A stretch of DNA of 64,000 bases from Variovorax paradoxus B4 (GTDB taxonomy: Bacteria > Pseudomonadota > Gammaproteobacteria > Burkholderiales > Burkholderiaceae_C), in assembly GCF_000463015.1 (NCBI RefSeq), contig NC_022247.1, forward strand, positions 3,782,001-3,846,000, read 5' to 3'. The position numbers and the translations under genes are program-made. Below the pieces are notes generated by a model that worked only from the letters and a program-made list of their open reading frames with translations, was not told the DNA's origin and searched no databases. This document shows, piece by piece, positions 1 to 64,000 of the stretch (its first letter is position 1; each line of letters opens with the position of its first letter).

Positions 1-1137
1 GCATCGGAAGATGCGCTCGCCGAGGCCTTCGCGCGCGCGCTGGAGCGCTGGCCGGCCGACGGCATTCCCGCGCAGCCCGACGCCTGGCTGCTGAGCGTGG
101 CCCGGCACCGCAAGCTCGACGCCTGGCGCCACAGCCGCGTGCAGGACGACGCGACACAGACCCTGCTGCTGTTGGCCGGCGAGGTGGACAACGCCGCCGG
201 CACCGAAGGCGCGGCCGTGCCCGACGAGCGGCTGCGCCTGATGTTCGTCTGCGCGCACCCCGCCATCGACGCGGCGGCCCGCGCGCCGCTGATGCTGCAG
301 ACCGTGCTCGGACTCGACGCGGCCCGCATGGCCGGCGCCTTTCTCACCGCGCCTTCCACGCTCGGCCAGCGGCTGGTGCGGGCCAAGGCGCGCATCCGCG
401 CCGCAGGCATTCCCTTCGAGTATCCGCAGGCACGCGAACTTCCGCAGCGGCTGCAGGACGTGCTGGACGGCATCTACGCCGCCTACGGCACCGGCTGGGA
501 CGACGTCGATGGCGCCGACGCCTTGCCGCGCGGCCTCACCGCCGAGGCCATCGACCTCGGCCGCATCCTGTGCAGCCTGATGCCCAATGAGCCCGAGCCG
601 CTGGGCCTGCTCGCGCTGATGCTCTTCTGCGAAAGCCGCGCTGCGGCGCGCCGCAGCGAGACCGGCGCCTACGTGCCGCTCGACCAGCAGGACCCGCTGC
701 GCTGGAACCCCGACCTGCTCGCGGAAGCCGAACGCTGCCTGCGCCGGGCCTCGGAGATGAAAGCGCTCGGCCCCTACCAGCTGGAGGCGGCGATCCAGTC
801 GGCCCATTGCGAGCGCCGCGTGGGCGCGCCCGTGCCGCCCGAAGTGCTGGTGTCGCTCTACGAAGGACTGCTGGCGCTGCGGCCCAGCATCGGTGCCCAG
901 GTCAGCCTGGCCTGCGCGCTGGCCAATGCGCGCGGCCCCGACATCGGCCTGCGTGCGCTGGAGGCCATTCCGGCCGCCGAGGTGGCGAGCTACCAGCCGT
1001 TCTGGGCCGCCCGCGCGCACCTGCTCGCGGCCGGCGGTGCGCGCGCGGCGGCGCGCCAGGCCTACGACCGCGCGATCGGCCTCAGCAGCAACGCCGCCGT
1101 GCGCGCCTATCTGAACGCAATGTCGGAACGGCTTTGA
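1..1137 (+). CDS. ECF RNA polymerase sigma factor, ECF42-like with C-terminal DUF6596 region (5' partial)
   Basis: The frame is open from the first base, so the start and most of sigma region 2 lie outside the window. The visible end of region 2 reads AWLLSVARHRKLDAWR. A region 4 helix-turn-helix follows around APLMLQTVLGLDAARMAGAF and STLGQRLVRAKARI. The remaining two thirds is an alpha-helical extension (PNEPEPLGLLALMLFCESR, then a TPR-like end) typical of SigJ/ECF42-type factors with DUF6596. Such factors usually sit beside a small YCII/DGPF-domain protein rather than an anti-sigma factor; that neighbour would lie off the left edge (inference). It ends 22 bp from the convergent serine hydrolase. 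Confidence 0.85.
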   Translation, partial: ASEDALAEAFARALERWPADGIPAQPDAWLLSVARHRKLDAWRHSRVQDDATQTLLLLAGEVDNAAGTEGAAVPDERLRLMFVCAHPAIDAAARAPLMLQTVLGLDAARMAGAFLTAPSTLGQRLVRAKARIRAAGIPFEYPQARELPQRLQDVLDGIYAAYGTGWDDVDGADALPRGLTAEAIDLGRILCSLMPNEPEPLGLLALMLFCESRAAARRSETGAYVPLDQQDPLRWNPDLLAEAERCLRRASEMKALGPYQLEAAIQSAHCERRVGAPVPPEVLVSLYEGLLALRPSIGAQVSLACALANARGPDIGLRALEAIPAAEVASYQPFWAARAHLLAAGGARAAARQAYDRAIGLSSNAAVRAYLNAMSERL

Positions 1138-1159
1138 GCTTTCATCGCCCGAAGACCGG

Positions 1160-2589
1160 TCAATCCTGCGGAACCGCCACCGCCTCGCCCCCCTCCGCGC
1201 ATCGAGCCGGCTGCCGCCCTGCGCCAGCGCCACGCCGACCACCGCGTTGCCTTCGCCGCGCCGGAACGTGACCTCGGCGCCGATGGCCGTGACCGCGAAG
1301 CGGTCGCTGCCGATGGGCGTGAGTGCGTTGTAGCCCCGCCCCGTCTCCCTCACCAGCAGGCGGCCGCTGCGCACGGCAAAGCTCAGCGTCTTGGCCTTGT
1401 TGATGCGGAACTGGCCCTGGTAGTCCTCGAGGCGCTGCGGGTCGATGGGCACCTCCACGGTCGGCACCGGGTAGCGGCTCTTGCCGATGGCCAGCATCAC
1501 GGACTGCAGCGGTGCGCGCGCGTTGCTGCCGAGCACGATCAGCGCCTCTGCGCTGTCGGGCGCCAGCAGCCACAGCGTGCGGTAGCCCTCGGTCACGCCT
1601 GCGTGGTAGTAGGTGCGCCGGCCGCCTTCGGGGCCGCGCACCATCACCGCATAGCCGATCTCGGCGCCTTCGTAGCGCGCCAGCGGCGTGAGCATGCGCA
1701 CGGCCGCGGGGCCCAGCGGACCGCTGGCGCCGGCGAGGATTGCGCGGCTCAGCGTGAGCATGTCGGCGGCCGTGGAACGCAGCGCGCTGGCCGGTGCATA
1801 GGCCGCCATGTCGAGCAGCCGCTGGCGCCGGTCGCCGGCGAAGGCCGGCGCCACGCGCGAGGCCTTGTCGCCGAGCTGGATCACCGTGTCGTTCATGCCC
1901 AGCGGCTCGGTGATGCGCGCGCGCACCAGCTCGCCCCACGTGGTGCCATGGCGTTCAGCCAGTATCTGCCCCAGCAGCGCCATCCCGAAATTGCTGTACG
2001 CCGCTTCGCAGGGCGGCGCCGGCGCCGGCGCCGTGAGCCTGATGCGCGACAGCGCATCCCAGAACGCCGCCTTGTCGAAGGCACGGAACTGCGCGGCCAG
2101 CGCGGGTCCGCCGGTCACGCCGTCTGCCATCACAGGCATGCAGCCGGTGTGCGTCACGAGCTGGCGCAGCGTCACGGAGGCCACCGCGGGCGAGAGCGGT
2201 GACGCCAACTTGCCTGCAAGCAGCTGGCCCACGGTGTCGTCGAGCCCCACCTCGCCACGCTCCACCGACTGGGCCAGCAGCAGGCCCGTGAACACCTTCG
2301 TCACGGAGCCGATCTCGAACATCGGCTGCTCGGCGCTGTTCGGCGCGATGCCCCGCGGCGCCGCAGACGGCTCGGGGTTGTGCGCCACGCCATAGGCGGC
2401 CTTGCCGCCGCGCAGGACGCCGACGACGAGCATTCCCCTTTCGGCACCGAGCGCCATCTTCGCGATGGCGGCGGGATCGCTGGCCAGGGTGACGGGCAAC
2501 GGCTGTGCCAACGCGGCAGCCGCCGGCAGCAAGGCAGGAAGCCATGCCGCCATCCATCGGCGGTACAGGTCGGAGCACGGAAGCCGCAT
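1160..2589 (-). CDS. Serine hydrolase of the class C beta-lactamase / penicillin-binding fold, apparent -1 frameshift at its 3' end
   Basis: The reading frame starts at ATG 2589 (MRLPCSDLYRRWMAAW), with a signal peptide ending near ALAQ; ATG 2553 is an alternative start. It shows the catalytic SxxK motif as GSVTK (Ser about 95), the YxN motif as AYSNFG and a KTG-equivalent YYHAG, so it is probably an exported serine hydrolase or esterase. As written, the frame has no stop before the left edge and would run antisense through the whole sigma factor gene. Adding one base to the C6 run at 1188-1193 gives the short end RRGGEAVAVPQD and a stop at 1160, just before the convergent neighbour. I therefore end it there and treat the shift as a sequencing error or a recent lesion. 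It is divergent from the FtsX permease with 79 bp between starts. Confidence 0.72.
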
Positions 2590-2668
2590 CGTCGAATTCC
2601 CCAGGCATCGAAGAGGCGCCATGGTGCCACGGCCGCGGAACTCCGCGCGCGCCAGCCACAATGACGGC

Positions 2669-5272
2669 ATGCGTGCCTTGCTCACCACCTTCTCATGGCA
2701 GGAACTGCGCCACCATCCCTGGCGCAATGCCGCGGCCGTGCTGGCCGTGATGCTGGGCGTGGCGCTCGCGTTCTCGGTGCAGCTGATCAATGCCTCGGCC
2801 CTCGACGAGTTCTCGAGCGCGGTGCGCTCGGTCAACGGCCAGCCCGATCTCGAAGTTCGCGCCGTGCAGGGCAGCTTCGACGAAGCGGTGTTCGCGCGGC
2901 TCGCGCAGCATCCGCAGGTGGCGCTGGCGAGTCCGGTGCTCGAGTTCCAGGGGCTCGCGCTGGCCGGCGAACGCCAGCTACCGATGCGCGTGATCGGCAT
3001 CGATGCGCTGGCGCTGCCCACCATCGCGCCGGCGCTGATGCCGCAGCCCGGCAAGAACGCCACCCGCTTCGCGATGCTGGCGCCGGGCCATGTGTTTCTC
3101 AACACCGCGGCGCGCAACGTGCTCGGGCTCCCGGCCGAAGCGGCGCAAGGCCGCGTGGAGACGATACAGCTGCGCAGCGGCGGCGCCTGGCAGCGGCTCG
3201 AGGTTGCAGGCCACGTCGCCGCCGGCGGCGCGGCGCTGGCGGTGCTGGACATCGCGGCTGCGCAGGACCTGTTCGACAAGCTCGGCCAGCTCAGCCGCAT
3301 CGACCTGAGGCTCGCTCCCGGCACCGACCGGGCGGCCTTCATCGCATCGCTGCAACGGTCGCCGGGCTGGCCTGCCGGCCTGCAGTTTGCCGAACCGGGC
3401 GACGCGGCCGAGCGCGTGAGCAATCTCTCGCGCGCCTACCGCGTCAACCTGACGGTGCTGGCGCTGGTGGCACTTTTCACCGGCGCTTTCCTGGTGTTCT
3501 CGGTGCTGGCGCTCAGCGTTGCCAAGCGGGCGCAGCAGTTCGCGCTGCTCGGCGTGCTGGGCCTGACGCCGCGCGAGCGATTGCGCCTGGTGCTGATCGA
3601 ATCGCTGGTGCTGGGCCTGATTGGAAGCGGCGCCGGCCTTGCGCTGGGCACAGCGCTCGCGGCCTTCGCATTGCGCGTGCTCGGCGGCGACCTGGGTGGC
3701 GGGTACTTCGAGGGCGTGGCGCCCACGCTGCACTGGAGCACCGGCTCGGCGCTGCTGTACGGCGGGCTCGGCGTGCTTGCGGCGCTGGTGGGCGGCTGGT
3801 GGCCCGCACGCGCGGCGCAGGCACTGCCTGAAGCGCAGACCCTCAAGGGCCTGGGCGCCGCGCCCGTACAGGGCCACAGCCACTGGCTGGCGCTCGGCCT
3901 CATTGCCGCAAGCGCGGCGCTGGCCAACATGCCGGCCGTCGGCGGCATTCCGATTGCGGCGTATCTCTCGGTGGGCTGCCTGCTGGTGGGCGGCATCACC
4001 GCATTGCCCTGGCTGATTGCGCTGCTGTACGACCGCGTGGCGCCCGTGTTCGCGCAACGCGTGCTGCCGATGCTGGCCATCGAACGGGCACGGCGCATGC
4101 GCGGCACCGCAGCCGTGGCGGTCAGCGGCGTGGTCGCCAGCCTGAGTCTTGCGGTTGCGCTCACGGTGATGGTGGCGAGCTTTCGCGATTCGGTCACGCA
4201 TTGGCTCGACGTGGTGCTGCCGGCGGATCTCTATGTTCGCGCCACGTCGAGCGGCCGCTCCGGCAATTCGGGCACACAGAGCAGCAGCGACACAGCCACC
4301 TTTGCGCCGGCTTTCGTGCAGGCGCTGGCACGGCTGCCTGGCGTGGAGCGCGTCGGCACGCTGCGAACCCGATCGCTGCAGCTCGACCCCGCGCAACCCG
4401 CGGTCACGCTGATCGCACGAAGCCTCGAAGGCGGCGCGTCACAGGCACTGCCGTTGGTGGGCCCCGCGCTGCCGGTGCCTGCTGGCCAGGTCGGCATCTA
4501 CGTGAGCGAACCGATGGTCGAGCTGTATGGCGCGAAGCCGGGTTCTCTCTTCGCGCCGCTTTCGCCGGCATTGGCCACCGCGGGGTCTGATCCAGCTGCG
4601 TTCTTCGTCGCGGGCGTGTGGCGCGACTATGCACGGCAGTTCGGCGCCATCACCATGGACGCGCGGGATTTCGAGCGCCTGACGGGCGAACGCAACGTGA
4701 GCGATGTGTCGCTGTGGCTCGCACCCGGCACGTCCGAGGGCGCAGTGCAGGCCGCGGTGCGCGAGCTGGCGGCACGCCGCGACGGCTCCGATTCGACTAC
4801 GACGAACGTCGAGATCTCGTCGGTCGGGCAGATCCGCGCCACCTCGCTGCGCATCTTCGACCGCAGCTTTGCAGTGACCTACTGGCTGCAGGCCGTGGCC
4901 ATTGCCATCGGCCTGTTCGGCATTGCGGCGAGCTTCAGCGCGCAGGTGCTTGCGCGGCGCAAGGAGTTCGGGCTGCTCGCGCACCTGGGATTCACGCGGC
5001 GGCAGGTGCTGGCGGTGGTGGCGGGCGAAGGCGCGGCGTGGACCGCGATCGGCGCCGTGGCGGGGCTGCTGCTCGGGTTGGCGGTGTCGGTGGTGCTGGT
5101 GAAGGTGGTCAATCCGCAGAGCTTTCACTGGACGATGGATCTGCTGGTGCCCTGGGGGCGGCTGCTGGTGCTCTGCGCTGCCGTGGTTGCTGCGGGGACG
5201 GTCACTGCGTGGCTGGCGGGGCGGTCTGCTGCGGGACGGGATGTTGTTCTTGCTGTGAAGGAGGATTGGTAG
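2669..5272 (+). CDS. ABC transporter permease, FtsX/MacB-type, duplicated (AttF/AttG-like)
   Basis: Inner-membrane permease of 867 residues with two FtsX blocks. The start is taken at ATG 2669 (MRALLTTFSWQELRHHPWR), followed at once by the first membrane helix (AAAVLAVMLGVALAFSVQ) and a large periplasmic domain. A cluster of helices lies around residues 265-500, a second periplasmic domain around 510-740, and three more helices at the C-terminus (AVAIAIGLFGIAASFSAQV, then LLVLCAAVVAAGTVTAWLAG). Such permeases work with a LolD/MacB-type ATPase in lipoprotein handling or efflux, but no ATPase gene is adjacent: upstream is the divergent serine hydrolase. An AttH-like protein, the usual partner in AttEFGH systems, lies 3.8 kb downstream. 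The stop codon is inside the terminator stem. Confidence 0.85.
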   Translation: MRALLTTFSWQELRHHPWRNAAAVLAVMLGVALAFSVQLINASALDEFSSAVRSVNGQPDLEVRAVQGSFDEAVFARLAQHPQVALASPVLEFQGLALAGERQLPMRVIGIDALALPTIAPALMPQPGKNATRFAMLAPGHVFLNTAARNVLGLPAEAAQGRVETIQLRSGGAWQRLEVAGHVAAGGAALAVLDIAAAQDLFDKLGQLSRIDLRLAPGTDRAAFIASLQRSPGWPAGLQFAEPGDAAERVSNLSRAYRVNLTVLALVALFTGAFLVFSVLALSVAKRAQQFALLGVLGLTPRERLRLVLIESLVLGLIGSGAGLALGTALAAFALRVLGGDLGGGYFEGVAPTLHWSTGSALLYGGLGVLAALVGGWWPARAAQALPEAQTLKGLGAAPVQGHSHWLALGLIAASAALANMPAVGGIPIAAYLSVGCLLVGGITALPWLIALLYDRVAPVFAQRVLPMLAIERARRMRGTAAVAVSGVVASLSLAVALTVMVASFRDSVTHWLDVVLPADLYVRATSSGRSGNSGTQSSSDTATFAPAFVQALARLPGVERVGTLRTRSLQLDPAQPAVTLIARSLEGGASQALPLVGPALPVPAGQVGIYVSEPMVELYGAKPGSLFAPLSPALATAGSDPAAFFVAGVWRDYARQFGAITMDARDFERLTGERNVSDVSLWLAPGTSEGAVQAAVRELAARRDGSDSTTTNVEISSVGQIRATSLRIFDRSFAVTYWLQAVAIAIGLFGIAASFSAQVLARRKEFGLLAHLGFTRRQVLAVVAGEGAAWTAIGAVAGLLLGLAVSVVLVKVVNPQSFHWTMDLLVPWGRLLVLCAAVVAAGTVTAWLAGRSAAGRDVVLAVKEDW

Positions 5273-7868
5273 GTTTTTGGGGTTCCGGGGCCGGGTCTCG
5301 CCCCGGCCCCGAACCCCAAAAACCTAAGGCAAAGAAGGCGTCAACCGAACCCTCTCCACAGTCTCCCTCTCCACCGCCCCCCCGGCTATAAACCAGCGGC
5401 ACATACTTCCCCTCGAGCCAGAGCGGCGCCAGATCCCGATAGTGCGGACTGTCCGGATCCCCCGACTGCCCTGGCGTATTGATCGCCCGCGAGGCATCCC
5501 AATTCCCCACGTCCAGCACCATCCGGAACGAAGCTCCCGACGTGAGCTTGTAGTCGTTGGCGCGGTAGCTGGCAGCCATGGGCGTGAAGGCCGAACCCGA
5601 CATCGGCCAGTCGCCGACTTCCAACTTCTTGCGCATGGCCGCATCGACCACGCCGCCGAGCGGATGGCGGAACTCCGCGCGGTGCAGCGCGCCCCACTTC
5701 CACGCCGACATGTCGGGCCCGAGCTTGGCCGTGAGCTCCTGCATCGCGGGCGGCAGGGTTTCCAACAAGAGCGCATCGCGCTGCGCATCGCTCACCCAGC
5801 CGAAGGGGTTCTCCAGCAGCAGCAGCATGCGTGTGTTGTCCCCGGGTGCTGCCAGCGAGGCCGCGGCTTCGCCGGCACCGGCCTTGAGCACCGCCGCGCG
5901 CAGCGTCTTGGCGCTCCACACCTCATACAGCGCAGCGGCGGCGCTGTCGCGGTCCATGGTGCCGTCCCAGCCTTGCAGCAGCCGCAGCCCGGCGGCCGTG
6001 CGGGCATCGTCGCTGCGCAGGCCCGCCAGGAGTTTCAGCAGGCGCTGGGCAGGCGTGGCAACGATGTCGTTCTGCATGCGCTCCGAGTCCTCGAGCGTGA
6101 AGCGCGAGCCCGAGGCCGCCTTTTTCTCGAACAGTTCCTTGAGGCGGCGCGCACGCGCACCGTCGCTCCATTCGTAGCCGATGCCCTTCTTCGCGGCCGG
6201 ATGATCGGGTGGAATGTTGTTCTCGTTCGCGGTCACGACGTAGCCGCGCGCGGGGTTGAACTCCGAGGGCAGTTCGTCGCCGTTGCGAAAGCCCGACCAC
6301 TCGTAGCGGCCATCGCCCGGCACCGGCATCAGGCCGTCCCAGTTGGGGCGGATCGGCGTGAGGCCGCCCGGAATCCAGCCGACGTTGCCATTGCGATCGG
6401 CATAGACCTGGTTCTCGCCGGGTGCGCCCCAGCGGTTCATGGCGGCGCGGAACTGGTCCCAGTTCTGTGCGCGCATGTAGTCCATCGAACCGAAGTACGG
6501 CGCCATGCCGGGCTCGAGCCATGCGGCCCGCAGGGCGAATGCGCGCCGCTTGCCGGGCTCGGACAGCAGCACCGGGCCGTGGCGCGTGAAGGTGTTCACC
6601 ACCTCGCGCGGCGCGCTCTCGCCGCGCACGGCGATGCGCTCGGTGACGCGCGTCATCGGGTCCCATCGGCCCTGGTAGCGGTACTCGTTGGGGTTCCTCG
6701 GATTCAGCTGGTAAACGTACAGGTCTTCCTGGTCCATGTAGAAGCGCGTGAGGCCGAAGGCGATGGTGCCGTTGTGGCCGATCGAAAGGCCCGGCAGGAA
6801 GGGCTCGCCAGCGCCGATGGCGTCCATGCCGGGCGCGCTGAGATGCGCCATGTAGCGCAGGCTCGGAGCGCCGTGGGCGCGGTGCGGATCGTTGGCGAGG
6901 ATCGGGCGGCCGGTGGCGGTGAGCTTCGGCGCGATGACCCAGTTGTTGCTGCCATAGGCGGCCGTGGGGTCGCCTTGCAGTGCCTGTTGCCGCTCTTGCT
7001 CCTCCTCGGCGCTCCGTGCCGTGGCTTCGGTTCCGCCGGGCGGCAGGAGCGCGGACGCGGTCGCAGTGCCGGCCAGCCGCGTGTTGTCCTTGGTGAAGCG
7101 CGGCGGCTCCGTGGCGCGCAGGTAGGCCGCGCGCAACTCGGCCGCCGGAAGGGTGCAGGGGTCGAGCCCCACGGGCACTTTGGGTGTGACCGGCGGATCG
7201 AGTTCGCGGCGCAGCCAGTCGGCCTTGATGCCCTGGCCGCCGGCACAGAAGGCGCGCGCGCGGTCGATCTCGGACGTGAAGTTGAGCGTGAGGCCGTGAT
7301 GGCGGATGCGCACCACGTCTTCGGCCGACCAGAGCGATGGCTGGTAGCCCAGCAGCGCGAATTCCTTCGGCAGCAGCGCCGGCTGCGCGCGCACCTGCGC
7401 CACATAGGCGTTGACACCGGCCGCGAAGGCCTCGGCCACGCGCTTGGCGTCGGAGCCGTAGGCCAGCCATTCGCGGTACATGTCGCCGCGATAGAGCACG
7501 GCGCGCGCAGCGCGATCGCTCTCGACCCAGGCGGGGCCGAAGTCCCTGGCCATTTCGCCCAAGCCGCGCTTGCGCCAGAGGTCCATCTGCCAGAGCCGGT
7601 CGCGCGCGGCAATGAAGCCCTGCGCAACGAACGCGTCGTAGAGCGTTCCGGCATAGAGATGCGGCACGCCCCAGCGGTCGATCAGCACCTCCGCGGGCTT
7701 CTCCAGGCCGGGCACCGCGAAGGACGACGGCACGCGCGGCGGCGTCTGCACACCCGGCGGCCCCGATGCGCAGCCCGCGAGCACCAGGGCCGCGAGTGCT
7801 GTGGCGCCAATGGAATGCCTTTGACCTAACGAGCGCCGCGACGTGGGGCGCAGGTGTCTTGTTCTCAT
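5202..7868 (-). CDS. Penicillin acylase family protein (Ntn hydrolase), lipoprotein; C-terminus probably frameshifted
   Basis: The start ATG 7868 gives MRTRHLRPTSRRSLGQR and a lipoprotein signal with lipobox LAGC. It is a precursor of the N-terminal-nucleophile amidase family (penicillin or acyl-homoserine-lactone acylases): an alpha chain, a linker, then a beta chain expected to start at Ser307 in YGSNNWVIAPKL after self-cleavage. ANDPHRAHGAPSLRYMAHL and the later VVTANENNIP are conserved core motifs. The substrate cannot be told from sequence; linear amides or AHLs are possible. As written the frame passes through the terminator and 71 bp into the permease gene, giving 888 residues. Removing one C from the C7 run at 5377-5383 gives an end reading YSRGAVERETVERVRL and a stop at 5324, which looks like the usual family C-terminus. 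It is divergent from the cysteine-synthase-like gene. Confidence 0.85.
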   Translation of the reverse strand: MRTRHLRPTSRRSLGQRHSIGATALAALVLAGCASGPPGVQTPPRVPSSFAVPGLEKPAEVLIDRWGVPHLYAGTLYDAFVAQGFIAARDRLWQMDLWRKRGLGEMARDFGPAWVESDRAARAVLYRGDMYREWLAYGSDAKRVAEAFAAGVNAYVAQVRAQPALLPKEFALLGYQPSLWSAEDVVRIRHHGLTLNFTSEIDRARAFCAGGQGIKADWLRRELDPPVTPKVPVGLDPCTLPAAELRAAYLRATEPPRFTKDNTRLAGTATASALLPPGGTEATARSAEEEQERQQALQGDPTAAYGSNNWVIAPKLTATGRPILANDPHRAHGAPSLRYMAHLSAPGMDAIGAGEPFLPGLSIGHNGTIAFGLTRFYMDQEDLYVYQLNPRNPNEYRYQGRWDPMTRVTERIAVRGESAPREVVNTFTRHGPVLLSEPGKRRAFALRAAWLEPGMAPYFGSMDYMRAQNWDQFRAAMNRWGAPGENQVYADRNGNVGWIPGGLTPIRPNWDGLMPVPGDGRYEWSGFRNGDELPSEFNPARGYVVTANENNIPPDHPAAKKGIGYEWSDGARARRLKELFEKKAASGSRFTLEDSERMQNDIVATPAQRLLKLLAGLRSDDARTAAGLRLLQGWDGTMDRDSAAAALYEVWSAKTLRAAVLKAGAGEAAASLAAPGDNTRMLLLLENPFGWVSDAQRDALLLETLPPAMQELTAKLGPDMSAWKWGALHRAEFRHPLGGVVDAAMRKKLEVGDWPMSGSAFTPMAASYRANDYKLTSGASFRMVLDVGNWDASRAINTPGQSGDPDSPHYRDLAPLWLEGKYVPLVYSRGGGGEGDCGEGSVDAFFALGFWGSGPGRDPAPEPQKPTNPPSQQEQHPVPQQTAPPATQ
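5271..5325. terminator. Bidirectional intrinsic terminator between the FtsX permease and the penicillin acylase
   Basis: A very long inverted repeat (about 24 bp per arm, one bulged C, 6-nt loop) has AGGTTTTTGGGG at one end and CCCCAAAAACCT at the other. It gives T-runs in both directions. The permease TAG (5270-5272) overlaps one end, and an in-phase stop for the acylase after a one-base correction (5324-5326) overlaps the other. Confidence 0.9.
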
Positions 7869-7967
7869 GCGTCTTGTCTCCTGCCGGGTGGAATTTGGCA
7901 GCGCACAGTATCCCGATTTGCGCGTTCGCTGGGTGCTGCGAGGGATGACTTGTAGACTTCCTCCTAC

Positions 7968-9044
7968 ATGCAGCAAACACCCTCCTCTTCCTCCTGCGGC
8001 GGCTGGCTCGGCGCCGCCATACGCCGCATCGAAGCCGACTACCAGCGCAGCGCCGACACGCACCTGATCCCGCTGCCGCTGCCCGCGCTCGCCGCGGCCG
8101 GCATCGACCTGTACTTGAAGGACGAATCGACCCACCCCACCGGCAGCCTCAAGCACCGGCTCGCGCGTTCGCTCTTCCTCTATGCGCTGTGCAACGGATG
8201 GGTGCGCGAGGGCACCACGATCGTCGAGGCCTCCAGCGGTTCGACGGCGGTCAGCGAAGCCTATTTCGCGCGGCTGCTGGGGCTGCCCTTCATCGCCGTG
8301 ATGCCGCGCAGCACCTCGCCCGAGAAAGTGGCGCAGATCGCCTTCTATGGTGCGCGCTGCCACTTCGTAGACCATGCGGCGCAGGTCTACGAGGAAGCGC
8401 ACGCGCTCGCCGAGCAGACCGGCGGCCACTACATGGACCAGTTCACCTATGCCGAGCGCGCCACCGACTGGCGCGGCAACAACAACATCGCCGAAAGCAT
8501 GTTCCAGCAGATGGCACGCGAGCGGCATCCGGTGCCGGCGTGGATCGTGGTGGGCGCGGGCACCGGCGGCACCAGCGCCACCATCGGACGCTATGTGCGC
8601 TATCGCTGCCACGACACGCAGGTGTGCGTGCCCGATCCCGAAGGCTCGGTGTTCTCGGCCTACCACCGCACCGGCGACACCGCGCTGACGGCGGCGGGCT
8701 CGCGCATCGAAGGCATCGGCCGGCCGCGCGTGGAGCCGAGCTTCATCCGCATGCTGGTCGACCGGATGATCGAAGTGCCCAACCTCGATTCGGTGGCGGC
8801 CATGCACGCGCTCTCGGCGCTGCTCGGCCGCAAGGTCGGCCCGTCGACCGGCACCAACTTCGTCGGCATGCTGGCCATTGCCAGCGAGATGCGCGCGGCC
8901 GGCCGGCAGGGCTCCATCCTTTCGCTGCTGTGCGATGCGGGCGAGCGCTATCTGCCGAGCTATCACGATGCGACCTGGGTGCAGAACGCGTTCGGCGACA
9001 TCGACCCGGCGCAGCAACGCATCGACGCACTGGTTGCGGGGTGA
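7968..9044 (+). CDS. PLP-dependent cysteine synthase-fold enzyme, similar to L-cysteine desulfhydrase Cds1
   Basis: Protein of 358 residues, fold type II. The Schiff-base lysine is in [14 protein letters not shown] (about residue 60), the substrate loop is [17 protein letters not shown], and the phosphate-binding glycine loop is [15 protein letters not shown]. Overall length and the [21 protein letters not shown] segment resemble the actinobacterial Cds1 group, which releases H2S from cysteine, rather than CysK/CysM; that assignment is from memory of the family. The stop overlaps the next start (TGATG), so translation of the AttH-like protein is probably coupled. The start lies about 100 bp from the divergent acylase start. 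Confidence 0.85.
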
Positions 9045-10120
9045 TGCCGCCGCCTGCCTTCCTTCACAAGCTCTCGCGCCGCAGCCTGCTGCTTGCGGCG
9101 CTGGCCGCCGCGCCCGCAAGCTGGGCGCTGCCCGCGCGCACGCTGCAGTTCCCGCGCGACTACGGCAGCCATCCCGATCTGCAGACCGAGTGGTGGTACA
9201 TCACGGGCCACGCGAAGACCGCGGCGGGACGCGAGTTCGGCTTCCAGGTGACTTTCTTCCGCTCGCGCGTCGATGCGGCGCAGGGCCTGCGCTCGGCCTT
9301 CGCGGCCAGGAACCTCGTGTTCGCGCACGCGGCCGTGACAGATCTCGAAGGCCGCGTGCTGCTGCACGACCAGCGCATTGCGCGCGCGGGCTTCGGCGTC
9401 GCATCGGCCAGCGAAGCCGACACCGACGTGCGCCTGCGCGACTGGTCGCTGGCGCGCAGGGAGGACGGCAGCTATTCGGCGCGCATCCCGGCGGGCGAGT
9501 TCTCGCTCGACCTGCGCTTCGCGCCCACGCAGCCGGTGCTGCTGCAAGGCAAGGCCGGGCTCTCGCGCAAGGGACCGGAGGAAGCACAGGCGAGCTACTA
9601 CTACAGCGAGCCCCAGCTGCGCACGCAGGGCAAGCTCGCGCTCAAGGGCCAGGCCTTCGACGTCGACGGCACCGCCTGGCTCGACCACGAATGGAGCGAG
9701 GCGCTGATGCATCCCGAGGCCGTGGGCTGGGACTGGATCGGCATGAACCTGGACGACGGCAGCGCCCTCACTGCCTTTCGCCTGCGGCGCCGCGACGGCA
9801 GTGCGCTGTGGGCCGGCGGATCGTTTCGCACGCGCGATGGCGCGCTGCGCGTTTTCGACAACGACGAGGTGCGCTTCGACGGTGCGAAGACGTGGACCAG
9901 CCCGCGCACGCAGGCAAGCTACCCGACCCGGTGGCGCGTGCAGACCCCATCGGGCAGCTTCGAGGTGCACGCCCTGCTCGACGACCAGGAGCTCGACAGC
10001 CGCGGCTCCACCGGCGGGGTGTACTGGGAAGGCGTGAGCGACCTGCTCGACGCGCAAGGCCGCCGCGTCGGCCGGGGCTACCTGGAGATGACCGGCTACG
10101 CCGCACCGCTGCGGCTCTGA
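9044..10120 (+). CDS. AttH/CrtC-like lipocalin-type protein (annotated family: carotenoid 1,2-hydratase)
   Basis: Protein of 358 residues with an N-terminal signal containing a twin arginine (SRRSLLLAALAAAPASWA), so it is probably exported, perhaps by Tat. The hallmark is PRDYGSHPDLQTEWWYITG right after the signal; WLDHEWSEALMHPEAVGWDW is the second conserved block. This is the AttH / hydroxyneurosporene-hydratase superfamily. No carotenoid genes are present, so a real CrtC role is unlikely. Family members usually lie beside a MacB-like ATPase and FtsX permease (AttEFG); here the only such permease is 3.8 kb upstream. It starts inside the stop codon of the preceding gene. Confidence 0.88.
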   Translation: MPPPAFLHKLSRRSLLLAALAAAPASWALPARTLQFPRDYGSHPDLQTEWWYITGHAKTAAGREFGFQVTFFRSRVDAAQGLRSAFAARNLVFAHAAVTDLEGRVLLHDQRIARAGFGVASASEADTDVRLRDWSLARREDGSYSARIPAGEFSLDLRFAPTQPVLLQGKAGLSRKGPEEAQASYYYSEPQLRTQGKLALKGQAFDVDGTAWLDHEWSEALMHPEAVGWDWIGMNLDDGSALTAFRLRRRDGSALWAGGSFRTRDGALRVFDNDEVRFDGAKTWTSPRTQASYPTRWRVQTPSGSFEVHALLDDQELDSRGSTGGVYWEGVSDLLDAQGRRVGRGYLEMTGYAAPLRL

Positions 10121-10154
10121 GGCCGCACAGCCCTGCCTGTCATCACGCCGTCAT

Positions 10155-10174
10155 GCCGAGCCCCTGAACTCGGC
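10155..10174 (+). terminator. Possible weak terminator hairpin
   Basis: GCCGAG and CTCGGC form a 6-bp stem around an 8-nt loop in the 91-bp gap after the AttH-like gene. There is no real T-run after it, so it may only attenuate or protect the 3' end. Confidence 0.35.
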
Positions 10175-10211
10175 TTCCGACATTGCACGGTGGACGTGCG
10201 CCAAGGCTTGA

Positions 10212-10667
10212 ATGAACAGAAGACCCCGGGCCATCGCATTGCTGATGGTTCTGCTGGCCGCTGCGGGCGCCGCGTGGGTGTTCGCAACTGCTCGGCCTGC
10301 CCCATCGGCAATGAACGCAGCGCTTGAAATCCGCTGGCACGGCAACGGCATCATCCTGCAGGGCGCGGTAAGGGATGCGGCCACGCAGCACGCGCTGGTG
10401 GACGGCGCGACCGCACGGCTCGGCGGCGAAGCCGACCAGGTGGTGGACTGGCTCGACATCGCGCCCGCGGCACTGCCCATCGCGGACGCCGCGGCGCTCG
10501 CCAGCCTGATCCGCCTGGGCCAGGAGGGCTGGCATCTGCAGCGGCGAGCCACCGAAGGACGACTGGCGGTGCAGTCGGCCGACGACGCGCGCAGCGCCCA
10601 GGCCAGGGAACTGCTGCAGCGCGCCTTCGGCCCCGGCGTGGCCATTCGCTTGGTTCCCCTGCCCTGA
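10212..10667 (+). CDS. Small signal-anchored periplasmic protein of unknown function (BON-like)
   Basis: Protein of 151 residues. The N-terminus NRRPRAIALLMVLLAAAGAAWVFA is one membrane anchor or signal. The rest is a soluble alpha/beta domain; IRWHGNGIILQGAVRDAATQ resembles one half of a BON or OmpA-linked repeat (beta-hairpin, then a helix starting near ALVDGATARLGGE). I do not recognise a named family. The stop (TGA 10665-10667) shares its last base with an ATG in the frame of the next gene, but that gene's signal peptide points to a start further down. Confidence 0.6.
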   Translation: MNRRPRAIALLMVLLAAAGAAWVFATARPAPSAMNAALEIRWHGNGIILQGAVRDAATQHALVDGATARLGGEADQVVDWLDIAPAALPIADAAALASLIRLGQEGWHLQRRATEGRLAVQSADDARSAQARELLQRAFGPGVAIRLVPLP

Positions 10668-10750
10668 TGGCACCTCGGAGCGGAGACGGTCATGGCGACG
10701 TCATCTGCCATGTCCAGCATGCGCTGCATTCCATCAAAGAGGAGAGGTTC

Positions 10751-12583
10751 ATGCACGCATCGTTGAGACATCTCGCCATGGCGGGGGTTGTCCTGGCCTC
10801 CTTGTCCGCCTGCGGCGGAAGCAGCCATTCGAACGGGTTCATTCCGTTCGTTCCGCCGCCCGCACCGGCGCCGGCGCCACCCCCGGCTCCGGCCCCCGCC
10901 ATGCCCGGCAGCGTGGACGTGAAACTCATTGCCTTCAACGACCTGCACGGCAACCTCGAGCCGCCTCGGCTCTCCATCAGCGCTCCGGCCAAGGAAGGCG
11001 GCACGGTCCCGGTGCCCGCCGGCGGCGCCGCGTACCTCGCTTCGGCCATTGCATCGCTCAAGGCCAAAAACGAGAACAATGCCGTGGTGTCCGCCGGCGA
11101 CATGATCGGCGCCTCGCCGCTGGTCTCGGCGCTGTTCCTCGACGAGCCGACCATCGAGGCCGTGAACGCGATGAAGATCGACTTCAATGCGGTCGGCAAC
11201 CACGAGTTCGACAAGGGCCAGACCGAGCTCCTGCGCATGAAGAACGGCGGCTGCGCCAAAAACACGCCGCTGGAGCCCTGCCGCGTGAACAAGGCCTTCC
11301 CGGGCGCCAATTTCGGCTTCCTGGCGGCCAACACCGTGAAGACCGACGGCACCACGCTGTTTCCCGCCACGGGCATGAAGACCTTCACCAAGGACGGCGC
11401 CACGGTGAAGGTCGCGTTCATCGGCATGACGCTCAAGGGCACGCCCAGCATCGTGACGCCGGCCGGTGTCGCGGGCCTGAGCTTCAAGGACGAGGCGGAC
11501 ACGGCCAATGCGCTGATTCCCCAGCTGAAGGCGCAGGGCGCCGACGCCATCGTGGTGGTGGTCCACGAAGGCGGCACGACCACGGTCGGCTACAACGACA
11601 AGAGCTGCGCCGGCCTGAGCGGCGACATCCTGCCGATCCTCAACAAGCTCGACGCGTCCGTCGACGTGGTGATCTCGGGCCACACGCACCGCTCCTACAT
11701 CTGCGACTACGGCAAGACGAATCCGGCCAGGCCTTTCCTGCTGACGAGCGCCGGCCAGTACGGCACCTTGCTGACCGACATCAACCTGACGATCGACACG
11801 CGCACCCGCAAGGTCACGGCCAAGTCGGCCGACAACGTGATCGTCCAGGGCGAGGCCTACACCAGCGGCGCCAGCACGGTCGCGCTGACCGACCAGTACC
11901 CCGTGTTCGGCAAGAACCAGGAAGTGGCCGCGCTCGTGAGCCAGTACCTGTCCATCGCCGCTCCGCTGGTCCAGCGGGTGGTGGGCACGCTCTCCGGCCC
12001 GGCCACGCGCACGCAGACGGCCTCCCGCGAAAGCGTGCTCGGCAACCTGATCGCCGACGCGCAGCTCGACGCGACCAGCGCCAGCAACAAGGGTGGCGCG
12101 CAGATCGCTTTCATGAACCCGGGCGGCGTACGCGCCGATCTCGTGCCGGCCGGCGACGGCAGCGTGACCTATGGCCAGATCTTCAGCGTGCAGCCCTTCG
12201 GCAACAGCCTGGTGGTGAAGACGATGACCGGCGCGCAGATCAAGGCCTTGCTCGAGCAGCAGTTCAACAGCGGCAGCAACACGGTCGCTTCGCCGAGGGT
12301 GCTGCTGCCTTCGCGCAGCCTGAGCTACAGCTACAGCCTCTCGGCGCCCGCGGGCTCGCGCATCGGCAACATGGCGCTCAACGGAACCGCGATGACCGAC
12401 AGCGCGAGCTACCGCGTGACGATGAACAGCTTCCTGGCCACCGGCGGCGACAACTTCACGGTCTTCAACCAGGGCACGGACACGCTCGGCGGCGACCAGG
12501 ACGTGGACGCCCTCGAGGCCTACATCAAGGCGAACAGCCCGCTGGCGCCACCCGCGGCCAACCGCATCACCGCGCTGCCCTGA
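10751..12583 (+). CDS. Bifunctional metallophosphatase / 5'-nucleotidase (UshA-like) lipoprotein
   Basis: Protein of 610 residues. The start ATG 10751 has a good ribosome site (AAGAGGAGAGG, about 5 nt spacing) and gives a lipoprotein signal with lipobox LSAC. A proline-alanine linker (PPPAPAPAPPPAPAPA) follows, then a calcineurin-like phosphoesterase domain with metal motifs FNDLHGN, SAGDMIGAS, VGNHEFDKG and ISGHTHRSY. The C-terminal 5_nucleotid_C domain has NPGGVRADL, TYGQIFSVQPFGNSLV and FLATGGDNF. It probably dephosphorylates extracellular nucleotides from a membrane-anchored position. An in-frame ATG at 10667 exists but would put 28 residues before the signal. Confidence 0.92.
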   Translation: MHASLRHLAMAGVVLASLSACGGSSHSNGFIPFVPPPAPAPAPPPAPAPAMPGSVDVKLIAFNDLHGNLEPPRLSISAPAKEGGTVPVPAGGAAYLASAIASLKAKNENNAVVSAGDMIGASPLVSALFLDEPTIEAVNAMKIDFNAVGNHEFDKGQTELLRMKNGGCAKNTPLEPCRVNKAFPGANFGFLAANTVKTDGTTLFPATGMKTFTKDGATVKVAFIGMTLKGTPSIVTPAGVAGLSFKDEADTANALIPQLKAQGADAIVVVVHEGGTTTVGYNDKSCAGLSGDILPILNKLDASVDVVISGHTHRSYICDYGKTNPARPFLLTSAGQYGTLLTDINLTIDTRTRKVTAKSADNVIVQGEAYTSGASTVALTDQYPVFGKNQEVAALVSQYLSIAAPLVQRVVGTLSGPATRTQTASRESVLGNLIADAQLDATSASNKGGAQIAFMNPGGVRADLVPAGDGSVTYGQIFSVQPFGNSLVVKTMTGAQIKALLEQQFNSGSNTVASPRVLLPSRSLSYSYSLSAPAGSRIGNMALNGTAMTDSASYRVTMNSFLATGGDNFTVFNQGTDTLGGDQDVDALEAYIKANSPLAPPAANRITALP

Positions 12584-12603
12584 GCAGGCTTGCGCCAGAA
12601 GCG

Positions 12604-12635
12604 AAGAAGGCGGACAGAGTCCGCCTTCTTTCGTT
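12604..12635. terminator. Bidirectional terminator between the nucleotidase and livM
   Basis: Perfect 12-bp arms (12604-12615 and 12619-12630, AAGAAGGCGGAC and its complement) with a 3-nt loop are followed by TCGTTT on the plus strand. The reverse side gives a TTCG-type A/T stretch before livM's end, so it mostly serves the nucleotidase gene. Confidence 0.85.
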
Positions 12636-13622
12636 TCAGGCTTTCTTGCCTCGGCGGCGGTCGAGGAAAGCGATGACCTCGCCCATGATGCCCCTGCGGA
12701 ACGCAAGCACGCAGATCACGAAGATCAGGCCCGTGACCATGGTGACCGACTCGCCCAGCGTATTGAACCAGTCGACACCGGTGAGGCGCGCCATGAAGGT
12801 GCCGAAGTCGCCCACCTTGTTCTCCAGCAGCACCACGACCGCCGAGCCCACCAGCGGGCCCGACAGCGTGCCGAGGCCGCCCACCAGCGTCATCAGGATC
12901 ACGTGGCCCGATGCGGTCCAGTGCACGTCGCTGAGTGAAGCGAAGCCGAGCACCAGCGTCTTGAGCGAGCCGGCCAGGCCCGACAGCGCGGCCGAGATCA
13001 CGAAGGCCAGCAGCTTGAAGCGGTTGACGTCGTAGCCGAGCGAGATGGCGCGCGGCTCGTTCTCCTTGATGCCCTTGAGCACCTGGCCGAAAGGCGAATG
13101 CACGGTGCGCGCGATGAGCAGGAAGGCCGCGACCACGATCACCAGCGCGACGTAGTACATCGTGAGGTCGTCGCGCAGGTCGACGATGCCGAAGAGCTTG
13201 CCGCGCGGCACGCTCTGCAGCCCGTCCTCGCCGCCGGTGAAGGGCGCCTGCAGCACGACGAAGTACATCATCTGCGCCAGCGCCAGCGTGATCATCGAGA
13301 AGTAGATGCCCTGGCGGCGAATGGCCAGCCAGCCGAACACCAGCCCCAGCAGGGCACCGGCCAGCGTGCCCGCGATCAGGCCGAGCTCGGGCGTGAAGTG
13401 CCAGACCTTGAGCGCCTGCCCCGTGAGGTAGGCCGAGCCACCCAGGAACGCGGCATGCCCGAAGGACAGCATGCCGGTGTAGCCCAGCAGCAGGTTGAAG
13501 GCGCAGGCGAAGAGTGCGAAGCACAGCACCTTCATCACGAACACCGGATAGAAGCCGATGAAGGGTGCGGCGACGAGTGCCAGCAGCAGCACTGCGTAGA
13601 CGACGAGCGATATTTTCTTCAT
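12636..13622 (-). CDS. livM: Branched-chain amino acid ABC transporter permease LivM
   Basis: Inner-membrane permease of 328 residues with about ten helices. GYTGMLSFGHAAFLGGSAYL is the LivM signature, and the family loop GGLGTLSGPLVGSAVVVLLE lies towards the C-terminus. The start ATG 13622 is 5 nt after livH's stop. It pairs with LivH as the membrane heterodimer powered by LivG and LivF. It is the last gene of the operon and ends at the bidirectional terminator. Confidence 0.93.
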   Translation of the reverse strand: MKKISLVVYAVLLLALVAAPFIGFYPVFVMKVLCFALFACAFNLLLGYTGMLSFGHAAFLGGSAYLTGQALKVWHFTPELGLIAGTLAGALLGLVFGWLAIRRQGIYFSMITLALAQMMYFVVLQAPFTGGEDGLQSVPRGKLFGIVDLRDDLTMYYVALVIVVAAFLLIARTVHSPFGQVLKGIKENEPRAISLGYDVNRFKLLAFVISAALSGLAGSLKTLVLGFASLSDVHWTASGHVILMTLVGGLGTLSGPLVGSAVVVLLENKVGDFGTFMARLTGVDWFNTLGESVTMVTGLIFVICVLAFRRGIMGEVIAFLDRRRGKKA

Positions 13623-13627
13623 GGACT

Positions 13628-14503
13628 TCACTTCTCGCTGCCGAACAGGCCGGCGGGGCGGATCAGCAGCACCACGACCATGATCACGAACACCACGGTG
13701 GCCGACGCCTCCGGATAGAACACCTTGGTCAGGCCTTCGATCACGCCGAGCCCCAGGCCCGTGAGGATGGCGCCCATGATCGAGCCCATGCCGCCGATCA
13801 CGACCACCGCGAACACGATGATGATGAGGTTCTGCCCCATCAGCGGCGAGATCTGGATCACCGGCGCCGCGAGCACGCCGGCGAAGGCCGCCAGCGCCAC
13901 GCCGAAGCCGTAGGTCAGCGTCACCATCAGCGGCACGTTGACGCCGAAGGCCTCCACCAGCCGCGGGTTCTCGGTGCCGGCGCGCAGGTAGGCGCCCAGC
14001 CGCGTCTTCTCGATCGCATACCAGGTGGCAAAGCACACGACGAGCGATGCGACGACCACCCAGGCACGGTAGTTGGGCAGGAACATGAAGCCCAGGTTCG
14101 TGCCGCCGCTCAGCGCCTCGGGGGTGTTGTAAGCCAGGCCCGACACGCCGTACACCGAACGGAAGCCGCCTTCGATCAGCAGCGTGAGGCCCAGCGTGAG
14201 CAGCAGGCCGTAAAGATGGTCGAGCTTGTAGATCCAGCGCAGCAGCAACCGCTCGATCAGCACGCCGAACAGGCCGACGATCAGCGGCGCCACCGCCAGC
14301 ATGACCCAGTAGTTGACGTTGAAGTAATTCATCGCCATCCACGACAGCACCGCCCCCATCATGAACAGCGCGCCATGCGCGAAGTTGATGACGTTGAGCA
14401 GCCCGAAGATCACTGCCAGCCCCAGGCTCAGGATCGCGTAGAACGACCCGTTGACCAGCCCCAGCAGGAGCTGGCTCAACAGGGCAGGCATAGAAATGTT
14501 CAT
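13628..14503 (-). CDS. livH: Branched-chain amino acid ABC transporter permease LivH
   Basis: Inner-membrane permease of 291 residues. The N-terminus LVNGSFYAILSLGLAVIFGL and NFAHGALFMMGAV are LivH signatures; VVIGGMGSIMGAILTGLGLG is the cytoplasmic coupling loop that meets the ATPases. The gene follows the binding-protein gene by 95 bp, a gap that could let the binding protein be made in excess through partial termination or mRNA decay. Confidence 0.93.
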   Translation of the reverse strand: MNISMPALLSQLLLGLVNGSFYAILSLGLAVIFGLLNVINFAHGALFMMGAVLSWMAMNYFNVNYWVMLAVAPLIVGLFGVLIERLLLRWIYKLDHLYGLLLTLGLTLLIEGGFRSVYGVSGLAYNTPEALSGGTNLGFMFLPNYRAWVVVASLVVCFATWYAIEKTRLGAYLRAGTENPRLVEAFGVNVPLMVTLTYGFGVALAAFAGVLAAPVIQISPLMGQNLIIIVFAVVVIGGMGSIMGAILTGLGLGVIEGLTKVFYPEASATVVFVIMVVVLLIRPAGLFGSEK

Positions 14504-14598
14504 CGTGAATGGAAACGAGGTTCAGAAAAGTGGCAATGACTTCGCGCGGTGGCCGCCGCGCACGGCCGCCCCCGGGGTCGGGGGCGGGCGAGCAACAG

Positions 14599-15795
14599 CT
14601 ACTTCCAGAGTGCGCAGGTGCTTTCTTCCTTGGTCGTGTAGACCTGGTCGCCCGGCACCTTCTTGACGATCTTCAGCAGGTCCCACGGGCCCTTGGATTC
14701 GGAAGGCTTCTTGACCTCCGCCAGCAGCATGTCGTGCACCATGCGGCCGTCGGCGCGGATCACGCCCTTGGCATAGAAGTCGTTGATCGGCGTCTTCTTG
14801 AGGTAGGCCATGACCTTGTCGGCGTCGGTGCTCTTCACCGCCTCCACGGCCTTGAGGTAGGCCATGGTGGCCGAGTAGTCGGCGGCCTGGATGTCGGTCG
14901 GCTTGTTCTTGGTCTTGGCTTCGTAGCGCGCGGCCCACTTGCGCGACTCGTCGTCGGCGTCCCAGTACCAGCTGGTGGTGTGCAGCAGCCCCTGCGTGGC
15001 CGGCAGGCCCAGGCTCTTCACGTCGGTGAGGAACACCAGCAGGCCTGCGATCTTCATCGACTTGTCGATGCCGAATTCCTTCGACGCCTTCATCGAGTTG
15101 ATGAAGTCGCCGCCGGCGTTGGCCAGCCCCAGCACCTGCGCCTTGGAGTTCTGCGCCTGCAGCAGGAAGGAAGAGAAGTCCGACGCATTGAGCGGCGCCC
15201 GCACCGTGCCCACCACCGTGCCGCCCTTGGCCTTGACGACCTTGGCGGTGTCGCCCTCGAGCGCATGGCCGAAGGCATAGTCGGCCGTCAGGAAGAACCA
15301 GCTCTTGCCGCCGGTGTCGACCACGGCGCCGCCGGTGCTCTTGGCCAGTGCGACGGTGTCGTAGGCATAGTGCACGGTGTAGGGGCTGCACTGCGCGTTG
15401 GTGAGCGCCGAGGTGGCCGCGCCGTTGGTGAAGAACACGCGCTTCTTCTCTTGCGCCACCTTGGCGGTGGCCAGCGCCACGCCCGAATTGGTGCCCGCGA
15501 AGATCATCGTGGCGCCGGCGGTGTCGATCCACTCGCGCGCCTTCGAGGCCGCGATGTCGGGCTTGTTCTGGTGGTCGACGCTCAGCACCTCCACCGGCTG
15601 GCCGAGCACCTTGCCGCCCATGTCGTCGATGGCCATCTGGATGGCCGTTGCGCCGCCCTTGCCTTCCAGGTCGGCGTACAGGCCCGACAGGTCGCTGATG
15701 TAGCCGATGACGACCTTCTCCTGCGCCTGCACGGCATGGCTCGCAAGACCCGCGGCCCCGAGCATGAGGGCAATGATTTTGAGCTTGGTTTGCAT
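14599..15795 (-). CDS. Branched-chain amino acid ABC transporter periplasmic binding protein
   Basis: Protein of 398 residues. The start ATG 15795 is preceded by GGAG about 6 nt upstream and gives a signal peptide (MQTKLKIIALMLGAAGLASHA, cut near VQAQ). The type I periplasmic fold begins VVIGYISDLSGLYADLEGKG, with FAGTNSGVALATAKVAQEKK and WFFLTADYAFGHALE further on. Its place between livF and livH marks it as this importer's substrate receptor. Family members bind Leu/Ile/Val but also aromatic acids or urea, so the ligand is open. Confidence 0.9.
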   Translation of the reverse strand: MQTKLKIIALMLGAAGLASHAVQAQEKVVIGYISDLSGLYADLEGKGGATAIQMAIDDMGGKVLGQPVEVLSVDHQNKPDIAASKAREWIDTAGATMIFAGTNSGVALATAKVAQEKKRVFFTNGAATSALTNAQCSPYTVHYAYDTVALAKSTGGAVVDTGGKSWFFLTADYAFGHALEGDTAKVVKAKGGTVVGTVRAPLNASDFSSFLLQAQNSKAQVLGLANAGGDFINSMKASKEFGIDKSMKIAGLLVFLTDVKSLGLPATQGLLHTTSWYWDADDESRKWAARYEAKTKNKPTDIQAADYSATMAYLKAVEAVKSTDADKVMAYLKKTPINDFYAKGVIRADGRMVHDMLLAEVKKPSESKGPWDLLKIVKKVPGDQVYTTKEESTCALWK

Positions 15796-15853
15796 GGTGG
15801 TCTCCTGGATGGTTGAGAGAGTCAACGGAAAAAAGCGATTGGCGCGGCCGCGG

Positions 15854-16570
15854 CTACACGCCCAGCAGCTCGCTGAGCACGGGCATCTTGGCGTCGAGCT
15901 CCTTGGCGCCGAAGGCCTCGACCATGCGGCCGTGCTCCATCACGTAGAAACGGTCGGCCAGCGGCGCGGCGAAGCGGAAGTTCTGCTCCACCATCACAAT
16001 GGTGTAGCCCTTGCCGCGCAGGGTGTGGATCATCCGGGCGAGGGCCTGCACGATGACGGGCGCGAGGCCTTCGGAGATTTCGTCGAGCAGCAACAGCTTG
16101 GCGCCGGTGCGCAGGATGCGTGCGACCGCCAGCATCTGCTGCTCGCCGCCCGACAGCCGCGTGCCGGGGCTGTTGCGGCGCTCGGCCAGGTTCGGGAACA
16201 TTTCGTAGATCTCGGCCACCGACATGCCCGGCCCCGCACCCTTGACGTTCTTGAGCGTCGGCGGCAGCAGCAGGTTTTCCTCGGCCGAGAGGCTCGCGAA
16301 GATGCCGCGCTCTTCGGGGCAATAGCCGATGCCCAGGTGCGCGATGCGGTGCGTGGCCATGCCGACGGTCTGCACGCCGTTGACTTCGATGCTGCCCTTG
16401 CGCGAGCCGGTCAGGCCCATGATGGCGCGCAGCGTGCTGGTGCGCCCGGCGCCGTTGCGCCCGAGCAGCGTGACGACCTCGCCGGGCTGCACCACCATGT
16501 CGACGCCGTGCAGCACGTGCGATTCGCCGTACCAGGCGTGGAGGCCTTTGATTTCCAGGGCGGCGGTCAT
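15854..16570 (-). CDS. livF: Branched-chain amino acid ABC transporter ATP-binding protein LivF
   Basis: ATPase of 238 residues. The Walker A motif is GRNGAGRTST, where the usual Lys of GKTT/GKST is Arg, an unusual change at the ATP phosphate-binding position. The Q-loop is near TVGMATHRIAHLGIGYCPEE, the signature is LSGGEQQMLAVARIL, and Walker B is LLLLDEISEGLAP. The gene starts 1 nt after livG's stop, so the two ATPases are co-translated and form the heterodimer under LivH and LivM. Confidence 0.93.
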   Translation of the reverse strand: MTAALEIKGLHAWYGESHVLHGVDMVVQPGEVVTLLGRNGAGRTSTLRAIMGLTGSRKGSIEVNGVQTVGMATHRIAHLGIGYCPEERGIFASLSAEENLLLPPTLKNVKGAGPGMSVAEIYEMFPNLAERRNSPGTRLSGGEQQMLAVARILRTGAKLLLLDEISEGLAPVIVQALARMIHTLRGKGYTIVMVEQNFRFAAPLADRFYVMEHGRMVEAFGAKELDAKMPVLSELLGV

Positions 16571-16571
16571 G

Positions 16572-17342
16572 TCAATGCGCCCCTTGGAGCTGGCCGTCGG
16601 TGGTGCCCATGTAGGCCTCCATCACCTGCGGGTTCTTCGAGACTTCGGCGTACGGCCCTTCGGCCAGCACGGCGCCGCGCTGCAGCACCGTGATGGTGTC
16701 GGCGATGGTCGAGACCACGCTCATGTTGTGCTCGACCATCAGGATGGTGCGGCCGGCCGACACGCGCTTGATGAGTTCGGCCACGCGGTGCACGTCTTCA
16801 TGGCCCATGCCCTGCGTGGGCTCGTCGAGCAGCATCAGCTCGGGGTCCATGGCCAGCGTGGTGGCGATCTCGAGCGCGCGCTTGTGGCCGTAGGGCAGGT
16901 TCACCGTGAGTTCGTCGGCCTCGTGCGCCAGGCCAACCTCCGCAAGCAGTTCGCGGGCGCGTGCATCGAGCGGCTTGAGCGTCTTCTCGCTCTTCCAGAA
17001 ATGGTACGAAGTGCCGAGCGCGCGCTGCAGCCCGAGGCGCACGTTCTCCAGCAGCGTGAGGTGCGGAAACACCGCCGAGATCTGGAACGAGCGGATGATG
17101 CCGCGCCGCGCGATCTGAGCCGGCCGCTCGCCGGTGATGTCGTGCCCGTTGAACAGGATCGTGCCGCTGGTGGGTTCGAGAAACTTGGTGAGCAGGTTGA
17201 AGCAGGTGGTCTTGCCGGCGCCGTTCGGGCCGATCAGCGCATGGATCGAGCCGCGCACCACCGAGAGATCGACCTTGCTGACCGCAGTGAACCCCTTGAA
17301 TTCCTTGGTGAGCTGGCGTGTTTCGAGGATGACGTCGCTCAT
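16572..17342 (-). CDS. livG: Branched-chain amino acid ABC transporter ATP-binding protein LivG
   Basis: ATPase of 256 residues. Walker A is GPNGAGKTTCFNLL; the LivG-type second lobe has RRGIIRSFQISAVFPHLTLLENV. The helical part carries PYGHKRALEIATTLA in place of a strict LSGGQ, as usual in LivG, and Walker B is LMLLDEPTQGM. It is the first gene of the liv operon here (order livG, livF, binding protein, livH, livM). Its promoter should lie in the 216-bp region shared with the divergent sugar isomerase. Confidence 0.93.
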   Translation of the reverse strand: MSDVILETRQLTKEFKGFTAVSKVDLSVVRGSIHALIGPNGAGKTTCFNLLTKFLEPTSGTILFNGHDITGERPAQIARRGIIRSFQISAVFPHLTLLENVRLGLQRALGTSYHFWKSEKTLKPLDARARELLAEVGLAHEADELTVNLPYGHKRALEIATTLAMDPELMLLDEPTQGMGHEDVHRVAELIKRVSAGRTILMVEHNMSVVSTIADTITVLQRGAVLAEGPYAEVSKNPQVMEAYMGTTDGQLQGAH

Positions 17343-17558
17343 CTCGCGAAGTCGCCCGGGTTCAGGAAAGATATGTCGGTCATGCAGTCCATCTCATCGC
17401 GCCACTGTCGAGCGCGGACCGATTGTTCGTGGCCGTCTCCCGCTTGCATACTGGGGCAAATGCCTATGCTGCAGTGCAACCTGCCTCCGCCGACTGTCCC
17501 CGGCAACGGACGACTGTCGTCACAATGACAATGACCCATCGGTTCGCCCCCTACTTCC

Positions 17559-18758
17559 ATGCCGAACTTCCGCTCGCCCGAATTCCTGACCGACCATATC
17601 CAACACACGCTGGCTTTCTATGAGCCGGTCAGCCGCGACCCATCAGGTGGCTTCTTCCACTTCTTCAAGGACGACGGCACGGTGTACGACCGGCGCACGC
17701 GGCACCTGGTCAGCAGCACGCGCTTCGTCTTCAACCATGCGATGGCGCATCGGCACTTCGGGGATCCGAAGCACCTCGACAGTGCGCGCCACGGCCTGGC
17801 TTTCGTGCAGCACGCGCATGCGCAGCCGGGCGGCGGCTACGCATGGCAGATCGACTGGCACGACGGCCGCGCCACCGTGCAGGACGGCACGCAGCATTGC
17901 TACGGCCTGGCCTTCGTGCTGCTCGCGCATGCGCATGCGCTCATGGCCGGCATCGAAGAGGCGCGCGCGGGGCTCGAAGACACCTGGCAGTTGATGGAAC
18001 GGCATTTCTGGGAGCCGCAGCACGCGCTCTATGCCGACGAAGCCACCACCGATTGGCATGTGGGTACTTATCGGGGCCAGAACGCCAACATGCATGCCTG
18101 CGAGGCGATGCTTTCCGCGTTCGAGGCCACGCAGGACGCACGCTACCTCGATCGTGCGCTCGCGCTTGCAGAGTCGGTCACAGCCCGGCAGGCCGCGCTG
18201 GCCGGCGGGCTGGTCTGGGAGCACTACCGCGAGGACTGGTCGGTCGACTGGGACTACAACCGCGGCGACAAGAGCAACATCTTCCGGCCCTGGGGCTTCC
18301 AGACCGGCCATCTCACCGAGTGGGCCAAGCTGCTGCTGCAGCTGGAGCGCGCGCTCGTTGCCGCCGGCCGCGAAGCGGACTGGACCGTGCCGCGTGCCAG
18401 GCACTTCTTCGACACTGCCATGCTCCGCGGCTGGGACGCGGAACACGGCGGACTCGTCTACGGCTTCGGGCCCGACGGTGCGGTGTGCGACGGCGACAAG
18501 TACTTCTGGGTTCAGGCCGAAAGCCTGGCCGCCGCGGCCCTGCTGGCCGTGCGCACCGGCGATGCCGGCTACTGGAACTGGTACGACCGCATCTGGGCCT
18601 ACGGCTGGGCGCATTTCGTCGACCACCCCCACGGCGCGTGGTATCGCATCCTCACGCCCGACAACCGCAAGATCAGCGACGAAAAAAGCCCGGCCGGCAA
18701 GACCGACTACCACACCATGGGCGCGTGCTACGACGTGCTGCGGGCACTCGGCGCCTGA
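17559..18758 (+). CDS. AGE-family sugar isomerase/epimerase (mannose isomerase / N-acylglucosamine 2-epimerase type)
   Basis: Protein of 399 residues, the usual length for an (alpha/alpha)6-barrel AGE enzyme. SSTRFVFNHAMAHRHFG, YRGQNANMHACEAMLSAFEA and RPWGFQTGHLTEWAKLLL carry the conserved Arg and His residues of the catalytic pocket. The pattern is closest, from memory, to cytosolic D-mannose isomerases and YihS-like aldose-ketose isomerases rather than N-acetylglucosamine epimerases. No sugar transport or kinase gene is adjacent, so the physiological substrate is unclear. It ends 16 bp from the convergent emrB-like gene. Confidence 0.85.
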   Translation: MPNFRSPEFLTDHIQHTLAFYEPVSRDPSGGFFHFFKDDGTVYDRRTRHLVSSTRFVFNHAMAHRHFGDPKHLDSARHGLAFVQHAHAQPGGGYAWQIDWHDGRATVQDGTQHCYGLAFVLLAHAHALMAGIEEARAGLEDTWQLMERHFWEPQHALYADEATTDWHVGTYRGQNANMHACEAMLSAFEATQDARYLDRALALAESVTARQAALAGGLVWEHYREDWSVDWDYNRGDKSNIFRPWGFQTGHLTEWAKLLLQLERALVAAGREADWTVPRARHFFDTAMLRGWDAEHGGLVYGFGPDGAVCDGDKYFWVQAESLAAAALLAVRTGDAGYWNWYDRIWAYGWAHFVDHPHGAWYRILTPDNRKISDEKSPAGKTDYHTMGACYDVLRALGA

Positions 18759-18774
18759 AGAGCAACACGTGCCC

Positions 18775-20337
18775 TCAATGGGCCCCGGCGGCCGCGTCGC
18801 CTCCCGCGCCGCCGCGCTGCGGCCTTGCCAGCCACACCAGCGGAATCAGCAGCAGGAACAGGATCGCCGACGCATAGAAGATGTCGTTCGTGGCCAGCAT
18901 GAACGACTGCTGGTCGACGATCCGGTTGATCTGGCCCATCACCTGCTCGGTGCTCAAGCCGCTGCTCGCAAGCCCCGACATCGCGCTGGTCGCCGCGTTG
19001 TTGCCCTGGTTCACCGACTCCGCGAGCTGCGAGTGGTGCAGCGCCGCGCGGTTCTCCCACAGCGTGGTGGTGATCGACGTGCCCATGGCGCCCGCGGTGA
19101 TCCGCAGGAAGTTCGACAGCCCCGACGCGGCCGGTATGCGGTCGGGCGTGAGGCCCGAGAGCGTGATGGTCACGAGCGGGATGAAGAAGAACGCCATCGC
19201 AATGCCCTGGATGATCGTCGGGATGATGATCGTCACGAAGTCGGCCTGCGTGTTGAAGTTCGACCGCATCCACAGCACCAGCGCAAACACCAGGAACGAG
19301 AACGTGGCGTAGCGCCGCGGATCGATCTTGGCCACCGTGAGCCCGACCACCGGCGAGAAGAAGATGGCCAGCAGTCCCACCGGCGCCATGATCATGCCGG
19401 CCTGCGTGGCGGTGTAGCCCATCCATTGCTGCAGCCACAGCGGCAGCAGCACCACGTTGCCGAAGAACAGGCCATAGGCCACGGCCGTGGCCACGGCGCC
19501 CGACCAGAAGTTGCGGCGCTTGAAGAGCGACAGGTCGACCACCGGATGCTTGTCGGTCAGCTCCCAGATCAGGAAGAACGCGAAGCCGACCACGGCGATC
19601 ACCGCCATCGTGACGATCTCGGGCGAGTGGAACCAGTCGAGCTCCTTGCCCTTGTCGAGCATCAGCTGCATCGAGCCGACCCACAGCACCAGAAGCGCCA
19701 GGCCGATGGCATCGATCGGCACCTTGTGCGTGGTGCTCTCGCGCTTGCGGTAGAGCGCCCAGGTGATCGCGGCCGCGACGATGCCGACCGGGATGTTGAT
19801 GTAGAAGATCCACGGCCATGAGATGTTGTCGGTGATCCAGCCGCCCAGGAGCGGTCCCATCACCGGCGCGACCAGCGTGGTCATCGACCACATCGCCATC
19901 GCGAGGCCCGCCTTGGCGCGCGGATAGCTCGACAGCAGCAACGTCTGCGACAGCGGAATCATCGGCCCCGCGACGAAGCCCTGAAGTGCCCGGAACAGGA
20001 TCAACGTGGTCATGTTCGGCGCCAGGCCGCACAGCAGCGAGGCGACCATGAACAGGATCACGCTCGCCATGAAGAGCCGCACCTGTCCGAAGCGCTGCGT
20101 CATGAAACCCGTGAGCGGCACCGCGATGGCGTTGGCCACCGCGAAGCTGGTGATGACCCAGGTGCCTTGCGTGGTGCTCACGCCCAGGTCACCCGAAATG
20201 GCCGGCAGCGACACGTTCGCGATCGACGAGTCGAGCACGTTCATGAAGGTGGCGGCCGACAGCGCGATCGTGCCCCAGACGCGGGCAGCGCCCTCGAGCG
20301 GCGGATGCGCTACATAAGCAGGAGCAGCAGTGGCCAT
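18775..20337 (-). CDS. DHA2-family MFS drug efflux permease, EmrB-type
   Basis: Inner-membrane proton antiporter of 520 residues with about 14 helices. VLDSSIANVSLPAISGDLGV is motif D1 of EmrB/QacA transporters, and GFMTQRFGQVRLFMAS is motif A. RALQGFVAGPMIPLSQTLLL and MGPLLGGWITDNISWPWIF are further DHA2 signatures. It lies 30 nt after the EmrA-like gene in a marR-OMF-emrA-emrB operon. The drug range is not predictable. Confidence 0.93.
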   Translation of the reverse strand: MATAAPAYVAHPPLEGAARVWGTIALSAATFMNVLDSSIANVSLPAISGDLGVSTTQGTWVITSFAVANAIAVPLTGFMTQRFGQVRLFMASVILFMVASLLCGLAPNMTTLILFRALQGFVAGPMIPLSQTLLLSSYPRAKAGLAMAMWSMTTLVAPVMGPLLGGWITDNISWPWIFYINIPVGIVAAAITWALYRKRESTTHKVPIDAIGLALLVLWVGSMQLMLDKGKELDWFHSPEIVTMAVIAVVGFAFFLIWELTDKHPVVDLSLFKRRNFWSGAVATAVAYGLFFGNVVLLPLWLQQWMGYTATQAGMIMAPVGLLAIFFSPVVGLTVAKIDPRRYATFSFLVFALVLWMRSNFNTQADFVTIIIPTIIQGIAMAFFFIPLVTITLSGLTPDRIPAASGLSNFLRITAGAMGTSITTTLWENRAALHHSQLAESVNQGNNAATSAMSGLASSGLSTEQVMGQINRIVDQQSFMLATNDIFYASAILFLLLIPLVWLARPQRGGAGGDAAAGAH

Positions 20338-20367
20338 TGGCTTTGCCTCGGAAACCGGGAACGGCGA

Positions 20368-21720
20368 TCAGCCGGGATGGGACTGCGAAGCGCCGTGTGC
20401 CGCGGTTCCGGTAGTTGCTGCGGGCGTGGCGGAGCGGCCTGCCGCCGGCGCCGGCACCGGTGCCGCTGCGGCCGTCGGCGCGCCGCGGCCGAGATTCGCG
20501 GCCACGATGCGGTCGACTTCGGCATCGGCGCCGTGGTCGAGCTTGCTGTAGACCTGCGTCTGCGAAATGGCGGTGGCGCGCGGCGCGTCGGCCAGCATCT
20601 TGCCGCTCTTCTGCGAGATGTCGATCTCGGCATCCATCGAGAGGCCGATGCGCAGCGGGTTGGCCTTGAGCTGCTCGGGGTCGAGCGCGATGCGCACGGG
20701 CACGCGCTGCACCACCTTGATCCAGTTGCCGGTGGCGTTCTGCGCCGGCAGCAGTGCAAAGGCGCTGCCGGTGCCCACGCCCAGGCCCGCGACCTTGCCG
20801 GTGTATTCCACCTTCTTGCCGTAGACGTCGGCCCTGAGCTTCACGGGCTGGTCGATGCGGATGTTGCGCAGCTGCACTTCCTTGAAGTTGGCGTCGACCC
20901 ACAGCTGGTTCAGCGGCACGATCGACATCATCGGCGTGCCGGCCGCCACGCGCTGGCCGAGCTGCACTGTGCGCTTGGCGACGTAGCCGTCGACCGGCGC
21001 CGGCATGGCCACGCGCTGCGTGGCCAGGTAGGCTTCGCGCACCTTGGCGGCAGCGGCCTGCACGCTCGGGTGCTGGGCCACGCTGGTGCCTTCGGTCAGC
21101 GACTGGTTGCTTGCCAGCGCTTCGCGCGCGGCCACCACGCCGGCCTGCGCGGCGGCGAGCTGGCTCTTCGCGTTGTCGAGCGCCGTCTCGGCATGGTTGA
21201 GTTCTTCCTTCGAGACCGCGCCGTTGCCCGACAGCGCACGGCGGCGCTGCAGGTCGTCCTGCGCCTTGGCGATGTCGCTCTGCGCCTTGACGATGTCGGC
21301 CTGGCGCAGCGTGACCTGCGCCGCGAGCGAGCCGTTGTTGGCGTAGAGCGTGCGCACCTGGCGCACGGCCTGCGCGAGCGCGGCTTCAGCCTGCTCGAGC
21401 GCCACCTTCGCATCGGCGGGATCCAGCTGCACCAGCGGCTGGCCGGCCTTCACGAAGTCGGTGTCGTCGGCATTGATGGCCATGACGGTGCCGCCGATCT
21501 GCGGCGTGATCTGGATCACGTTGCCCTGCACGTAGGCGTTGTCGGTGTCCTCGTAGTGGCTGGCCACCAGCCATTCGTAGAGGCCCCAGCCGCCGCCGGC
21601 GACGATCACCACGGCCGCCAGCGCGGTCATCGCGCGGCGGCGCTTGCCGTTGCCGGCGGGTGCTTCGGTTGCAGTGGAGGCTGCAGGGGCAGCGGGCGTC
21701 GGAGTGTTGTTGTCGCTCAT
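20368..21720 (-). CDS. Membrane fusion protein of the EmrA/HlyD family
   Basis: Protein of 450 residues: a short cytoplasmic N-terminus rich in Ala/Thr, one membrane helix (MTALAAVVIVAGGGWGLYEW), a first lipoyl half-motif (DTDNAYVQGNVIQITPQIGG), a long coiled-coil hairpin around residues 120-230, the second lipoyl half (APVDGYVAKRTVQLGQRV) and a beta-barrel domain (LWVDANFKEVQLRNIRIDQ). The Ala/Pro-rich tail after residue 400 is poorly conserved. It joins the EmrB pump to the outer-membrane channel encoded just upstream. Confidence 0.93.
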   Translation of the reverse strand: MSDNNTPTPAAPAASTATEAPAGNGKRRRAMTALAAVVIVAGGGWGLYEWLVASHYEDTDNAYVQGNVIQITPQIGGTVMAINADDTDFVKAGQPLVQLDPADAKVALEQAEAALAQAVRQVRTLYANNGSLAAQVTLRQADIVKAQSDIAKAQDDLQRRRALSGNGAVSKEELNHAETALDNAKSQLAAAQAGVVAAREALASNQSLTEGTSVAQHPSVQAAAAKVREAYLATQRVAMPAPVDGYVAKRTVQLGQRVAAGTPMMSIVPLNQLWVDANFKEVQLRNIRIDQPVKLRADVYGKKVEYTGKVAGLGVGTGSAFALLPAQNATGNWIKVVQRVPVRIALDPEQLKANPLRIGLSMDAEIDISQKSGKMLADAPRATAISQTQVYSKLDHGADAEVDRIVAANLGRGAPTAAAAPVPAPAAGRSATPAATTGTAAHGASQSHPG

Positions 21721-21758
21721 GATGAAGTTCTTTCCGAAGACGAAAAAGCCGGTTCAGT

Positions 21759-23243
21759 TCAGTTCAATGCAGGCGAAGCGGGCGCCGTGGCCCTGGCCGT
21801 GGCGGTTGCCGGCGGCTGCCAGCCGCCGCCGAGCGCGCGCGCCAGGCCCACCTGCGTGTCGAGTGCGCGCGCGGCAAGATCGACCGCCAGCCGGCGCTGC
21901 GCGAGCACGGCGGTTTCGGCGGTCAGCACGTTGAGGTAGTTGCCCAGGCCCGCGCGGTAGCGCTGCACGGCGATGTCGTAGGCGCCTTCGGCGGCGGTCT
22001 GCGCGGCGCGCTGCTCGGCCTGCTGCCGCGTGATCGACTGTGCGCTCGACACTTGGTCGGCCGCGTCATGCACCGCATCCAGCACGGTGGCGTTGTAGCT
22101 CTCGATCGCGGCATCCAGATCGGCCGCCTTGCCGCGCAGGTTGGCGCGCAGCCGGCCGCCCTCGAAGATCGGCAGATGGATCGCGGGGCCCACGCCCCAC
22201 TGCTCGCTACCCGACTTGAGCAGCTTGCCGAAACCCAGGCTCTGGAAGCCGACGAAGGCCGTGAGGTTCACGTTCGGATAGAACTGGGTCCTGGCATTGG
22301 CCACGTCGCTGGTGGCAGCCTCGACGCGCCAGCGCGCGGCGGCGATGTCGGCGCGGCGGCCCAGCAGGTCGGCCGGAATGCTGGCTTGCAGGGCGATCGG
22401 CTTGACGGCCTCCAGCATCGGCGGCCTGAGCGATGCAGAGATGTCGGGCTGGCCCACGAGTGCGTCGAGCGCATGCTGCTGCAGCGCGATCTGCTCGTTG
22501 AGTGCCTCGATCTGCTGGCGCGCTTCGGGCAGACCGCCCTCGCTCTGGCGCAGTTCGAGGCGGGTGTCGAGGCCGGCGGACACGCGGTCGCGCACCAGCT
22601 TGAGCGTTTCCTCGCGCTGGGCCAGCGTGCGCCGGGCCACGCCGAGCTGTTCGTTCAGGCGCGCCCACTGGAAGTAGCTGCGCGCCACGTTGCTGGCCAG
22701 CAGCACGCGCGCGGCATCGGCATCGGCTGCCGCGGCGTTGGCGCTGCCGATGGCGGCTTCGAGCGCCGTGCGGTTCTTGCCGAAGAAGTCGAGCTCCCAA
22801 CTCGCGCCGAGCTGCAGCAAGCCGATGTTCTGCGTCGAGCCGCCGAGCGGCTCGGGATAGATGTAGTTGCTGTTGAACTTCTGGCGGTTCAGGTCGAGTT
22901 CGCCATTGACCTTGGGCTTCAGCGCCGACTCGGCGATGTCCGCGGAAGCCTGCGCGCGCACGAGCCGCGCACGTGCAACCTGCAGGTTCGGGTTGCCGGC
23001 CACGGCCTGGTCGATCAGCGCGTTGAGCTGCGCGTCGCCAAAAGCCAGCCACCATTGGCGCTCGACGCCCGGCACGGCGGCCGCGCTGCGGTCCGCGGCA
23101 ATGCCGAGCGACGAGGCATCGCGCAGCCTGGCCTGCGAGCCGATGCCGGCCATGTCGGCGCAACCGGCCAGCGCGGCCATCAGCAGCACGGCGGCAACCA
23201 CGGGAGTGCGGCGCACGGCGCGCACGGCAAGGGATTCAGTCAT
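21759..23243 (-). CDS. Outer-membrane efflux lipoprotein, NodT/OprM-type TolC family
   Basis: Protein of 494 residues from ATG 23243 with lipobox LAGC after VAAVLLMAA, so the channel is lipid-anchored. Two OEP repeats carry coiled-coil segments, for example IDQAVAGNPNLQVARARLVR and PADLLGRRADIAAARWRVE. The end LGRALGG-like segment (VGLARALGGGW) is typical. The start codon overlaps the 3' end of marR by 8 nt, so the regulator and channel are co-translated, an unusual order in which the outer-membrane gene precedes the pump genes. Confidence 0.92.
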   Translation of the reverse strand: MTESLAVRAVRRTPVVAAVLLMAALAGCADMAGIGSQARLRDASSLGIAADRSAAAVPGVERQWWLAFGDAQLNALIDQAVAGNPNLQVARARLVRAQASADIAESALKPKVNGELDLNRQKFNSNYIYPEPLGGSTQNIGLLQLGASWELDFFGKNRTALEAAIGSANAAAADADAARVLLASNVARSYFQWARLNEQLGVARRTLAQREETLKLVRDRVSAGLDTRLELRQSEGGLPEARQQIEALNEQIALQQHALDALVGQPDISASLRPPMLEAVKPIALQASIPADLLGRRADIAAARWRVEAATSDVANARTQFYPNVNLTAFVGFQSLGFGKLLKSGSEQWGVGPAIHLPIFEGGRLRANLRGKAADLDAAIESYNATVLDAVHDAADQVSSAQSITRQQAEQRAAQTAAEGAYDIAVQRYRAGLGNYLNVLTAETAVLAQRRLAVDLAARALDTQVGLARALGGGWQPPATATARATAPASPALN

Positions 23244-23772
23244 TCTTATCTCCACGAGCCGCAAGGGCCTGTGCGTTGTCGAGGATGCGGCGCAGGTAGC
23301 CCTTGAGCTGCTCCCACTCTTCCTTGGTGAAACCCGCCAGGTGCTCGTTCTGCACGCGGCTCAGCACGTACGGCACTTCCTGGGCGGCGGCACGGCCTTC
23401 TTCGGTGAGCTCGATGTTGACCACGCGGCGGTCTTCCAGCGAGCGCACGCGGCGGCACAGGCCCTTGGCCTCAAGACGGTCGAGCAGGCGCGTCATGGCA
23501 CCAGCGTCGAGCTCGCAGGCCCGGGCAAGTTCGGCCACCGTGGTGGCTGCGCCGACGTGCAGCTTGTACAGCGGCAGCCATTGAGGAAAGGTGGGGCCGC
23601 CGGGCTCGCACATGCGGGTTTCTACCGCCTGGGCCACCGCACTCAGGATGCGGCGCATCAAATACCCGATGCTTTCCTCGGCCTTGTAGGTTTCGGCGCG
23701 GTAGAAATCGGCCGGCCGACGCTCGGTGTCGCCGGGGGCCGGCGGGACTTTCGGACTGTCTGCATCGCTCAT
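23236..23772 (-). CDS. MarR-family transcriptional regulator of the efflux operon
   Basis: Protein of 178 residues from ATG 23772 (MSDADSPKVPPAPG). The winged helix region reads TTVAELARACELDAGAMTRL and LLDRLEAKGLCRRVRSLEDR, with wing VVNIELTEEG. Both dimerisation helices are present. A frame extension to 23880 exists, but it would cross the operon's own promoter, so the later start is chosen. The regulator probably represses marR and the three efflux genes behind it and lets go on binding a drug-like ligand. The start codon sits at the expected transcription start. Confidence 0.92.
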   Translation of the reverse strand: MSDADSPKVPPAPGDTERRPADFYRAETYKAEESIGYLMRRILSAVAQAVETRMCEPGGPTFPQWLPLYKLHVGAATTVAELARACELDAGAMTRLLDRLEAKGLCRRVRSLEDRRVVNIELTEEGRAAAQEVPYVLSRVQNEHLAGFTKEEWEQLKGYLRRILDNAQALAARGDKND

Positions 23773-23779
23773 GGACGAA

Positions 23780-23808
23780 ATATTAATTGCCTCGGCAATT
23801 ATTGTCAA
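23780..23808 (-). promoter_or_regulatory. Sigma-70 promoter of the marR-efflux operon with an operator palindrome in the spacer
   Basis: On the minus strand a perfect -35 TTGACA (23808-23803), a 17-bp spacer and a -10 TAATAT (23785-23780) are seen. The spacer contains an 18-bp dyad (23784-23801; arms TAATTGCC and GGCAATTA around a 2-bp centre), the likely MarR operator. The -10 ends 7 bp before the A of the marR ATG. Confidence 0.85.
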
Positions 23809-23848
23809 GACTGCCTTTGCGGCGGCAAGGGTCGGTAGAATCCGCGCC

Positions 23849-25633
23849 ATGGCTTCTTCCCCTCCGTCTTCACCGGCCAAGGGCTCGCCCCGATCGCTGT
23901 CGGGCCTGAGCCCTTTTCTTCGGCCCTACCGCGTCCAGATCGTGCTGGCGGGCATTTTTCTGGTGATGGCCGCCGTCACCACGCTCGTGTTTCCGCTGGC
24001 GCTGCGCAGCCTGATCGACGGTGGACTGGTGAGTGCCGACAAGGGCGCGCAGACCATGGCGCTGCGCGAGCACTTCGGCGCCCTCTTTGCCGTGGCCGTG
24101 GCGCTCGGCCTCTTTTCGGCCGCGCGCTTCTATACGGTGAGCTGGCTCGGCGAACGCGTCACGGCCGATCTGCGCAACGCCGTCTACGGCCACGTGCTGC
24201 GCCAGAGCCCGGCGTTCTTCGAAACCACGCAGACCGGCGAAGTGCTGTCGCGCCTCACGGCCGACACCACGCTGGTGCAGACCGTGGTCGGCTCGTCCCT
24301 GAGCATGGGCCTGCGCAATGCCGTCATGGGCGTGGGCGCGCTGGCGGTGCTGATCTGGACCAATCCTTATGTGATGGTCCAGGTGCTGGGCATCCTGGTG
24401 CTGGTGGTGCTGCCGAGCATGTGGTTCGGACGGCGCGTGCGCAAGCTCTCGCGTGCGAGCCAGGACCGGGTGGCCGATTCCAGTGCCATCGCGGCCGAGG
24501 TGCTCAACGCGATCCCGGTCGTGCAGAGCTACACGGCCGAATCGCGCGAGGCCGGCCGCTTCAATGCCTCGACCGAAAATGCCTTTCGAACCGCTGTGCG
24601 CCGCACCAAGGCGCGTTCGGTGCTGGTGGCCTTCATCATCATCGCCACCTCGGCGGCGCTGCTCTGGGGCCTCTACCAGGGCACGCAGGCCGTGCTGCGC
24701 GGCGACATCACGGCCGGCCACCTGGGCCAGACCGTGGTCTACGTGGCCATTCTTGCGAGTGCGACCGCCGTGCTTGGCGAGGTGTATGGCGACCTGCTGC
24801 GCGCTGCCGGCGCGACCGAGCGCCTGATGGAGCTGCTGCATGCCCCGGCGGCGATCGTTTCACCGCCGAATCCGGCGGCTGCACGCGTCCCCGTGGCGGG
24901 CAGCGCCGTCAAGCTCGAGGCGGTGACTTTCCACTACCCCTCGCGGCCCGGCACACCGGCGCTGAAGAACTTCAGCCTCGACATCGCCCCCGGCGAAACG
25001 GTGGCCCTGGTGGGGTCGAGCGGCGCCGGCAAGAGCACGGTGTTCCTGCTGCTGCTGCGCTATTACGATCCGCAGTCGGGCCGGCTGCTGCTCGACGGCA
25101 CCCCGCTGGCCTCGCTCGCGCTGCCCGACCTGCGCACCCGCATCGGCCTGGTGCCGCAGGACGCCGTGATCTTCTCGGCCAGCGCTCTCGAGAACATCCG
25201 CTACGGCCGCCCCGACGCGAGTGCCGACGAGGTGCATGCCGCCGCCCGCGCCGCCTTTGCGCACGATTTCCTGCAGGCGCTGCCCGAGGGCTACGACACT
25301 TTCCTCGGCGAACGGGGGGTGCGCCTGTCGGGCGGACAGCGCCAGCGCATCGCGATTGCGCGCGCCATTCTCAAGAACCCGCCGCTCCTGCTGCTCGACG
25401 AGGCCACCAGCGCGCTCGACGCGGAGAGCGAGCGCATGGTGCAGGCGGCGCTCGAATCGGCCATGGAAGGCCGGACCACGCTCGTGATTGCGCACCGCCT
25501 GGCCACCGTTCAGAAAGCCGACCGCATCGTGGTGCTGGACCATGGCGGCATCGTCGAACAGGGAACGCATGCCACGCTGGTGGCGCAAGGCGGGGTCTAT
25601 GCTCGCCTGGCCGCCCTCCAGTTCACTGCCTGA
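23849..25633 (+). CDS. ABC exporter half-transporter, MsbA-like (transmembrane domain fused to ATPase)
   Basis: Protein of 594 residues. Residues about 30-330 are a six-helix exporter domain (IVLAGIFLVMAAVTTLVFPL; QTGEVLSRLTADTTLVQTV). Residues about 350-590 are the ATPase: Walker A GSSGAGKST, signature LSGGQRQRIAIARAIL, Walker B LLLLDEATSALD and the H-loop VIAHRLATV. It would act as a homodimer in the inner membrane. The family includes lipid A flippases and drug exporters; the true msbA in this clade is generally linked to lipid A genes, so a generic exporter is more likely. The start ATG 23849 is divergent from marR with 76 bp between. Confidence 0.9.
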   Translation: MASSPPSSPAKGSPRSLSGLSPFLRPYRVQIVLAGIFLVMAAVTTLVFPLALRSLIDGGLVSADKGAQTMALREHFGALFAVAVALGLFSAARFYTVSWLGERVTADLRNAVYGHVLRQSPAFFETTQTGEVLSRLTADTTLVQTVVGSSLSMGLRNAVMGVGALAVLIWTNPYVMVQVLGILVLVVLPSMWFGRRVRKLSRASQDRVADSSAIAAEVLNAIPVVQSYTAESREAGRFNASTENAFRTAVRRTKARSVLVAFIIIATSAALLWGLYQGTQAVLRGDITAGHLGQTVVYVAILASATAVLGEVYGDLLRAAGATERLMELLHAPAAIVSPPNPAAARVPVAGSAVKLEAVTFHYPSRPGTPALKNFSLDIAPGETVALVGSSGAGKSTVFLLLLRYYDPQSGRLLLDGTPLASLALPDLRTRIGLVPQDAVIFSASALENIRYGRPDASADEVHAAARAAFAHDFLQALPEGYDTFLGERGVRLSGGQRQRIAIARAILKNPPLLLLDEATSALDAESERMVQAALESAMEGRTTLVIAHRLATVQKADRIVVLDHGGIVEQGTHATLVAQGGVYARLAALQFTA

Positions 25634-25648
25634 ACCCGCGGCAGGCTG

Positions 25649-26125
25649 TCACTGCAGCGTTTCCTTGAGCGCCGCGGGGATGGCCAGCGGCAGCACCGGA
25701 ATGCCCTCTTCGAGCAGTGCCTCGGTCTGCTCGCGGGTCGCCTGACCGCGGATCCCGCGTTCTTCGGCTTCGCCGTAGTGCATCCTGCGCGCCTCGTCGG
25801 CAAAACGGTCGCCCACGTCCTCGGTCTTTGCGAGAACCTCGCGCACGGCGCGCATCCAGCGGGCCTCCGGAGACAGTTCGGCCGGTGCCTGGGCCTTGGC
25901 GGGCGCCGGAGATGCCGATGACGATGCCGCTGCGGCGGCCTCCGCCGGCGCCTTCGCGTTGCCCAGGTTCAGGCGCGGCGCGCTCAACAGCTTGACGATG
26001 CGCGTGTCGGCACACACCGGACATTCGACCAGTCCGGCAGCAAGCTGAGTTTCGAAGGCTTCATTGGACGCGAACCAGCCTTCGAAGCCGTGGCCATGCG
26101 AACAGCGGAGATCGAGAACCTTCAT
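25649..26125 (-). CDS. DUF1178 family protein
   Basis: Protein of 158 residues. The N-terminus has a small zinc-ribbon-like pattern, with LRCSHGHGFEGWF followed by VECPVCAD, which fits DUF1178. A low-complexity Ala/Pro/Ser stretch (about residues 60-85) leads to a helical end (WMRAVREVLAKTEDVGDRFA). Its biochemical role is unknown. It follows the NUDIX gene by 7 nt at the end of the nuo transcription unit, an arrangement I know from many Burkholderiales. Confidence 0.9.
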   Translation of the reverse strand: MKVLDLRCSHGHGFEGWFASNEAFETQLAAGLVECPVCADTRIVKLLSAPRLNLGNAKAPAEAAAAASSSASPAPAKAQAPAELSPEARWMRAVREVLAKTEDVGDRFADEARRMHYGEAEERGIRGQATREQTEALLEEGIPVLPLAIPAALKETLQ

Positions 26126-26132
26126 GCGCGGA

Positions 26133-26747
26133 TTATCCCGCGCCGCCTTGCGAAGCGGTGGCTTGCCAATCGAGTGCCCATGCGCCCGAAAGGACGTTCT
26201 GCAGCCAGAGCGTGCAGGTCAGCGACTTGGCATCGGTGAGCGTGCCGTCGCGGCACCAGAGCGCAACTTCTGCCGGCGTGGCCGTGAACACGTCGAGAAA
26301 CTCGCCGTGGTCGAGCTGCCGCTTGCCGAGCGAAAGGCCGCGCGCAAAGTAGATGTGGATGATCTCGGTGGAATACGCCACGGCCAGGTGCATGGCGCCG
26401 GCATACGCCCACTCGCCCGCGGTGTAGCCGGTTTCCTCGAGCAGCTCGCGCTGGCCGCAGACGAGTGGATCTTCCCCCGCATCGAGCTTGCCGGCCGGAA
26501 ACTCGACCATCACATGCCCGACCGGATAGCGGTACTGCCGCTCCAGCACCACGCGGCCGTCGTCGAGCAGCGGAATCACCACCACCGCGCCCGGGTGGAT
26601 CACGTACTCGCGCGTGGCGGTGTGGCCGTCGGGCAGGCGCACGGTGTCGCGGCAGACCTGGAGGAAATTGCCCTTGACCAGGAGCTCGCTGGCCGTGCGT
26701 TCTTCCTTCAGGTGCGAATCGGCGATGGGAGAAGTCATGTCGGTCAT
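26133..26747 (-). CDS. NUDIX hydrolase, ADP-ribose pyrophosphatase type
   Basis: Protein of 204 residues. The NUDIX box is complete: GKLDAGE, seven residues, then RELLEETGY, with the catalytic glutamates in place. The upstream EYVIHPGAVVVIPLLDDGRV and QYRYPVGHVMVEFPAG match NudF-like ADP-ribose hydrolases that turn ADP-ribose into AMP and ribose 5-phosphate. ATG 26747 overlaps the DUF2818 stop (ATGA), which suggests translational coupling; ATG 26738 is the other possible start. Being downstream of complex I, it may clear NAD breakdown products (inference). Confidence 0.92.
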   Translation of the reverse strand: MTDMTSPIADSHLKEERTASELLVKGNFLQVCRDTVRLPDGHTATREYVIHPGAVVVIPLLDDGRVVLERQYRYPVGHVMVEFPAGKLDAGEDPLVCGQRELLEETGYTAGEWAYAGAMHLAVAYSTEIIHIYFARGLSLGKRQLDHGEFLDVFTATPAEVALWCRDGTLTDAKSLTCTLWLQNVLSGAWALDWQATASQGGAG

Positions 26748-27052
26748 CCGTGCCTGTGCTTCATGAGGTAGCGCCAGGTAAACCCTGGAAAGGCCAGCAC
26801 GATGAAAAGCGCACCGGTCACCGCATAGAACTCCCAGCCCTGCGGGGCAATCTGCCCTGCCCGGCTTTCGAACAGCAAACCCACGCCGCCCGCGGCGAAA
26901 TACAGCGCCACCAGTTCGGCAAGCCGCACCGCCAGCGGCTTGGGGTGCGTGGCCAGGGGAACGACGCCAAACAGCCGGTCGTTGAAGAACGGCAGGTTGG
27001 CCGCCACCAGCGCCACCAGGAGAACGACCCAGACCGATGCGGTTTGCGACAC
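26744..27052 (-). CDS. DUF2818 membrane protein
   Basis: Protein of 102 residues with a GTG start at 27052 (SQTASVWVVLLVALVAANLP), 15 nt after the nuoN stop. Three hydrophobic stretches are visible: the N-terminal helix, LAELVALYFAAGGVGLLFES, and FYAVTGALFIVLAFPGF. DUF2818 occurs almost only directly after nuoN in Betaproteobacteria (from memory), so it is a candidate accessory or assembly protein of complex I, unproven. Its stop overlaps the NUDIX start by 4 nt. Confidence 0.88.
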   Translation of the reverse strand: MSQTASVWVVLLVALVAANLPFFNDRLFGVVPLATHPKPLAVRLAELVALYFAAGGVGLLFESRAGQIAPQGWEFYAVTGALFIVLAFPGFTWRYLMKHRHG

Positions 27053-27067
27053 CGTGGGCAGGCCGGG

Positions 27068-28555
27068 TCAGTTCGCCAGCGTGGCCACGATGGCCTTGGC
27101 GCACAGCGTCATGAGGCCGCCGGGAACGATGCCCAGCACGAGAATCAGCAGGCCGTTGATCGACAGCACGGTGCGCACGTCGCGCGGCGCCGACACGGTG
27201 CTGGCCGTGACCGGAGCGTCGAAGTACATGACCTTGACCACGCGCAGGTAGTAGAAGGCGCCGATCAGCGACGTGATCACCGCGAACACGGCCAGCCCGA
27301 TGTAGAGCGCCTGGCCCGAGGCGATCAGCGCCTGCAGGACCGCCAGCTTGGCGTAGAACCCGACCAGCGGCGGCAGGCCCGCGAGCGAGAACATGGCGAT
27401 GGCCATCACGCCGGCGTACAGCGGGCTGCGCTGGTTCAGGCCGGCCAGGTCCGTGATCTCTTCGCTTTCGAAACCCTCGCGCGCCAGCAGCAGGATGATG
27501 CCGAAGCTCGCCAGCGTGGTCAGCACATAAGTCACGATGTAGAACATCGAGGCGCTGTAGGCGAACTGTGCGTTGTAGGTGTTGCCGTTGACCACGCCCG
27601 CCACCAGGCCGAGCAGCATGAAGCCCATCTGCGCAATGGTCGAATAGGCCAGCATGCGCTTCAGGTTGGTCTGCGCGATGGCGGCCAGGTTGCCCACCAG
27701 CAGCGAGGCAATGGCCAGCAACGCCAGCATCTGCTGCCAGTCGATGGCCAGCGGCAGCAGCCCTTCCACCAGCAGGCGGATGATGATGGCAAAGGCGGCC
27801 AGCTCGGGCGCCGCGCCGATCAGCAGCGTGACTGCCGTCGGAGCGCCCTGGTACACGTCGGGCACCCACATGTGGAAAGGCGCCGCGCCTACCTTGAAGG
27901 CCAGGCCCGCAACGATGAACACGAGGCCGAACACCAGCACCTGGTGATTCACCTTGCCGCTGGCGATGATCTTGAAAACTTCGTTGACGTCGAGCGAACC
28001 GGTCGCGCCGTACAGCATCGACAGGCCGTAGAGCAGGAAGCCGCTGGCCATGGCGCCGAGCACGAAGTACTTCATGGCCGCTTCGCTGGCCACCGCATTG
28101 TCGCGGCGCAGCGCCACCAGCGCGTAGCTCGACAGCGTGAGCAGCTCGAGCCCCAGGTAGATCAGCAGGAAGTTGCTGCCCGAGATCATCACGAACATGC
28201 CCAGCAGCGCGAACATGCCGATGGTGAACATTTCGCCGCCGCGCAGCATGTCGCGGTCCGCCGCATAGGGCCGGCCGTAGACCAGCGTGACCATCAGGGC
28301 CACGGTGGCAAAGCACTTGAGCCAGTTGCCCATGGGATCGCTCACGACCATGCCGCCGAAGCCGTAGGCCGTCTTGCCCTCGTTGGCGGCAAGGCCGGTC
28401 AGCACGGCCACCACGGCCAGCGTGAGCAGCGTCAGGACGTAGGTGCGCGTGCGGCGGGCGTCGGTGGTCGACAGGTCGACCAGCGCAATGATGCAGGCCA
28501 TGACCAGCAGCACGATTTCGGGGTAGATCGCGACCCAGCTGAGTTTGTCAATCAT
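27068..28555 (-). CDS. nuoN: NADH-quinone oxidoreductase subunit N
   Basis: Antiporter-like membrane subunit of complex I, 495 residues, 14 predicted helices. The conserved charged core is in [40 protein letters not shown] and [19 protein letters not shown]; the lysines on broken helices form a proton path. It is one of three Mrp-like pump subunits here, after nuoL and nuoM, and starts 24 nt after nuoM's stop. Confidence 0.97.
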
Positions 28556-28579
28556 CTCGTTCTCTTCTTCAGCGTGGAA

Positions 28580-30055
28580 TCAGGGCAGTTTCGACGTTGC
28601 CACATGGCGCAGGAGCTCCGTCACGGAAACATCCATCACATCGGTGAACGGCTTCGGATAGATGCCCATCCACAGCACGGCAATGGCCAGCAGCGACAGC
28701 ATCAGGAACTCGCGGGCATTGATGTCGGAGAGTTCCTTGACGTGGTCGTTGCCGACCGGGCCCAGGTACACGCGCTTGTACATCCAGAGGGTGTAGGCGG
28801 CGCCGAAGATCAGCGCCGTGGCCGCCCCCAGGCCGATCCAGAAGTTGAACTTGACCGCACCCAGGATGACCATCCACTCGCCCACGAAACCGGCAGTGCC
28901 CGGCAGGCCGCAATTGGCCATAGCGAACAGCAGCGCGAACGCGGCGAACTTGGGCATGGTGTTGACCACGCCGCCGTAGTCGGCGATCTGGCGCGAATGC
29001 ACGCGGTCGTAGAGCACGCCGATGCCAAGGAACATGGCGCCCGACACGAATCCGTGGGCAATCATCTGCACGATGCCGCCGGACACGCCCAGCTCGTTGA
29101 AGATGAAGAAGCCGAGCGTCACGAAGCCCATGTGGGCGACCGACGAGTAAGCCACGAGCTTCTTCATGTCTTCCTGCACCAGCGCCACCAGGCCGACGTA
29201 GATCACCGCAATCAGCGACAGCGCGATCATGAGCCAGGCCCATTCGTGCGAGGCGTCGGGCGCGATCGGCATCGAGAAGCGCAGGAAGCCGTAGGCCCCG
29301 AGCTTCAGCATGATGGCCGCCAGCACGGCCGAACCGCCGGTCGGCGCCTCCACGTGCACGTCCGGCAGCCAGGTGTGGACCGGCCACATCGGCACCTTGA
29401 CGGCAAAGGCGGCAAAGAACGCGAAGAACAGGAAGGTCTGCGCCGTCGAGCCCAGCGGCAGCTTGTGCCAGCTCAGGATGTCGAAGCTGCCGCCCGACTT
29501 GTTGTACAGGTAGATCAGCGCCACCAGCATCAGCAGCGAGCCGAGCAGGGTGTAGATGAAGAACTTGAACGCCGCGTAGATCTTGTTCGGGCCGCCCCAG
29601 ATGCCGATGATGAGATACATCGGAATCAGCGTGGCTTCGAAGAACACGTAGAACAGGATGCCGTCGAGCGCGGCGAACACGCCGATCATGAAGCCCGAGA
29701 GAATCAGGAACGCGGCCATGTACTGGTTGACGCGCTCGGTGATCACTTCCCAGGCCGAGATCACGACCACCACGGTAGTGAACGAAGTCAACAGCACCAG
29801 CCAGAGCGACAGACCGTCAATGCCCAGGTGATAGTTGACATTGAAACGCGCGATCCAGCCGGCCTTCTCAACGAACTGCATCGCGGCGGTGCCGTTCTGG
29901 AAGCCCGTGTAAAGCGGTACGGTCACCAGGAAACTCACGATCGCGCCGACCAGCGCGACCCAGCGCACGCCCCTGGCATGCTCGTCACGGCCGAACGCCA
30001 GCAACGCGACACCGAATGCGATCGGCACCCAGATGGCAAGGCTCAACAAACCCAT
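28580..30055 (-). CDS. nuoM: NADH-quinone oxidoreductase subunit M
   Basis: Antiporter-like membrane subunit, 491 residues. YHLGIDGLSLWLVLLTSFTT, FFEATLIPMYLIIGIWG (with the conserved Glu) and KVPMWPVHTWLPDVHVEAPT are NuoM hallmarks; MKKLVAYSSVAHMGFVTLG is the second proton half-channel motif. It starts 24 nt after nuoL's stop and contributes one proton pathway to the membrane arm. Confidence 0.97.
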   Translation of the reverse strand: MGLLSLAIWVPIAFGVALLAFGRDEHARGVRWVALVGAIVSFLVTVPLYTGFQNGTAAMQFVEKAGWIARFNVNYHLGIDGLSLWLVLLTSFTTVVVVISAWEVITERVNQYMAAFLILSGFMIGVFAALDGILFYVFFEATLIPMYLIIGIWGGPNKIYAAFKFFIYTLLGSLLMLVALIYLYNKSGGSFDILSWHKLPLGSTAQTFLFFAFFAAFAVKVPMWPVHTWLPDVHVEAPTGGSAVLAAIMLKLGAYGFLRFSMPIAPDASHEWAWLMIALSLIAVIYVGLVALVQEDMKKLVAYSSVAHMGFVTLGFFIFNELGVSGGIVQMIAHGFVSGAMFLGIGVLYDRVHSRQIADYGGVVNTMPKFAAFALLFAMANCGLPGTAGFVGEWMVILGAVKFNFWIGLGAATALIFGAAYTLWMYKRVYLGPVGNDHVKELSDINAREFLMLSLLAIAVLWMGIYPKPFTDVMDVSVTELLRHVATSKLP

Positions 30056-30079
30056 TTTTGTTTTTCTCCAGCGCTTGGC

Positions 30080-32113
30080 TCAGCGCTTGAACCAGACGAA
30101 GTACGTCATCAGGATGAAGATGCCGAGCAGCATCGCGAAGGCGTAGTGATAGATGTAGCCCGACTGCAGCCAGCGCACCGCACCCGAGATGCGGCCCACG
30201 AGCTTCCACGAGCCGTTGACCACGGCGCCGTCGATCAGCGCCTGGTCGCCGCCCTTCCACAGGCCGGTGCCGAAGGCACGCGCACCGCGGGCAACGATGT
30301 TCTCGTTGATCCAGTCGAGGTAGTACTTGTTGTCGAGCAGGCGATAGACCGGGCCGAAGGCGCGCTTGATCGCAGCCGGCAGCGCCGGGTTCACCATGTA
30401 CATGTAGTACGACAGCACCACGCCCGCCAGCGCCAGCCAGAACGGCGCGGCGGTCAGGCCGTGCAGGGCCATGGCCATCGGGCCGTGGAAGGCCTCGGCC
30501 ATTTCCTTCATCGCGTGGTGCTTGCCGGCGTCGACGAAGATCGCGTCCTTGAAGAATTCGCCGTAGAGCATGGGATCGATGGTCAGGTAGCCGATCACGA
30601 CCGAGGGAATGGCCAGCAGCACCAGCGGCACCCAGACCACCCAAGGCGACTCGTGCGGCGTGGAGTGGTTGGCGTGATGGCCGTGGTCGGGCTCCTCGTC
30701 CGACGCATGGTGGTGCTTGTCGGGATTCAGGTCGTAGCGCTCCTTGCCGTGGAACACCAGGAAGTACATGCGGAACGAATAGAACGCCGTGACGAACACA
30801 CCGGCCAGCACCGCGTAGTAGGCGAACTGCGCGCCCCACAGGTGGCTTTCGTGCACCGCCTCGATGATGCTGTCCTTCGAGTAGAAGCCCGCGAAGAACG
30901 GCGTGCCGATCAGCGCGAGCGAACCCAGCAGCGAGGTGATCCAGGTGATCGGCATGTACTTGCGCACGCCGCCCATCCAGCGGATGTCCTGGTTGTGGTG
31001 CATGCCGATGATCACCGAACCCGCGCCAAGGAACAGCAGGGCCTTGAAGAACGCGTGCGTCATCAGGTGGAACACCGCGACCGAGTAGGCCGAGGCACCC
31101 AGCGCCACCGTCATGTAGCCGAGCTGCGAGAGCGTCGAGTACGCAACCACGCGCTTGATGTCGTTCTGGATGATGCCCAGGAAGCCCATGAACAGCGCCG
31201 TGATGGCACCGATCACCAGCACGAAGCTCAGGGCCGTGTCGCTGAGCTCGAACAGCGGCGACATGCGCGCCACCATGAAGATGCCGGCCGTGACCATGGT
31301 CGCGGCATGGATCAGCGCGGAGATGGGCGTCGGGCCTTCCATCGAGTCGGGCAGCCACACGTGCAGCGGGAACTGCGCGCTCTTGCCCATGGCACCGATG
31401 AACAGGCAGATGCAGATCACGGTCACCAGCATCCACTCGGTGCCGGGGAAGGTGATGCCGGCCAGCGTGTTGGCCTTGGCGAAGGCTTCGCCGTAGTTCA
31501 GCGTGCCGGCGTAGGCGGCGATCAGGCCGATGCCGAGGATGAAGCCGAAGTCGCCCACGCGGTTGACGATGAAGGCCTTCATGTTCGCGAAGATGGCGGT
31601 CGGCTTGTTGAACCAGAAGCCGATCAGCAGGTACGACACCAGGCCCACCGCTTCCCAGCCGAAGAACAGCTGGAGCATGTTGTTGCTCATGACGAGCATC
31701 AGCATCGAGAAGGTGAACAGCGATATGTACGCGAAGAAGCGGTTGTAGCCCTCGTCTTCTTCCATGTAGCCGATGGTGTAGATGTGCACCATCAGCGAGA
31801 CGAAGCTCACCACGCACATCATCATGGCCGTGAGGCCGTCGACCAGGAAGCCGACTTCCATCTTCAGGCCGCCCACCACCATCCATTCGTAGAGGGTGGC
31901 GTTGAAGCGGGCGCCGTCGGCCACCACGCTCTTGAGCGTCATTGCCGAGATGACGAAGGCGACGAACACACCGAGGATGGTCAGCGAATGCGTGACCTTG
32001 CGGCCGATGTGGTTGCCGCCGAACTTGGTGCCGAACAGGCCGGCGACGACAGCGCCGACCAGGGGCGCCAGCGGTACGGCCAGCAGGGTGGATGCGGAAA
32101 GGGTTGCGCTCAT
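30080..32113 (-). CDS. nuoL: NADH-quinone oxidoreductase subunit L
   Basis: The distal and largest pump subunit, 677 residues. WEAVGLVSYLLIGFW, KSAQFPLHVWLPDSMEGPTP and DIKRVVAYSTLSQLGYMTVA are the antiporter core. A His-rich cytoplasmic or loop insertion (about residues 465-490, KHHHASDEEPDHGHHANHS) follows the core, then the lateral helix and last membrane helix at the C-terminus. The His-rich loop is longer than in E. coli and could bind metal (speculative). The start ATG is 7 nt after nuoK. Confidence 0.97.
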   Translation of the reverse strand: MSATLSASTLLAVPLAPLVGAVVAGLFGTKFGGNHIGRKVTHSLTILGVFVAFVISAMTLKSVVADGARFNATLYEWMVVGGLKMEVGFLVDGLTAMMMCVVSFVSLMVHIYTIGYMEEDEGYNRFFAYISLFTFSMLMLVMSNNMLQLFFGWEAVGLVSYLLIGFWFNKPTAIFANMKAFIVNRVGDFGFILGIGLIAAYAGTLNYGEAFAKANTLAGITFPGTEWMLVTVICICLFIGAMGKSAQFPLHVWLPDSMEGPTPISALIHAATMVTAGIFMVARMSPLFELSDTALSFVLVIGAITALFMGFLGIIQNDIKRVVAYSTLSQLGYMTVALGASAYSVAVFHLMTHAFFKALLFLGAGSVIIGMHHNQDIRWMGGVRKYMPITWITSLLGSLALIGTPFFAGFYSKDSIIEAVHESHLWGAQFAYYAVLAGVFVTAFYSFRMYFLVFHGKERYDLNPDKHHHASDEEPDHGHHANHSTPHESPWVVWVPLVLLAIPSVVIGYLTIDPMLYGEFFKDAIFVDAGKHHAMKEMAEAFHGPMAMALHGLTAAPFWLALAGVVLSYYMYMVNPALPAAIKRAFGPVYRLLDNKYYLDWINENIVARGARAFGTGLWKGGDQALIDGAVVNGSWKLVGRISGAVRWLQSGYIYHYAFAMLLGIFILMTYFVWFKR

Positions 32114-32120
32114 GTTGCTT

Positions 32121-32429
32121 TCAACCCTTGAGCGAGTTGAGTTCGTCCACGTTGATGTTCGACTTGTTGCGGAACAGCAGGACCAGCAGCGCGAGGCCGA
32201 TGGCCGACTCGGCCGCAGCCACCGTCAGGATGAAGAACACGAAGATCTGGCCGTGCATGTCGCCCAGGTAGTACGAGAACGCCACGAAATTCATGTTCAC
32301 CGCGAGCAGCATCAACTCGATGGCCATCAGCAGCACGATGAGGTTCTTGCGGTTCAGGAAAATGCCGATCACCGAGAGCGCAAAGAGCATGGCGCCGAGT
32401 GATAGAAAGTGTCCGAGCGTGAGCGTCAT
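32121..32429 (-). CDS. nuoK: NADH-quinone oxidoreductase subunit K
   Basis: Small subunit of 102 residues with three helices. The conserved glutamates needed for proton transfer are in [20 protein letters not shown] and [20 protein letters not shown]. The start ATG 32429 overlaps the nuoJ stop (ATGA), so the two are co-translated; nuoK joins NuoJ and NuoA in the narrow part of the membrane arm. Confidence 0.97.
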
Positions 32430-33085
32430 GCCTTGTTTTCCTTTGCCGCCGCTGCGTCTGCGGGTGCTTCCACCACGGGCTCGGCGGCGCGCGTGACCGG
32501 CATCTGCACGATGCGCACGCGGTCTCGCGCCTTCACGCGCACCTGGTCGGACGGGTTGACGTACTTGCTGTCCTTGCGGGTGCGCAGCGTCAGCGCAATG
32601 GCGGCCACGATGGCCACGAGCAGGATGACGGCCGCGATTTCGAGCGGATACAGGTACTCGGAATACAGCAGCTTGCCGAGCTCGAGCGTGTTCGAGCTGT
32701 TGGCTGCCATGGCGGCCGCGGCGCGCGGTGCCTCCGCCAGGCGGAAGCCGCCCATCAGCACGGCAGCCATTTCGAGCGCAATGAGCGCCCCCACGCCAGC
32801 TGCCAGCGGGAAGTGCTTCCAGAAGCCCTGCCGCAGGCCGTCGACGTTGATGTCCAGCATCATCACGACGAACAGGAACAGCACCATCACCGCCCCGACG
32901 TAGACGAGCACGAGCGCGATCGCCAGGAATTCGGCGCGCAGCAAAAGCCAGATCGCCGAAGCCTGGAAGAAGGCCAGCACCAGGTACAGCGCGGCGTACA
33001 CGGGATTGCGGGCGGTGATGACGCGGAAGGCTGCGAACAGCAGCACCGCGGCAAAGAGATAGAACAGACCGGTCTTGACGTCCAT
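32426..33085 (-). CDS. nuoJ: NADH-quinone oxidoreductase subunit J
   Basis: Subunit of 219 residues from ATG 33085. Five helices are visible, with the core [20 protein letters not shown] in helix 3, the hinge thought to respond to quinone reduction. The Ala/Lys-rich C-terminal tail (about residues 190-219) is longer than in E. coli. There is a 38-nt gap from nuoI, the longest inside the operon. Confidence 0.96.
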
Positions 33086-33123
33086 TGGAATTCGAATTGG
33101 TACGGGGTTCGGACTGAGCGTGA

Positions 33124-33669
33124 TCAGCGGTACTTGGCGTCGGCCGCCTTGTTCGCTGCAATTTCTTTTTCGTAGCGATCGCCCACGGCCAGGAGCATGT
33201 CCTTGGTGAAGTACAGGTCGCCGCGCTTTTCGCCGTGGTATTCGAAGATGTGGGTCTCGACGATCGAATCGACCGGGCAGCTCTCTTCGCAGAAGCCGCA
33301 GAAGATGCACTTGGTCAAGTCGATGTCGTAGCGCGTGGTGCGGCGCGAGCCGTCGTCGCGCACATCGGATTCGATGGTGATGGCCAGCGCCGGGCACACG
33401 GCTTCGCAGAGCTTGCAGGCAATGCAGCGCTCTTCACCGTTCTCATAGCGGCGCAGCGCGTGCAGGCCGCGAAAGCGCGGCGACAGCGGCGTCTTCTCTT
33501 CGGGAAACTGCACCGTGATCTTGCGGGCGAAGGCGTACTTGCCGGTGATGGCCAGGCCCTTGAACAACTCGAACAGCATGAAGCTGCCCAGGAAGTCCTT
33601 GAGCGAGAACGGCGCGGACGCGAGCTTGGAAGGGCGCGCGAGCGCGCCGGCGGTATGCGCAGCAGTCAT
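33124..33669 (-). CDS. nuoI: NADH-quinone oxidoreductase subunit I
   Basis: Electron-transfer subunit of 181 residues from ATG 33669. Two complete ferredoxin motifs, [12 protein letters not shown] and [12 protein letters not shown], bind clusters N6a and N6b, which carry electrons from NuoG to NuoB. An N-terminal amphipathic segment ([20 protein letters not shown]) sits on the membrane arm. The gene starts 17 nt after nuoH. Confidence 0.97.
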
Positions 33670-33686
33670 GATGTTGGCGCTTCCAG

Positions 33687-34763
33687 TTATTTCCAGATGT
33701 TGAACGGGGTCTGCATCCAGGCACCGACCACGACCAGCCACACGAGCGTGACCGGAATGAAGATCTTCCAGCCGAGCCGCATGATCTGGTCATAGCGGAA
33801 GCGCGGGAAGGTGGATCGGACCCACAGGAACATGGTGACCACGCAGAAGGTCTTGGCGCCGAGCCAGATCCAGCCCGGAATGAAGCTCAGGAACTCGAAC
33901 GGCGGCAGCCATCCGCCGAGGAACAGCACGGTGCACAGGATCGAGACCAGCCACATGTTGGCGTACTCGGCCAGGAAGAACATCGCGAAGCTCATGCCCG
34001 AGTACTCGATCATGTGGCCCGCAACGATTTCGGACTCGCCTTCGACCACGTCGAAGGGGTGGCGGTTGGTTTCAGCCAGGCCCGAGATGAAGTAGACGAC
34101 GAAGATCGGCAGCAGCGACAGCCAGTTCCAGGACAGGAACCCGATGCCCATCGATGCGAAGGTGCCCTTGCCCTGCCCTGTCACGATGTCGGTCATGTTC
34201 AGGCTGGCCGAGACCATCAGCACCACGACGAAGCAGAAGCCCATCGCGATCTCGTAGCTCACCATCTGCGCCGAGGCGCGCAGTGCGCCCAGGAAGGCGT
34301 ATTTCGAATTGGAAGCCCAGCCCGCGATGATCACGCCATAGACCTCGAGCGAGGTGATGGCCATCACGAACAGCAGGCCGGCGTTGATGTTGGCCAGCGC
34401 CACGTCGGGCCCGAAGGGAATCACGACCCATGCGACGAGCGCCGGCATGATGGTCATGATCGGGCCGAGCAGGAACAGGCCCTTGTTGGCGACCGTCGGA
34501 AGAATGATTTCCTTGGTCATCAGCTTGAGCGCGTCTGCAATGGGCTGCAGCAGGCCCAGCGGGCCGATGCGGTTCGGGCCGATGCGGATCTGCGTGAAGC
34601 CGATGGCCTTGCGCTCCCACAGCGTGAGGTAGGCCACGGCTCCCATCAGCGGAAGCACGACCACGATGATCTTGATCAGCGTCCAGATCACCGGCCAAGC
34701 GATGGCCGTCCACCAGCCCGCGTGGACCAGTCCCTGGCCAAACGAATGCACTGCGTCGATCAT
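33687..34763 (-). CDS. nuoH: NADH-quinone oxidoreductase subunit H
   Basis: Heel subunit of 358 residues with eight or nine helices that forms the quinone channel with NuoB and Nuo[40 protein letters not shown] and [20 protein letters not shown] are its signatures, the second holding the acidic loop near the quinone site. The start ATG overlaps nuoG's stop by 4 nt. Confidence 0.97.
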
Positions 34764-36922
34764 GCCAATGCCTCCTCGGCACGGGCCGGAGCAGCCGATG
34801 CGTTGCGTGCATCGGCGGTGAGTTGCAGCGACGGTGCGCGGCGCACGATCGAGTCGAGTTGATAGACGCTCGCGACCACAGGCGCGGCCACGGCGCCGCT
34901 GGAAGCAACGGCATTGGCGGCGGTGGCGTTGTTCAGCGCATGGGCCGGCACGCTGCCGTTGTCGCCGATGGTGCGCAGCACGTCAGCGGTCGATTCGAAT
35001 GCAAAGCCCGGCAGGCCGAGCAGGTTGGCCAGCACGCGCAACACCTTCCAGGCCGGACGCGCCTCGCCTTGCGGCTTCACGACGGCATGGAAACCTTGCA
35101 CGCGGCCTTCGGCATTGACGAAGGTGCCCGGCGTTTCGGTGAATGGCGCGATGGGCAGCAGCACGTCGCTGAACTCGAGGTTGGCCTTGAAGGGGCTCAG
35201 CGTGACGACCATCTGCGCATTGCCGATGACGTCGGCGGCTGCGGCGCCCGCGGCCGAGTCGAACACCGGCTCGGTATTGAGCAGCAGCACGGCCTTGAGG
35301 CCCGAGCCCGCGGCCAGCATGCGGCCGGCATCGAGGCCGCCGTTCTTCGGGAACGCGCCGACGAGCTGCGCGCCCACGGTGTTGGCGGCTTCGGTCAGGT
35401 AGCCGACGGTGGCGCCGGTCTGTGCGCCGATCCAGTTTGCAAGGGCCAGCAGGCAGCTGGCTTGCGCGTGATGGGCGGCGGCATTGCCAAGCAGGATGGC
35501 CTTGCGCTCCCCGTTCAGCAGCGAGGTTGCGATGGCTAGCGCGGCGGCGTCGGGCTCGTTCTGCGGTGCCAGCGGCGCGGTCGCGCCGTTGGTCTTACCG
35601 ATGGCGGCAGCGACGGCAGCGAGTGCCTCGACCCACTGGTCGGCTTCGACGATGGTCGATTGCGCCACGGTGATGGCCCACGCGTCGCGGTCGGCCATCA
35701 GGCCGGCCGAGGTGATCACCGACAGCGCGGCGCCCTTGCGCACGGCCTGGCGGATGCGCTGCGCGAACAGCGGGTGGTCCTTGCGCAGGTTCGAACCGAC
35801 GACCAGCGCACGCTGCAACTGCGTGAGCGATGCGATCGAGGTGCCGAGCCAGCGCACGCCTTCGAACGCCGTGAATTCGGCGTTGCGCAGGCGGTAGTCG
35901 ATGTTGTCGCTGCCGAGTTCACGCGTGAGCATGGCGGCCAGCTGCAGCTCTTCGAGCGTGCTGTGCGGGCTCACCAGCGTGCCGATGCTTTGCGCACCGT
36001 GGTCGGCCTTGATCTGCTTCAGGCCGTTGGCCACGTATTCGAGCGCGGTCTGCCAGTCGACCTGATGCCATTGGCCGCCCTGCTTGAGCATGGGCTGCGT
36101 GAGGCGCTCGGGGCCGTTGAGGGCTTCGTACGAGAAGCGGTCGCGGTCGGCGATCCAGCACTCGTTGACTTCTTCGTTCTCGAGCGGCACCACGCGCATC
36201 ACGCGGTTGTTCTTGACCTGGACGATCAGGTTGGAACCGGTGGAGTCGTGCGGGCTCACCGACTTGCGGCGCGACAGCTCCCAGGTGCGGGCGCTGTAGC
36301 GGAACGGCTTGCTCGTGAGCGCGCCGACCGGGCAGATGTCGATCATGTTGCCCGACAGTTCGGAATCGACCGAATCGCCGAGGAAGGTTTCGATTTCGGA
36401 GTGCTCGCCGCGCTGGGTCATGCCGAGCTCCATCACGCCGGCCACTTCCTGGCCGAAGCGGACGCAGCGCGTGCAATGGATGCAGCGGCTCATTTCTTCC
36501 ATGCTGATCAGCGGACCGACGTCCTTGTGGAAGACGACGCGCTTTTCTTCTTCGTAGCGCGAAGAAGAACCGCCGTAGCCCACGGCCAGGTCCTGCAGCT
36601 GGCACTCGCCGCCCTGGTCGCAGATCGGGCAGTCCAGCGGGTGGTTGATCAGCAGGAACTCCATGACGGACTGCTGGGCCTTGATGGCCTTTTCGCTCTT
36701 GGTGCGAACGATCATGCCCTGCGTGACGGGCGTGGCGCAGGCCGGCATCGGCTTGGGCGCCTTTTCCACGTCGACCAGGCACATGCGGCAGTTGGCCGCG
36801 ATGCTGAGCTTCTTGTGATAGCAGAAGTGCGGGATGTAGGTGCCCGCCTTGTCGGCCGCATGCATCACCATGCTGCCTTCGGTCACTTCGACCTTCTTGC
36901 CGTCGAGTTCGATTTCGATCAT
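34760..36922 (-). CDS. nuoG: NADH-quinone oxidoreductase subunit G
   Basis: Peripheral-arm iron-sulfur subunit of 720 residues from ATG 36922. An N-terminal [2Fe-2S] domain ([19 protein letters not shown], then [12 protein letters not shown]) is followed by the His-ligated cluster segment ([16 protein letters not shown]) and a further 4Fe-4S cluster ([15 protein letters not shown]). A molybdopterin-oxidoreductase-like domain without cofactor role makes up the rest, as in all NuoG. Its Ala-rich C-terminus ends inside the nuoH start. Confidence 0.96.
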
Positions 36923-36942
36923 GAGTATGTTTCTTCTCGCGC

Positions 36943-38282
<1,340 letters not shown>

Positions 38283-38283
<1 letters not shown>

Positions 38284-38831
38284 CAGGCAGCCTCCCCTTT
38301 GGCGGAGCCGCGCAGCCCGTCGATGAGCTGGTCGAGCTTCTCGTTGCTCATGAAGCTGCACATCGTGCGGTCGTTGACCAGCATCACGGGCGAATCGGCG
38401 CAGGCGCCCAGGCATTCGCTCTGCTGCAGCGTGAACATGCCGTCGGCCGTGGTCTCGCCCATCTTGATGCCGAGCTTCTTCTCTAGGTGAACCAGCGCAG
38501 TGACGCCGTCGCGCAGCTGGCACGGCAGGTTGGTGCACACGTTGAGCTTGAACTTGCCCACCGGGTGCTGGTTGTACATGTTGTAGAAGGTCGTGACCTC
38601 ATGCACGGCGATCGGCGCCATGCCAAGGTACTCGGCGATCTCGCGCTCGCGCTGCATGCTGATGAAGCCTTCGTCCTGCTGGACGATGGCCAGGCAGGCC
38701 ATCACGGCCGACTGCTTGCCCGCTTCGGGGTATTTGGCGACTTCGCGCGCAAAGCGCTCGAGAATCGCAGGCTTCAGAGGAGCAGAAGGCGCCGAGGGCG
38801 CCGTGTCATGGTGGGTCGAGGAAGTCGTCAT
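38283..38831 (-). CDS. nuoE: NADH-quinone oxidoreductase subunit E
   Basis: Subunit of 182 residues carrying the off-path [2Fe-2S] cluster N1a. The four cysteines are in [12 protein letters not shown] (two) and [10 protein letters not shown] (two). A thioredoxin-like fold is preceded by a helical domain ([20 protein letters not shown]). The first 15 residues are Ser/Thr-rich and poorly conserved. Confidence 0.97.
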
Positions 38832-38841
38832 TCGCTCTTTC

Positions 38842-40095
38842 TCACCTGTCGATTTCGCCGAACACGATGTCCATCGTGCCGATCACCGCGACAGCGTCGG
38901 CGATCATGTGACCGCGCGACATTTCGTCGAGGGCGGCGAGGTGCGGGAAACCGGGAGCGCGGATCTTCAGGCGATACGGCTTGTTGGCGCCGTCGCTCAC
39001 CAGATAGATGCCGAACTCGCCCTTCGGATGCTCGACGGCGGCATAAGCCTCGCCTTCGGGCACGTGGAAGCCTTCGGTGAAGAGCTTGAAATGGTGGATC
39101 AGCTCCTCCATGTTCGCCTTCATCGATTCGCGCGCGGGCGCAGCGACCTTGTGGTTGTCGGTGATGACCGGGCCGGGGTTGGCACGCAACCAGGCCGAGC
39201 ACTGCTGGATGATCTTGTTGGCCTGGCGCATTTCTTCCACGCGCACGAGGTAGCGGTCGTAGCAGTCGCCCGTCTTGCCGACCGGCACGTCGAACTGCAT
39301 CTGGTCGTAGACGTCGTAGGGCTGCTTCTTGCGCAGGTCCCATTCGACGCCCGAGCCGCGCAGCATGGGGCCGGTGAAGCCGAGGTTCAGCGCGCGCTCC
39401 GGCGTCACCACGCCGATGCCCACGGTGCGCTGCTTCCAGATGCGGTTGTCGGTGAGCAGCGTTTCGTACTCGTCGACCATCCCGGGGAAGCGCCTGCAGA
39501 AGTCGTCGATGAAGTCGAGCAGCGAGCCCTGGCGGTTCTCGTTGAGCTTCTCGATCGCCTTCGCGTTCTTGATCTTGCTGACCTTGTACTGCGGCATGGC
39601 ATCCGGCAGGTCGCGGTAGACGCCGCCCGGACGGAAGTACGCCGCATGCATGCGCGCGCCCGACACCGCTTCGTACATGTCGAACAGGTCTTCACGTTCG
39701 CGGAAGCAGTAGATGAGCATGTTCATCGCGCCGCAATCGAGACCGTGCGCGCCGAGCCACAGCAGGTGGTTCAGCAGCCGGGTGATCTCGGCGAACATCA
39801 CGCGGATGTACTGCGCGCGGATCGGCACGTCCAGGCCCATCATCCGCTCGATGGCGAGGCAGTAGGCGTGCTCGTTGCTCATCATCGACACGTAGTCGAG
39901 ACGGTCCATGTACGGCAGCGACTGGATGAAGGTGCGCGATTCGGCGAGCTTCTCGGTCGCGCGGTGCAAGAGGCCGATGTGCGGATCGGCGCGCTGGATC
40001 ACTTCGCCGTCGAGCTCGAGCACCAGGCGCAGCACACCGTGCGCTGCCGGATGCTGGGGACCGAAGTTGAGTGTGTAGTTCTTGATTTCGGCCAT
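38842..40095 (-). CDS. nuoD: NADH-quinone oxidoreductase subunit D
   Basis: 49-kDa quinone-site subunit, 417 residues, from ATG 40095 ([20 protein letters not shown]). The His and Tyr that contact quinone are in the [12 protein letters not shown] loop and in [19 protein letters not shown]. It is a separate polypeptide from NuoC, unlike the NuoCD fusion of E. coli. The C-terminal [13 protein letters not shown] is invariant in the family. Confidence 0.97.
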
Positions 40096-40100
40096 ATGTG

Positions 40101-40712
40101 TCAGTGCAGACCGCTGCCGTAGTTGTCTTCGCGAATCACGCGCGGCGTGATTTCCCGCGGCTCGATCGATACCGGCTGGTAGACCACGCGCTTCTGCTCT
40201 TCGTCGTAGCGCATTTCGACGTGCCCCGACACCGGGAAGTCCTTGCGGAACGGGTGTCCGATGAAGCCGTAGTCGGTCAGGATGCGGCGCAGGTCGTCGT
40301 GGCCTTCGAACACGATGCCGTAGAGGTCGAAGGCTTCGCGCTCGAACCAGGTCGCGGCGTTCCACACGGGCTGGAGCGAATCGACCACGGGCAGGTCTTC
40401 GTTCGGCGCAAACACCTTGAGGCGCACGCGCTGGTTGAGGCTCACCGACAGCAGGTGCGTGACGACGCCATAGCGCTCGCCCTGCCACTCGCCTTCGCGG
40501 TAGTCGGAGTAGTCCATGCCACAGAGGTCGACCAGCTGCTCGAAACGGCAGCCGGGCGCATCGCGCAGCAGCGTGGCCGCCTCGATGTAGTCGGCAGCAC
40601 CCACCACCACGGTCACCTCGCCCAGCGCGAGCGTGACGCTCCTGGCCCTGGCGCCGAGCGCCTCGGCGATGGTGGCGCGCAGCACCTCCGGCGAAATTGC
40701 AAAATCAGTCAT
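40101..40712 (-). CDS. nuoC: NADH-quinone oxidoreductase subunit C
   Basis: 30-kDa subunit, 203 residues, from ATG 40712. The signature [20 protein letters not shown] is followed by [17 protein letters not shown]. It helps hold the quinone-binding module and starts 13 nt after nuoB. A longer frame to 40856 would run back into nuoB and is not used. Confidence 0.97.
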
Positions 40713-40725
40713 CGTCGGCAATCCC

Positions 40726-41205
40726 TCAGGCGCGGGCAATGGTGTTGGTGCGGCGAATCTTCTGCTGCAACTGGATGATGCCGTAGAGCAGCGCTTCGGC
40801 GGTGGGCGGGCAACCCGGCACATAGACATCCACCGGCACGATGCGGTCGCAGCCACGCACGACCGAATAGCTGTAGTGGTAGTAGCCGCCGCCGTTGGCG
40901 CACGAGCCCATGGAAAGAACCCAGCGCGGCTCCGGCATCTGGTCGTAGACCTTGCGCAATGCCGGCGCCATCTTGTTGCACAGCGTGCCGGCCACGATCA
41001 TCAGATCGGACTGGCGCGGGCTGGGCCTGAACAGCATGCCGAAACGGTCGATGTCGTAGCGGGCCGCGCCTGCGTGCATCATTTCGACGGCACAGCAAGC
41101 CAGACCGAAAGTCATCGGCCAAAGTGATCCGGTCTTCGCCCAGTTCACCACCGAGTCATAGGTGGTGGTGACGAAGCCTTCCTTCATGACGCCTTCAATG
41201 GCCAT
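40726..41205 (-). CDS. nuoB: NADH-quinone oxidoreductase subunit B
   Basis: PSST-type subunit of 159 residues holding cluster N2. The tandem cysteines are in [13 protein letters not shown], with the remaining ligands in [20 protein letters not shown] and [13 protein letters not shown]. It passes electrons from NuoI to quinone. It starts 15 nt after nuoA. Confidence 0.97.
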
Positions 41206-41220
41206 TTTGTCGATTCCTTG

Positions 41221-41580
41221 TCATTCCCAGTCGAGCGCGCCTTTTTTCCACTCGTAGGCAAAGCCCACGACGAGGATGGCGAGAAAGATCATCATGGCCC
41301 AGAAGCCGACGGCGCCGATTTCCTTGAGCGCAATCGCCCATGGAAAGAGAAAGGCAATCTCGAGATCGAACAGGATGAAGAGAATGGCGACGAGGTAATA
41401 GCGCACGTCGAATTTCATGCGCGCATCCTCGAAGGCCTCGAAGCCGCACTCGTAGGGAGCGTTCTTCGCTGCGTCGGGCCGATTGGGACCCAGGATGTAG
41501 CCGATGACTTGCGGTGCGACACCTACACCGACACCGACCAAAATGAACAAGAGGACGGGGAGATAGGAATCGAGGTTCAT
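41221..41580 (-). CDS. nuoA: NADH-quinone oxidoreductase subunit A
   Basis: Small membrane subunit of 119 residues from ATG 41580 ([20 protein letters not shown]), three helices. The cytoplasmic loop [20 protein letters not shown] holds the family's conserved Cys and acidic residues near the quinone channel. It is the first gene of the nuo operon, 68 bp after the 3' end of tRNA-Leu, so it may be read through from the tRNA transcript as well as from its own promoter. Confidence 0.96.
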
Positions 41581-41602
41581 CGGGAGATTTTTCACCGCTT
41601 GC

Positions 41603-41643
41603 CACCGGCAGGAAAACACTCTGGATGAGGCTTTCTGCCGGTG
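41603..41643 (-). other. Perfect inverted repeat between tRNA-Leu and nuoA
   Basis: Nine-base arms CACCGGCAG and CTGCCGGTG are separated by 23 nt and lie 5 nt after the encoded CCA of tRNA-Leu. There is no T-run on the side towards nuoA, so a processing or stabilising hairpin fits better than a terminator. Confidence 0.5.
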
Positions 41644-41648
41644 AGATT

Positions 41649-41733
41649 TGGTGCGGTCGGCGAGACTCGAACTCGCACAGCTTTCGCCACTACCCCCTCA
41701 AGATAGCGTGTCTACCAATTTCACCACGACCGC
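41649..41733 (-). tRNA. tRNA-Leu (anticodon GAG)
   Basis: The 85-nt sequence on the minus strand has acceptor arms GCGGTCG and CGACCGC, discriminator A, encoded CCA, a leucine-type long variable arm (GGCGAAAGCTG region), the TTCGAGTC T-loop and an anticodon loop TTGAGGG with GAG at 34-36. It reads CUC/CUU codons. Confidence 0.96.
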
Positions 41734-41850
41734 GGTTTTTTGTTCGGATGGCATGAGGTACCTGGAAAGGTGTTTGGCTTTCCGAACAGCTTTAGAGTTT
41801 ACCCTGAAATGAAGCAGTTTCTCACTGACAGCTTCATGAAAACAACTTGA

Positions 41851-42264
41851 TTATTTGTTCGGAATCTGGCCCGCGCCCGAAACGGGTGCGGCAGGCGCCG
41901 AAGCAGGTGCGCCGGCAGGCGTTGCGCCCGACGTACCGCCAGGAATCTGCCCCGCCGCGCCGGAGGCGGGCGTTGCCGGCGTGCCGATGGCTGCGCGCTC
42001 GAGCAGGCTGCCGCCGCCCGCAGGCCGTGCGTGGCTGAAGTAGGCCAGCAGCAAGGTGCATGCAAAGAACACCGCCGCCAGCACAGCCGTGGTGCGCGAA
42101 AGGAAATTCGCGCTGCCGCTTGCACCGAACAGGCTGCCCGCGCTGCCGCTGCCGAAGGCCGCGCCCATGTCGGCGCCCTTGCCGTGCTGGATCAGGATCA
42201 GCCCGATCATTGCAAGGGCCGACAGCATCTGCACGCCGACCAGAAGATTGAGGACCACATTCAT
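41851..42264 (-). CDS. secG: Preprotein translocase subunit SecG
   Basis: Protein of 137 residues. Two helices (VVLNLLVGVQMLSALAMIGL and TTAVLAAVFFACTLLLAYF) flank the conserved cytoplasmic loop GADMGAAFGSGSAGSLFG. The C-terminal 50 residues are a low-complexity Ala/Gly/Pro tail with GQIP at two places, common in Burkholderiales. SecG assists SecYE translocation. It follows tpiA by 39 nt and precedes tRNA-Leu. Confidence 0.95.
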   Translation of the reverse strand: MNVVLNLLVGVQMLSALAMIGLILIQHGKGADMGAAFGSGSAGSLFGASGSANFLSRTTAVLAAVFFACTLLLAYFSHARPAGGGSLLERAAIGTPATPASGAAGQIPGGTSGATPAGAPASAPAAPVSGAGQIPNK

Positions 42265-42303
42265 TCGTTCTTACTCCTAATTGATGTCGCCCACTGCGCG
42301 CGT

Positions 42304-43068
42304 TCAGCGGGCAGCAGCGGAAATGATCTGCAAAAAGTCGGGGGCCTTGAGCGAAGCGCCGCCGATCAGGCCGCCGTCGATGTCGGGCTGCGCCAGCAGC
42401 TGCGCGGCATTGGCCGCATTCATGCTGCCGCCGTAAAGAATGCAGATGCCGGCGGCGTGCTCGCTCGCGGCATGGTGCAGCTGTGCGCGCAGCACGGCAT
42501 GCACCGCCTGCGCCTGTTCCGGTGTGGCCGTCTTGCCGGTGCCGATGGCCCAGACCGGCTCGTAGGCCACGACGATCTCGCTGATGCAATGGCCATTGAC
42601 GTGGATCACCGCCGCCAACTGGCGCTTGACGACCTCTTCGGTGCGCCCTGCTTCGCGCTCGGCCAGCGTTTCGCCCACGCAGACGATCGGCGTGATGCCG
42701 TTCGCAAGCGCAGCCGCCGTCTTGGCCGCCACCGCGTCGTCGGTTTCGCCGTGGTACTGGCGGCGCTCCGAATGGCCGACGATGGCATAGCGCACGCCGA
42801 AATCCTTCAGCATGGCCGCCGAATGCTCGCCCGTGAACGCGCCTTGCGGGTGCGCCGAAATGTCCTGGGCGCCCAGCGCCATGGCGCCGGAGCCCGCCAG
42901 CAGCGATTGCAGCTGCGCGAAATACGGGGCCGGCGCGCAAAGCGCGATGTCGCAACTGGCCGGCGCCGCAGCCAGGCCCTGCTGCAGGGCCTTCACCAGC
43001 GCCTCGTTGGCAGCCAGGCTGCCGTTCATCTTCCAGTTGCCCGCGATCAGCTTCTTTTTCGTGGTCAT
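42304..43068 (-). CDS. tpiA: Triosephosphate isomerase
   Basis: Glycolytic/gluconeogenic enzyme of 254 residues interconverting dihydroxyacetone phosphate and glyceraldehyde 3-phosphate. The active site is complete: GNWKMN (Lys), VGHSERR (His), [12 protein letters not shown] (Glu and loop 6), [11 protein letters not shown] and [10 protein letters not shown] use ATG 43068; an in-frame ATG at 43089 would overlap the qor stop and add seven residues. Confidence 0.96.
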
Positions 43069-43082
43069 CGTGTTGTTGTCCG

Positions 43083-44081
43083 TCACCATGTCAGCACGAT
43101 CTTGCCGATGTGCTGGTTGGATTCCATCAGCGCATGCGCCTGCGCCGCGCCGCTGGGTTCGCCGTCCGCCGCGAAGGTGCTGTGGATCACCGGCTTGACC
43201 GCGCCGCTTTCGAGCAGCGGCCAGACCTTTTCGCGCAGCGCCTTGGCGATGGCACCCTTGAATGCCACCGGCCGCGGACGCAGCGTGGAGCCGGTGATCA
43301 CCAGCCGCTTGCGCAGCACCAGGCCCGCATTGAAGTCGCTCTTGACGCCGCCCTGCACCGCAATGATCACGAGCCGGCCGTCCTCGGCCATGCATTCAAT
43401 CTCGCGCGCCACGTAGTCGCCCGCGACCATGTCCAGAACCACGTCCACACCCTTGCCGCCGGTGAGCTTCTTCGCCTCTTCGGCGAAGTCGCTCGTGCGG
43501 TAGTTGATGGCGTGGTCGGCGCCCAGCTTCCTGCAGGCCTCGCACTTGTCGTCGCTGCCCGCCGTGGCGATGACGGTGGCGCCCAGCGCCTTGGCAATCT
43601 GGATGGCCGTGACGCCGATGCCGCTGGATCCGCCCTGGATCAGCAGGGTTTCGCCCTTTTGCAGGCGGCCCCGCTCGAACACGTTGCTCCAGACGGTGAA
43701 GAAGGTCTCGGGCAGCGAGGCTGCCTCGGTGTCGCTCCAGCCCTTGGGCACCGGCAGGCATTGCGCCACGGGCGCCACGCACAGCTGGGCATAGCCGCCG
43801 CCCGCGATCAGCGCGCAGACGCGGTCGCCGATCTTGAAACCCGCCTCGGCCAGGGCAGCGGCATCGCCCGACACGATCTCGCCGGCCACTTCGAGGCCCG
43901 GCAGGTCGGAGGCGCCGGGCGGAACCGGGTAGTGCCCCTTGCGCTGCAGCACGTCCGGACGGTTCACGCCGCTGGCCGCGACGCGGATCAGCAGTTCGCC
44001 CACGCCGGCCACCGGATCGGGGCGCTCCACGGCGCGCAGCACCTCGGGGGCGCCGTACGAAGTGATTTCAATGGCTTTCAT
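43083..44081 (-). CDS. NAD(P)H-quinone oxidoreductase, PIG3/zeta-crystallin type
   Basis: Zinc-independent medium-chain dehydrogenase of 332 residues. [39 protein letters not shown] and the NADPH-binding [20 protein letters not shown] loop are visible, with no structural zinc cysteines. PIG3-like enzymes reduce quinones with NADPH. It lies between pnp and tpiA, a linkage that recurs in Comamonadaceae. Confidence 0.92.
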
Positions 44082-44174
44082 GGTCTTTGGCCTGCAACGC
44101 CCGTTTCCGGGCGTGGTTAGCGAATACTGGAAAGTGGGACGGCCGCGGCATGGCTGCCGCTGCGCCCCTCTTTC

Positions 44175-46490
44175 TTACTCTTGCGGTTCGCGCGGTGCGT
44201 ACGGCTGCTCGCCGACGGGCGCCGGCTGCTGCTCGTTGCGCGGCTGCTGTTGCTGCTCGTTGTTGAAACGCGGAGCGCGTTCGCCGCGATCGCCACCACG
44301 GTCGCCGCGGTCCGAGCGCTCGCGGCGCTCGCCGCCACGGTCACCGCGGTCGCCACGGTCTTCGCGCGGCGGGCGCTCGCTGTATTCCATGCCGGCCGGA
44401 CGCTCGGTCAGGGCCTTCATGGACAGCTTGACGCGGCCCTTTTCGTCGGTCTCGAGCACCTTGACCTTGACGATCTGGCCTTCGCTCAGGTAGTCGGTCA
44501 CCTTCTCGACGCGCTCGTGCGCGATCTGGCTGATGTGCAGCAGGCCGTCCTTGCCGGGCAGGAGGTTGATGAGCGCGCCGAAGTCCAGGATCTTGGTGAC
44601 CGGGCCTTCGTAGACCTTGCCGATTTCGACTTCGGCCGTGATCTGCTCGATGCGCTTCTTGGCGAGCTCGGCCTTTTCAGGGTCGGTCGAGGCGATGGTG
44701 ATCGTGCCGTCTTCGTCGATGTTGATCGTCGTGCCGGTTTCTTCCTGCAGGCCGCGGATGACCGCGCCGCCCTTGCCGATCACGTCGCGGATCTTCTCGG
44801 GATTGATCTTCAGCGTGGTCAGGCGCGGTGCGAACTGCGACACCTCGGTCTTGGCCTCGCCCATGGCTTCCTGCATCTTGCCGAGGATGTGCATGCGCGC
44901 TTCCTTGGCCTGGGCCAGTGCGACCTGCATGATTTCCTTGGTGATGCCCTGGATCTTGATGTCCATCTGCAGCGCGGTGATGCCGTTGGTCGTGCCGGCC
45001 ACCTTGAAGTCCATGTCGCCCAGGTGATCTTCGTCGCCCAGGATGTCGGTCAGCACCGCGAAGCGGTTGTCTTCCTTGATCAGGCCCATGGCGATGCCGG
45101 CCACGTGGGCCTTCATCGGCACGCCGGCGTCCATCATCGAGAGGCAGCCGCCGCACACCGAGGCCATCGACGAGGAGCCGTTGGATTCGGTGATTTCCGA
45201 CACCACGCGAATGGTGTACGGGAATTCTTCCTTGGTCGGCAGCACGGCGACGAGCGCGCGCTTGGCCAGGCGTCCGTGGCCGATTTCGCGGCGCTTGGTC
45301 GAGCCCATGCGGCCCACTTCGCCGGTGGCAAAGGGAGGCATGTTGTAGTGGAACAGGAAGCGGTCTTCGTACTCGCCGGCCAGCGCGTCGATGCGCTGCG
45401 CGTCGCGCTCGGTGCCGAGCGTGGTGATGACCAGGCCTTGCGTCTCGCCGCGCGTGAACAGTGCCGAACCATGGGTGCGGGGCAGCACGGAGTTGCGGAT
45501 CTCGATGGGGCGCACGGTGCGCGTGTCACGGCCGTCGATGCGGGGTTCGCCCGAGAGGATCTGGCTGCGGACGATCTTGGCTTCGATCGAGAACAGCAGG
45601 TCGTTGACCTTGCCGGCGTCGAAGGGCTCGCCGCCTTCCTTCAGCGCATTCATCACGCTGGCGTTGGCTTCGCGCAGGGCTTGCGTGCGGGCCTGCTTGC
45701 TGCGGATCTGGTAGACGGCGCGCAACTTTTCCTCGGCCAGGCTCTTGACCTTGGCCACGAAGGCTTCGTCTTCGGCCGGCGCTTGCCAGTCCCACACCGG
45801 CTTGCCGGCGTCGCGCACGAGTTCATGGATCGCGTTGATCGCGATGTTGGCCTGCTCGTGGCCGAACACCACGCCGCCCAGCATGATTTCTTCGCTGAGC
45901 TGCAGGGCTTCGGATTCGACCATCAGCACGGCGGCTTCGGTGCCGGCCACCACGAGGTCCATCTGCGAATCCTTGCGGGCGGTCTGGCCCGGATTCAGCA
46001 CGTACTGGCCGTTGATGTAGCCCACGCGGGCAGCACCGATCGGGCCGCTGAACGGAATGCCGGAGATCGACAGGGCGGCGCTCACGCCGATCATGGCGGC
46101 GATGTCGGCGTCGACTTCGGGGTTGAGCGACAGCGTGTGGATGACCACGTGCACTTCGTTCAGGAAGCCCTCGGGGAACAGCGGGCGGATCGGACGGTCG
46201 ATCAGGCGGCTGGTCAGGGTTTCGTGTTCGCTGGGCTTGGCTTCGCGCTTGAAGAAGCTGCCGGGGATCTTGCCCGCGGCGTAGGTCTTCTCGATGTAGT
46301 CGACGGTCAGCGGGAAGAAGTCCTGGCCCGGCTTGGCGGTCTTGGAGGCGACCACGGTCGCGAGGATCACGGTGCCGTCGATGTCGACAACCACGGCGCC
46401 GCTGGCCTGGCGGGCGATTTCACCCGTTTCCATGACGACGGTCTTGTCGCCCCATTGGAAGGACTTGGTGACTTTGTTGAAGAGGCTCAT
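44175..46490 (-). CDS. pnp: Polyribonucleotide nucleotidyltransferase (PNPase)
   Basis: 3'-5' phosphorolytic exoribonuclease, 771 residues, from ATG 46490 with AGGAG 7 nt upstream. Two RNase PH domains ([60 protein letters not shown]), a KH domain ([20 protein letters not shown]) and an S1 domain ([20 protein letters not shown]) are present. The last 70 residues are unusual: Arg/Gly/Asp repeats ([18 protein letters not shown]) then a Gln/Pro-rich end, an intrinsically disordered tail absent from E. coli PNPase. It forms a trimer. The leader carries paired inverted repeats. Confidence 0.97.
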
Positions 46491-46570
46491 GTTTTGCTCC
46501 TGTTTTGAGAGCGGGTGACCTGCATTGGGCACAGGTTCCGCAGGGACGGAGGCTTCTCAGAACACGATGC

Positions 46571-46620
46571 CATTCCAGCGAAGCTCGGCGGGAACTTCAT
46601 TGGAATGACACAGCTTCGCT
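46571..46620 (-). promoter_or_regulatory. Interleaved inverted repeats in the pnp leader
   Basis: Two perfect inverted repeats are interleaved: CATTCCA (46571-46577) with TGGAATG (46601-46607), and AGCGAAGCT (46577-46585) with AGCTTCGCT (46612-46620). Their order allows either two exclusive hairpins or a pseudoknot, 81-130 nt before the pnp start. Confidence 0.6.
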
Positions 46621-46653
46621 CTGTTTTGGCACTCCGAAAGTGGATCGCGAAGT

Positions 46654-46693
46654 AAAAAACGCCTGAGCTAGCGGACTAACCCAGGCGTTTTTT
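46654..46693 (-). terminator. Intrinsic terminator after rpsO
   Basis: Perfect 12-bp arms (AAAAAACGCCTG and CAGGCGTTTTTT) around a 16-nt loop begin 13 nt after the rpsO stop and end in six Ts on the minus strand. It should uncouple rpsO from pnp at least partly. The T-run on the plus strand is equally good. Confidence 0.88.
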
Positions 46694-46706
46694 CATGCGA
46701 TTCGGT

Positions 46707-46973
46707 TTACTTGCGCAGACCCAGCTTGGCGATCAGCGCGGTGTAGCGGTCGGCATCCTTGGACTTGAGGTAGTCCAGGAGCTTGCGGCGGCGGCTCACC
46801 ATGCGCAGCAGGCCGCGACGACCATGGTGGTCCTTGGCGTGCGTCTTGAAGTGGGGGGTGAGCTCGTTGATACGGGCGGTCAGCAGTGCAACTTGCACTT
46901 CGGGGCTGCCGGTGTCGTTGGCGGCGCGGGCGTTGTCCTTGACGACTTCGGCCTTGATGGAGGCTGCGATCAT
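46707..46973 (-). CDS. rpsO: 30S ribosomal protein S15
   Basis: Protein of 88 residues, matching the usual length of S15. [20 protein letters not shown] and [20 protein letters not shown] are the rRNA-binding family motifs, and LIAKLGLRK is the standard end. S15 binds 16S rRNA early in 30S assembly. A start-proximal hairpin lies upstream. Confidence 0.98.
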
Positions 46974-47006
46974 GTTGAGTTTCCTTGTTCCGGGATGTTT
47001 GACTTG

Positions 47007-47033
47007 CGGTGAGCGCTGGAACTGCCCTCACCG
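47007..47033 (-). promoter_or_regulatory. Hairpin in the rpsO leader, candidate S15 control site
   Basis: Arms CGGTGAG and CTCACCG (7 bp, 13-nt loop) lie 34-60 nt before the rpsO ATG. S15 represses its own mRNA in many bacteria through differing leader structures, so this is a candidate only. Confidence 0.4.
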
Positions 47034-47086
47034 TGCGCCTTGCGGCATGCAAAGCCATGGGATTATAACCCTCCCCCGTTCTCGCT

Positions 47087-47156
47087 CACTTCGTGTAGCT
47101 CGTTCCCCCTCGAGGGGGCAACACCGGCGGCCCGGCAAAGCCGGTTCCGCGGTGTT
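47087..47156 (+). repeat. Dispersed intergenic repeat, copy 1
   Basis: The core runs from CACTTCGTGT through CCCCCTCGAGGGGG and CGGCCCGGCAAAGCCGGTTC to CGCGGTGTT. It contains two internal dyads. A second copy, about 85 percent alike by eye, lies in the opposite orientation at 56820-56893. It fills most of the gap between the 3' end of the aminotransferase and the rpsO leader. Confidence 0.85.
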
Positions 47157-47200
47157 TCCCGAACGGCCCTGGCTTCGCCGGGCGCGATTTTGGCGGGCGC

Positions 47201-48361
47201 CTATTTCTGGGCAGCGAGCCAGGCTTTGAGGCGCTCCACGCCTTGAACAAGCCGCTGCGGGTCCTTGGAGGCGAAGCACCAGCGCAACCAGCCCTGGGCT
47301 TCCGGGGCGAAGGCATTGCCTGGGGCCAGGCCGAGGCCGGCCTCGACAACCAGGCGCTTGGCCAGCTCGAGGGAGTCGCCGAAGCCTTCGAGGCGGAAGA
47401 AGGCGTACATGCCGCCCTTGGCGGGGGCCACCTGCACGCCGGGCAGCGCGGCCAGGAGCGGCACCAGGGTGTCGCGGCACTGCTTCAGGTGGGCCACCAC
47501 GCGGGGCGTGATCTCAGCGGTGTGCTCGATGGCCGCGACAGCGGCGCGCTGGGTGAAGACGCTGGCGCAGGAGGTGTTGAACTCGATCAGCTTGCCGATG
47601 CCGTCGACCAGCGCGGGCGGCAGCACGAGCCAGCCGAGGCGCCAGCCGGTCATGAGGAAGCTCTTCGAGAAGCTGTGCGTCACCACCAGCCGGTCGTCGG
47701 GCCTGGAGATATCAAGGAAGCTCGGCGCGCAGCCGTTCGGGGTGGGCTCGAAGTACAGCCGCTCGTACACCTCGTCGGCCAGGATCCAGGTGCCGGTTTC
47801 GCGGCAGTGGTCGAGCACGGCCTGCTGCTCTTCGCGCGTCATGGTCCAGCCGGTGGGGTTGTTGGGCGCGTTGACGATCAGCAGCCTGGTCCTTGGCGTG
47901 ACCGCCTTGCGCAGCGCCGCCAGGTCGAGCGTCCATTGGCCATCAGCAGGCACCAGCGACACCGTGCGCACGTGGGCGCCGAGGATGGCGGGCTGCGCCG
48001 TGAGGTTGGGCCACACGGGCGTGACCGCGACCACCTCGTCGCCCGCATCGACCAGCGCCTGCACCGCAAGCATCAGCGCGCTGACGCCGCCGGACGTGAC
48101 GGCAATGCGCGATGCATCGACCACGGGATGAAGCGCGCTGGTATAGCGCGCAATGGCTTCGCGCAGCTCGGGCAGGCCGAGGTTGTGCGCATAGAAGGTT
48201 TCGCCGCGCTGCAACGAGTCGATCGCCGCCTGGCGGATCACCTCGGGCGTGACCTCGTCGCTCTCGCCGAACCAGAACGCGAGCACGTCGTCGCGGCCGA
48301 GTCCGGCATTGGCAACCTCGCGGATCTTGGAGGCTTCGAGGTTGTGGATGGCTTCACGCAT
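47201..48361 (-). CDS. PLP-dependent aminotransferase, class I/II
   Basis: Protein of 386 residues, fold type I. NAPNNPTGWTMTREEQQ, ILADEVYERLYF and the PLP lysine in HSFSKSFLMTGWRLGW are the family landmarks; LRWCFASKDPQRL holds the C-terminal substrate-carboxylate Arg region. The substrate cannot be fixed from this; aspartate- or aromatic-type enzymes share these motifs. It is transcribed after the Liv-type binding protein gene 11 nt upstream, so the two may form an operon. Confidence 0.9.
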   Translation of the reverse strand: MREAIHNLEASKIREVANAGLGRDDVLAFWFGESDEVTPEVIRQAAIDSLQRGETFYAHNLGLPELREAIARYTSALHPVVDASRIAVTSGGVSALMLAVQALVDAGDEVVAVTPVWPNLTAQPAILGAHVRTVSLVPADGQWTLDLAALRKAVTPRTRLLIVNAPNNPTGWTMTREEQQAVLDHCRETGTWILADEVYERLYFEPTPNGCAPSFLDISRPDDRLVVTHSFSKSFLMTGWRLGWLVLPPALVDGIGKLIEFNTSCASVFTQRAAVAAIEHTAEITPRVVAHLKQCRDTLVPLLAALPGVQVAPAKGGMYAFFRLEGFGDSLELAKRLVVEAGLGLAPGNAFAPEAQGWLRWCFASKDPQRLVQGVERLKAWLAAQK

Positions 48362-48372
48362 GTCTTCGTTTC

Positions 48373-49653
48373 CTAGATTCTTTTCATTTTGCAGGTGGTC
48401 GGCAGTTCGGCGCGTTCGGGAGCGATGGTCTTGACCACGCGAAAGCCGTAGCCCGAACCCTCGACATCGAACTGCACGCCCGGCCTGCCCTGCTTGTCCA
48501 TCACGCCGACCACCAGCTGCTGCTGGAACTGATGGTCCGCCGCGCGCATGCGGCCGCGCTGGCCGTAGAGGCTCACGTCGGCCTGCTCGAGCGCGCGCGC
48601 CACGGCCACCGCGTCGACGCTGCCCGCACGCGCTATCGATTGCGCAAGCGACTCCACTAGCAATTGCATGCGCATGTGCACGTAGTCGTCGGCGGGTTTC
48701 GGAAAGCGCGTGCGGAAGGCGCGATAAAAGGCCTCGGACTGCGCGGTCTGCACGTTGGGCAGCCAGTCGGCCACCGCGATCACGCGGCCGATGCCTGCGT
48801 CGCCGATGGCCGCCGGCGCGCCGAGCGCGTTGCCATAGAAGGTATAGAAGGTGCCGTTGAAGCCGGCCTCGCGCGCGGCCTTCACGAGCAGCGTGAGGTC
48901 GTTGCCCCAGTTGCCGGTGAACACGGCCTGCGCGCCGCTCGCGATGATCTTGCTGGCGTAGGGCGCGAAGTCCTTCACCTTGCCCATCGGATGGAGCTCT
49001 TCCGCGACGATCTCCACGTCGGGCCGCTGCACGCCGAGTTGCCGCTTCGATTCGCGCAGCACCGCCTGGCCGAAGCTGTAGTCCTGCCCGATCAGGTAGG
49101 CGCGCTTGATGGCCGCATCGTCCTTCACCACTTCCATCAGCGCGGCCACGCGCATGTCGGCATGGGCGTCGAAGCGAAAGTGCCAGAAGCTGCAGCGGTC
49201 GTTGGTCAGCGCCGGATCAACCGCCGCGTAGTTGAGGAAGATCACGCGCCGCGCGGGATCGCGCTCGTTGTTCTTCTCGATGGCATCGACCAGCGCCGCG
49301 GCGGTGGCCGACGAATTGCCCTGCAGCACGATGCGCGCGCCGTCGTCCATGGCCGCACGCAGCGCCGACAGCGCTTCTTCGTTCTGCCCCTTGCTGTCGT
49401 AGCGGTCGAGCTGCAGCGGCCGCGCCCCGCCGGGCAGCTTGACGCCGCCGCGCGCATTCACGCGCTCCACGGCCCACAGCAGATTGCGAAACACCGCCTC
49501 GCCGGTATTGGCGAACGGCCCGCTCATGCTTTCGATCAACGCGAGACGGATGGGCGCGGGCGGTGTCTGCGCCTGCGCTGCGAAGGGGGCCGCGCATAGC
49601 GCCAGCGCCGCAAATTTCAAGGCCTTGCGACGCCAAATAAAGGGGGGGTTCAT
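48373..49653 (-). CDS. Liv-type ABC transporter substrate-binding protein without adjacent permease
   Basis: Protein of 426 residues from ATG 49653. The signal peptide (RRKALKFAALALCAAPFAAQ, cut near AQAQ) is followed by the type I periplasmic fold: APIRLALIESMSGPFANTGE, AYLIGQDYSFGQAVLRES and AVFTGNWGNDLTLLVKAARE. No permease or ATPase is adjacent, so it must borrow a membrane complex, perhaps the liv operon at 12636-17342, or act as a sensor (inference). It may be co-transcribed with the aminotransferase. Confidence 0.87.
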   Translation of the reverse strand: MNPPFIWRRKALKFAALALCAAPFAAQAQTPPAPIRLALIESMSGPFANTGEAVFRNLLWAVERVNARGGVKLPGGARPLQLDRYDSKGQNEEALSALRAAMDDGARIVLQGNSSATAAALVDAIEKNNERDPARRVIFLNYAAVDPALTNDRCSFWHFRFDAHADMRVAALMEVVKDDAAIKRAYLIGQDYSFGQAVLRESKRQLGVQRPDVEIVAEELHPMGKVKDFAPYASKIIASGAQAVFTGNWGNDLTLLVKAAREAGFNGTFYTFYGNALGAPAAIGDAGIGRVIAVADWLPNVQTAQSEAFYRAFRTRFPKPADDYVHMRMQLLVESLAQSIARAGSVDAVAVARALEQADVSLYGQRGRMRAADHQFQQQLVVGVMDKQGRPGVQFDVEGSGYGFRVVKTIAPERAELPTTCKMKRI

Positions 49654-49728
49654 TGTCTTGAAACGGGTGCAGCTGTGCCTAGATGAGGTGTCAAGCGGCA
49701 CTCAGGATTGAATGGCCGCGCAGTGTAA

Positions 49729-49749
49729 GGGACACACATTCCTTGTCCC
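49729..49749 (+). promoter_or_regulatory. Inverted repeat upstream of the small heat-shock gene
   Basis: GGGACA and TGTCCC face each other across 9 nt, 27 bp before the hsp20 start codon. This position fits a repressor operator or a leader hairpin; I do not recognise a named consensus. Confidence 0.35.
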
Positions 49750-49775
49750 CATTGTGTTCATTCAGGAGTTCTCAC

Positions 49776-50147
49776 ATGTTTTTCGCACCGACCCTTCGCA
49801 CCGCCCGCTTTGCACCCCGTTCGTACGACCGCGCCTTCGAGCGCTTCGTCAACGAAGCCTTCGCCGGAACCCGCCCCTCGCCGCTCGTCGAGCAGGACGA
49901 CAAGAGCTGGACGCTCTCCATCGACGTGCCGGGCCTCTCGCGCGAAGACCTTGCCATCGGCATCGAGGGCGCCGTGGTCCGCATCGACAGCAAGGCAGAA
50001 GCCAGGCGCCAGTTCAAGGCGGCCTACGAACTGCCCCAGGACATCGACGTGAGCGCCAGCGAGGCCAAGCTCGAGAACGGCGTGCTCACGCTGAAGCTGG
50101 GCAAGCAGGTGCCGGTCAGCCAGGTTTCGCAACTGGCGATCAACTGA
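49776..50147 (+). CDS. Hsp20/alpha-crystallin-family small heat-shock protein
   Basis: Short member of 123 residues from ATG 49776, preceded by CAGGAG. The N-terminal arm (FAPRSYDRAFERFVNEAF) is brief. The alpha-crystallin domain includes KSWTLSIDVPGLSREDLAIG and the closing LENGVLTLKLGK. No clear C-terminal I-x-I motif is present, so assembly into large oligomers may be limited. A 21-bp palindrome and AT-rich stretch follow. Confidence 0.9.
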   Translation: MFFAPTLRTARFAPRSYDRAFERFVNEAFAGTRPSPLVEQDDKSWTLSIDVPGLSREDLAIGIEGAVVRIDSKAEARRQFKAAYELPQDIDVSASEAKLENGVLTLKLGKQVPVSQVSQLAIN

Positions 50148-50231
50148 GGCGCAAAGCCCACAAGAGGAAAGTGTCGTTATCTATTGTTTTTGACTTTGAA
50201 GACGCTCCCTAATCACAATACGACAGCGAAT

Positions 50232-50252
50232 AACGTCACATCATGTGACGTT
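50232..50252. promoter_or_regulatory. Perfect 21-bp palindrome in an AT-rich intergenic stretch
   Basis: Arms AACGTCACAT and ATGTGACGTT surround one central C. The single-base centre disfavours an RNA hairpin and suggests a DNA operator for a dimeric regulator, 86 bp before the alpha/beta hydrolase start. The surrounding 50165-50290 is clearly AT-richer than the rest of the window. A possible -35/-10-like TTGACT...CACAAT occurs at about 50190-50218. Confidence 0.6.
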
Positions 50253-50337
50253 TTCACATTTTCCTTTCTTCGTGGGCGTTTCGAGAGACGCACCGAATCC
50301 ATGACGGTGCGGATTCGGGTGCCCTTCAAGGCACGCC

Positions 50338-51096
50338 ATGATCACGCACCTCAAGTCAGCCAACGACGATGAACGGTCCGATACGCTCCTGGTCTTCCTG
50401 CCGGGCGCCTATCTGAAACCCGACGAGTTCGAGCGCGAAGGCTTCATCAGCGCCGTGCGCGAGCGCCACCTGGCAGCCGACTCGCTGCTGGTGGACGCCG
50501 ACGTTTCCTACTATTACGACCAGACGCTCAGCGAGCGCCTGCATGCGGACGTCATCGAACCGCAGCGCGCCAAGGGCTACAAGTCGATCTGGCTGGTTGG
50601 AATCTCCATTGGCGGCTTCGGAGCGCTGATCCATGAACTGTCGCGGCCGGGTTCGGTCGACGGCATCGTCGCGCTGGCGCCCTACCTGGGGCGGCGCGTC
50701 CTTGGTGCCGAGATCCTCAAGGCCGGCGGCCTGCGCACCTGGCAGGCGCCGGCCGGCCCCTTGCCCGACGAGGAAGTCGACCGCAAGCTATGGCCCTGGT
50801 TCCAGCAATACCTGGAGCCGCAGAAATCCCAAAGCCTGCCCCAGCTGTATCTCGGTTTCGGCCTCAGCGACCGCTTTGCCAGCAATCACAAGTTGCTGGC
50901 GGACGCCCTGCCCGAAGGCCGCGTCTTCACGACCGAGGGCGGCCACGACTGGCCGCAGTGGCGCCAACTCTGGCGCAATGTGCTGGACGTGCTGCCGCTT
51001 CCGTCGCTCGGCCGCTCGCGCCCGACGGCTACGCGGGCACCGGCCGCGGCGCCTCGGATGACGCCATCAGCGAAGCCATGGGCCATCGCGGCTTGA
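50338..51096 (+). CDS. Alpha/beta hydrolase family protein
   Basis: Protein of 252 residues. The nucleophile elbow is [14 protein letters not shown] (Ser in G-x-S-x-G), the likely catalytic His is in [14 protein letters not shown], and the first strand reads [12 protein letters not shown], as in small cytosolic esterases or lipases. No signal peptide. The last 22 or so residues (from [14 protein letters not shown]) overlap the 3' end of the convergent tsaD by 68 bp and look random, so a slightly shorter original end is possible. Confidence 0.8.
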
Positions 51097-52093
51097 CGTC
51101 GAAGGCATAGCGTTCGCTGGCCTGCGCCAGGCCCGACTGCAGCCGCATGGCGGCCGCCATGGCAATCATGGCGCCGTTGTCGGTGCACAGGTGCAGTTCC
51201 GGATAGTGCACCCGCACGCCGCGCCTGGCGCAGGCGGCGTTCAACTGCTCCCGCAGGCTTCGATTCGCGCCCACCCCGCCGGCCACGACGAGCCGCCTGA
51301 GGCCCGTCTGCTCGAGCGCGGCCAGCGATTTCTTCAGCAGCACCTCGACGATCGCAGCTTGCGTGGACGCGGCCAGGTCGGCCTTGTTCGCCTCGAGTTC
51401 GGCGCCGAGCTTCTTCGCCTGCGTCAGCACCGCCGTCTTCAGGCCGGCGAACGAAAAATCCAGATCGCCGCTGTGCAGGAGCGGCCGCGGCAGCTTGAAC
51501 GCCGCGGGATTGCCCGCTTCCGCCAGCTTGGCCAGCCAGGGACCGCCCGGATAAGGCAGGCCCATGAGCTTGGCGCTCTTGTCGAAGGCCTCGCCGGCCG
51601 CATCGTCGATGGTTTCGCCCAGGAGTTCGTAGCGGCCCACGCCGTCGACCCGCATCAATTGCGTATGCCCCCCTGACACGAGCAGCGCCACGAAGGGAAA
51701 TTCCGGCGGATCGGCACTCAGGAAAGGCGACAGCAAATGCCCTTCGAGGTGATGCACCCCGAGCACCGGCTTGCCCAGCGCGGCGCCCAGCGCGCAGGCC
51801 ACGCCGGCGCCCACCAGCAAGGCCCCAGCCAGGCCCGGCCCGCGCGTGTAGGCGACCACGTCGATCTCGGCCAGCGAGCGGCCCGCTTCGGCCATCACGG
51901 CTTCGGTCAGGGGCAGCACGCGGCGGATGTGGTCGCGGCTGGCCAGTTCGGGCACCACGCCGCCATAGGCCTGGTGCATGGCGATCTGGCTGTGCAGCGC
52001 GTGCGAGCGCAGCTGCGGCAGTGCGTCGCCATGCGTTTCCACCAGCGCCACGCCGGTTTCGTCGCAGGATGATTCGATTCCCAGGAGAAGCAT
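51029..52093 (-). CDS. tsaD: tRNA N6-threonylcarbamoyladenosine (t6A) synthase subunit TsaD
   Basis: Protein of 354 residues from ATG 52093 ([19 protein letters not shown]). The metal-binding HxxxH is [11 protein letters not shown], with a Leu where HMEGH is usual. [34 protein letters not shown] and [13 protein letters not shown] follow. TsaD transfers threonylcarbamoyl to A37 of ANN-reading tRNAs with TsaB and TsaE, which are not in this window. It is divergent from nasR with 76 bp between starts. Confidence 0.96.
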
Positions 52094-52126
52094 GCCCGGG
52101 AGTGTAGGCGGCGAAGAATGTCCGTG

Positions 52127-52142
52127 CGGCACGGATGTTGCA
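52127..52142 (+). promoter_or_regulatory. Sigma-54 promoter of nasR
   Basis: CGGCACG-GATG-TTGCA matches the -24/-12 consensus at all fixed positions except the first T, with the required GG-N10-GC spacing. The start of transcription would be near 52153, giving a leader of about 17 nt before ATG 52170. Confidence 0.75.
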
Positions 52143-52169
52143 GCAAGCCCTTTGCTTCCCCTTTCCACC

Positions 52170-53450
52170 ATGAAATCCGGACTGAGTTTTCTGATCGCCG
52201 CCAGAAAGTGCGAAATCGACGAGCTGGACCAGCTCGCGCGCACCAGCGACCTGGTCGGCCTGATCGCGCGGCTCGTCCATGCGCTGCAGCGGGAGCGCGG
52301 CATGTCCAACGTGTTTCTCGCCTCGCGCGGCGGCCGCTTCGCCGACCAGCGCGATCCGCAGATCGCCGAATGCCTGGCGCTCGAGCAGGTGGTGCGCGCC
52401 GGATTCGACCAGCTCGAGACCGAAGCGCGCCCCGGCGCCACGGCAGGCAACAGCGCCCGCCTCTTCAGCCGCATTGCCTGGGTGCTTCCCGGGCTGGACG
52501 GCCTGCCTGCCCTGCGCCGCCGCATCGGCGCGCTCGAGCTGACGCCAGCGCAGGCCACCGCCGCGTTCGCGAAGCTCGTTGCCGGCCTGCTGGCGGTGGT
52601 GTTCGAGGCGGCCGATGGCGCCACCGACCCTGAAATCTCGCGCCTGCTGGTGGCGATGTTCAACTTCATGCAGGGCAAGGAATTTGCCGGCCAGGAGCGC
52701 GCCTTCGGCGCCGCGTCGCTGGCGCTGGGGCGCAGCGACGAGGCGCAGCGCCAGCAATGGCTGCACCTCATCGAACTGCAGGAGCGCTGCTTCCAGGTCT
52801 TTACCGATTTTTCGAGCAGCGGCGTGCTGGCGCTCTGGCATCAAGGCCAGTCCGACGCTGCCATGGCCGAGATCGAGCGCCAGCGCCGCTTGAGCGTGAC
52901 CTCTGCCCAGGCGGCCTCGGCGTCCGTTCCCGATCCCCGGCTGAGCCAGGCCTGGTTCGACTGGTGCACGCGCCGCATCGACGCCATGAAAACCGTCGAA
53001 GACCGGCTGGCCGCCGACCTGCGCGAACTCTGTGCCCGCAAGACCGCGCAGGCACGCAGCGAACTGCAGCGATACCAGCAGGTGCTCGGCACCCTTGCGC
53101 CGCAGCCCGAGGGCGCAGTGTTCTTCGACGACGCCGACACCCAGGCCACGGAGCCCGCCCAGTACGGCCGGCACCTCGAGCGCTCGGTGCTCGACATGGT
53201 CCAGGAACAGTCGCGCCGGCTACAGGCCATGGGCGACGAGCTTGAAACCGTGCGCGCCTCCCTCAACGAGCGCAAGCTGGTCGAGCGCGCCAAGGGCCTT
53301 TTGATGGCGCACCGCCGCATGAGCGAGAACGAAGCGCACAAGATGCTGCTCCAGACGGCCATGAACCAGAAGCGCCGCCTCGTCGACGTGGCCGAGTCGA
53401 TGCTCGCCATGGCCGACTACCTGCCGCTCGATGCAGCGCCCCGGCGCTGA
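52170..53450 (+). CDS. nasR: Nitrate-sensing antiterminator, NIT domain plus ANTAR RNA-binding domain (NasR-like)
   Basis: Protein of 426 residues from ATG 52170 ([20 protein letters not shown]). Residues about 20-260 are a helical NIT sensor; [19 protein letters not shown] is its hallmark and holds the Arg that contacts nitrate or nitrite. A coiled stretch leads to the ANTAR domain at about 365-420 ([20 protein letters not shown], then [20 protein letters not shown]), which binds two-hairpin leader RNA. In Klebsiella NasR, nitrate binding lets ANTAR disrupt a terminator ahead of the nas operon. The gene lies immediately before a leader of that design and the nrt operon, so the same role is likely. 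Confidence 0.9.
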
Positions 53451-53481
53451 GGGCCACCCCAAAGCGTTCGAATTGGTGCAG

Positions 53482-53498
53482 CGCACAACAACCGTGCA
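53482..53498 (+). promoter_or_regulatory. NtrC-type enhancer dyad before nrtA
   Basis: CGCAC-N7-GTGCA differs from the TGCAC-N7-GTGCA consensus at one base. It lies 92-108 bp before the -24 element, a normal enhancer distance. It is nested inside a wider inverted repeat (TTCGAATT 53466-53473 and AATTCGAA 53501-53508). Confidence 0.6.
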
Positions 53499-53555
53499 TG
53501 AATTCGAATTTCCGCCCCGAGGCCCTTTCACATATGCCGGCAACCGCTCTTCTGC

Positions 53556-53568
53556 TACCAATTTGATA
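53556..53568 (-). promoter_or_regulatory. IHF-like site between enhancer and promoter
   Basis: TATCAAATTGGTA on the minus strand fits WATCAANNNNTTR with one mismatch. Its position between the NtrC dyad and the sigma-54 promoter is where IHF bends DNA at such promoters. It also lies in a short palindrome (TGCTA...TAGCA). Confidence 0.4.
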
Positions 53569-53589
53569 GCAATCGGCAGCCAGGAAAGC

Positions 53590-53605
53590 TGGCACATAGT
53601 TTGCT
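53590..53605 (+). promoter_or_regulatory. Sigma-54 promoter of the nrt operon
   Basis: TGGCAC-N5-TTGCT is a near-perfect -24/-12 match with GG-N10-GC spacing. Transcription would begin near 53616, giving a leader of about 170 nt before nrtA. Confidence 0.85.
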
Positions 53606-53615
53606 GAAGTAGTAC

Positions 53616-53750
53616 ATGGACCTACGGGTCCCAGGCAGGCAGCACCCAACGGCGGGTGTTGTCCACCGAAACCGGACAAAGGCGTCCCCATCCCGCAAGG
53701 GCTCGTTTTCGAGCAGCCCCTGCGCGGTGCGGACGCCTTTTTGTTTTTGC
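53616..53750 (+). promoter_or_regulatory. ANTAR-type leader RNA with attenuator terminator before nrtA
   Basis: In order: a hairpin GGACC-TACG-GGTCC (53618-53631); a hairpin with 5-bp core CACCC/GGGTG (43-47 and 54-58 of 53600s) and hexaloop AACGGC, which has A at 1 and G at 4 as ANTAR targets require; a hairpin TTGTCC/GGACAA (53659-53679) with a loop starting ACCG; then the terminator, arms AAAGGCGTCC (53678-53687) and GGACGCCTTT (53731-53740) with inner hairpins and a T-run TTGTTTTTGC. The third hairpin shares bases 53678-53679 with the terminator stem. The whole 337-bp gap 53451-53787 is thus regulatory. Confidence 0.7.
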
Positions 53751-53787
53751 TTCTTTCCTTTGTTCGTTCTTCAACCGGAGCCCGCCC

Positions 53788-55032
53788 ATGACCGACCCGC
53801 TGAAAACCAGCCTCAGCCGCCGCCGCGTACTGCAAGCCGCCGCCATTGGCGCCGTGGGAGTCAATCCCGCGCTGCGCGCCGCCGTCTGGGCCCAAGGCTC
53901 CGACAAGCCGGAAAAAGCGGAAGTCAAGATCGGCTTCATCCCGCTGACCGACTGCGCCAGCGTGGTGATGGCTTCGGTGCTGGGCTTCGACAAGAAGTAC
54001 GGCGTGAAGATCGTGCCCAGCAAGGAAGCCAGTTGGGCGGGCGTGCGCGACAAGCTGGTCAACGGCGAGCTCGACATGGCGCATGTGCTCTACGGCCTGG
54101 TCTACGGTGTGCATGTCGGCGTCGGGGGCCCCAAGAAGGACATGGCCGTACTCATGGGCCTGAACCGCAACGGCCAGGCGATCACGCTTTCGAAGGCGCT
54201 GGCGGACAAGGGCGCAGTGGACGCACCTTCGCTCGCCAAGCTCATGGCCAAGGAAAAGCGCGAATACACCTTTGCCGGCACCTTTCCGACGAGCACCCAC
54301 ACGATGTGGCTGAACTATTGGCTGGCTTCGGCCGGCATCAGCCCCGTGGCCGATGCCAAGGTGATCGTGGTGCCGCCTCCGCAGATGGTGGCCAACATGC
54401 GCGTGGGCAACATGGACGGCTTCTGCGTGGGCGAACCCTGGGGCCAGCGCGCCATCATCGACAAGATCGGCGTCACCGCCATCACCACGCAGGACATCTG
54501 GAAGGATCACCCCGAGAAGGTGCTCGGCACGCGGGCCGAGTTCGTCAAGGCCAATCCGAACACCTGCCGTGCCGTGATGATGGCCGTGATGGAGGCCAGC
54601 AAGTGGATCGACGCCAACCTCCAGAACAAGGCCAAGATGGCCGAGGTCGTCGCCGAGAAGTCGTACATCAACACCAGCTCGGACGCCATCAACCAGCGCA
54701 TCCTGGGCCGCTACGAGAACGGCATGGGCAAGAGCTGGGACGATCCCAACCACATGAAGTTCTTCGATGACGGCGCGGTCAACTTTCCGTACCTGTCCGA
54801 TGGCATGTGGTTCCTCACGCAGCACAAGCGCTGGGGCATCCTGAAGGAGCACCCCGACTACCTGGCGGTGGCCAAGCAGATCAATCAGATCGACATGTAC
54901 AAGGACGTCGCCGGCGCCATGAAGGTCAGCGTGCCCAAGGACGCCATGCGAACCAGCAAGCTGATGGACGGCACGGTGTGGGACGGCAAGGACCCCCGGA
55001 AATACGCCGATTCGTTCAAGGTCCACGCCTGA
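53788..55032 (+). CDS. nrtA: Nitrate/nitrite ABC transporter substrate-binding protein, NrtA/CmpA family
   Basis: Protein of 414 residues with a twin-arginine-like signal (SRRRVLQAAAIGAVGVNPAL). The mature type II periplasmic fold begins VKIGFIPLTDCASVVMASVL and includes DMAHVLYGLVYGVHVGVGGP and GEPWGQRAIIDKIG, shared by nitrate (NrtA) and bicarbonate (CmpA) receptors. The NasR gene upstream and nirB downstream make nitrate the likely ligand. It is the first gene of nrtABD, preceded by CGGAG 8 nt before the ATG. Confidence 0.92.
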   Translation: MTDPLKTSLSRRRVLQAAAIGAVGVNPALRAAVWAQGSDKPEKAEVKIGFIPLTDCASVVMASVLGFDKKYGVKIVPSKEASWAGVRDKLVNGELDMAHVLYGLVYGVHVGVGGPKKDMAVLMGLNRNGQAITLSKALADKGAVDAPSLAKLMAKEKREYTFAGTFPTSTHTMWLNYWLASAGISPVADAKVIVVPPPQMVANMRVGNMDGFCVGEPWGQRAIIDKIGVTAITTQDIWKDHPEKVLGTRAEFVKANPNTCRAVMMAVMEASKWIDANLQNKAKMAEVVAEKSYINTSSDAINQRILGRYENGMGKSWDDPNHMKFFDDGAVNFPYLSDGMWFLTQHKRWGILKEHPDYLAVAKQINQIDMYKDVAGAMKVSVPKDAMRTSKLMDGTVWDGKDPRKYADSFKVHA

Positions 55033-55042
55033 GGAGCATGCC

Positions 55043-55972
55043 ATGGTCAGCGCTGTCTTCCACTCTCCTCTCGATACGTCCGGTGCCGTGCCCACCACAG
55101 CGCCGCAGCCGGCAAGGGCCTCGGCACCGGTTGCCGCGGCCGCTTCGGCGCCCGCGGTGGCAAGCGAGCCTCGCATGCTGAAAAAGCGTGACTTCCGCGC
55201 CTTCTGGATGCGCGTGCTGCCGCCGCTCGCGGGCTTCGGCCTGCTGGTGCTGGTCTGGGAACTGGTGGCCATGAAGAGCACCACCGGCTTTCCGTCGCCG
55301 CTGGCCACCTGGCAGCAGGCGCTCACGGTGTTCAGCGACCCGTTCTACAGCAAGGGCCCGAACGACCAGGGCGTGGGCTGGAACGTGCTCTCGTCGCTGC
55401 AGCGCGTGGCGCTGGGTTTCGGGCTGGCCGCGGCGGTCGGTATTCCGGCCGGTTTTGCAATCGGGCGCTTCGAATTCCTTTCGCGCATGTTCAATCCGCT
55501 GATCAGCCTGTTGCGCCCGGTGTCGCCGCTGGCCTGGCTGCCCATCGGCCTCCTGGTGTTCAAGGGCGCCAACCCGGCGGCCATCTGGACCATCTTCATC
55601 TGCTCGATCTGGCCGATGGTGATCAACACCGCCGTCGGCGTGCAGCGGGTTCCGAGCGACTACATGAACGTGGCCAAGGTGCTGAACCTGTCCGAGTGGA
55701 AGATCTTCACCCGGATCCTGTTCCCGGCCGTGCTGCCCTACATGCTGACGGGCGTGCGCCTGGCCGTGGGCACCGCCTGGCTGGTGATCGTCGCGGCCGA
55801 AATGCTCACCGGCGGCGTCGGCATCGGCTTCTGGGTGTGGGACGAGTGGAACAACCTCAACGTCGCCAACATCATCATCGCGATCTTCGTGATCGGCATC
55901 GTCGGCCTGGTGCTGGAGTTCGCGCTCATCAAGCTTGCAACTGCATTCACGTTCGAAGAGGTGAAGTCATGA
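55043..55972 (+). CDS. nrtB: Nitrate ABC transporter permease NrtB
   Basis: Inner-membrane permease of 309 residues, BPD_transp_1 family, six helices after an Ala/Pro-rich cytoplasmic N-terminus of about 40 residues. The first helix reads LPPLAGFGLLVLVWELVAM. The EAA-type loop that touches the ATPase is near VLNLSEWKIFTRILFPAVLP. The start ATG is 10 nt after nrtA's stop; its own stop overlaps the ATPase start (ATGA). Confidence 0.93.
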   Translation: MVSAVFHSPLDTSGAVPTTAPQPARASAPVAAAASAPAVASEPRMLKKRDFRAFWMRVLPPLAGFGLLVLVWELVAMKSTTGFPSPLATWQQALTVFSDPFYSKGPNDQGVGWNVLSSLQRVALGFGLAAAVGIPAGFAIGRFEFLSRMFNPLISLLRPVSPLAWLPIGLLVFKGANPAAIWTIFICSIWPMVINTAVGVQRVPSDYMNVAKVLNLSEWKIFTRILFPAVLPYMLTGVRLAVGTAWLVIVAAEMLTGGVGIGFWVWDEWNNLNVANIIIAIFVIGIVGLVLEFALIKLATAFTFEEVKS

Positions 55973-56778
55973 ACGATGACATGAAATACATCGAGATCCA
56001 TAACGTCGAGCAGCGCTTCAAGACGGCCAAGGGCAGCTTCCTTGCGCTGCAGGGCGTCAACCTGAACGTGGCCAAGGGAGAGTTCGTCACGTTGATCGGC
56101 CATTCCGGCTGCGGCAAGTCGACGCTCCTGAACCTCATCGCCGGCCTGACCACGCCAACGCAGGGCGTGCTGCTGTGCGCGAACAGGGAAATCAAGGGCC
56201 CGGGCCCGGAACGCGCGGTGGTGTTCCAGAACCACTCGCTGCTGCCCTGGCTCACCTGCTTCGAGAACGTGTACCTGGCCGTCGAGCGCGTCTTTGCCGC
56301 CACCGAAGGCAAGGCGCAGCTGCGCGCTCGCACCGATGCGGCGCTTGCGATGGTCGGCCTCTCGGCCGCCGCGCAGAAGCGCCCCGGCGAAATCTCCGGC
56401 GGTATGAAGCAGCGCGTGGGCATTGCGCGCGCGCTGTCGATGGAGCCCAAGGTGCTGCTGATGGACGAGCCCTTCGGCGCCCTCGACGCACTCACGCGCG
56501 CCAAGCTGCAGGACGAGCTGCTCGCCATCGTGCAGAAGACGCATAGCACCGTCGTCATGGTCACGCACGACGTCGACGAGGCGGTGCTGCTCTCCGACCG
56601 CATCGTGATGCTCACCAACGGCCCGGCCGCCACCATCGGCGAGGTGTTGAAAGTCGACATCGCGCGTCCGCGCAACCGTGTCGAACTGGCCGAAGACCCG
56701 GCCTACGTTCACGCCCGCAAGGCGGTGATCGATTTCCTCTACACGCGCCAGGCGCACGTAGAAAAAGTCGCAGCTTGA
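55969..56778 (+). CDS. nrtD: Nitrate ABC transporter ATP-binding protein, NrtD type
   Basis: ATPase of 269 residues. Walker A is GHSGCGKST, the signature ISGGMKQRVGIARALSMEP, and Walker B VLLMDEPFGALDALTR. It lacks the extra receptor-like domain of cyanobacterial NrtC, so one ATPase gene serves as a homodimer. Translationally coupled to nrtB. A dispersed repeat separates its 3' end from the convergent second ANTAR gene. Confidence 0.93.
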   Translation: MNDDMKYIEIHNVEQRFKTAKGSFLALQGVNLNVAKGEFVTLIGHSGCGKSTLLNLIAGLTTPTQGVLLCANREIKGPGPERAVVFQNHSLLPWLTCFENVYLAVERVFAATEGKAQLRARTDAALAMVGLSAAAQKRPGEISGGMKQRVGIARALSMEPKVLLMDEPFGALDALTRAKLQDELLAIVQKTHSTVVMVTHDVDEAVLLSDRIVMLTNGPAATIGEVLKVDIARPRNRVELAEDPAYVHARKAVIDFLYTRQAHVEKVAA

Positions 56779-56819
56779 CCGGCGCGCAAGGCGCATGACG
56801 CGATGTCAGCCCTTCGTGG

Positions 56820-56893
56820 AACACCGCGGAACCGGCTTCGCCGGGCCGCTGGTGTTGCCCCCGGTGAGGGGGTTGGCGAAGCGACACGAAGTG
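56820..56893 (-). repeat. Dispersed intergenic repeat, copy 2
   Basis: Reverse-orientation copy of the repeat at 47087-47156: same CACTTCGTGT border, CCCCCT...GGGGGCAACACC centre and CGGCCCGGCGAAGCCGGTTC arm. It sits between the convergent 3' ends of nrtD and the second ANTAR gene, where its dyads could act as a terminator. Confidence 0.85.
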
Positions 56894-56918
56894 CGCGCAG
56901 ACTGGGGGTGAGCCAGGC

Positions 56919-58220
56919 TCAGGACATGATGACCTGCAGGCTGTGCTCGTACCAGGCGGTGAGCCGCTCGAAGGTGTCCACGAGCGCCTCGCTCGAACGC
57001 ACCAGCGTCGCGCGGCCTTCGGGGCTGCCCTGCGCCTGCACGCCGCCGACCAGGCGCAGCCATTCCTCGCGCGCGGCCGCCAGCGCGGCGCGGATCTCGG
57101 GTGAGCTGAGGGGCGCGCGCTCCAGCTCCACCAGCGCGGCTTCGAACTCGTTCATGGTCGGCAGCAGGCGGTCGCGCGACGCCTCTGCCGCAATGGTCGA
57201 TGCGAGCAGTGCGTCCTTCGCGAGGCGCTGCGCGCGCATGCGCTGCCGCCCGCAGATGTTGACGATGCGCAGCGCACGTCGCGCGCCCGAGGCTTCCAGC
57301 GCCTCGGTCATGGCCTCGGCGGCCGATAGCAAGGCCTCGCCGCGCGCGTCGATCTCGGCCAGCCCCTGCGTCGCCGGACGCGCGGCCAGCGACGCGGCGA
57401 GCCCGTTCCAGGCGGCCTGCACTTCGCCCAGCGCAAGCACGCCGGCCGCACCCAGCTCGAGGGTGCCCAGATGATCCAGGTTCTGCTGCACCCGCTCGGT
57501 CGACTGCGTGCGCAGGACCCGCGCGCGCTGCACGTCGATGCCCGACAGCAGCTGCGCCGCCACGCGCACCAGCCGCTGCGAGAGCATGCGCAGCTGCCCG
57601 GCGCGGTTGATTGCATCGGCCCACTGCGCGGCTTCGATCACGGAACGCGACACCTCGCCCAGCCGCAGGTTGGCATGCATCGCGGCGCCGCGCAGCAGGC
57701 CGAAGGCTTCGTCTTCGCCGATTCCACGCGCCGACATCAGCAGGCCCTTGGCGCGGTCGACCCACTTGCGCTCGTCCATGCGCGTGCGCAGGGCGTCGAG
57801 CTCGGTGCGCAGCGCGGCCTCGCGCTGCCAACGGGCCTGAGCACGGGCGGTCAGCGCCGCGAGCGACAGGGCGTCCAGGGTGTCGATGGGTGCCCAGGCA
57901 TGCACGCCGAGCGCGACCAGCGCCTCGTGCTGTTCGTCGGCCAGCGGCGCACTGGCCAGGCTCAGCGCGCAAGGCGGCACCCCGCCCCACGCCTGCAATG
58001 CATCGACGAGCGCCTGCAGCTGACCCGCCGGCTCCGGCAGATGGACCAAGGCCTGTTGCGGTGCAAGCGCCCCCACCTGCTGCACCAGCGTGTGGCAGGT
58101 GGCCCGTCCGAGCACAGTGGCATTCGCACCCTCCAACGCCAGCCGCAGCTCCTCCGGCAGGTCCGGCAAGGGCGCGGAGCCGGCGAATTCATTGGGCAGA
58201 ACGGCGAGAAGAGAAATCAT
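56919..58220 (-). CDS. Second ANTAR-domain regulator: pseudo-receiver, ANTAR and two NarX/PilJ-type nitrate-pocket motifs
   Basis: Protein of 433 residues from ATG 58220 (MISLLAVLPNEFAG). Residues 1-130 resemble a NasT-type receiver but lack the phosphorylation Asp (the site reads QQALVHLPEP). The ANTAR domain is at about 145-197 (MDERKWVDRAKGLLMSARGI; RLGEVSRSVIEAAQW). The rest is helical and has two copies of the P-box-like nitrate motif: AINRAGQLRMLSQR (203-216) and IVNICGRQRMRAQR (320-333), as in the type IV pili/NarX sensor domain. It has no membrane helix, so it should sense nitrate in the cytoplasm and bind RNA. Which leader it controls is unknown; no ANTAR-type terminator is clear before narK or nirB. 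Confidence 0.88.
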   Translation of the reverse strand: MISLLAVLPNEFAGSAPLPDLPEELRLALEGANATVLGRATCHTLVQQVGALAPQQALVHLPEPAGQLQALVDALQAWGGVPPCALSLASAPLADEQHEALVALGVHAWAPIDTLDALSLAALTARAQARWQREAALRTELDALRTRMDERKWVDRAKGLLMSARGIGEDEAFGLLRGAAMHANLRLGEVSRSVIEAAQWADAINRAGQLRMLSQRLVRVAAQLLSGIDVQRARVLRTQSTERVQQNLDHLGTLELGAAGVLALGEVQAAWNGLAASLAARPATQGLAEIDARGEALLSAAEAMTEALEASGARRALRIVNICGRQRMRAQRLAKDALLASTIAAEASRDRLLPTMNEFEAALVELERAPLSSPEIRAALAAAREEWLRLVGGVQAQGSPEGRATLVRSSEALVDTFERLTAWYEHSLQVIMS

Positions 58221-58350
58221 GGCGAGGTGATGGAGGGCAGCGGAAGCATAGGCCACGCCCGCGCGTTTTCGCAGGCACGCCTCTTGCATCTATCGGGGTG
58301 CGGTGTAACGAAGCACCGCTTTGGTGAGGCTGCAGGCTCCTGCATCCATC

Positions 58351-58367
58351 CTGGCATTGCCTATGCC
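58351..58367 (+). promoter_or_regulatory. Weak sigma-54-like element before the MFS nitrate transporter
   Basis: CTGGCATTGCCTATGCC keeps the GG-N10-GC spacing but departs from TGGCACG and TTGC at several bases. The same bases can form a CTGGCAT/ATGCCGG hairpin, so the function is uncertain. It is the best promoter-like site in the 257-bp gap 58221-58477. Confidence 0.35.
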
Positions 58368-58477
58368 GGGAAACACCCCCACGCCGACAGCGTCCGCTGC
58401 CGGCATCCCGCCCCAACCCCGTCCGTCGACACGGCTCCCGAAGAGCCGCGCCGCGGCATTTCGCACGATTGAACGCC

Positions 58478-59746
58478 ATGTCCAGCTTCAAGACCTTTCT
58501 GCATTCCGGCCACGGGCCGACGCTGTTTGCGGCCTTTCTGTACTTCTCGTTCTCGTGCTGCATCTGGGTGCTCAACGGCGCCATGGCGCCCTTCATCGGC
58601 GAGACCTTCGACCTCTCGCCCGCGCAGAAGGGCCTGATGCTGTCGGTGCCGATCATCGCGGGCGCGCTGATGCGCTTTCCGCTCGGCATCCTGTCGCAGT
58701 ACATCGGCCGCAAGAACGCCACGTTGGTCGAGATGGGCCTGATTGCGGTCGCCATGCTGTTCGGCTTCTTCTTCGTGAAGAGCTTCAACGACCTGCTCGC
58801 CATGGGCGTGCTGCTGGGCATTGCCGGCGCGAGCTTCGGCGTGGCGCTGTCGCTGGGCTCGGGCTGGTTCCCGCCGCAGCACAAGGGTCTCGCGATGGGC
58901 CTGGTGGGTGCCGGCAACGTGGGCACGGCAGTGTCGGTGCTGGTGGCGCCGCCGCTCGCGCAGTGGCTCGGCTGGCAGGCGGTGTACGGTGTGGCGGCCG
59001 GCGCCATCCTCGTGCCGATGATCGTGATGATCGTGTTCGCCAAGGAACCGCCCGACGTCGACAGCCACGCCAGCTTCCGCGAACACATCGCCTGCCTGTT
59101 CGAGAAAGACGGCTGGGTGTTCAGCCTGATCTACGGCGTGACCTTCGGCGGCTTCATCGGGCTCACCACCTTCCTGCCCTCCTACTACTACGACCAGTTC
59201 GGCGTGAGCAAGGTGCAGGCCGGACAGCTGACGATGCTCGCAGCCTTCATGGGCGCCGCCGTGCGCATCGTGGGCGGCTGGATCTCCGACCGCTGGGGCG
59301 GCGTCAACACGCTGACCGTGGTGCTGCTGGTGGTGGCCGTCGGGCTCGTGCTGGTAGGCATCTCGTCGGGGTCGCTCGCGCTCACCACGCTGCTGCTGAT
59401 CCTGTGCTTTGCCGCCCTGGGCGCGGGCAACGGCGCGCTGTTCCAGCTGGTGCCGCTGCGCTGGCCCACGAGCACCGCGGTGGCCGGCTCGATGATCGGC
59501 GAGATCGGCGCGCTGGGCGGCGGCCTGGTGCCCAACGCCATGGGCCTGTCGAAGCAGTACCTGGGCAGCTATGTCTGGGGCTTCGTGTTCTTCGGTGCGC
59601 TGTCGCTGGTGATGCTCGGCGTCATGCGCGTGATGCAAATCCGCTGGACCCGCACCTGGGCCGAGAAAGGTGGCCGGGCGCGCACCTCGCCCCACGCTGC
59701 CGAAGCCAAGTACGTGCCCCCAGCGAGGAAGACGGCACGGCCATGA
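58478..59746 (+). CDS. MFS nitrate/nitrite transporter, NarK/NasA family
   Basis: Inner-membrane transporter of 422 residues, 12 helices, from ATG 58478 (MSSFKTFLHSGHGPTLF). The nitrate-signature glycine-rich helices are GIAGASFGVALSLGSGWFP and FAALGAGNGALFQLVPLRWP. LMRFPLGILSQYIGRKNATL carries the substrate Arg and the MFS motif A region. It gives a second uptake route beside the ABC importer, probably proton-coupled. It diverges from the second ANTAR gene. Confidence 0.92.
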   Translation: MSSFKTFLHSGHGPTLFAAFLYFSFSCCIWVLNGAMAPFIGETFDLSPAQKGLMLSVPIIAGALMRFPLGILSQYIGRKNATLVEMGLIAVAMLFGFFFVKSFNDLLAMGVLLGIAGASFGVALSLGSGWFPPQHKGLAMGLVGAGNVGTAVSVLVAPPLAQWLGWQAVYGVAAGAILVPMIVMIVFAKEPPDVDSHASFREHIACLFEKDGWVFSLIYGVTFGGFIGLTTFLPSYYYDQFGVSKVQAGQLTMLAAFMGAAVRIVGGWISDRWGGVNTLTVVLLVVAVGLVLVGISSGSLALTTLLLILCFAALGAGNGALFQLVPLRWPTSTAVAGSMIGEIGALGGGLVPNAMGLSKQYLGSYVWGFVFFGALSLVMLGVMRVMQIRWTRTWAEKGGRARTSPHAAEAKYVPPARKTARP

Positions 59747-59763
59747 CTTTCCTCCGCCCGCCT

Positions 59764-61464
59764 TCAACGTGGCAAGAAGAGCAGCCACACCACGAGCAGT
59801 GCGTTGAACAGCAGCGACACGGCCAGCGCGATCTTGTAGAGCGCGGCCGGGTCGCGGCGGATCAGCGGCGTGGCGGCGGGCGCACTCACGGGGCGGGAAG
59901 CGCCGCGCTCCAGGGCAAGCAGCATTTCCTCGGCGGTTTCGAAGCGCTCCCGCGGATCGCGCGCAACGGCCTTGCGCACCAGATGGTCGAGCCACACGGG
60001 CACGTCGGGCCGCAGGCGCGAGAGCGCGGCCGGGTCGCGCCGGTAGCGCGCCACCTGGTAGGGCTCGATCTCGCCGTAGGGCAGATGGCCGCCGAGCCAC
60101 TGGTACAGCGTGACGCCGAGCGCGAACAGGTCGCTCGCTGTGTCGGCCTCGGCGCCCTCCCACTGCTCGGGGTTGATGTAGCTCGGCGTGCCGGCATGCA
60201 GTTCCCGTTGGGCCGGGCCTTCGCGGCCCGACAGTGCCACGCCCAGGTCGAGGATGCGCCAGCGGCCATCGTCGCCCAGGTGCAGGTTGCCGGGCTTGAT
60301 GTCGCGATGCACCACGCCGTGGCGGTGCAGCCGGCCCAGGGCCTTGGTGACCTCGATGGCAGCGGAAACCACCTCGGCCACCGCGCCGCGCGCGCCGGAT
60401 TTGCGCATCTGTTCCAGCGTGCGCCCGCCGTGCCAGTCGAACACGATGTAGAGCGCACTGGCGTTCTCGGCGCGCTCGTGCACGCGCACGAATCCGCCGC
60501 TGCCCACGCGCTGGCCCAGCCAGGCTTCGTGCGCGAGCATGGCTCGCTCCTGCGGATCGCTGGCGCGCGAGGGATGCAGCGTCTTGAGCGCCACGAGTTC
60601 GCGCGTGGCCGCATTGCGCGCCTGGTAGAGCAGGTGCACGCCGGTGTCGGCCACCAGCCCGGTGACGACGTAGCCGTCGAGCGCGTCGCCCACCTTCAGC
60701 AAGGGCGGCGGCGCCAGGCGGCGGCCGTCGCCGAGTTCGTCGTCCAACTGCCGCACGTCGAGGCCGACGACGCGAATGACCAGTGCGGTCGCGTTGTCGC
60801 GCGTGCCGGCGTCGAGGGCCGCGTTCACCAGCGCCTCGCTCGCCTCCTCGGCACCGCCCTGCAAGGCGAGCGCGGCCAGGCGCTGCGGCTTGAGCACGCC
60901 GTGCACGCCATCGGTGGTGAGCACGAAGCAGTCGCCCACGCGGACGTCGCCCTGCGCGTAGTCGACACGCACCTGGTCGTCCAGACCGATGGCGCGCGTC
61001 AAACGGCTGCGCATGTCGGGATGCTCGAAGGCGTGGTCCTGGGTCAGCGGCGCGGCCGGCTCGCCATCGGCGCGCACGCGCCATGCTCGCGTGTCGCCCA
61101 CATGCGCGAGCGTGTAGCTCTGGCCGTGCAGCACCAGCGCCGTCAGGGTGGTGAGCGCGGTGGCGCTGCCCTGCCGCCGCCGGTTGTGGTCGGCGAGCCA
61201 GGCGTTCTGCGCGGCGACCAGGCGGTCGAGCGCGGCGGTCGGCTCCCAGGTGTCGGGCGTCGCGAAGTAGTCGGCCAAGAGGCCCATGACGGTGGTCTGC
61301 GCCGCCTCGAGGCCACGGCCGCCCGTGGATACGCCATCGGCAATGGCCGCGATGAGCCCGCGCGACTCGTCGCCCGGCGGTGCGTTCACCGCGCCGGCAA
61401 AGTCTTCATTCACGTCGCGCGGTCCGCGCTGGCTGCTGTAGCCGATGTCCACTTCAAAGCTCAT
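59764..61464 (-). CDS. Bifunctional PP2C-type protein phosphatase / Ser-Thr protein kinase
   Basis: Protein of 566 residues from ATG 61464 (MSFEVDIGYSSQRGPRDVNE). Residues 1-240 are a PP2C phosphatase with the metal aspartates in RDVNEDF, IADGVSTGG, HVGDTRAWR and TDGVHGVL. Residues about 265-530 are a Hanks-type kinase: invariant Lys in ELVALKTLHP, catalytic loop GVVHRDIKPGNLHL, and a DLG variant of the DFG motif (RILDLGVALSG), then APE-like SYINPEQWEG. One membrane helix ends the protein (IALAVSLLFNALLVVWLLFL), placing both activities in the cytoplasm. The fusion lies between nitrate transporter and nitrite reductase genes, divergent from nirB by 62 bp. Its target is unknown. Confidence 0.93.
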   Translation of the reverse strand: MSFEVDIGYSSQRGPRDVNEDFAGAVNAPPGDESRGLIAAIADGVSTGGRGLEAAQTTVMGLLADYFATPDTWEPTAALDRLVAAQNAWLADHNRRRQGSATALTTLTALVLHGQSYTLAHVGDTRAWRVRADGEPAAPLTQDHAFEHPDMRSRLTRAIGLDDQVRVDYAQGDVRVGDCFVLTTDGVHGVLKPQRLAALALQGGAEEASEALVNAALDAGTRDNATALVIRVVGLDVRQLDDELGDGRRLAPPPLLKVGDALDGYVVTGLVADTGVHLLYQARNAATRELVALKTLHPSRASDPQERAMLAHEAWLGQRVGSGGFVRVHERAENASALYIVFDWHGGRTLEQMRKSGARGAVAEVVSAAIEVTKALGRLHRHGVVHRDIKPGNLHLGDDGRWRILDLGVALSGREGPAQRELHAGTPSYINPEQWEGAEADTASDLFALGVTLYQWLGGHLPYGEIEPYQVARYRRDPAALSRLRPDVPVWLDHLVRKAVARDPRERFETAEEMLLALERGASRPVSAPAATPLIRRDPAALYKIALAVSLLFNALLVVWLLFLPR

Positions 61465-61526
61465 GGCGCGATTCTCCACGCGCGCCGTGCGCTTCCCATC
61501 GCTTGATTCCCCGAAAGGCCCCAACC

Positions 61527-64000
61527 ATGATGAAGAAACTCAACCTCGTGATGGTCGGCAACGGCATGGCCGGCGTGCGCACGCTCGAAGAGCTCCTGAA
61601 GCTCGCGCCGGAGCTGTACGACATCACCGTCTTCGGTGCCGAGCCGCATCCCAACTACAACCGCATCCTCTTGTCGCCCGTGCTCGCGGGCGAGCAGACC
61701 GTGGAGGAGATCGTGCTCAACAGCTGGGAGTGGTACACCGACAACCACATCACCCTGCACGCCGGCAAGAAGGTGGTCGAGGTCGACCGCGTGAAACGCA
61801 TCGTGCGCGCCGTGGATGCGCAAGGTGGCGTCACCGAAGCCCCTTACGACCGCCTGCTCATGTGCACCGGCTCCAACCCCTTCATGCTCCCGGTGCCCGG
61901 CAAGGACCTCAAGGGCGTCATCGCCTACCGCGACATCGCCGACACCGACTACATGATCGAGGCCGCGCGCACCCACAAGAGCGCGGTCGTCATCGGCGGC
62001 GGCCTGCTGGGCCTGGAAGCGGCCAACGGCCTGATGCTGCGCGGCATGGACGTCACCGTGGTGCACGTCATGCCCTGGCTGATGGAGCGCCAGCTCGACG
62101 ACGTCGCGGGCAAGCTGCTGCAGAAGTCGCTGGAAGACCGCGGCCTGAAGTTCCTGATCGGTGCCCAGACCCAGGAGCTCGTCGGTGACAGCAATGAGGG
62201 AAAGGATGGCCGGGTCAAGGCCATCCGCTTCAAGGACGGCACCGAAGTGGCCGCCGACCTGGTCGTCATGGCCGTGGGCATCCGCCCCAATACCGAGCTG
62301 GCCGAGCGGATGCGCCTGCACTGCCAGCGCGGCATCGTCGTCACCGACACCATGCAGACCGTGACCGACGCGCGCATCTACTCGGTCGGCGAATGCGCGG
62401 CCCACCGCGGCATCGCCTACGGCCTGGTCGCCCCCCTCTTCGAGCAGGCCAAGGTCGCGGCCAACCACCTGGCCCAGTTCGGCATCGGGCGCTACCTGGG
62501 CTCGCTGACCTCCACCAAGCTCAAGGTCACCGGCATCGACCTCTTCTCCGCCGGCGAGTTCATGGGCGGCGAGGGCACCGAGGAGATCGTCATGAGCGAC
62601 CCCTTCGGCGGGGTCTACAAGAAGCTGGTGATCAAGGACGACAAGCTGGTGGGCGCCTGCCTGTACGGCGACACGGTGGACGGCAGCTGGTACTTCAAGC
62701 TGCTGCGCGACGGGCGCAGCGTGGGCGACATCCGCGACAAGCTGATGTTCGGCGAATCGAACATCGGCGACACCGGCCACGAGGGCCACAGCAAGGCCGC
62801 CAGCATGCCCGACGAGGCCGAGGTGTGCGGCTGCAACGGCGTGACCAAGGGCACCATCTGCAAGGCCATCAAGGACAAGGGCCTGTTCACCCTGGACGAG
62901 GTCAAGAAGCACACCAAGGCCAGCGCCAGCTGCGGCTCGTGCACCGGGCTGGTCGAGCAGATCCTGATGTTCACCGCCGGCGGCGACTACTCGGCCACGC
63001 CCAAGAAGAAGGCGGTGTGCGGCTGCACCGACGCCAACCACCAGGACGTGCGCGACGCGATCAGGAAGGAACACTACCTCACGCACGACGCGGTCTACCG
63101 CAACCTGGGCTGGCGCACGCCCAACGGCTGCGCCACCTGCCGCCCGGCCATCAACTACTACCTGATCAGCACCTGGCCCAAGGAGGCCAAGGACGATCCG
63201 CAGAGCCGCTTCATCAACGAGCGCAGCCACGCCAACATCCAGAAGGACGGCACCTACTCGGTCATTCCCCGGATGTGGGGCGGCCACACCACGCCCGACG
63301 AGCTGCGGCGCATCGCGGATGCGGCCGACAAGTACAAGATCCCGACGGTGAAGGTCACGGGCGGCCAGCGCATCGACCTGCTGGGGGTGAAGAAGGAGGA
63401 CCTGGAAGGCGTGTGGAAGGACATCGGCATGCCCTCGGGCTTTGCCTATGCCAAGAGCCTGCGCACGGTGAAGACCTGCGTGGGCAGCGAGTGGTGCCGC
63501 TTCGGCACGCAGGACTCCACCCAGATGGGCAAGGACCTGGAGCGCGCGCTGTGGGCGATGTACTCGCCGCACAAGGTCAAGCTGGCGGTCTCGGGCTGCC
63601 CGCGCAACTGCGCCGAGGCGGGGATCAAGGACGTGGGGGTGATCGGGGTGGATTCGGGCTGGGAGCTGTATGTGGGCGGCAACGGCGGCATCAAGACCGA
63701 GGTGGCGCAGTTCCTGGTGAAGGTGAAGACGGCCGCCGAGGTGATGGAGTATTCGGGCGCCTTCCTGCAGCTGTACCGCGAGGAAGGCTGGTACCTGGAG
63801 CGCACGGTGCACTACATCGGGCGGGTGGGGCTGGACTACGTGAAGAAGAAGATCCTCGAAGACGAAGCCGGCCGCAAGGCGCTGTGGGAGCGGCTGCAGT
63901 TCGCGCTCGATGGCGAGCCCGATCCGTGGTTCGAGTCGAGCCAGGCGTCCGTCGATGTGCGGCAGTTCACGCCGGTGGCGGTGGTGGATGACAACGCAAC
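61527..64000 (+). CDS. nirB: Assimilatory nitrite reductase (NAD(P)H) large subunit, 3' partial
   Basis: The first 824 residues are visible; the gene runs off the right edge. Order: FAD/NAD(P)H reductase (LVMVGNGMAGVRTLEELLKL; VVIGGGLLGLEAANGLMLRG), a BFD-like [2Fe-2S] region (EVCGCNGVTKGTICKAI; SCGSC, then CGCTDANHQDV), and the siroheme-[4Fe-4S] part with RMWGGHTTPDELRRIAD and cluster cysteines in TCVGSEWCRFG and SGCPRNCAEAG. It reduces nitrite to ammonia with six electrons in the cytoplasm, with a NirD subunit probably just outside. The start ATG 61527 is 62 bp from the divergent kinase start, so its promoter must overlap that gene's 5' end. Confidence 0.96.
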   Translation, partial: MMKKLNLVMVGNGMAGVRTLEELLKLAPELYDITVFGAEPHPNYNRILLSPVLAGEQTVEEIVLNSWEWYTDNHITLHAGKKVVEVDRVKRIVRAVDAQGGVTEAPYDRLLMCTGSNPFMLPVPGKDLKGVIAYRDIADTDYMIEAARTHKSAVVIGGGLLGLEAANGLMLRGMDVTVVHVMPWLMERQLDDVAGKLLQKSLEDRGLKFLIGAQTQELVGDSNEGKDGRVKAIRFKDGTEVAADLVVMAVGIRPNTELAERMRLHCQRGIVVTDTMQTVTDARIYSVGECAAHRGIAYGLVAPLFEQAKVAANHLAQFGIGRYLGSLTSTKLKVTGIDLFSAGEFMGGEGTEEIVMSDPFGGVYKKLVIKDDKLVGACLYGDTVDGSWYFKLLRDGRSVGDIRDKLMFGESNIGDTGHEGHSKAASMPDEAEVCGCNGVTKGTICKAIKDKGLFTLDEVKKHTKASASCGSCTGLVEQILMFTAGGDYSATPKKKAVCGCTDANHQDVRDAIRKEHYLTHDAVYRNLGWRTPNGCATCRPAINYYLISTWPKEAKDDPQSRFINERSHANIQKDGTYSVIPRMWGGHTTPDELRRIADAADKYKIPTVKVTGGQRIDLLGVKKEDLEGVWKDIGMPSGFAYAKSLRTVKTCVGSEWCRFGTQDSTQMGKDLERALWAMYSPHKVKLAVSGCPRNCAEAGIKDVGVIGVDSGWELYVGGNGGIKTEVAQFLVKVKTAAEVMEYSGAFLQLYREEGWYLERTVHYIGRVGLDYVKKKILEDEAGRKALWERLQFALDGEPDPWFESSQASVDVRQFTPVAVVDDNA

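Follow-up and report, generated by a model that had tools for sequence, protein, structure and literature searches.

What controls the transcription of the nitrate importer genes nrtABC in Variovorax paradoxus B4? The operon lies in a 64-kb stretch of DNA, here called the window (coordinates in Table 1). A first-pass annotation, made from the sequence alone, had described the region before nrtA as a two-step nitrogen switch, in which NtrC and sigma-54 start the RNA and nitrate-bound NasR prevents its premature termination. This two-step logic is supported by the conservation and covariation described below, by a NIT-ANTAR gene directly upstream and by the finding that the genome encodes both NtrC and sigma-54, and positions 53482-53742 very probably constitute a leader gated by nitrogen limitation and nitrate. 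The NtrC-type dyad, the IHF-like sequence, the sigma-54 box, the first hairpin and the terminator follow each other in functional order and lie where they had been placed, save that the end of the terminator moves from 53740 to 53742. The annotation had also set the locus apart from Klebsiella nasF by its position before an ABC importer; this contrast is weak, as the Klebsiella nasFED operon itself encodes an ABC nitrate importer. Klebsiella nasF is, moreover, under sigma-54/NtrC control.

Table 1. Features of the nrtA leader and of the surrounding nitrate cluster (positions in the window).
Feature	Position	Strand	Details
NasR-like gene (NIT + ANTAR)	52170-53450	+	directly upstream of the leader
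NtrC-type dyad	53482-53498	+	GCAC-N7-GTGC; exact in 60/78 loci
IHF-like site	53556-53568	-	TATCAAATTGGTA, a single mismatch to WATCAANNNNTTR
sigma-54 (-24/-12) promoter box	53590-53605	+	TGGCACATAGTTTGCT; TGGCA-N6/7-TGC in 78/78 scored loci
H0, 5' hairpin	53618-53631	+	GGACC-UACG-GGUCC; near the expected RNA start
H1, first ANTAR hairpin	53638-53663 (core 53641-53660)	+	loop AACGGC 53648-53653; A1 53648, G4 53651
H2, second ANTAR hairpin	53674-53687	+	GGAC[AAAGGC]GUCC; loop 53678-53683; A1 53678, G4 53681
Intrinsic terminator	53678-53742	+	5' arm AAAGGCGUCC; 3' arm GGACGCC 53731-53737, then T-run
nrtA, nitrate-binding-type protein (NMT1_2)	53788-55032	+
nrtB, nitrate ABC permease	55043-55972	+	TIGR01183, 246.2 bits (cut-off 209.05)
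nrtC/D, nitrate ABC ATPase	55969-56778	+	TIGR01184, 343.3 bits (cut-off 291.8)
PilJ-ANTAR protein	56919-58289	-	pseudo-receiver-like front, ANTAR, two PilJ-type sensor repeats
narK leader	58273-58478	+	sigma-54-like box, single U[AACGAA]G hexaloop hairpin 58300-58319

Relatives of the locus were collected by a protein search with the nrtA-encoded binding protein, of which the best 80 loci were kept. Of these, 77 were scored together with the window (78 in all); L037 was left out because it came without upstream DNA, and L061 and L062 because no H2 was called by the script. In L061, CCGACAAAGGTGTC is nonetheless visible by eye. In L062 (Rhizobacter sp. Root404), the nrtA leader has a sigma-54 box and a single hexaloop, AACGGC, while H2 is missing; no ANTAR gene lies upstream, and a PilJ-ANTAR-like protein is encoded downstream. 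Another record, L023, is titled as an Akkermansia muciniphila MAG and carries an nrtA locus that is 80% identical, with the same leader; it is probably a mislabelled bin.

An NtrC-activated sigma-54 promoter combines a -24/-12 box with an upstream NtrC-type dyad, and both are found here. Searched for 40-160 nt upstream of the box, the dyad is present in 69/78 loci when at most one mismatch is allowed, as compared to 0/234 equal-length pieces taken from inside nrtA, whether exact or with one mismatch. In the window, the dyad is embedded in an imperfect inverted repeat of greater length, 53468-53508, of the form TTCGAATTGGTGCA ... TGCATGAATTCGAA. Matches to the IHF consensus with at most one mismatch occur in 14/78 loci versus 28/780 mononucleotide shuffles, and their position is similar in several Variovorax loci, which lends modest support to a putative IHF site. 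Consistent with such a promoter, the genome of strain B4 contains one ntrC match over cut-off and one sigma-54 gene, and the usual spacing to the sigma-54 box would place the RNA start at about 53615.

ANTAR target RNAs are defined by a tandem of two hairpins, each with at least three base pairs and a loop of six bases in which position 1 is A and position 4 is G (PMC3369931). The first-pass annotation recognized H1 as such a hairpin, followed by a second one, 53661-53677, with a 9-nt loop, and presented the latter as a departure from the known kind; it was said to share two bases with the terminator stem. This was a misassignment. Scanning 53451-53787 for A1/G4 hexaloops on stems of at least 4 bp returns exactly two, with loops starting at 53648 and 53678, and the second belongs to H2, a conserved hairpin whose canonical A1/G4 hexaloop is closed by a C-G pair and which has ten bases, 53678-53687, in common with the 5' arm of the terminator. 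Reassigning the second hairpin to 53674-53687 thus makes the departure disappear. The hairpin with the 9-nt loop was examined as the second ANTAR hairpin and rejected: although its formation in the window is feasible (-3.0 kcal/mol), it has no hexaloop, it occupies the very GGAC that H2 uses, which the annotation had paired with 53661-53664, and its four pairs are retained in only 3/48 aligned leaders, part of this loss perhaps reflecting misalignment, as the linker is gappy. That it is nevertheless the working second hairpin is the least probable of the alternatives considered.

With H2 in place, the tandem of H1 and H2 conforms to this definition, and both loops have the C-G closing pair described in PMC7496416, as C[AACGGC]G in H1 and C[AAAGGC]G in H2. 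In the eut system, 5-12 nt between the hairpins are functional while 3 and 14 nt impair function (PMC3369931); here, 10 nt lie between 53663 and 53674 with the 10-bp H1 stem, and the linker becomes 13 nt long when H1 is restricted to its 7-bp core. Finally, H2 both overlaps and excludes the intrinsic terminator. Judged by its sequence, the corrected leader therefore has the testable features of an ANTAR antiterminator.

This combination exceeds what chance would give. The window contains 66 C-G-closed A1/G4 hexaloops on both strands, of which only two neighbouring pairs are 18-45 nt apart, and the sole pair with a following T4 run is that of the nrtA leader. In addition, segment 53601-53787 folds 4.3 standard deviations better than its dinucleotide shuffles. 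H2 on its own is weak, at -4.0 kcal/mol as compared to -36.0 kcal/mol for the terminator (means across loci, -3.7 and -35.9 kcal/mol), so a protein that stabilizes it would have to act before the terminator is made.

Among the 78 loci, 63 have a strict pair, for which H1 and H2 must each carry an A1/G4 loop on a stem of four or more uninterrupted pairs. The 15 misses consist of four with G at H2 loop position 1 and 11 in which the H1 stem is too short or broken; as judged by eye, three pairs beside the loop persist in 10 of these 11 and none in the other (L057). H1 loops are AACGGC (51), AATGGC (12), AAAGGC (9) or others (6), while H2 is GGAC[AAAGGC]GTCC in 54 loci, GAAC[AAAGGC]GTTC in 10, GGAC[AACGGC]GTCC in five and another sequence in nine, including the four with G at position 1. 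A competing terminator, in which one arm can pair with the 3' half of H2 and a T-run follows, is found in 77/78 loci.

Covariation was assessed on an alignment of 48 of the 78 leaders, window included. In these, 97.9% of the cells pair, versus at most 49.2% when the structure is slid along the alignment, and in 73 cells both partners have changed, whereas shuffles average 18.8 and 0/500 of them reach as high. The number of further pair types, 14 versus 14.5 in shuffles of the same 48 leaders, is not above chance. Support from covariation comes mostly from H1; that for H2 rests on one covarying pair, changed from G-C to A-U in 8/48 leaders with none broken, its three other pairs being invariant. 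A model, R1, built from the same 48 leaders and hence with the window among its training rows, finds the nrtA leader in the B4 genome at E 1.6e-15, the next match being at E 0.07, and has matches in 59/61 genomes of the genus and 32/150 of the order.

The upstream NasR-like gene has an open frame from 51978, and its likely start is the ATG at 52170, where relatives begin aligning. Its product unites, as NasR does, a NIT domain with an ANTAR domain (Pfam E 7.3e-52 and 3.4e-17, both over cut-off) and matches the NasR of PDB 4akk at E 3.4e-45. In PMC7496416, R340, K341, K345, K347 and W362 of NasR are listed as RNA-contact residues, and loss of W362 harms RNA binding; with a numbering offset of 27 that we set ourselves, the corresponding residues of the window protein are R, K, R, K and H. 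Three other ANTAR proteins are encoded in the B4 genome: PilJ-ANTAR and two whose genes neighbour receptor-like genes and which are read as AmiR-like. No NasT was seen among the four.

Across the 80 loci, an ANTAR gene lies upstream of the nrtA leader in 66, whereas none was seen in the upstream DNA examined of the other 14. It encodes a NasR in 24 loci and a short ANTAR protein in 42, the latter probably NasT-like by length and sequence; a Pfam scan of one of these 42 (from L008) returned ANTAR, with Response_reg below cut-off. One RNA design thus goes with two protein architectures. These genes also bear on the simpler explanation that an NtrC/sigma-54 promoter is followed by an attenuator that is constitutive or otherwise controlled, with no ANTAR protein involved. 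While the strong terminator alone would account for part of the fold, the presence of a NasR or short ANTAR gene in 66/80 loci and the retention of H1 and of the A1/G4 loops while the stems covary make this explanation very improbable.

A further hairpin, H0, was absent from the first-pass list. Near the expected 5' end, the 78 leaders show a C-G-closed A1/G4 hexaloop in 26 cases, another six-base loop in 25, another loop in 10 and none by script in 17. H0 of the window is not of the A1/G4 type, its UACG being counted among the six-base loops as CUACGG. The A1/G4 hexaloop form is found in 21/42 leaders beside NasT-like genes versus 3/25 beside NasR (Fisher p 0.0017, kinship ignored). Three A1/G4 loops are present in L221, the sole match over cut-off to the Rfam family P11, located upstream of the nirB of a different bacterium; the script called two of these loops, and the third, on an interrupted stem, was recognized by eye. 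Two of the matches to Rfam narK RNA (L093 and L096) also show a third hexaloop. No description of a three-hairpin ANTAR leader was found in the literature searched, a set with the primary NalA papers and most subscription papers outside it.

The nitrate cluster also encodes the PilJ-ANTAR protein, which could act on the same nrtA leader, together with NasR or in its place. Its ANTAR domain is over cut-off, its sensor part resembles nitrate receptors, with the invariant NxxGxxRMxxQR motif in each PilJ-type repeat, and its gene belongs to the same cluster as the leader. However, strong PilJ-ANTAR matches are confined to 45/61 genomes of the genus (with two long ones in 200 genomes of the order), and the nrtA leader is retained in 15 of the 16 genus genomes that have none, G156 alone being devoid of both. 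The PilJ-ANTAR gene instead accompanies another RNA element, present in 45/45 genomes with the gene and in 0/16 without. An action of this protein on the nrtA leader is therefore improbable, and NasR remains the preferred partner of H1 and H2.

The leader before narK, for which no Rfam match was obtained at E ≤1, differs in its single hexaloop. Its core is invariant in 30/30 loci (L097-L126), chosen as the highest scorers among the 45 genomes with a PilJ-ANTAR gene. In 26 of these 30, the number of nucleotides from the hairpin to the narK ATG is divisible by three, though no start codon of a leader peptide was seen. The alignments made here comprised 17 PilJ-ANTAR proteins and 27 and 36 narK- or nirB-type leaders; six nirB-type copies among the leaders were found by exact pattern, so that their invariant core is by choice. 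Elsewhere in the B4 genome (L196, C2:2869700-2874700), a narK-type leader has been duplicated in front of a second nirB, whose protein is 99.9% identical to the NirB of the window; no such leader was seen directly before the window's own nirB, the window having a single occurrence of the core. Two genomes of the genus with no strong PilJ-ANTAR match (G120 and G141, loci L191 and L192) carry an additional two-hexaloop leader of the canonical type, in front of nirB.

The PilJ-ANTAR protein and the conserved narK leader, with its different hexaloop, may represent a second, new circuit. It is possible, but we put it forward tentatively, that the nitrate cluster of the window comprises two parallel antitermination circuits, in which NasR would read the hairpin pair of nrtABC and PilJ-ANTAR the leader of narK and of the second nirB, with hexaloops serving as exchangeable addresses. 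The address of NasR would then be C[AACGGC]G / C[AAAGGC]G and that of PilJ-ANTAR U[AACGAA]G. In such a scheme, PilJ-ANTAR would be a soluble one-component regulator with domains in the unusual order pseudo-receiver, ANTAR, two PilJ/McpN-type repeats, and the RNA design of the nrtA leader would stay while NasT-like and NasR proteins are swapped, the third hexaloop occurring mostly beside NasT-like genes. If true, a single cell would contain two ANTAR proteins of the nitrate type that recognize different RNAs, providing a direct route to asking how ANTAR proteins choose their hairpins.

For the nrtA leader itself, homology suggests the following sequence of events. Under nitrogen limitation, NtrC, probably with the aid of DNA bending by IHF, would activate the sigma-54 promoter at 53590, and the RNA would by default fold into the terminator. 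When nitrate is present, the NasR-like protein, as its presumed sensor, would bind the hexaloops of H1 and H2; since H2 uses the terminator's own 5' arm, the terminator could not form and nrtABC would be transcribed.

How does this leader relate to catalogued RNAs? A scan of the whole 64-kb window against Rfam at curated cut-offs gave no matches. Below them, 53578-53737 matches P11 (RF00625) at 30.1 bits (cut-off 70; E 9.9e-5 in 601 bases, 0.003 in 18 kb) and 53591-53688 matches narK RNA (RF03032) at 25.4 bits (cut-off 43.2); both scores are under the gathering thresholds that define membership. Both models start at or near the sigma-54 box and contain the H2 hairpin, as GGACAAAGGCGUCC or CGACAAAGACGUCG. 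P11, whose model has GGACAAAGGCGUCC and the sigma-54 box, is the NalA leader. In the narK RNA model, the sigma-54 box is at one end and CGACAAAGACGUCG, an H2-type hexaloop, at the other, and the printed part of the structure line leaves the CGACAAAGACGUCG hairpin unpaired. In 120 genomes of the order, narK RNA has 12 matches (L085-L096), all below cut-off, and H1 and H2 hexaloops are present in 12/12; narK RNA is thus best read as an ANTAR leader, which suggests a function for this family, and our literature search found no publication naming it.

Among known systems, the EutV leaders of Enterococcus faecalis share the two-hexaloop motif overlapping a terminator, but there the regulator is a phosphorylated two-component protein and the genes are for ethanolamine (PMC3369931). 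The NalA leader of nirBD in Pseudomonas combines an NtrC/sigma-54 start with ANTAR antitermination, with NasT and nirBD in place of the NasR and nrtABC found here (PMC12830290). The nasF leader of Klebsiella oxytoca, with NasR, has in common with the window a NIT-ANTAR protein and a nitrate assimilation operon, two A1/G4 hexaloop hairpins with C-G closing pairs, and a second hairpin that is mutually exclusive with the terminator; the differences are the bacterium, the nrtABC genes and the extra 5' hairpin H0 (PMC3369931, PMC7496416). The switch is therefore of an already known kind, to which the corrected second hairpin makes it a close fit, and nitrate antitermination, worked out in a few model organisms, would now extend to the nitrate import of this genus.
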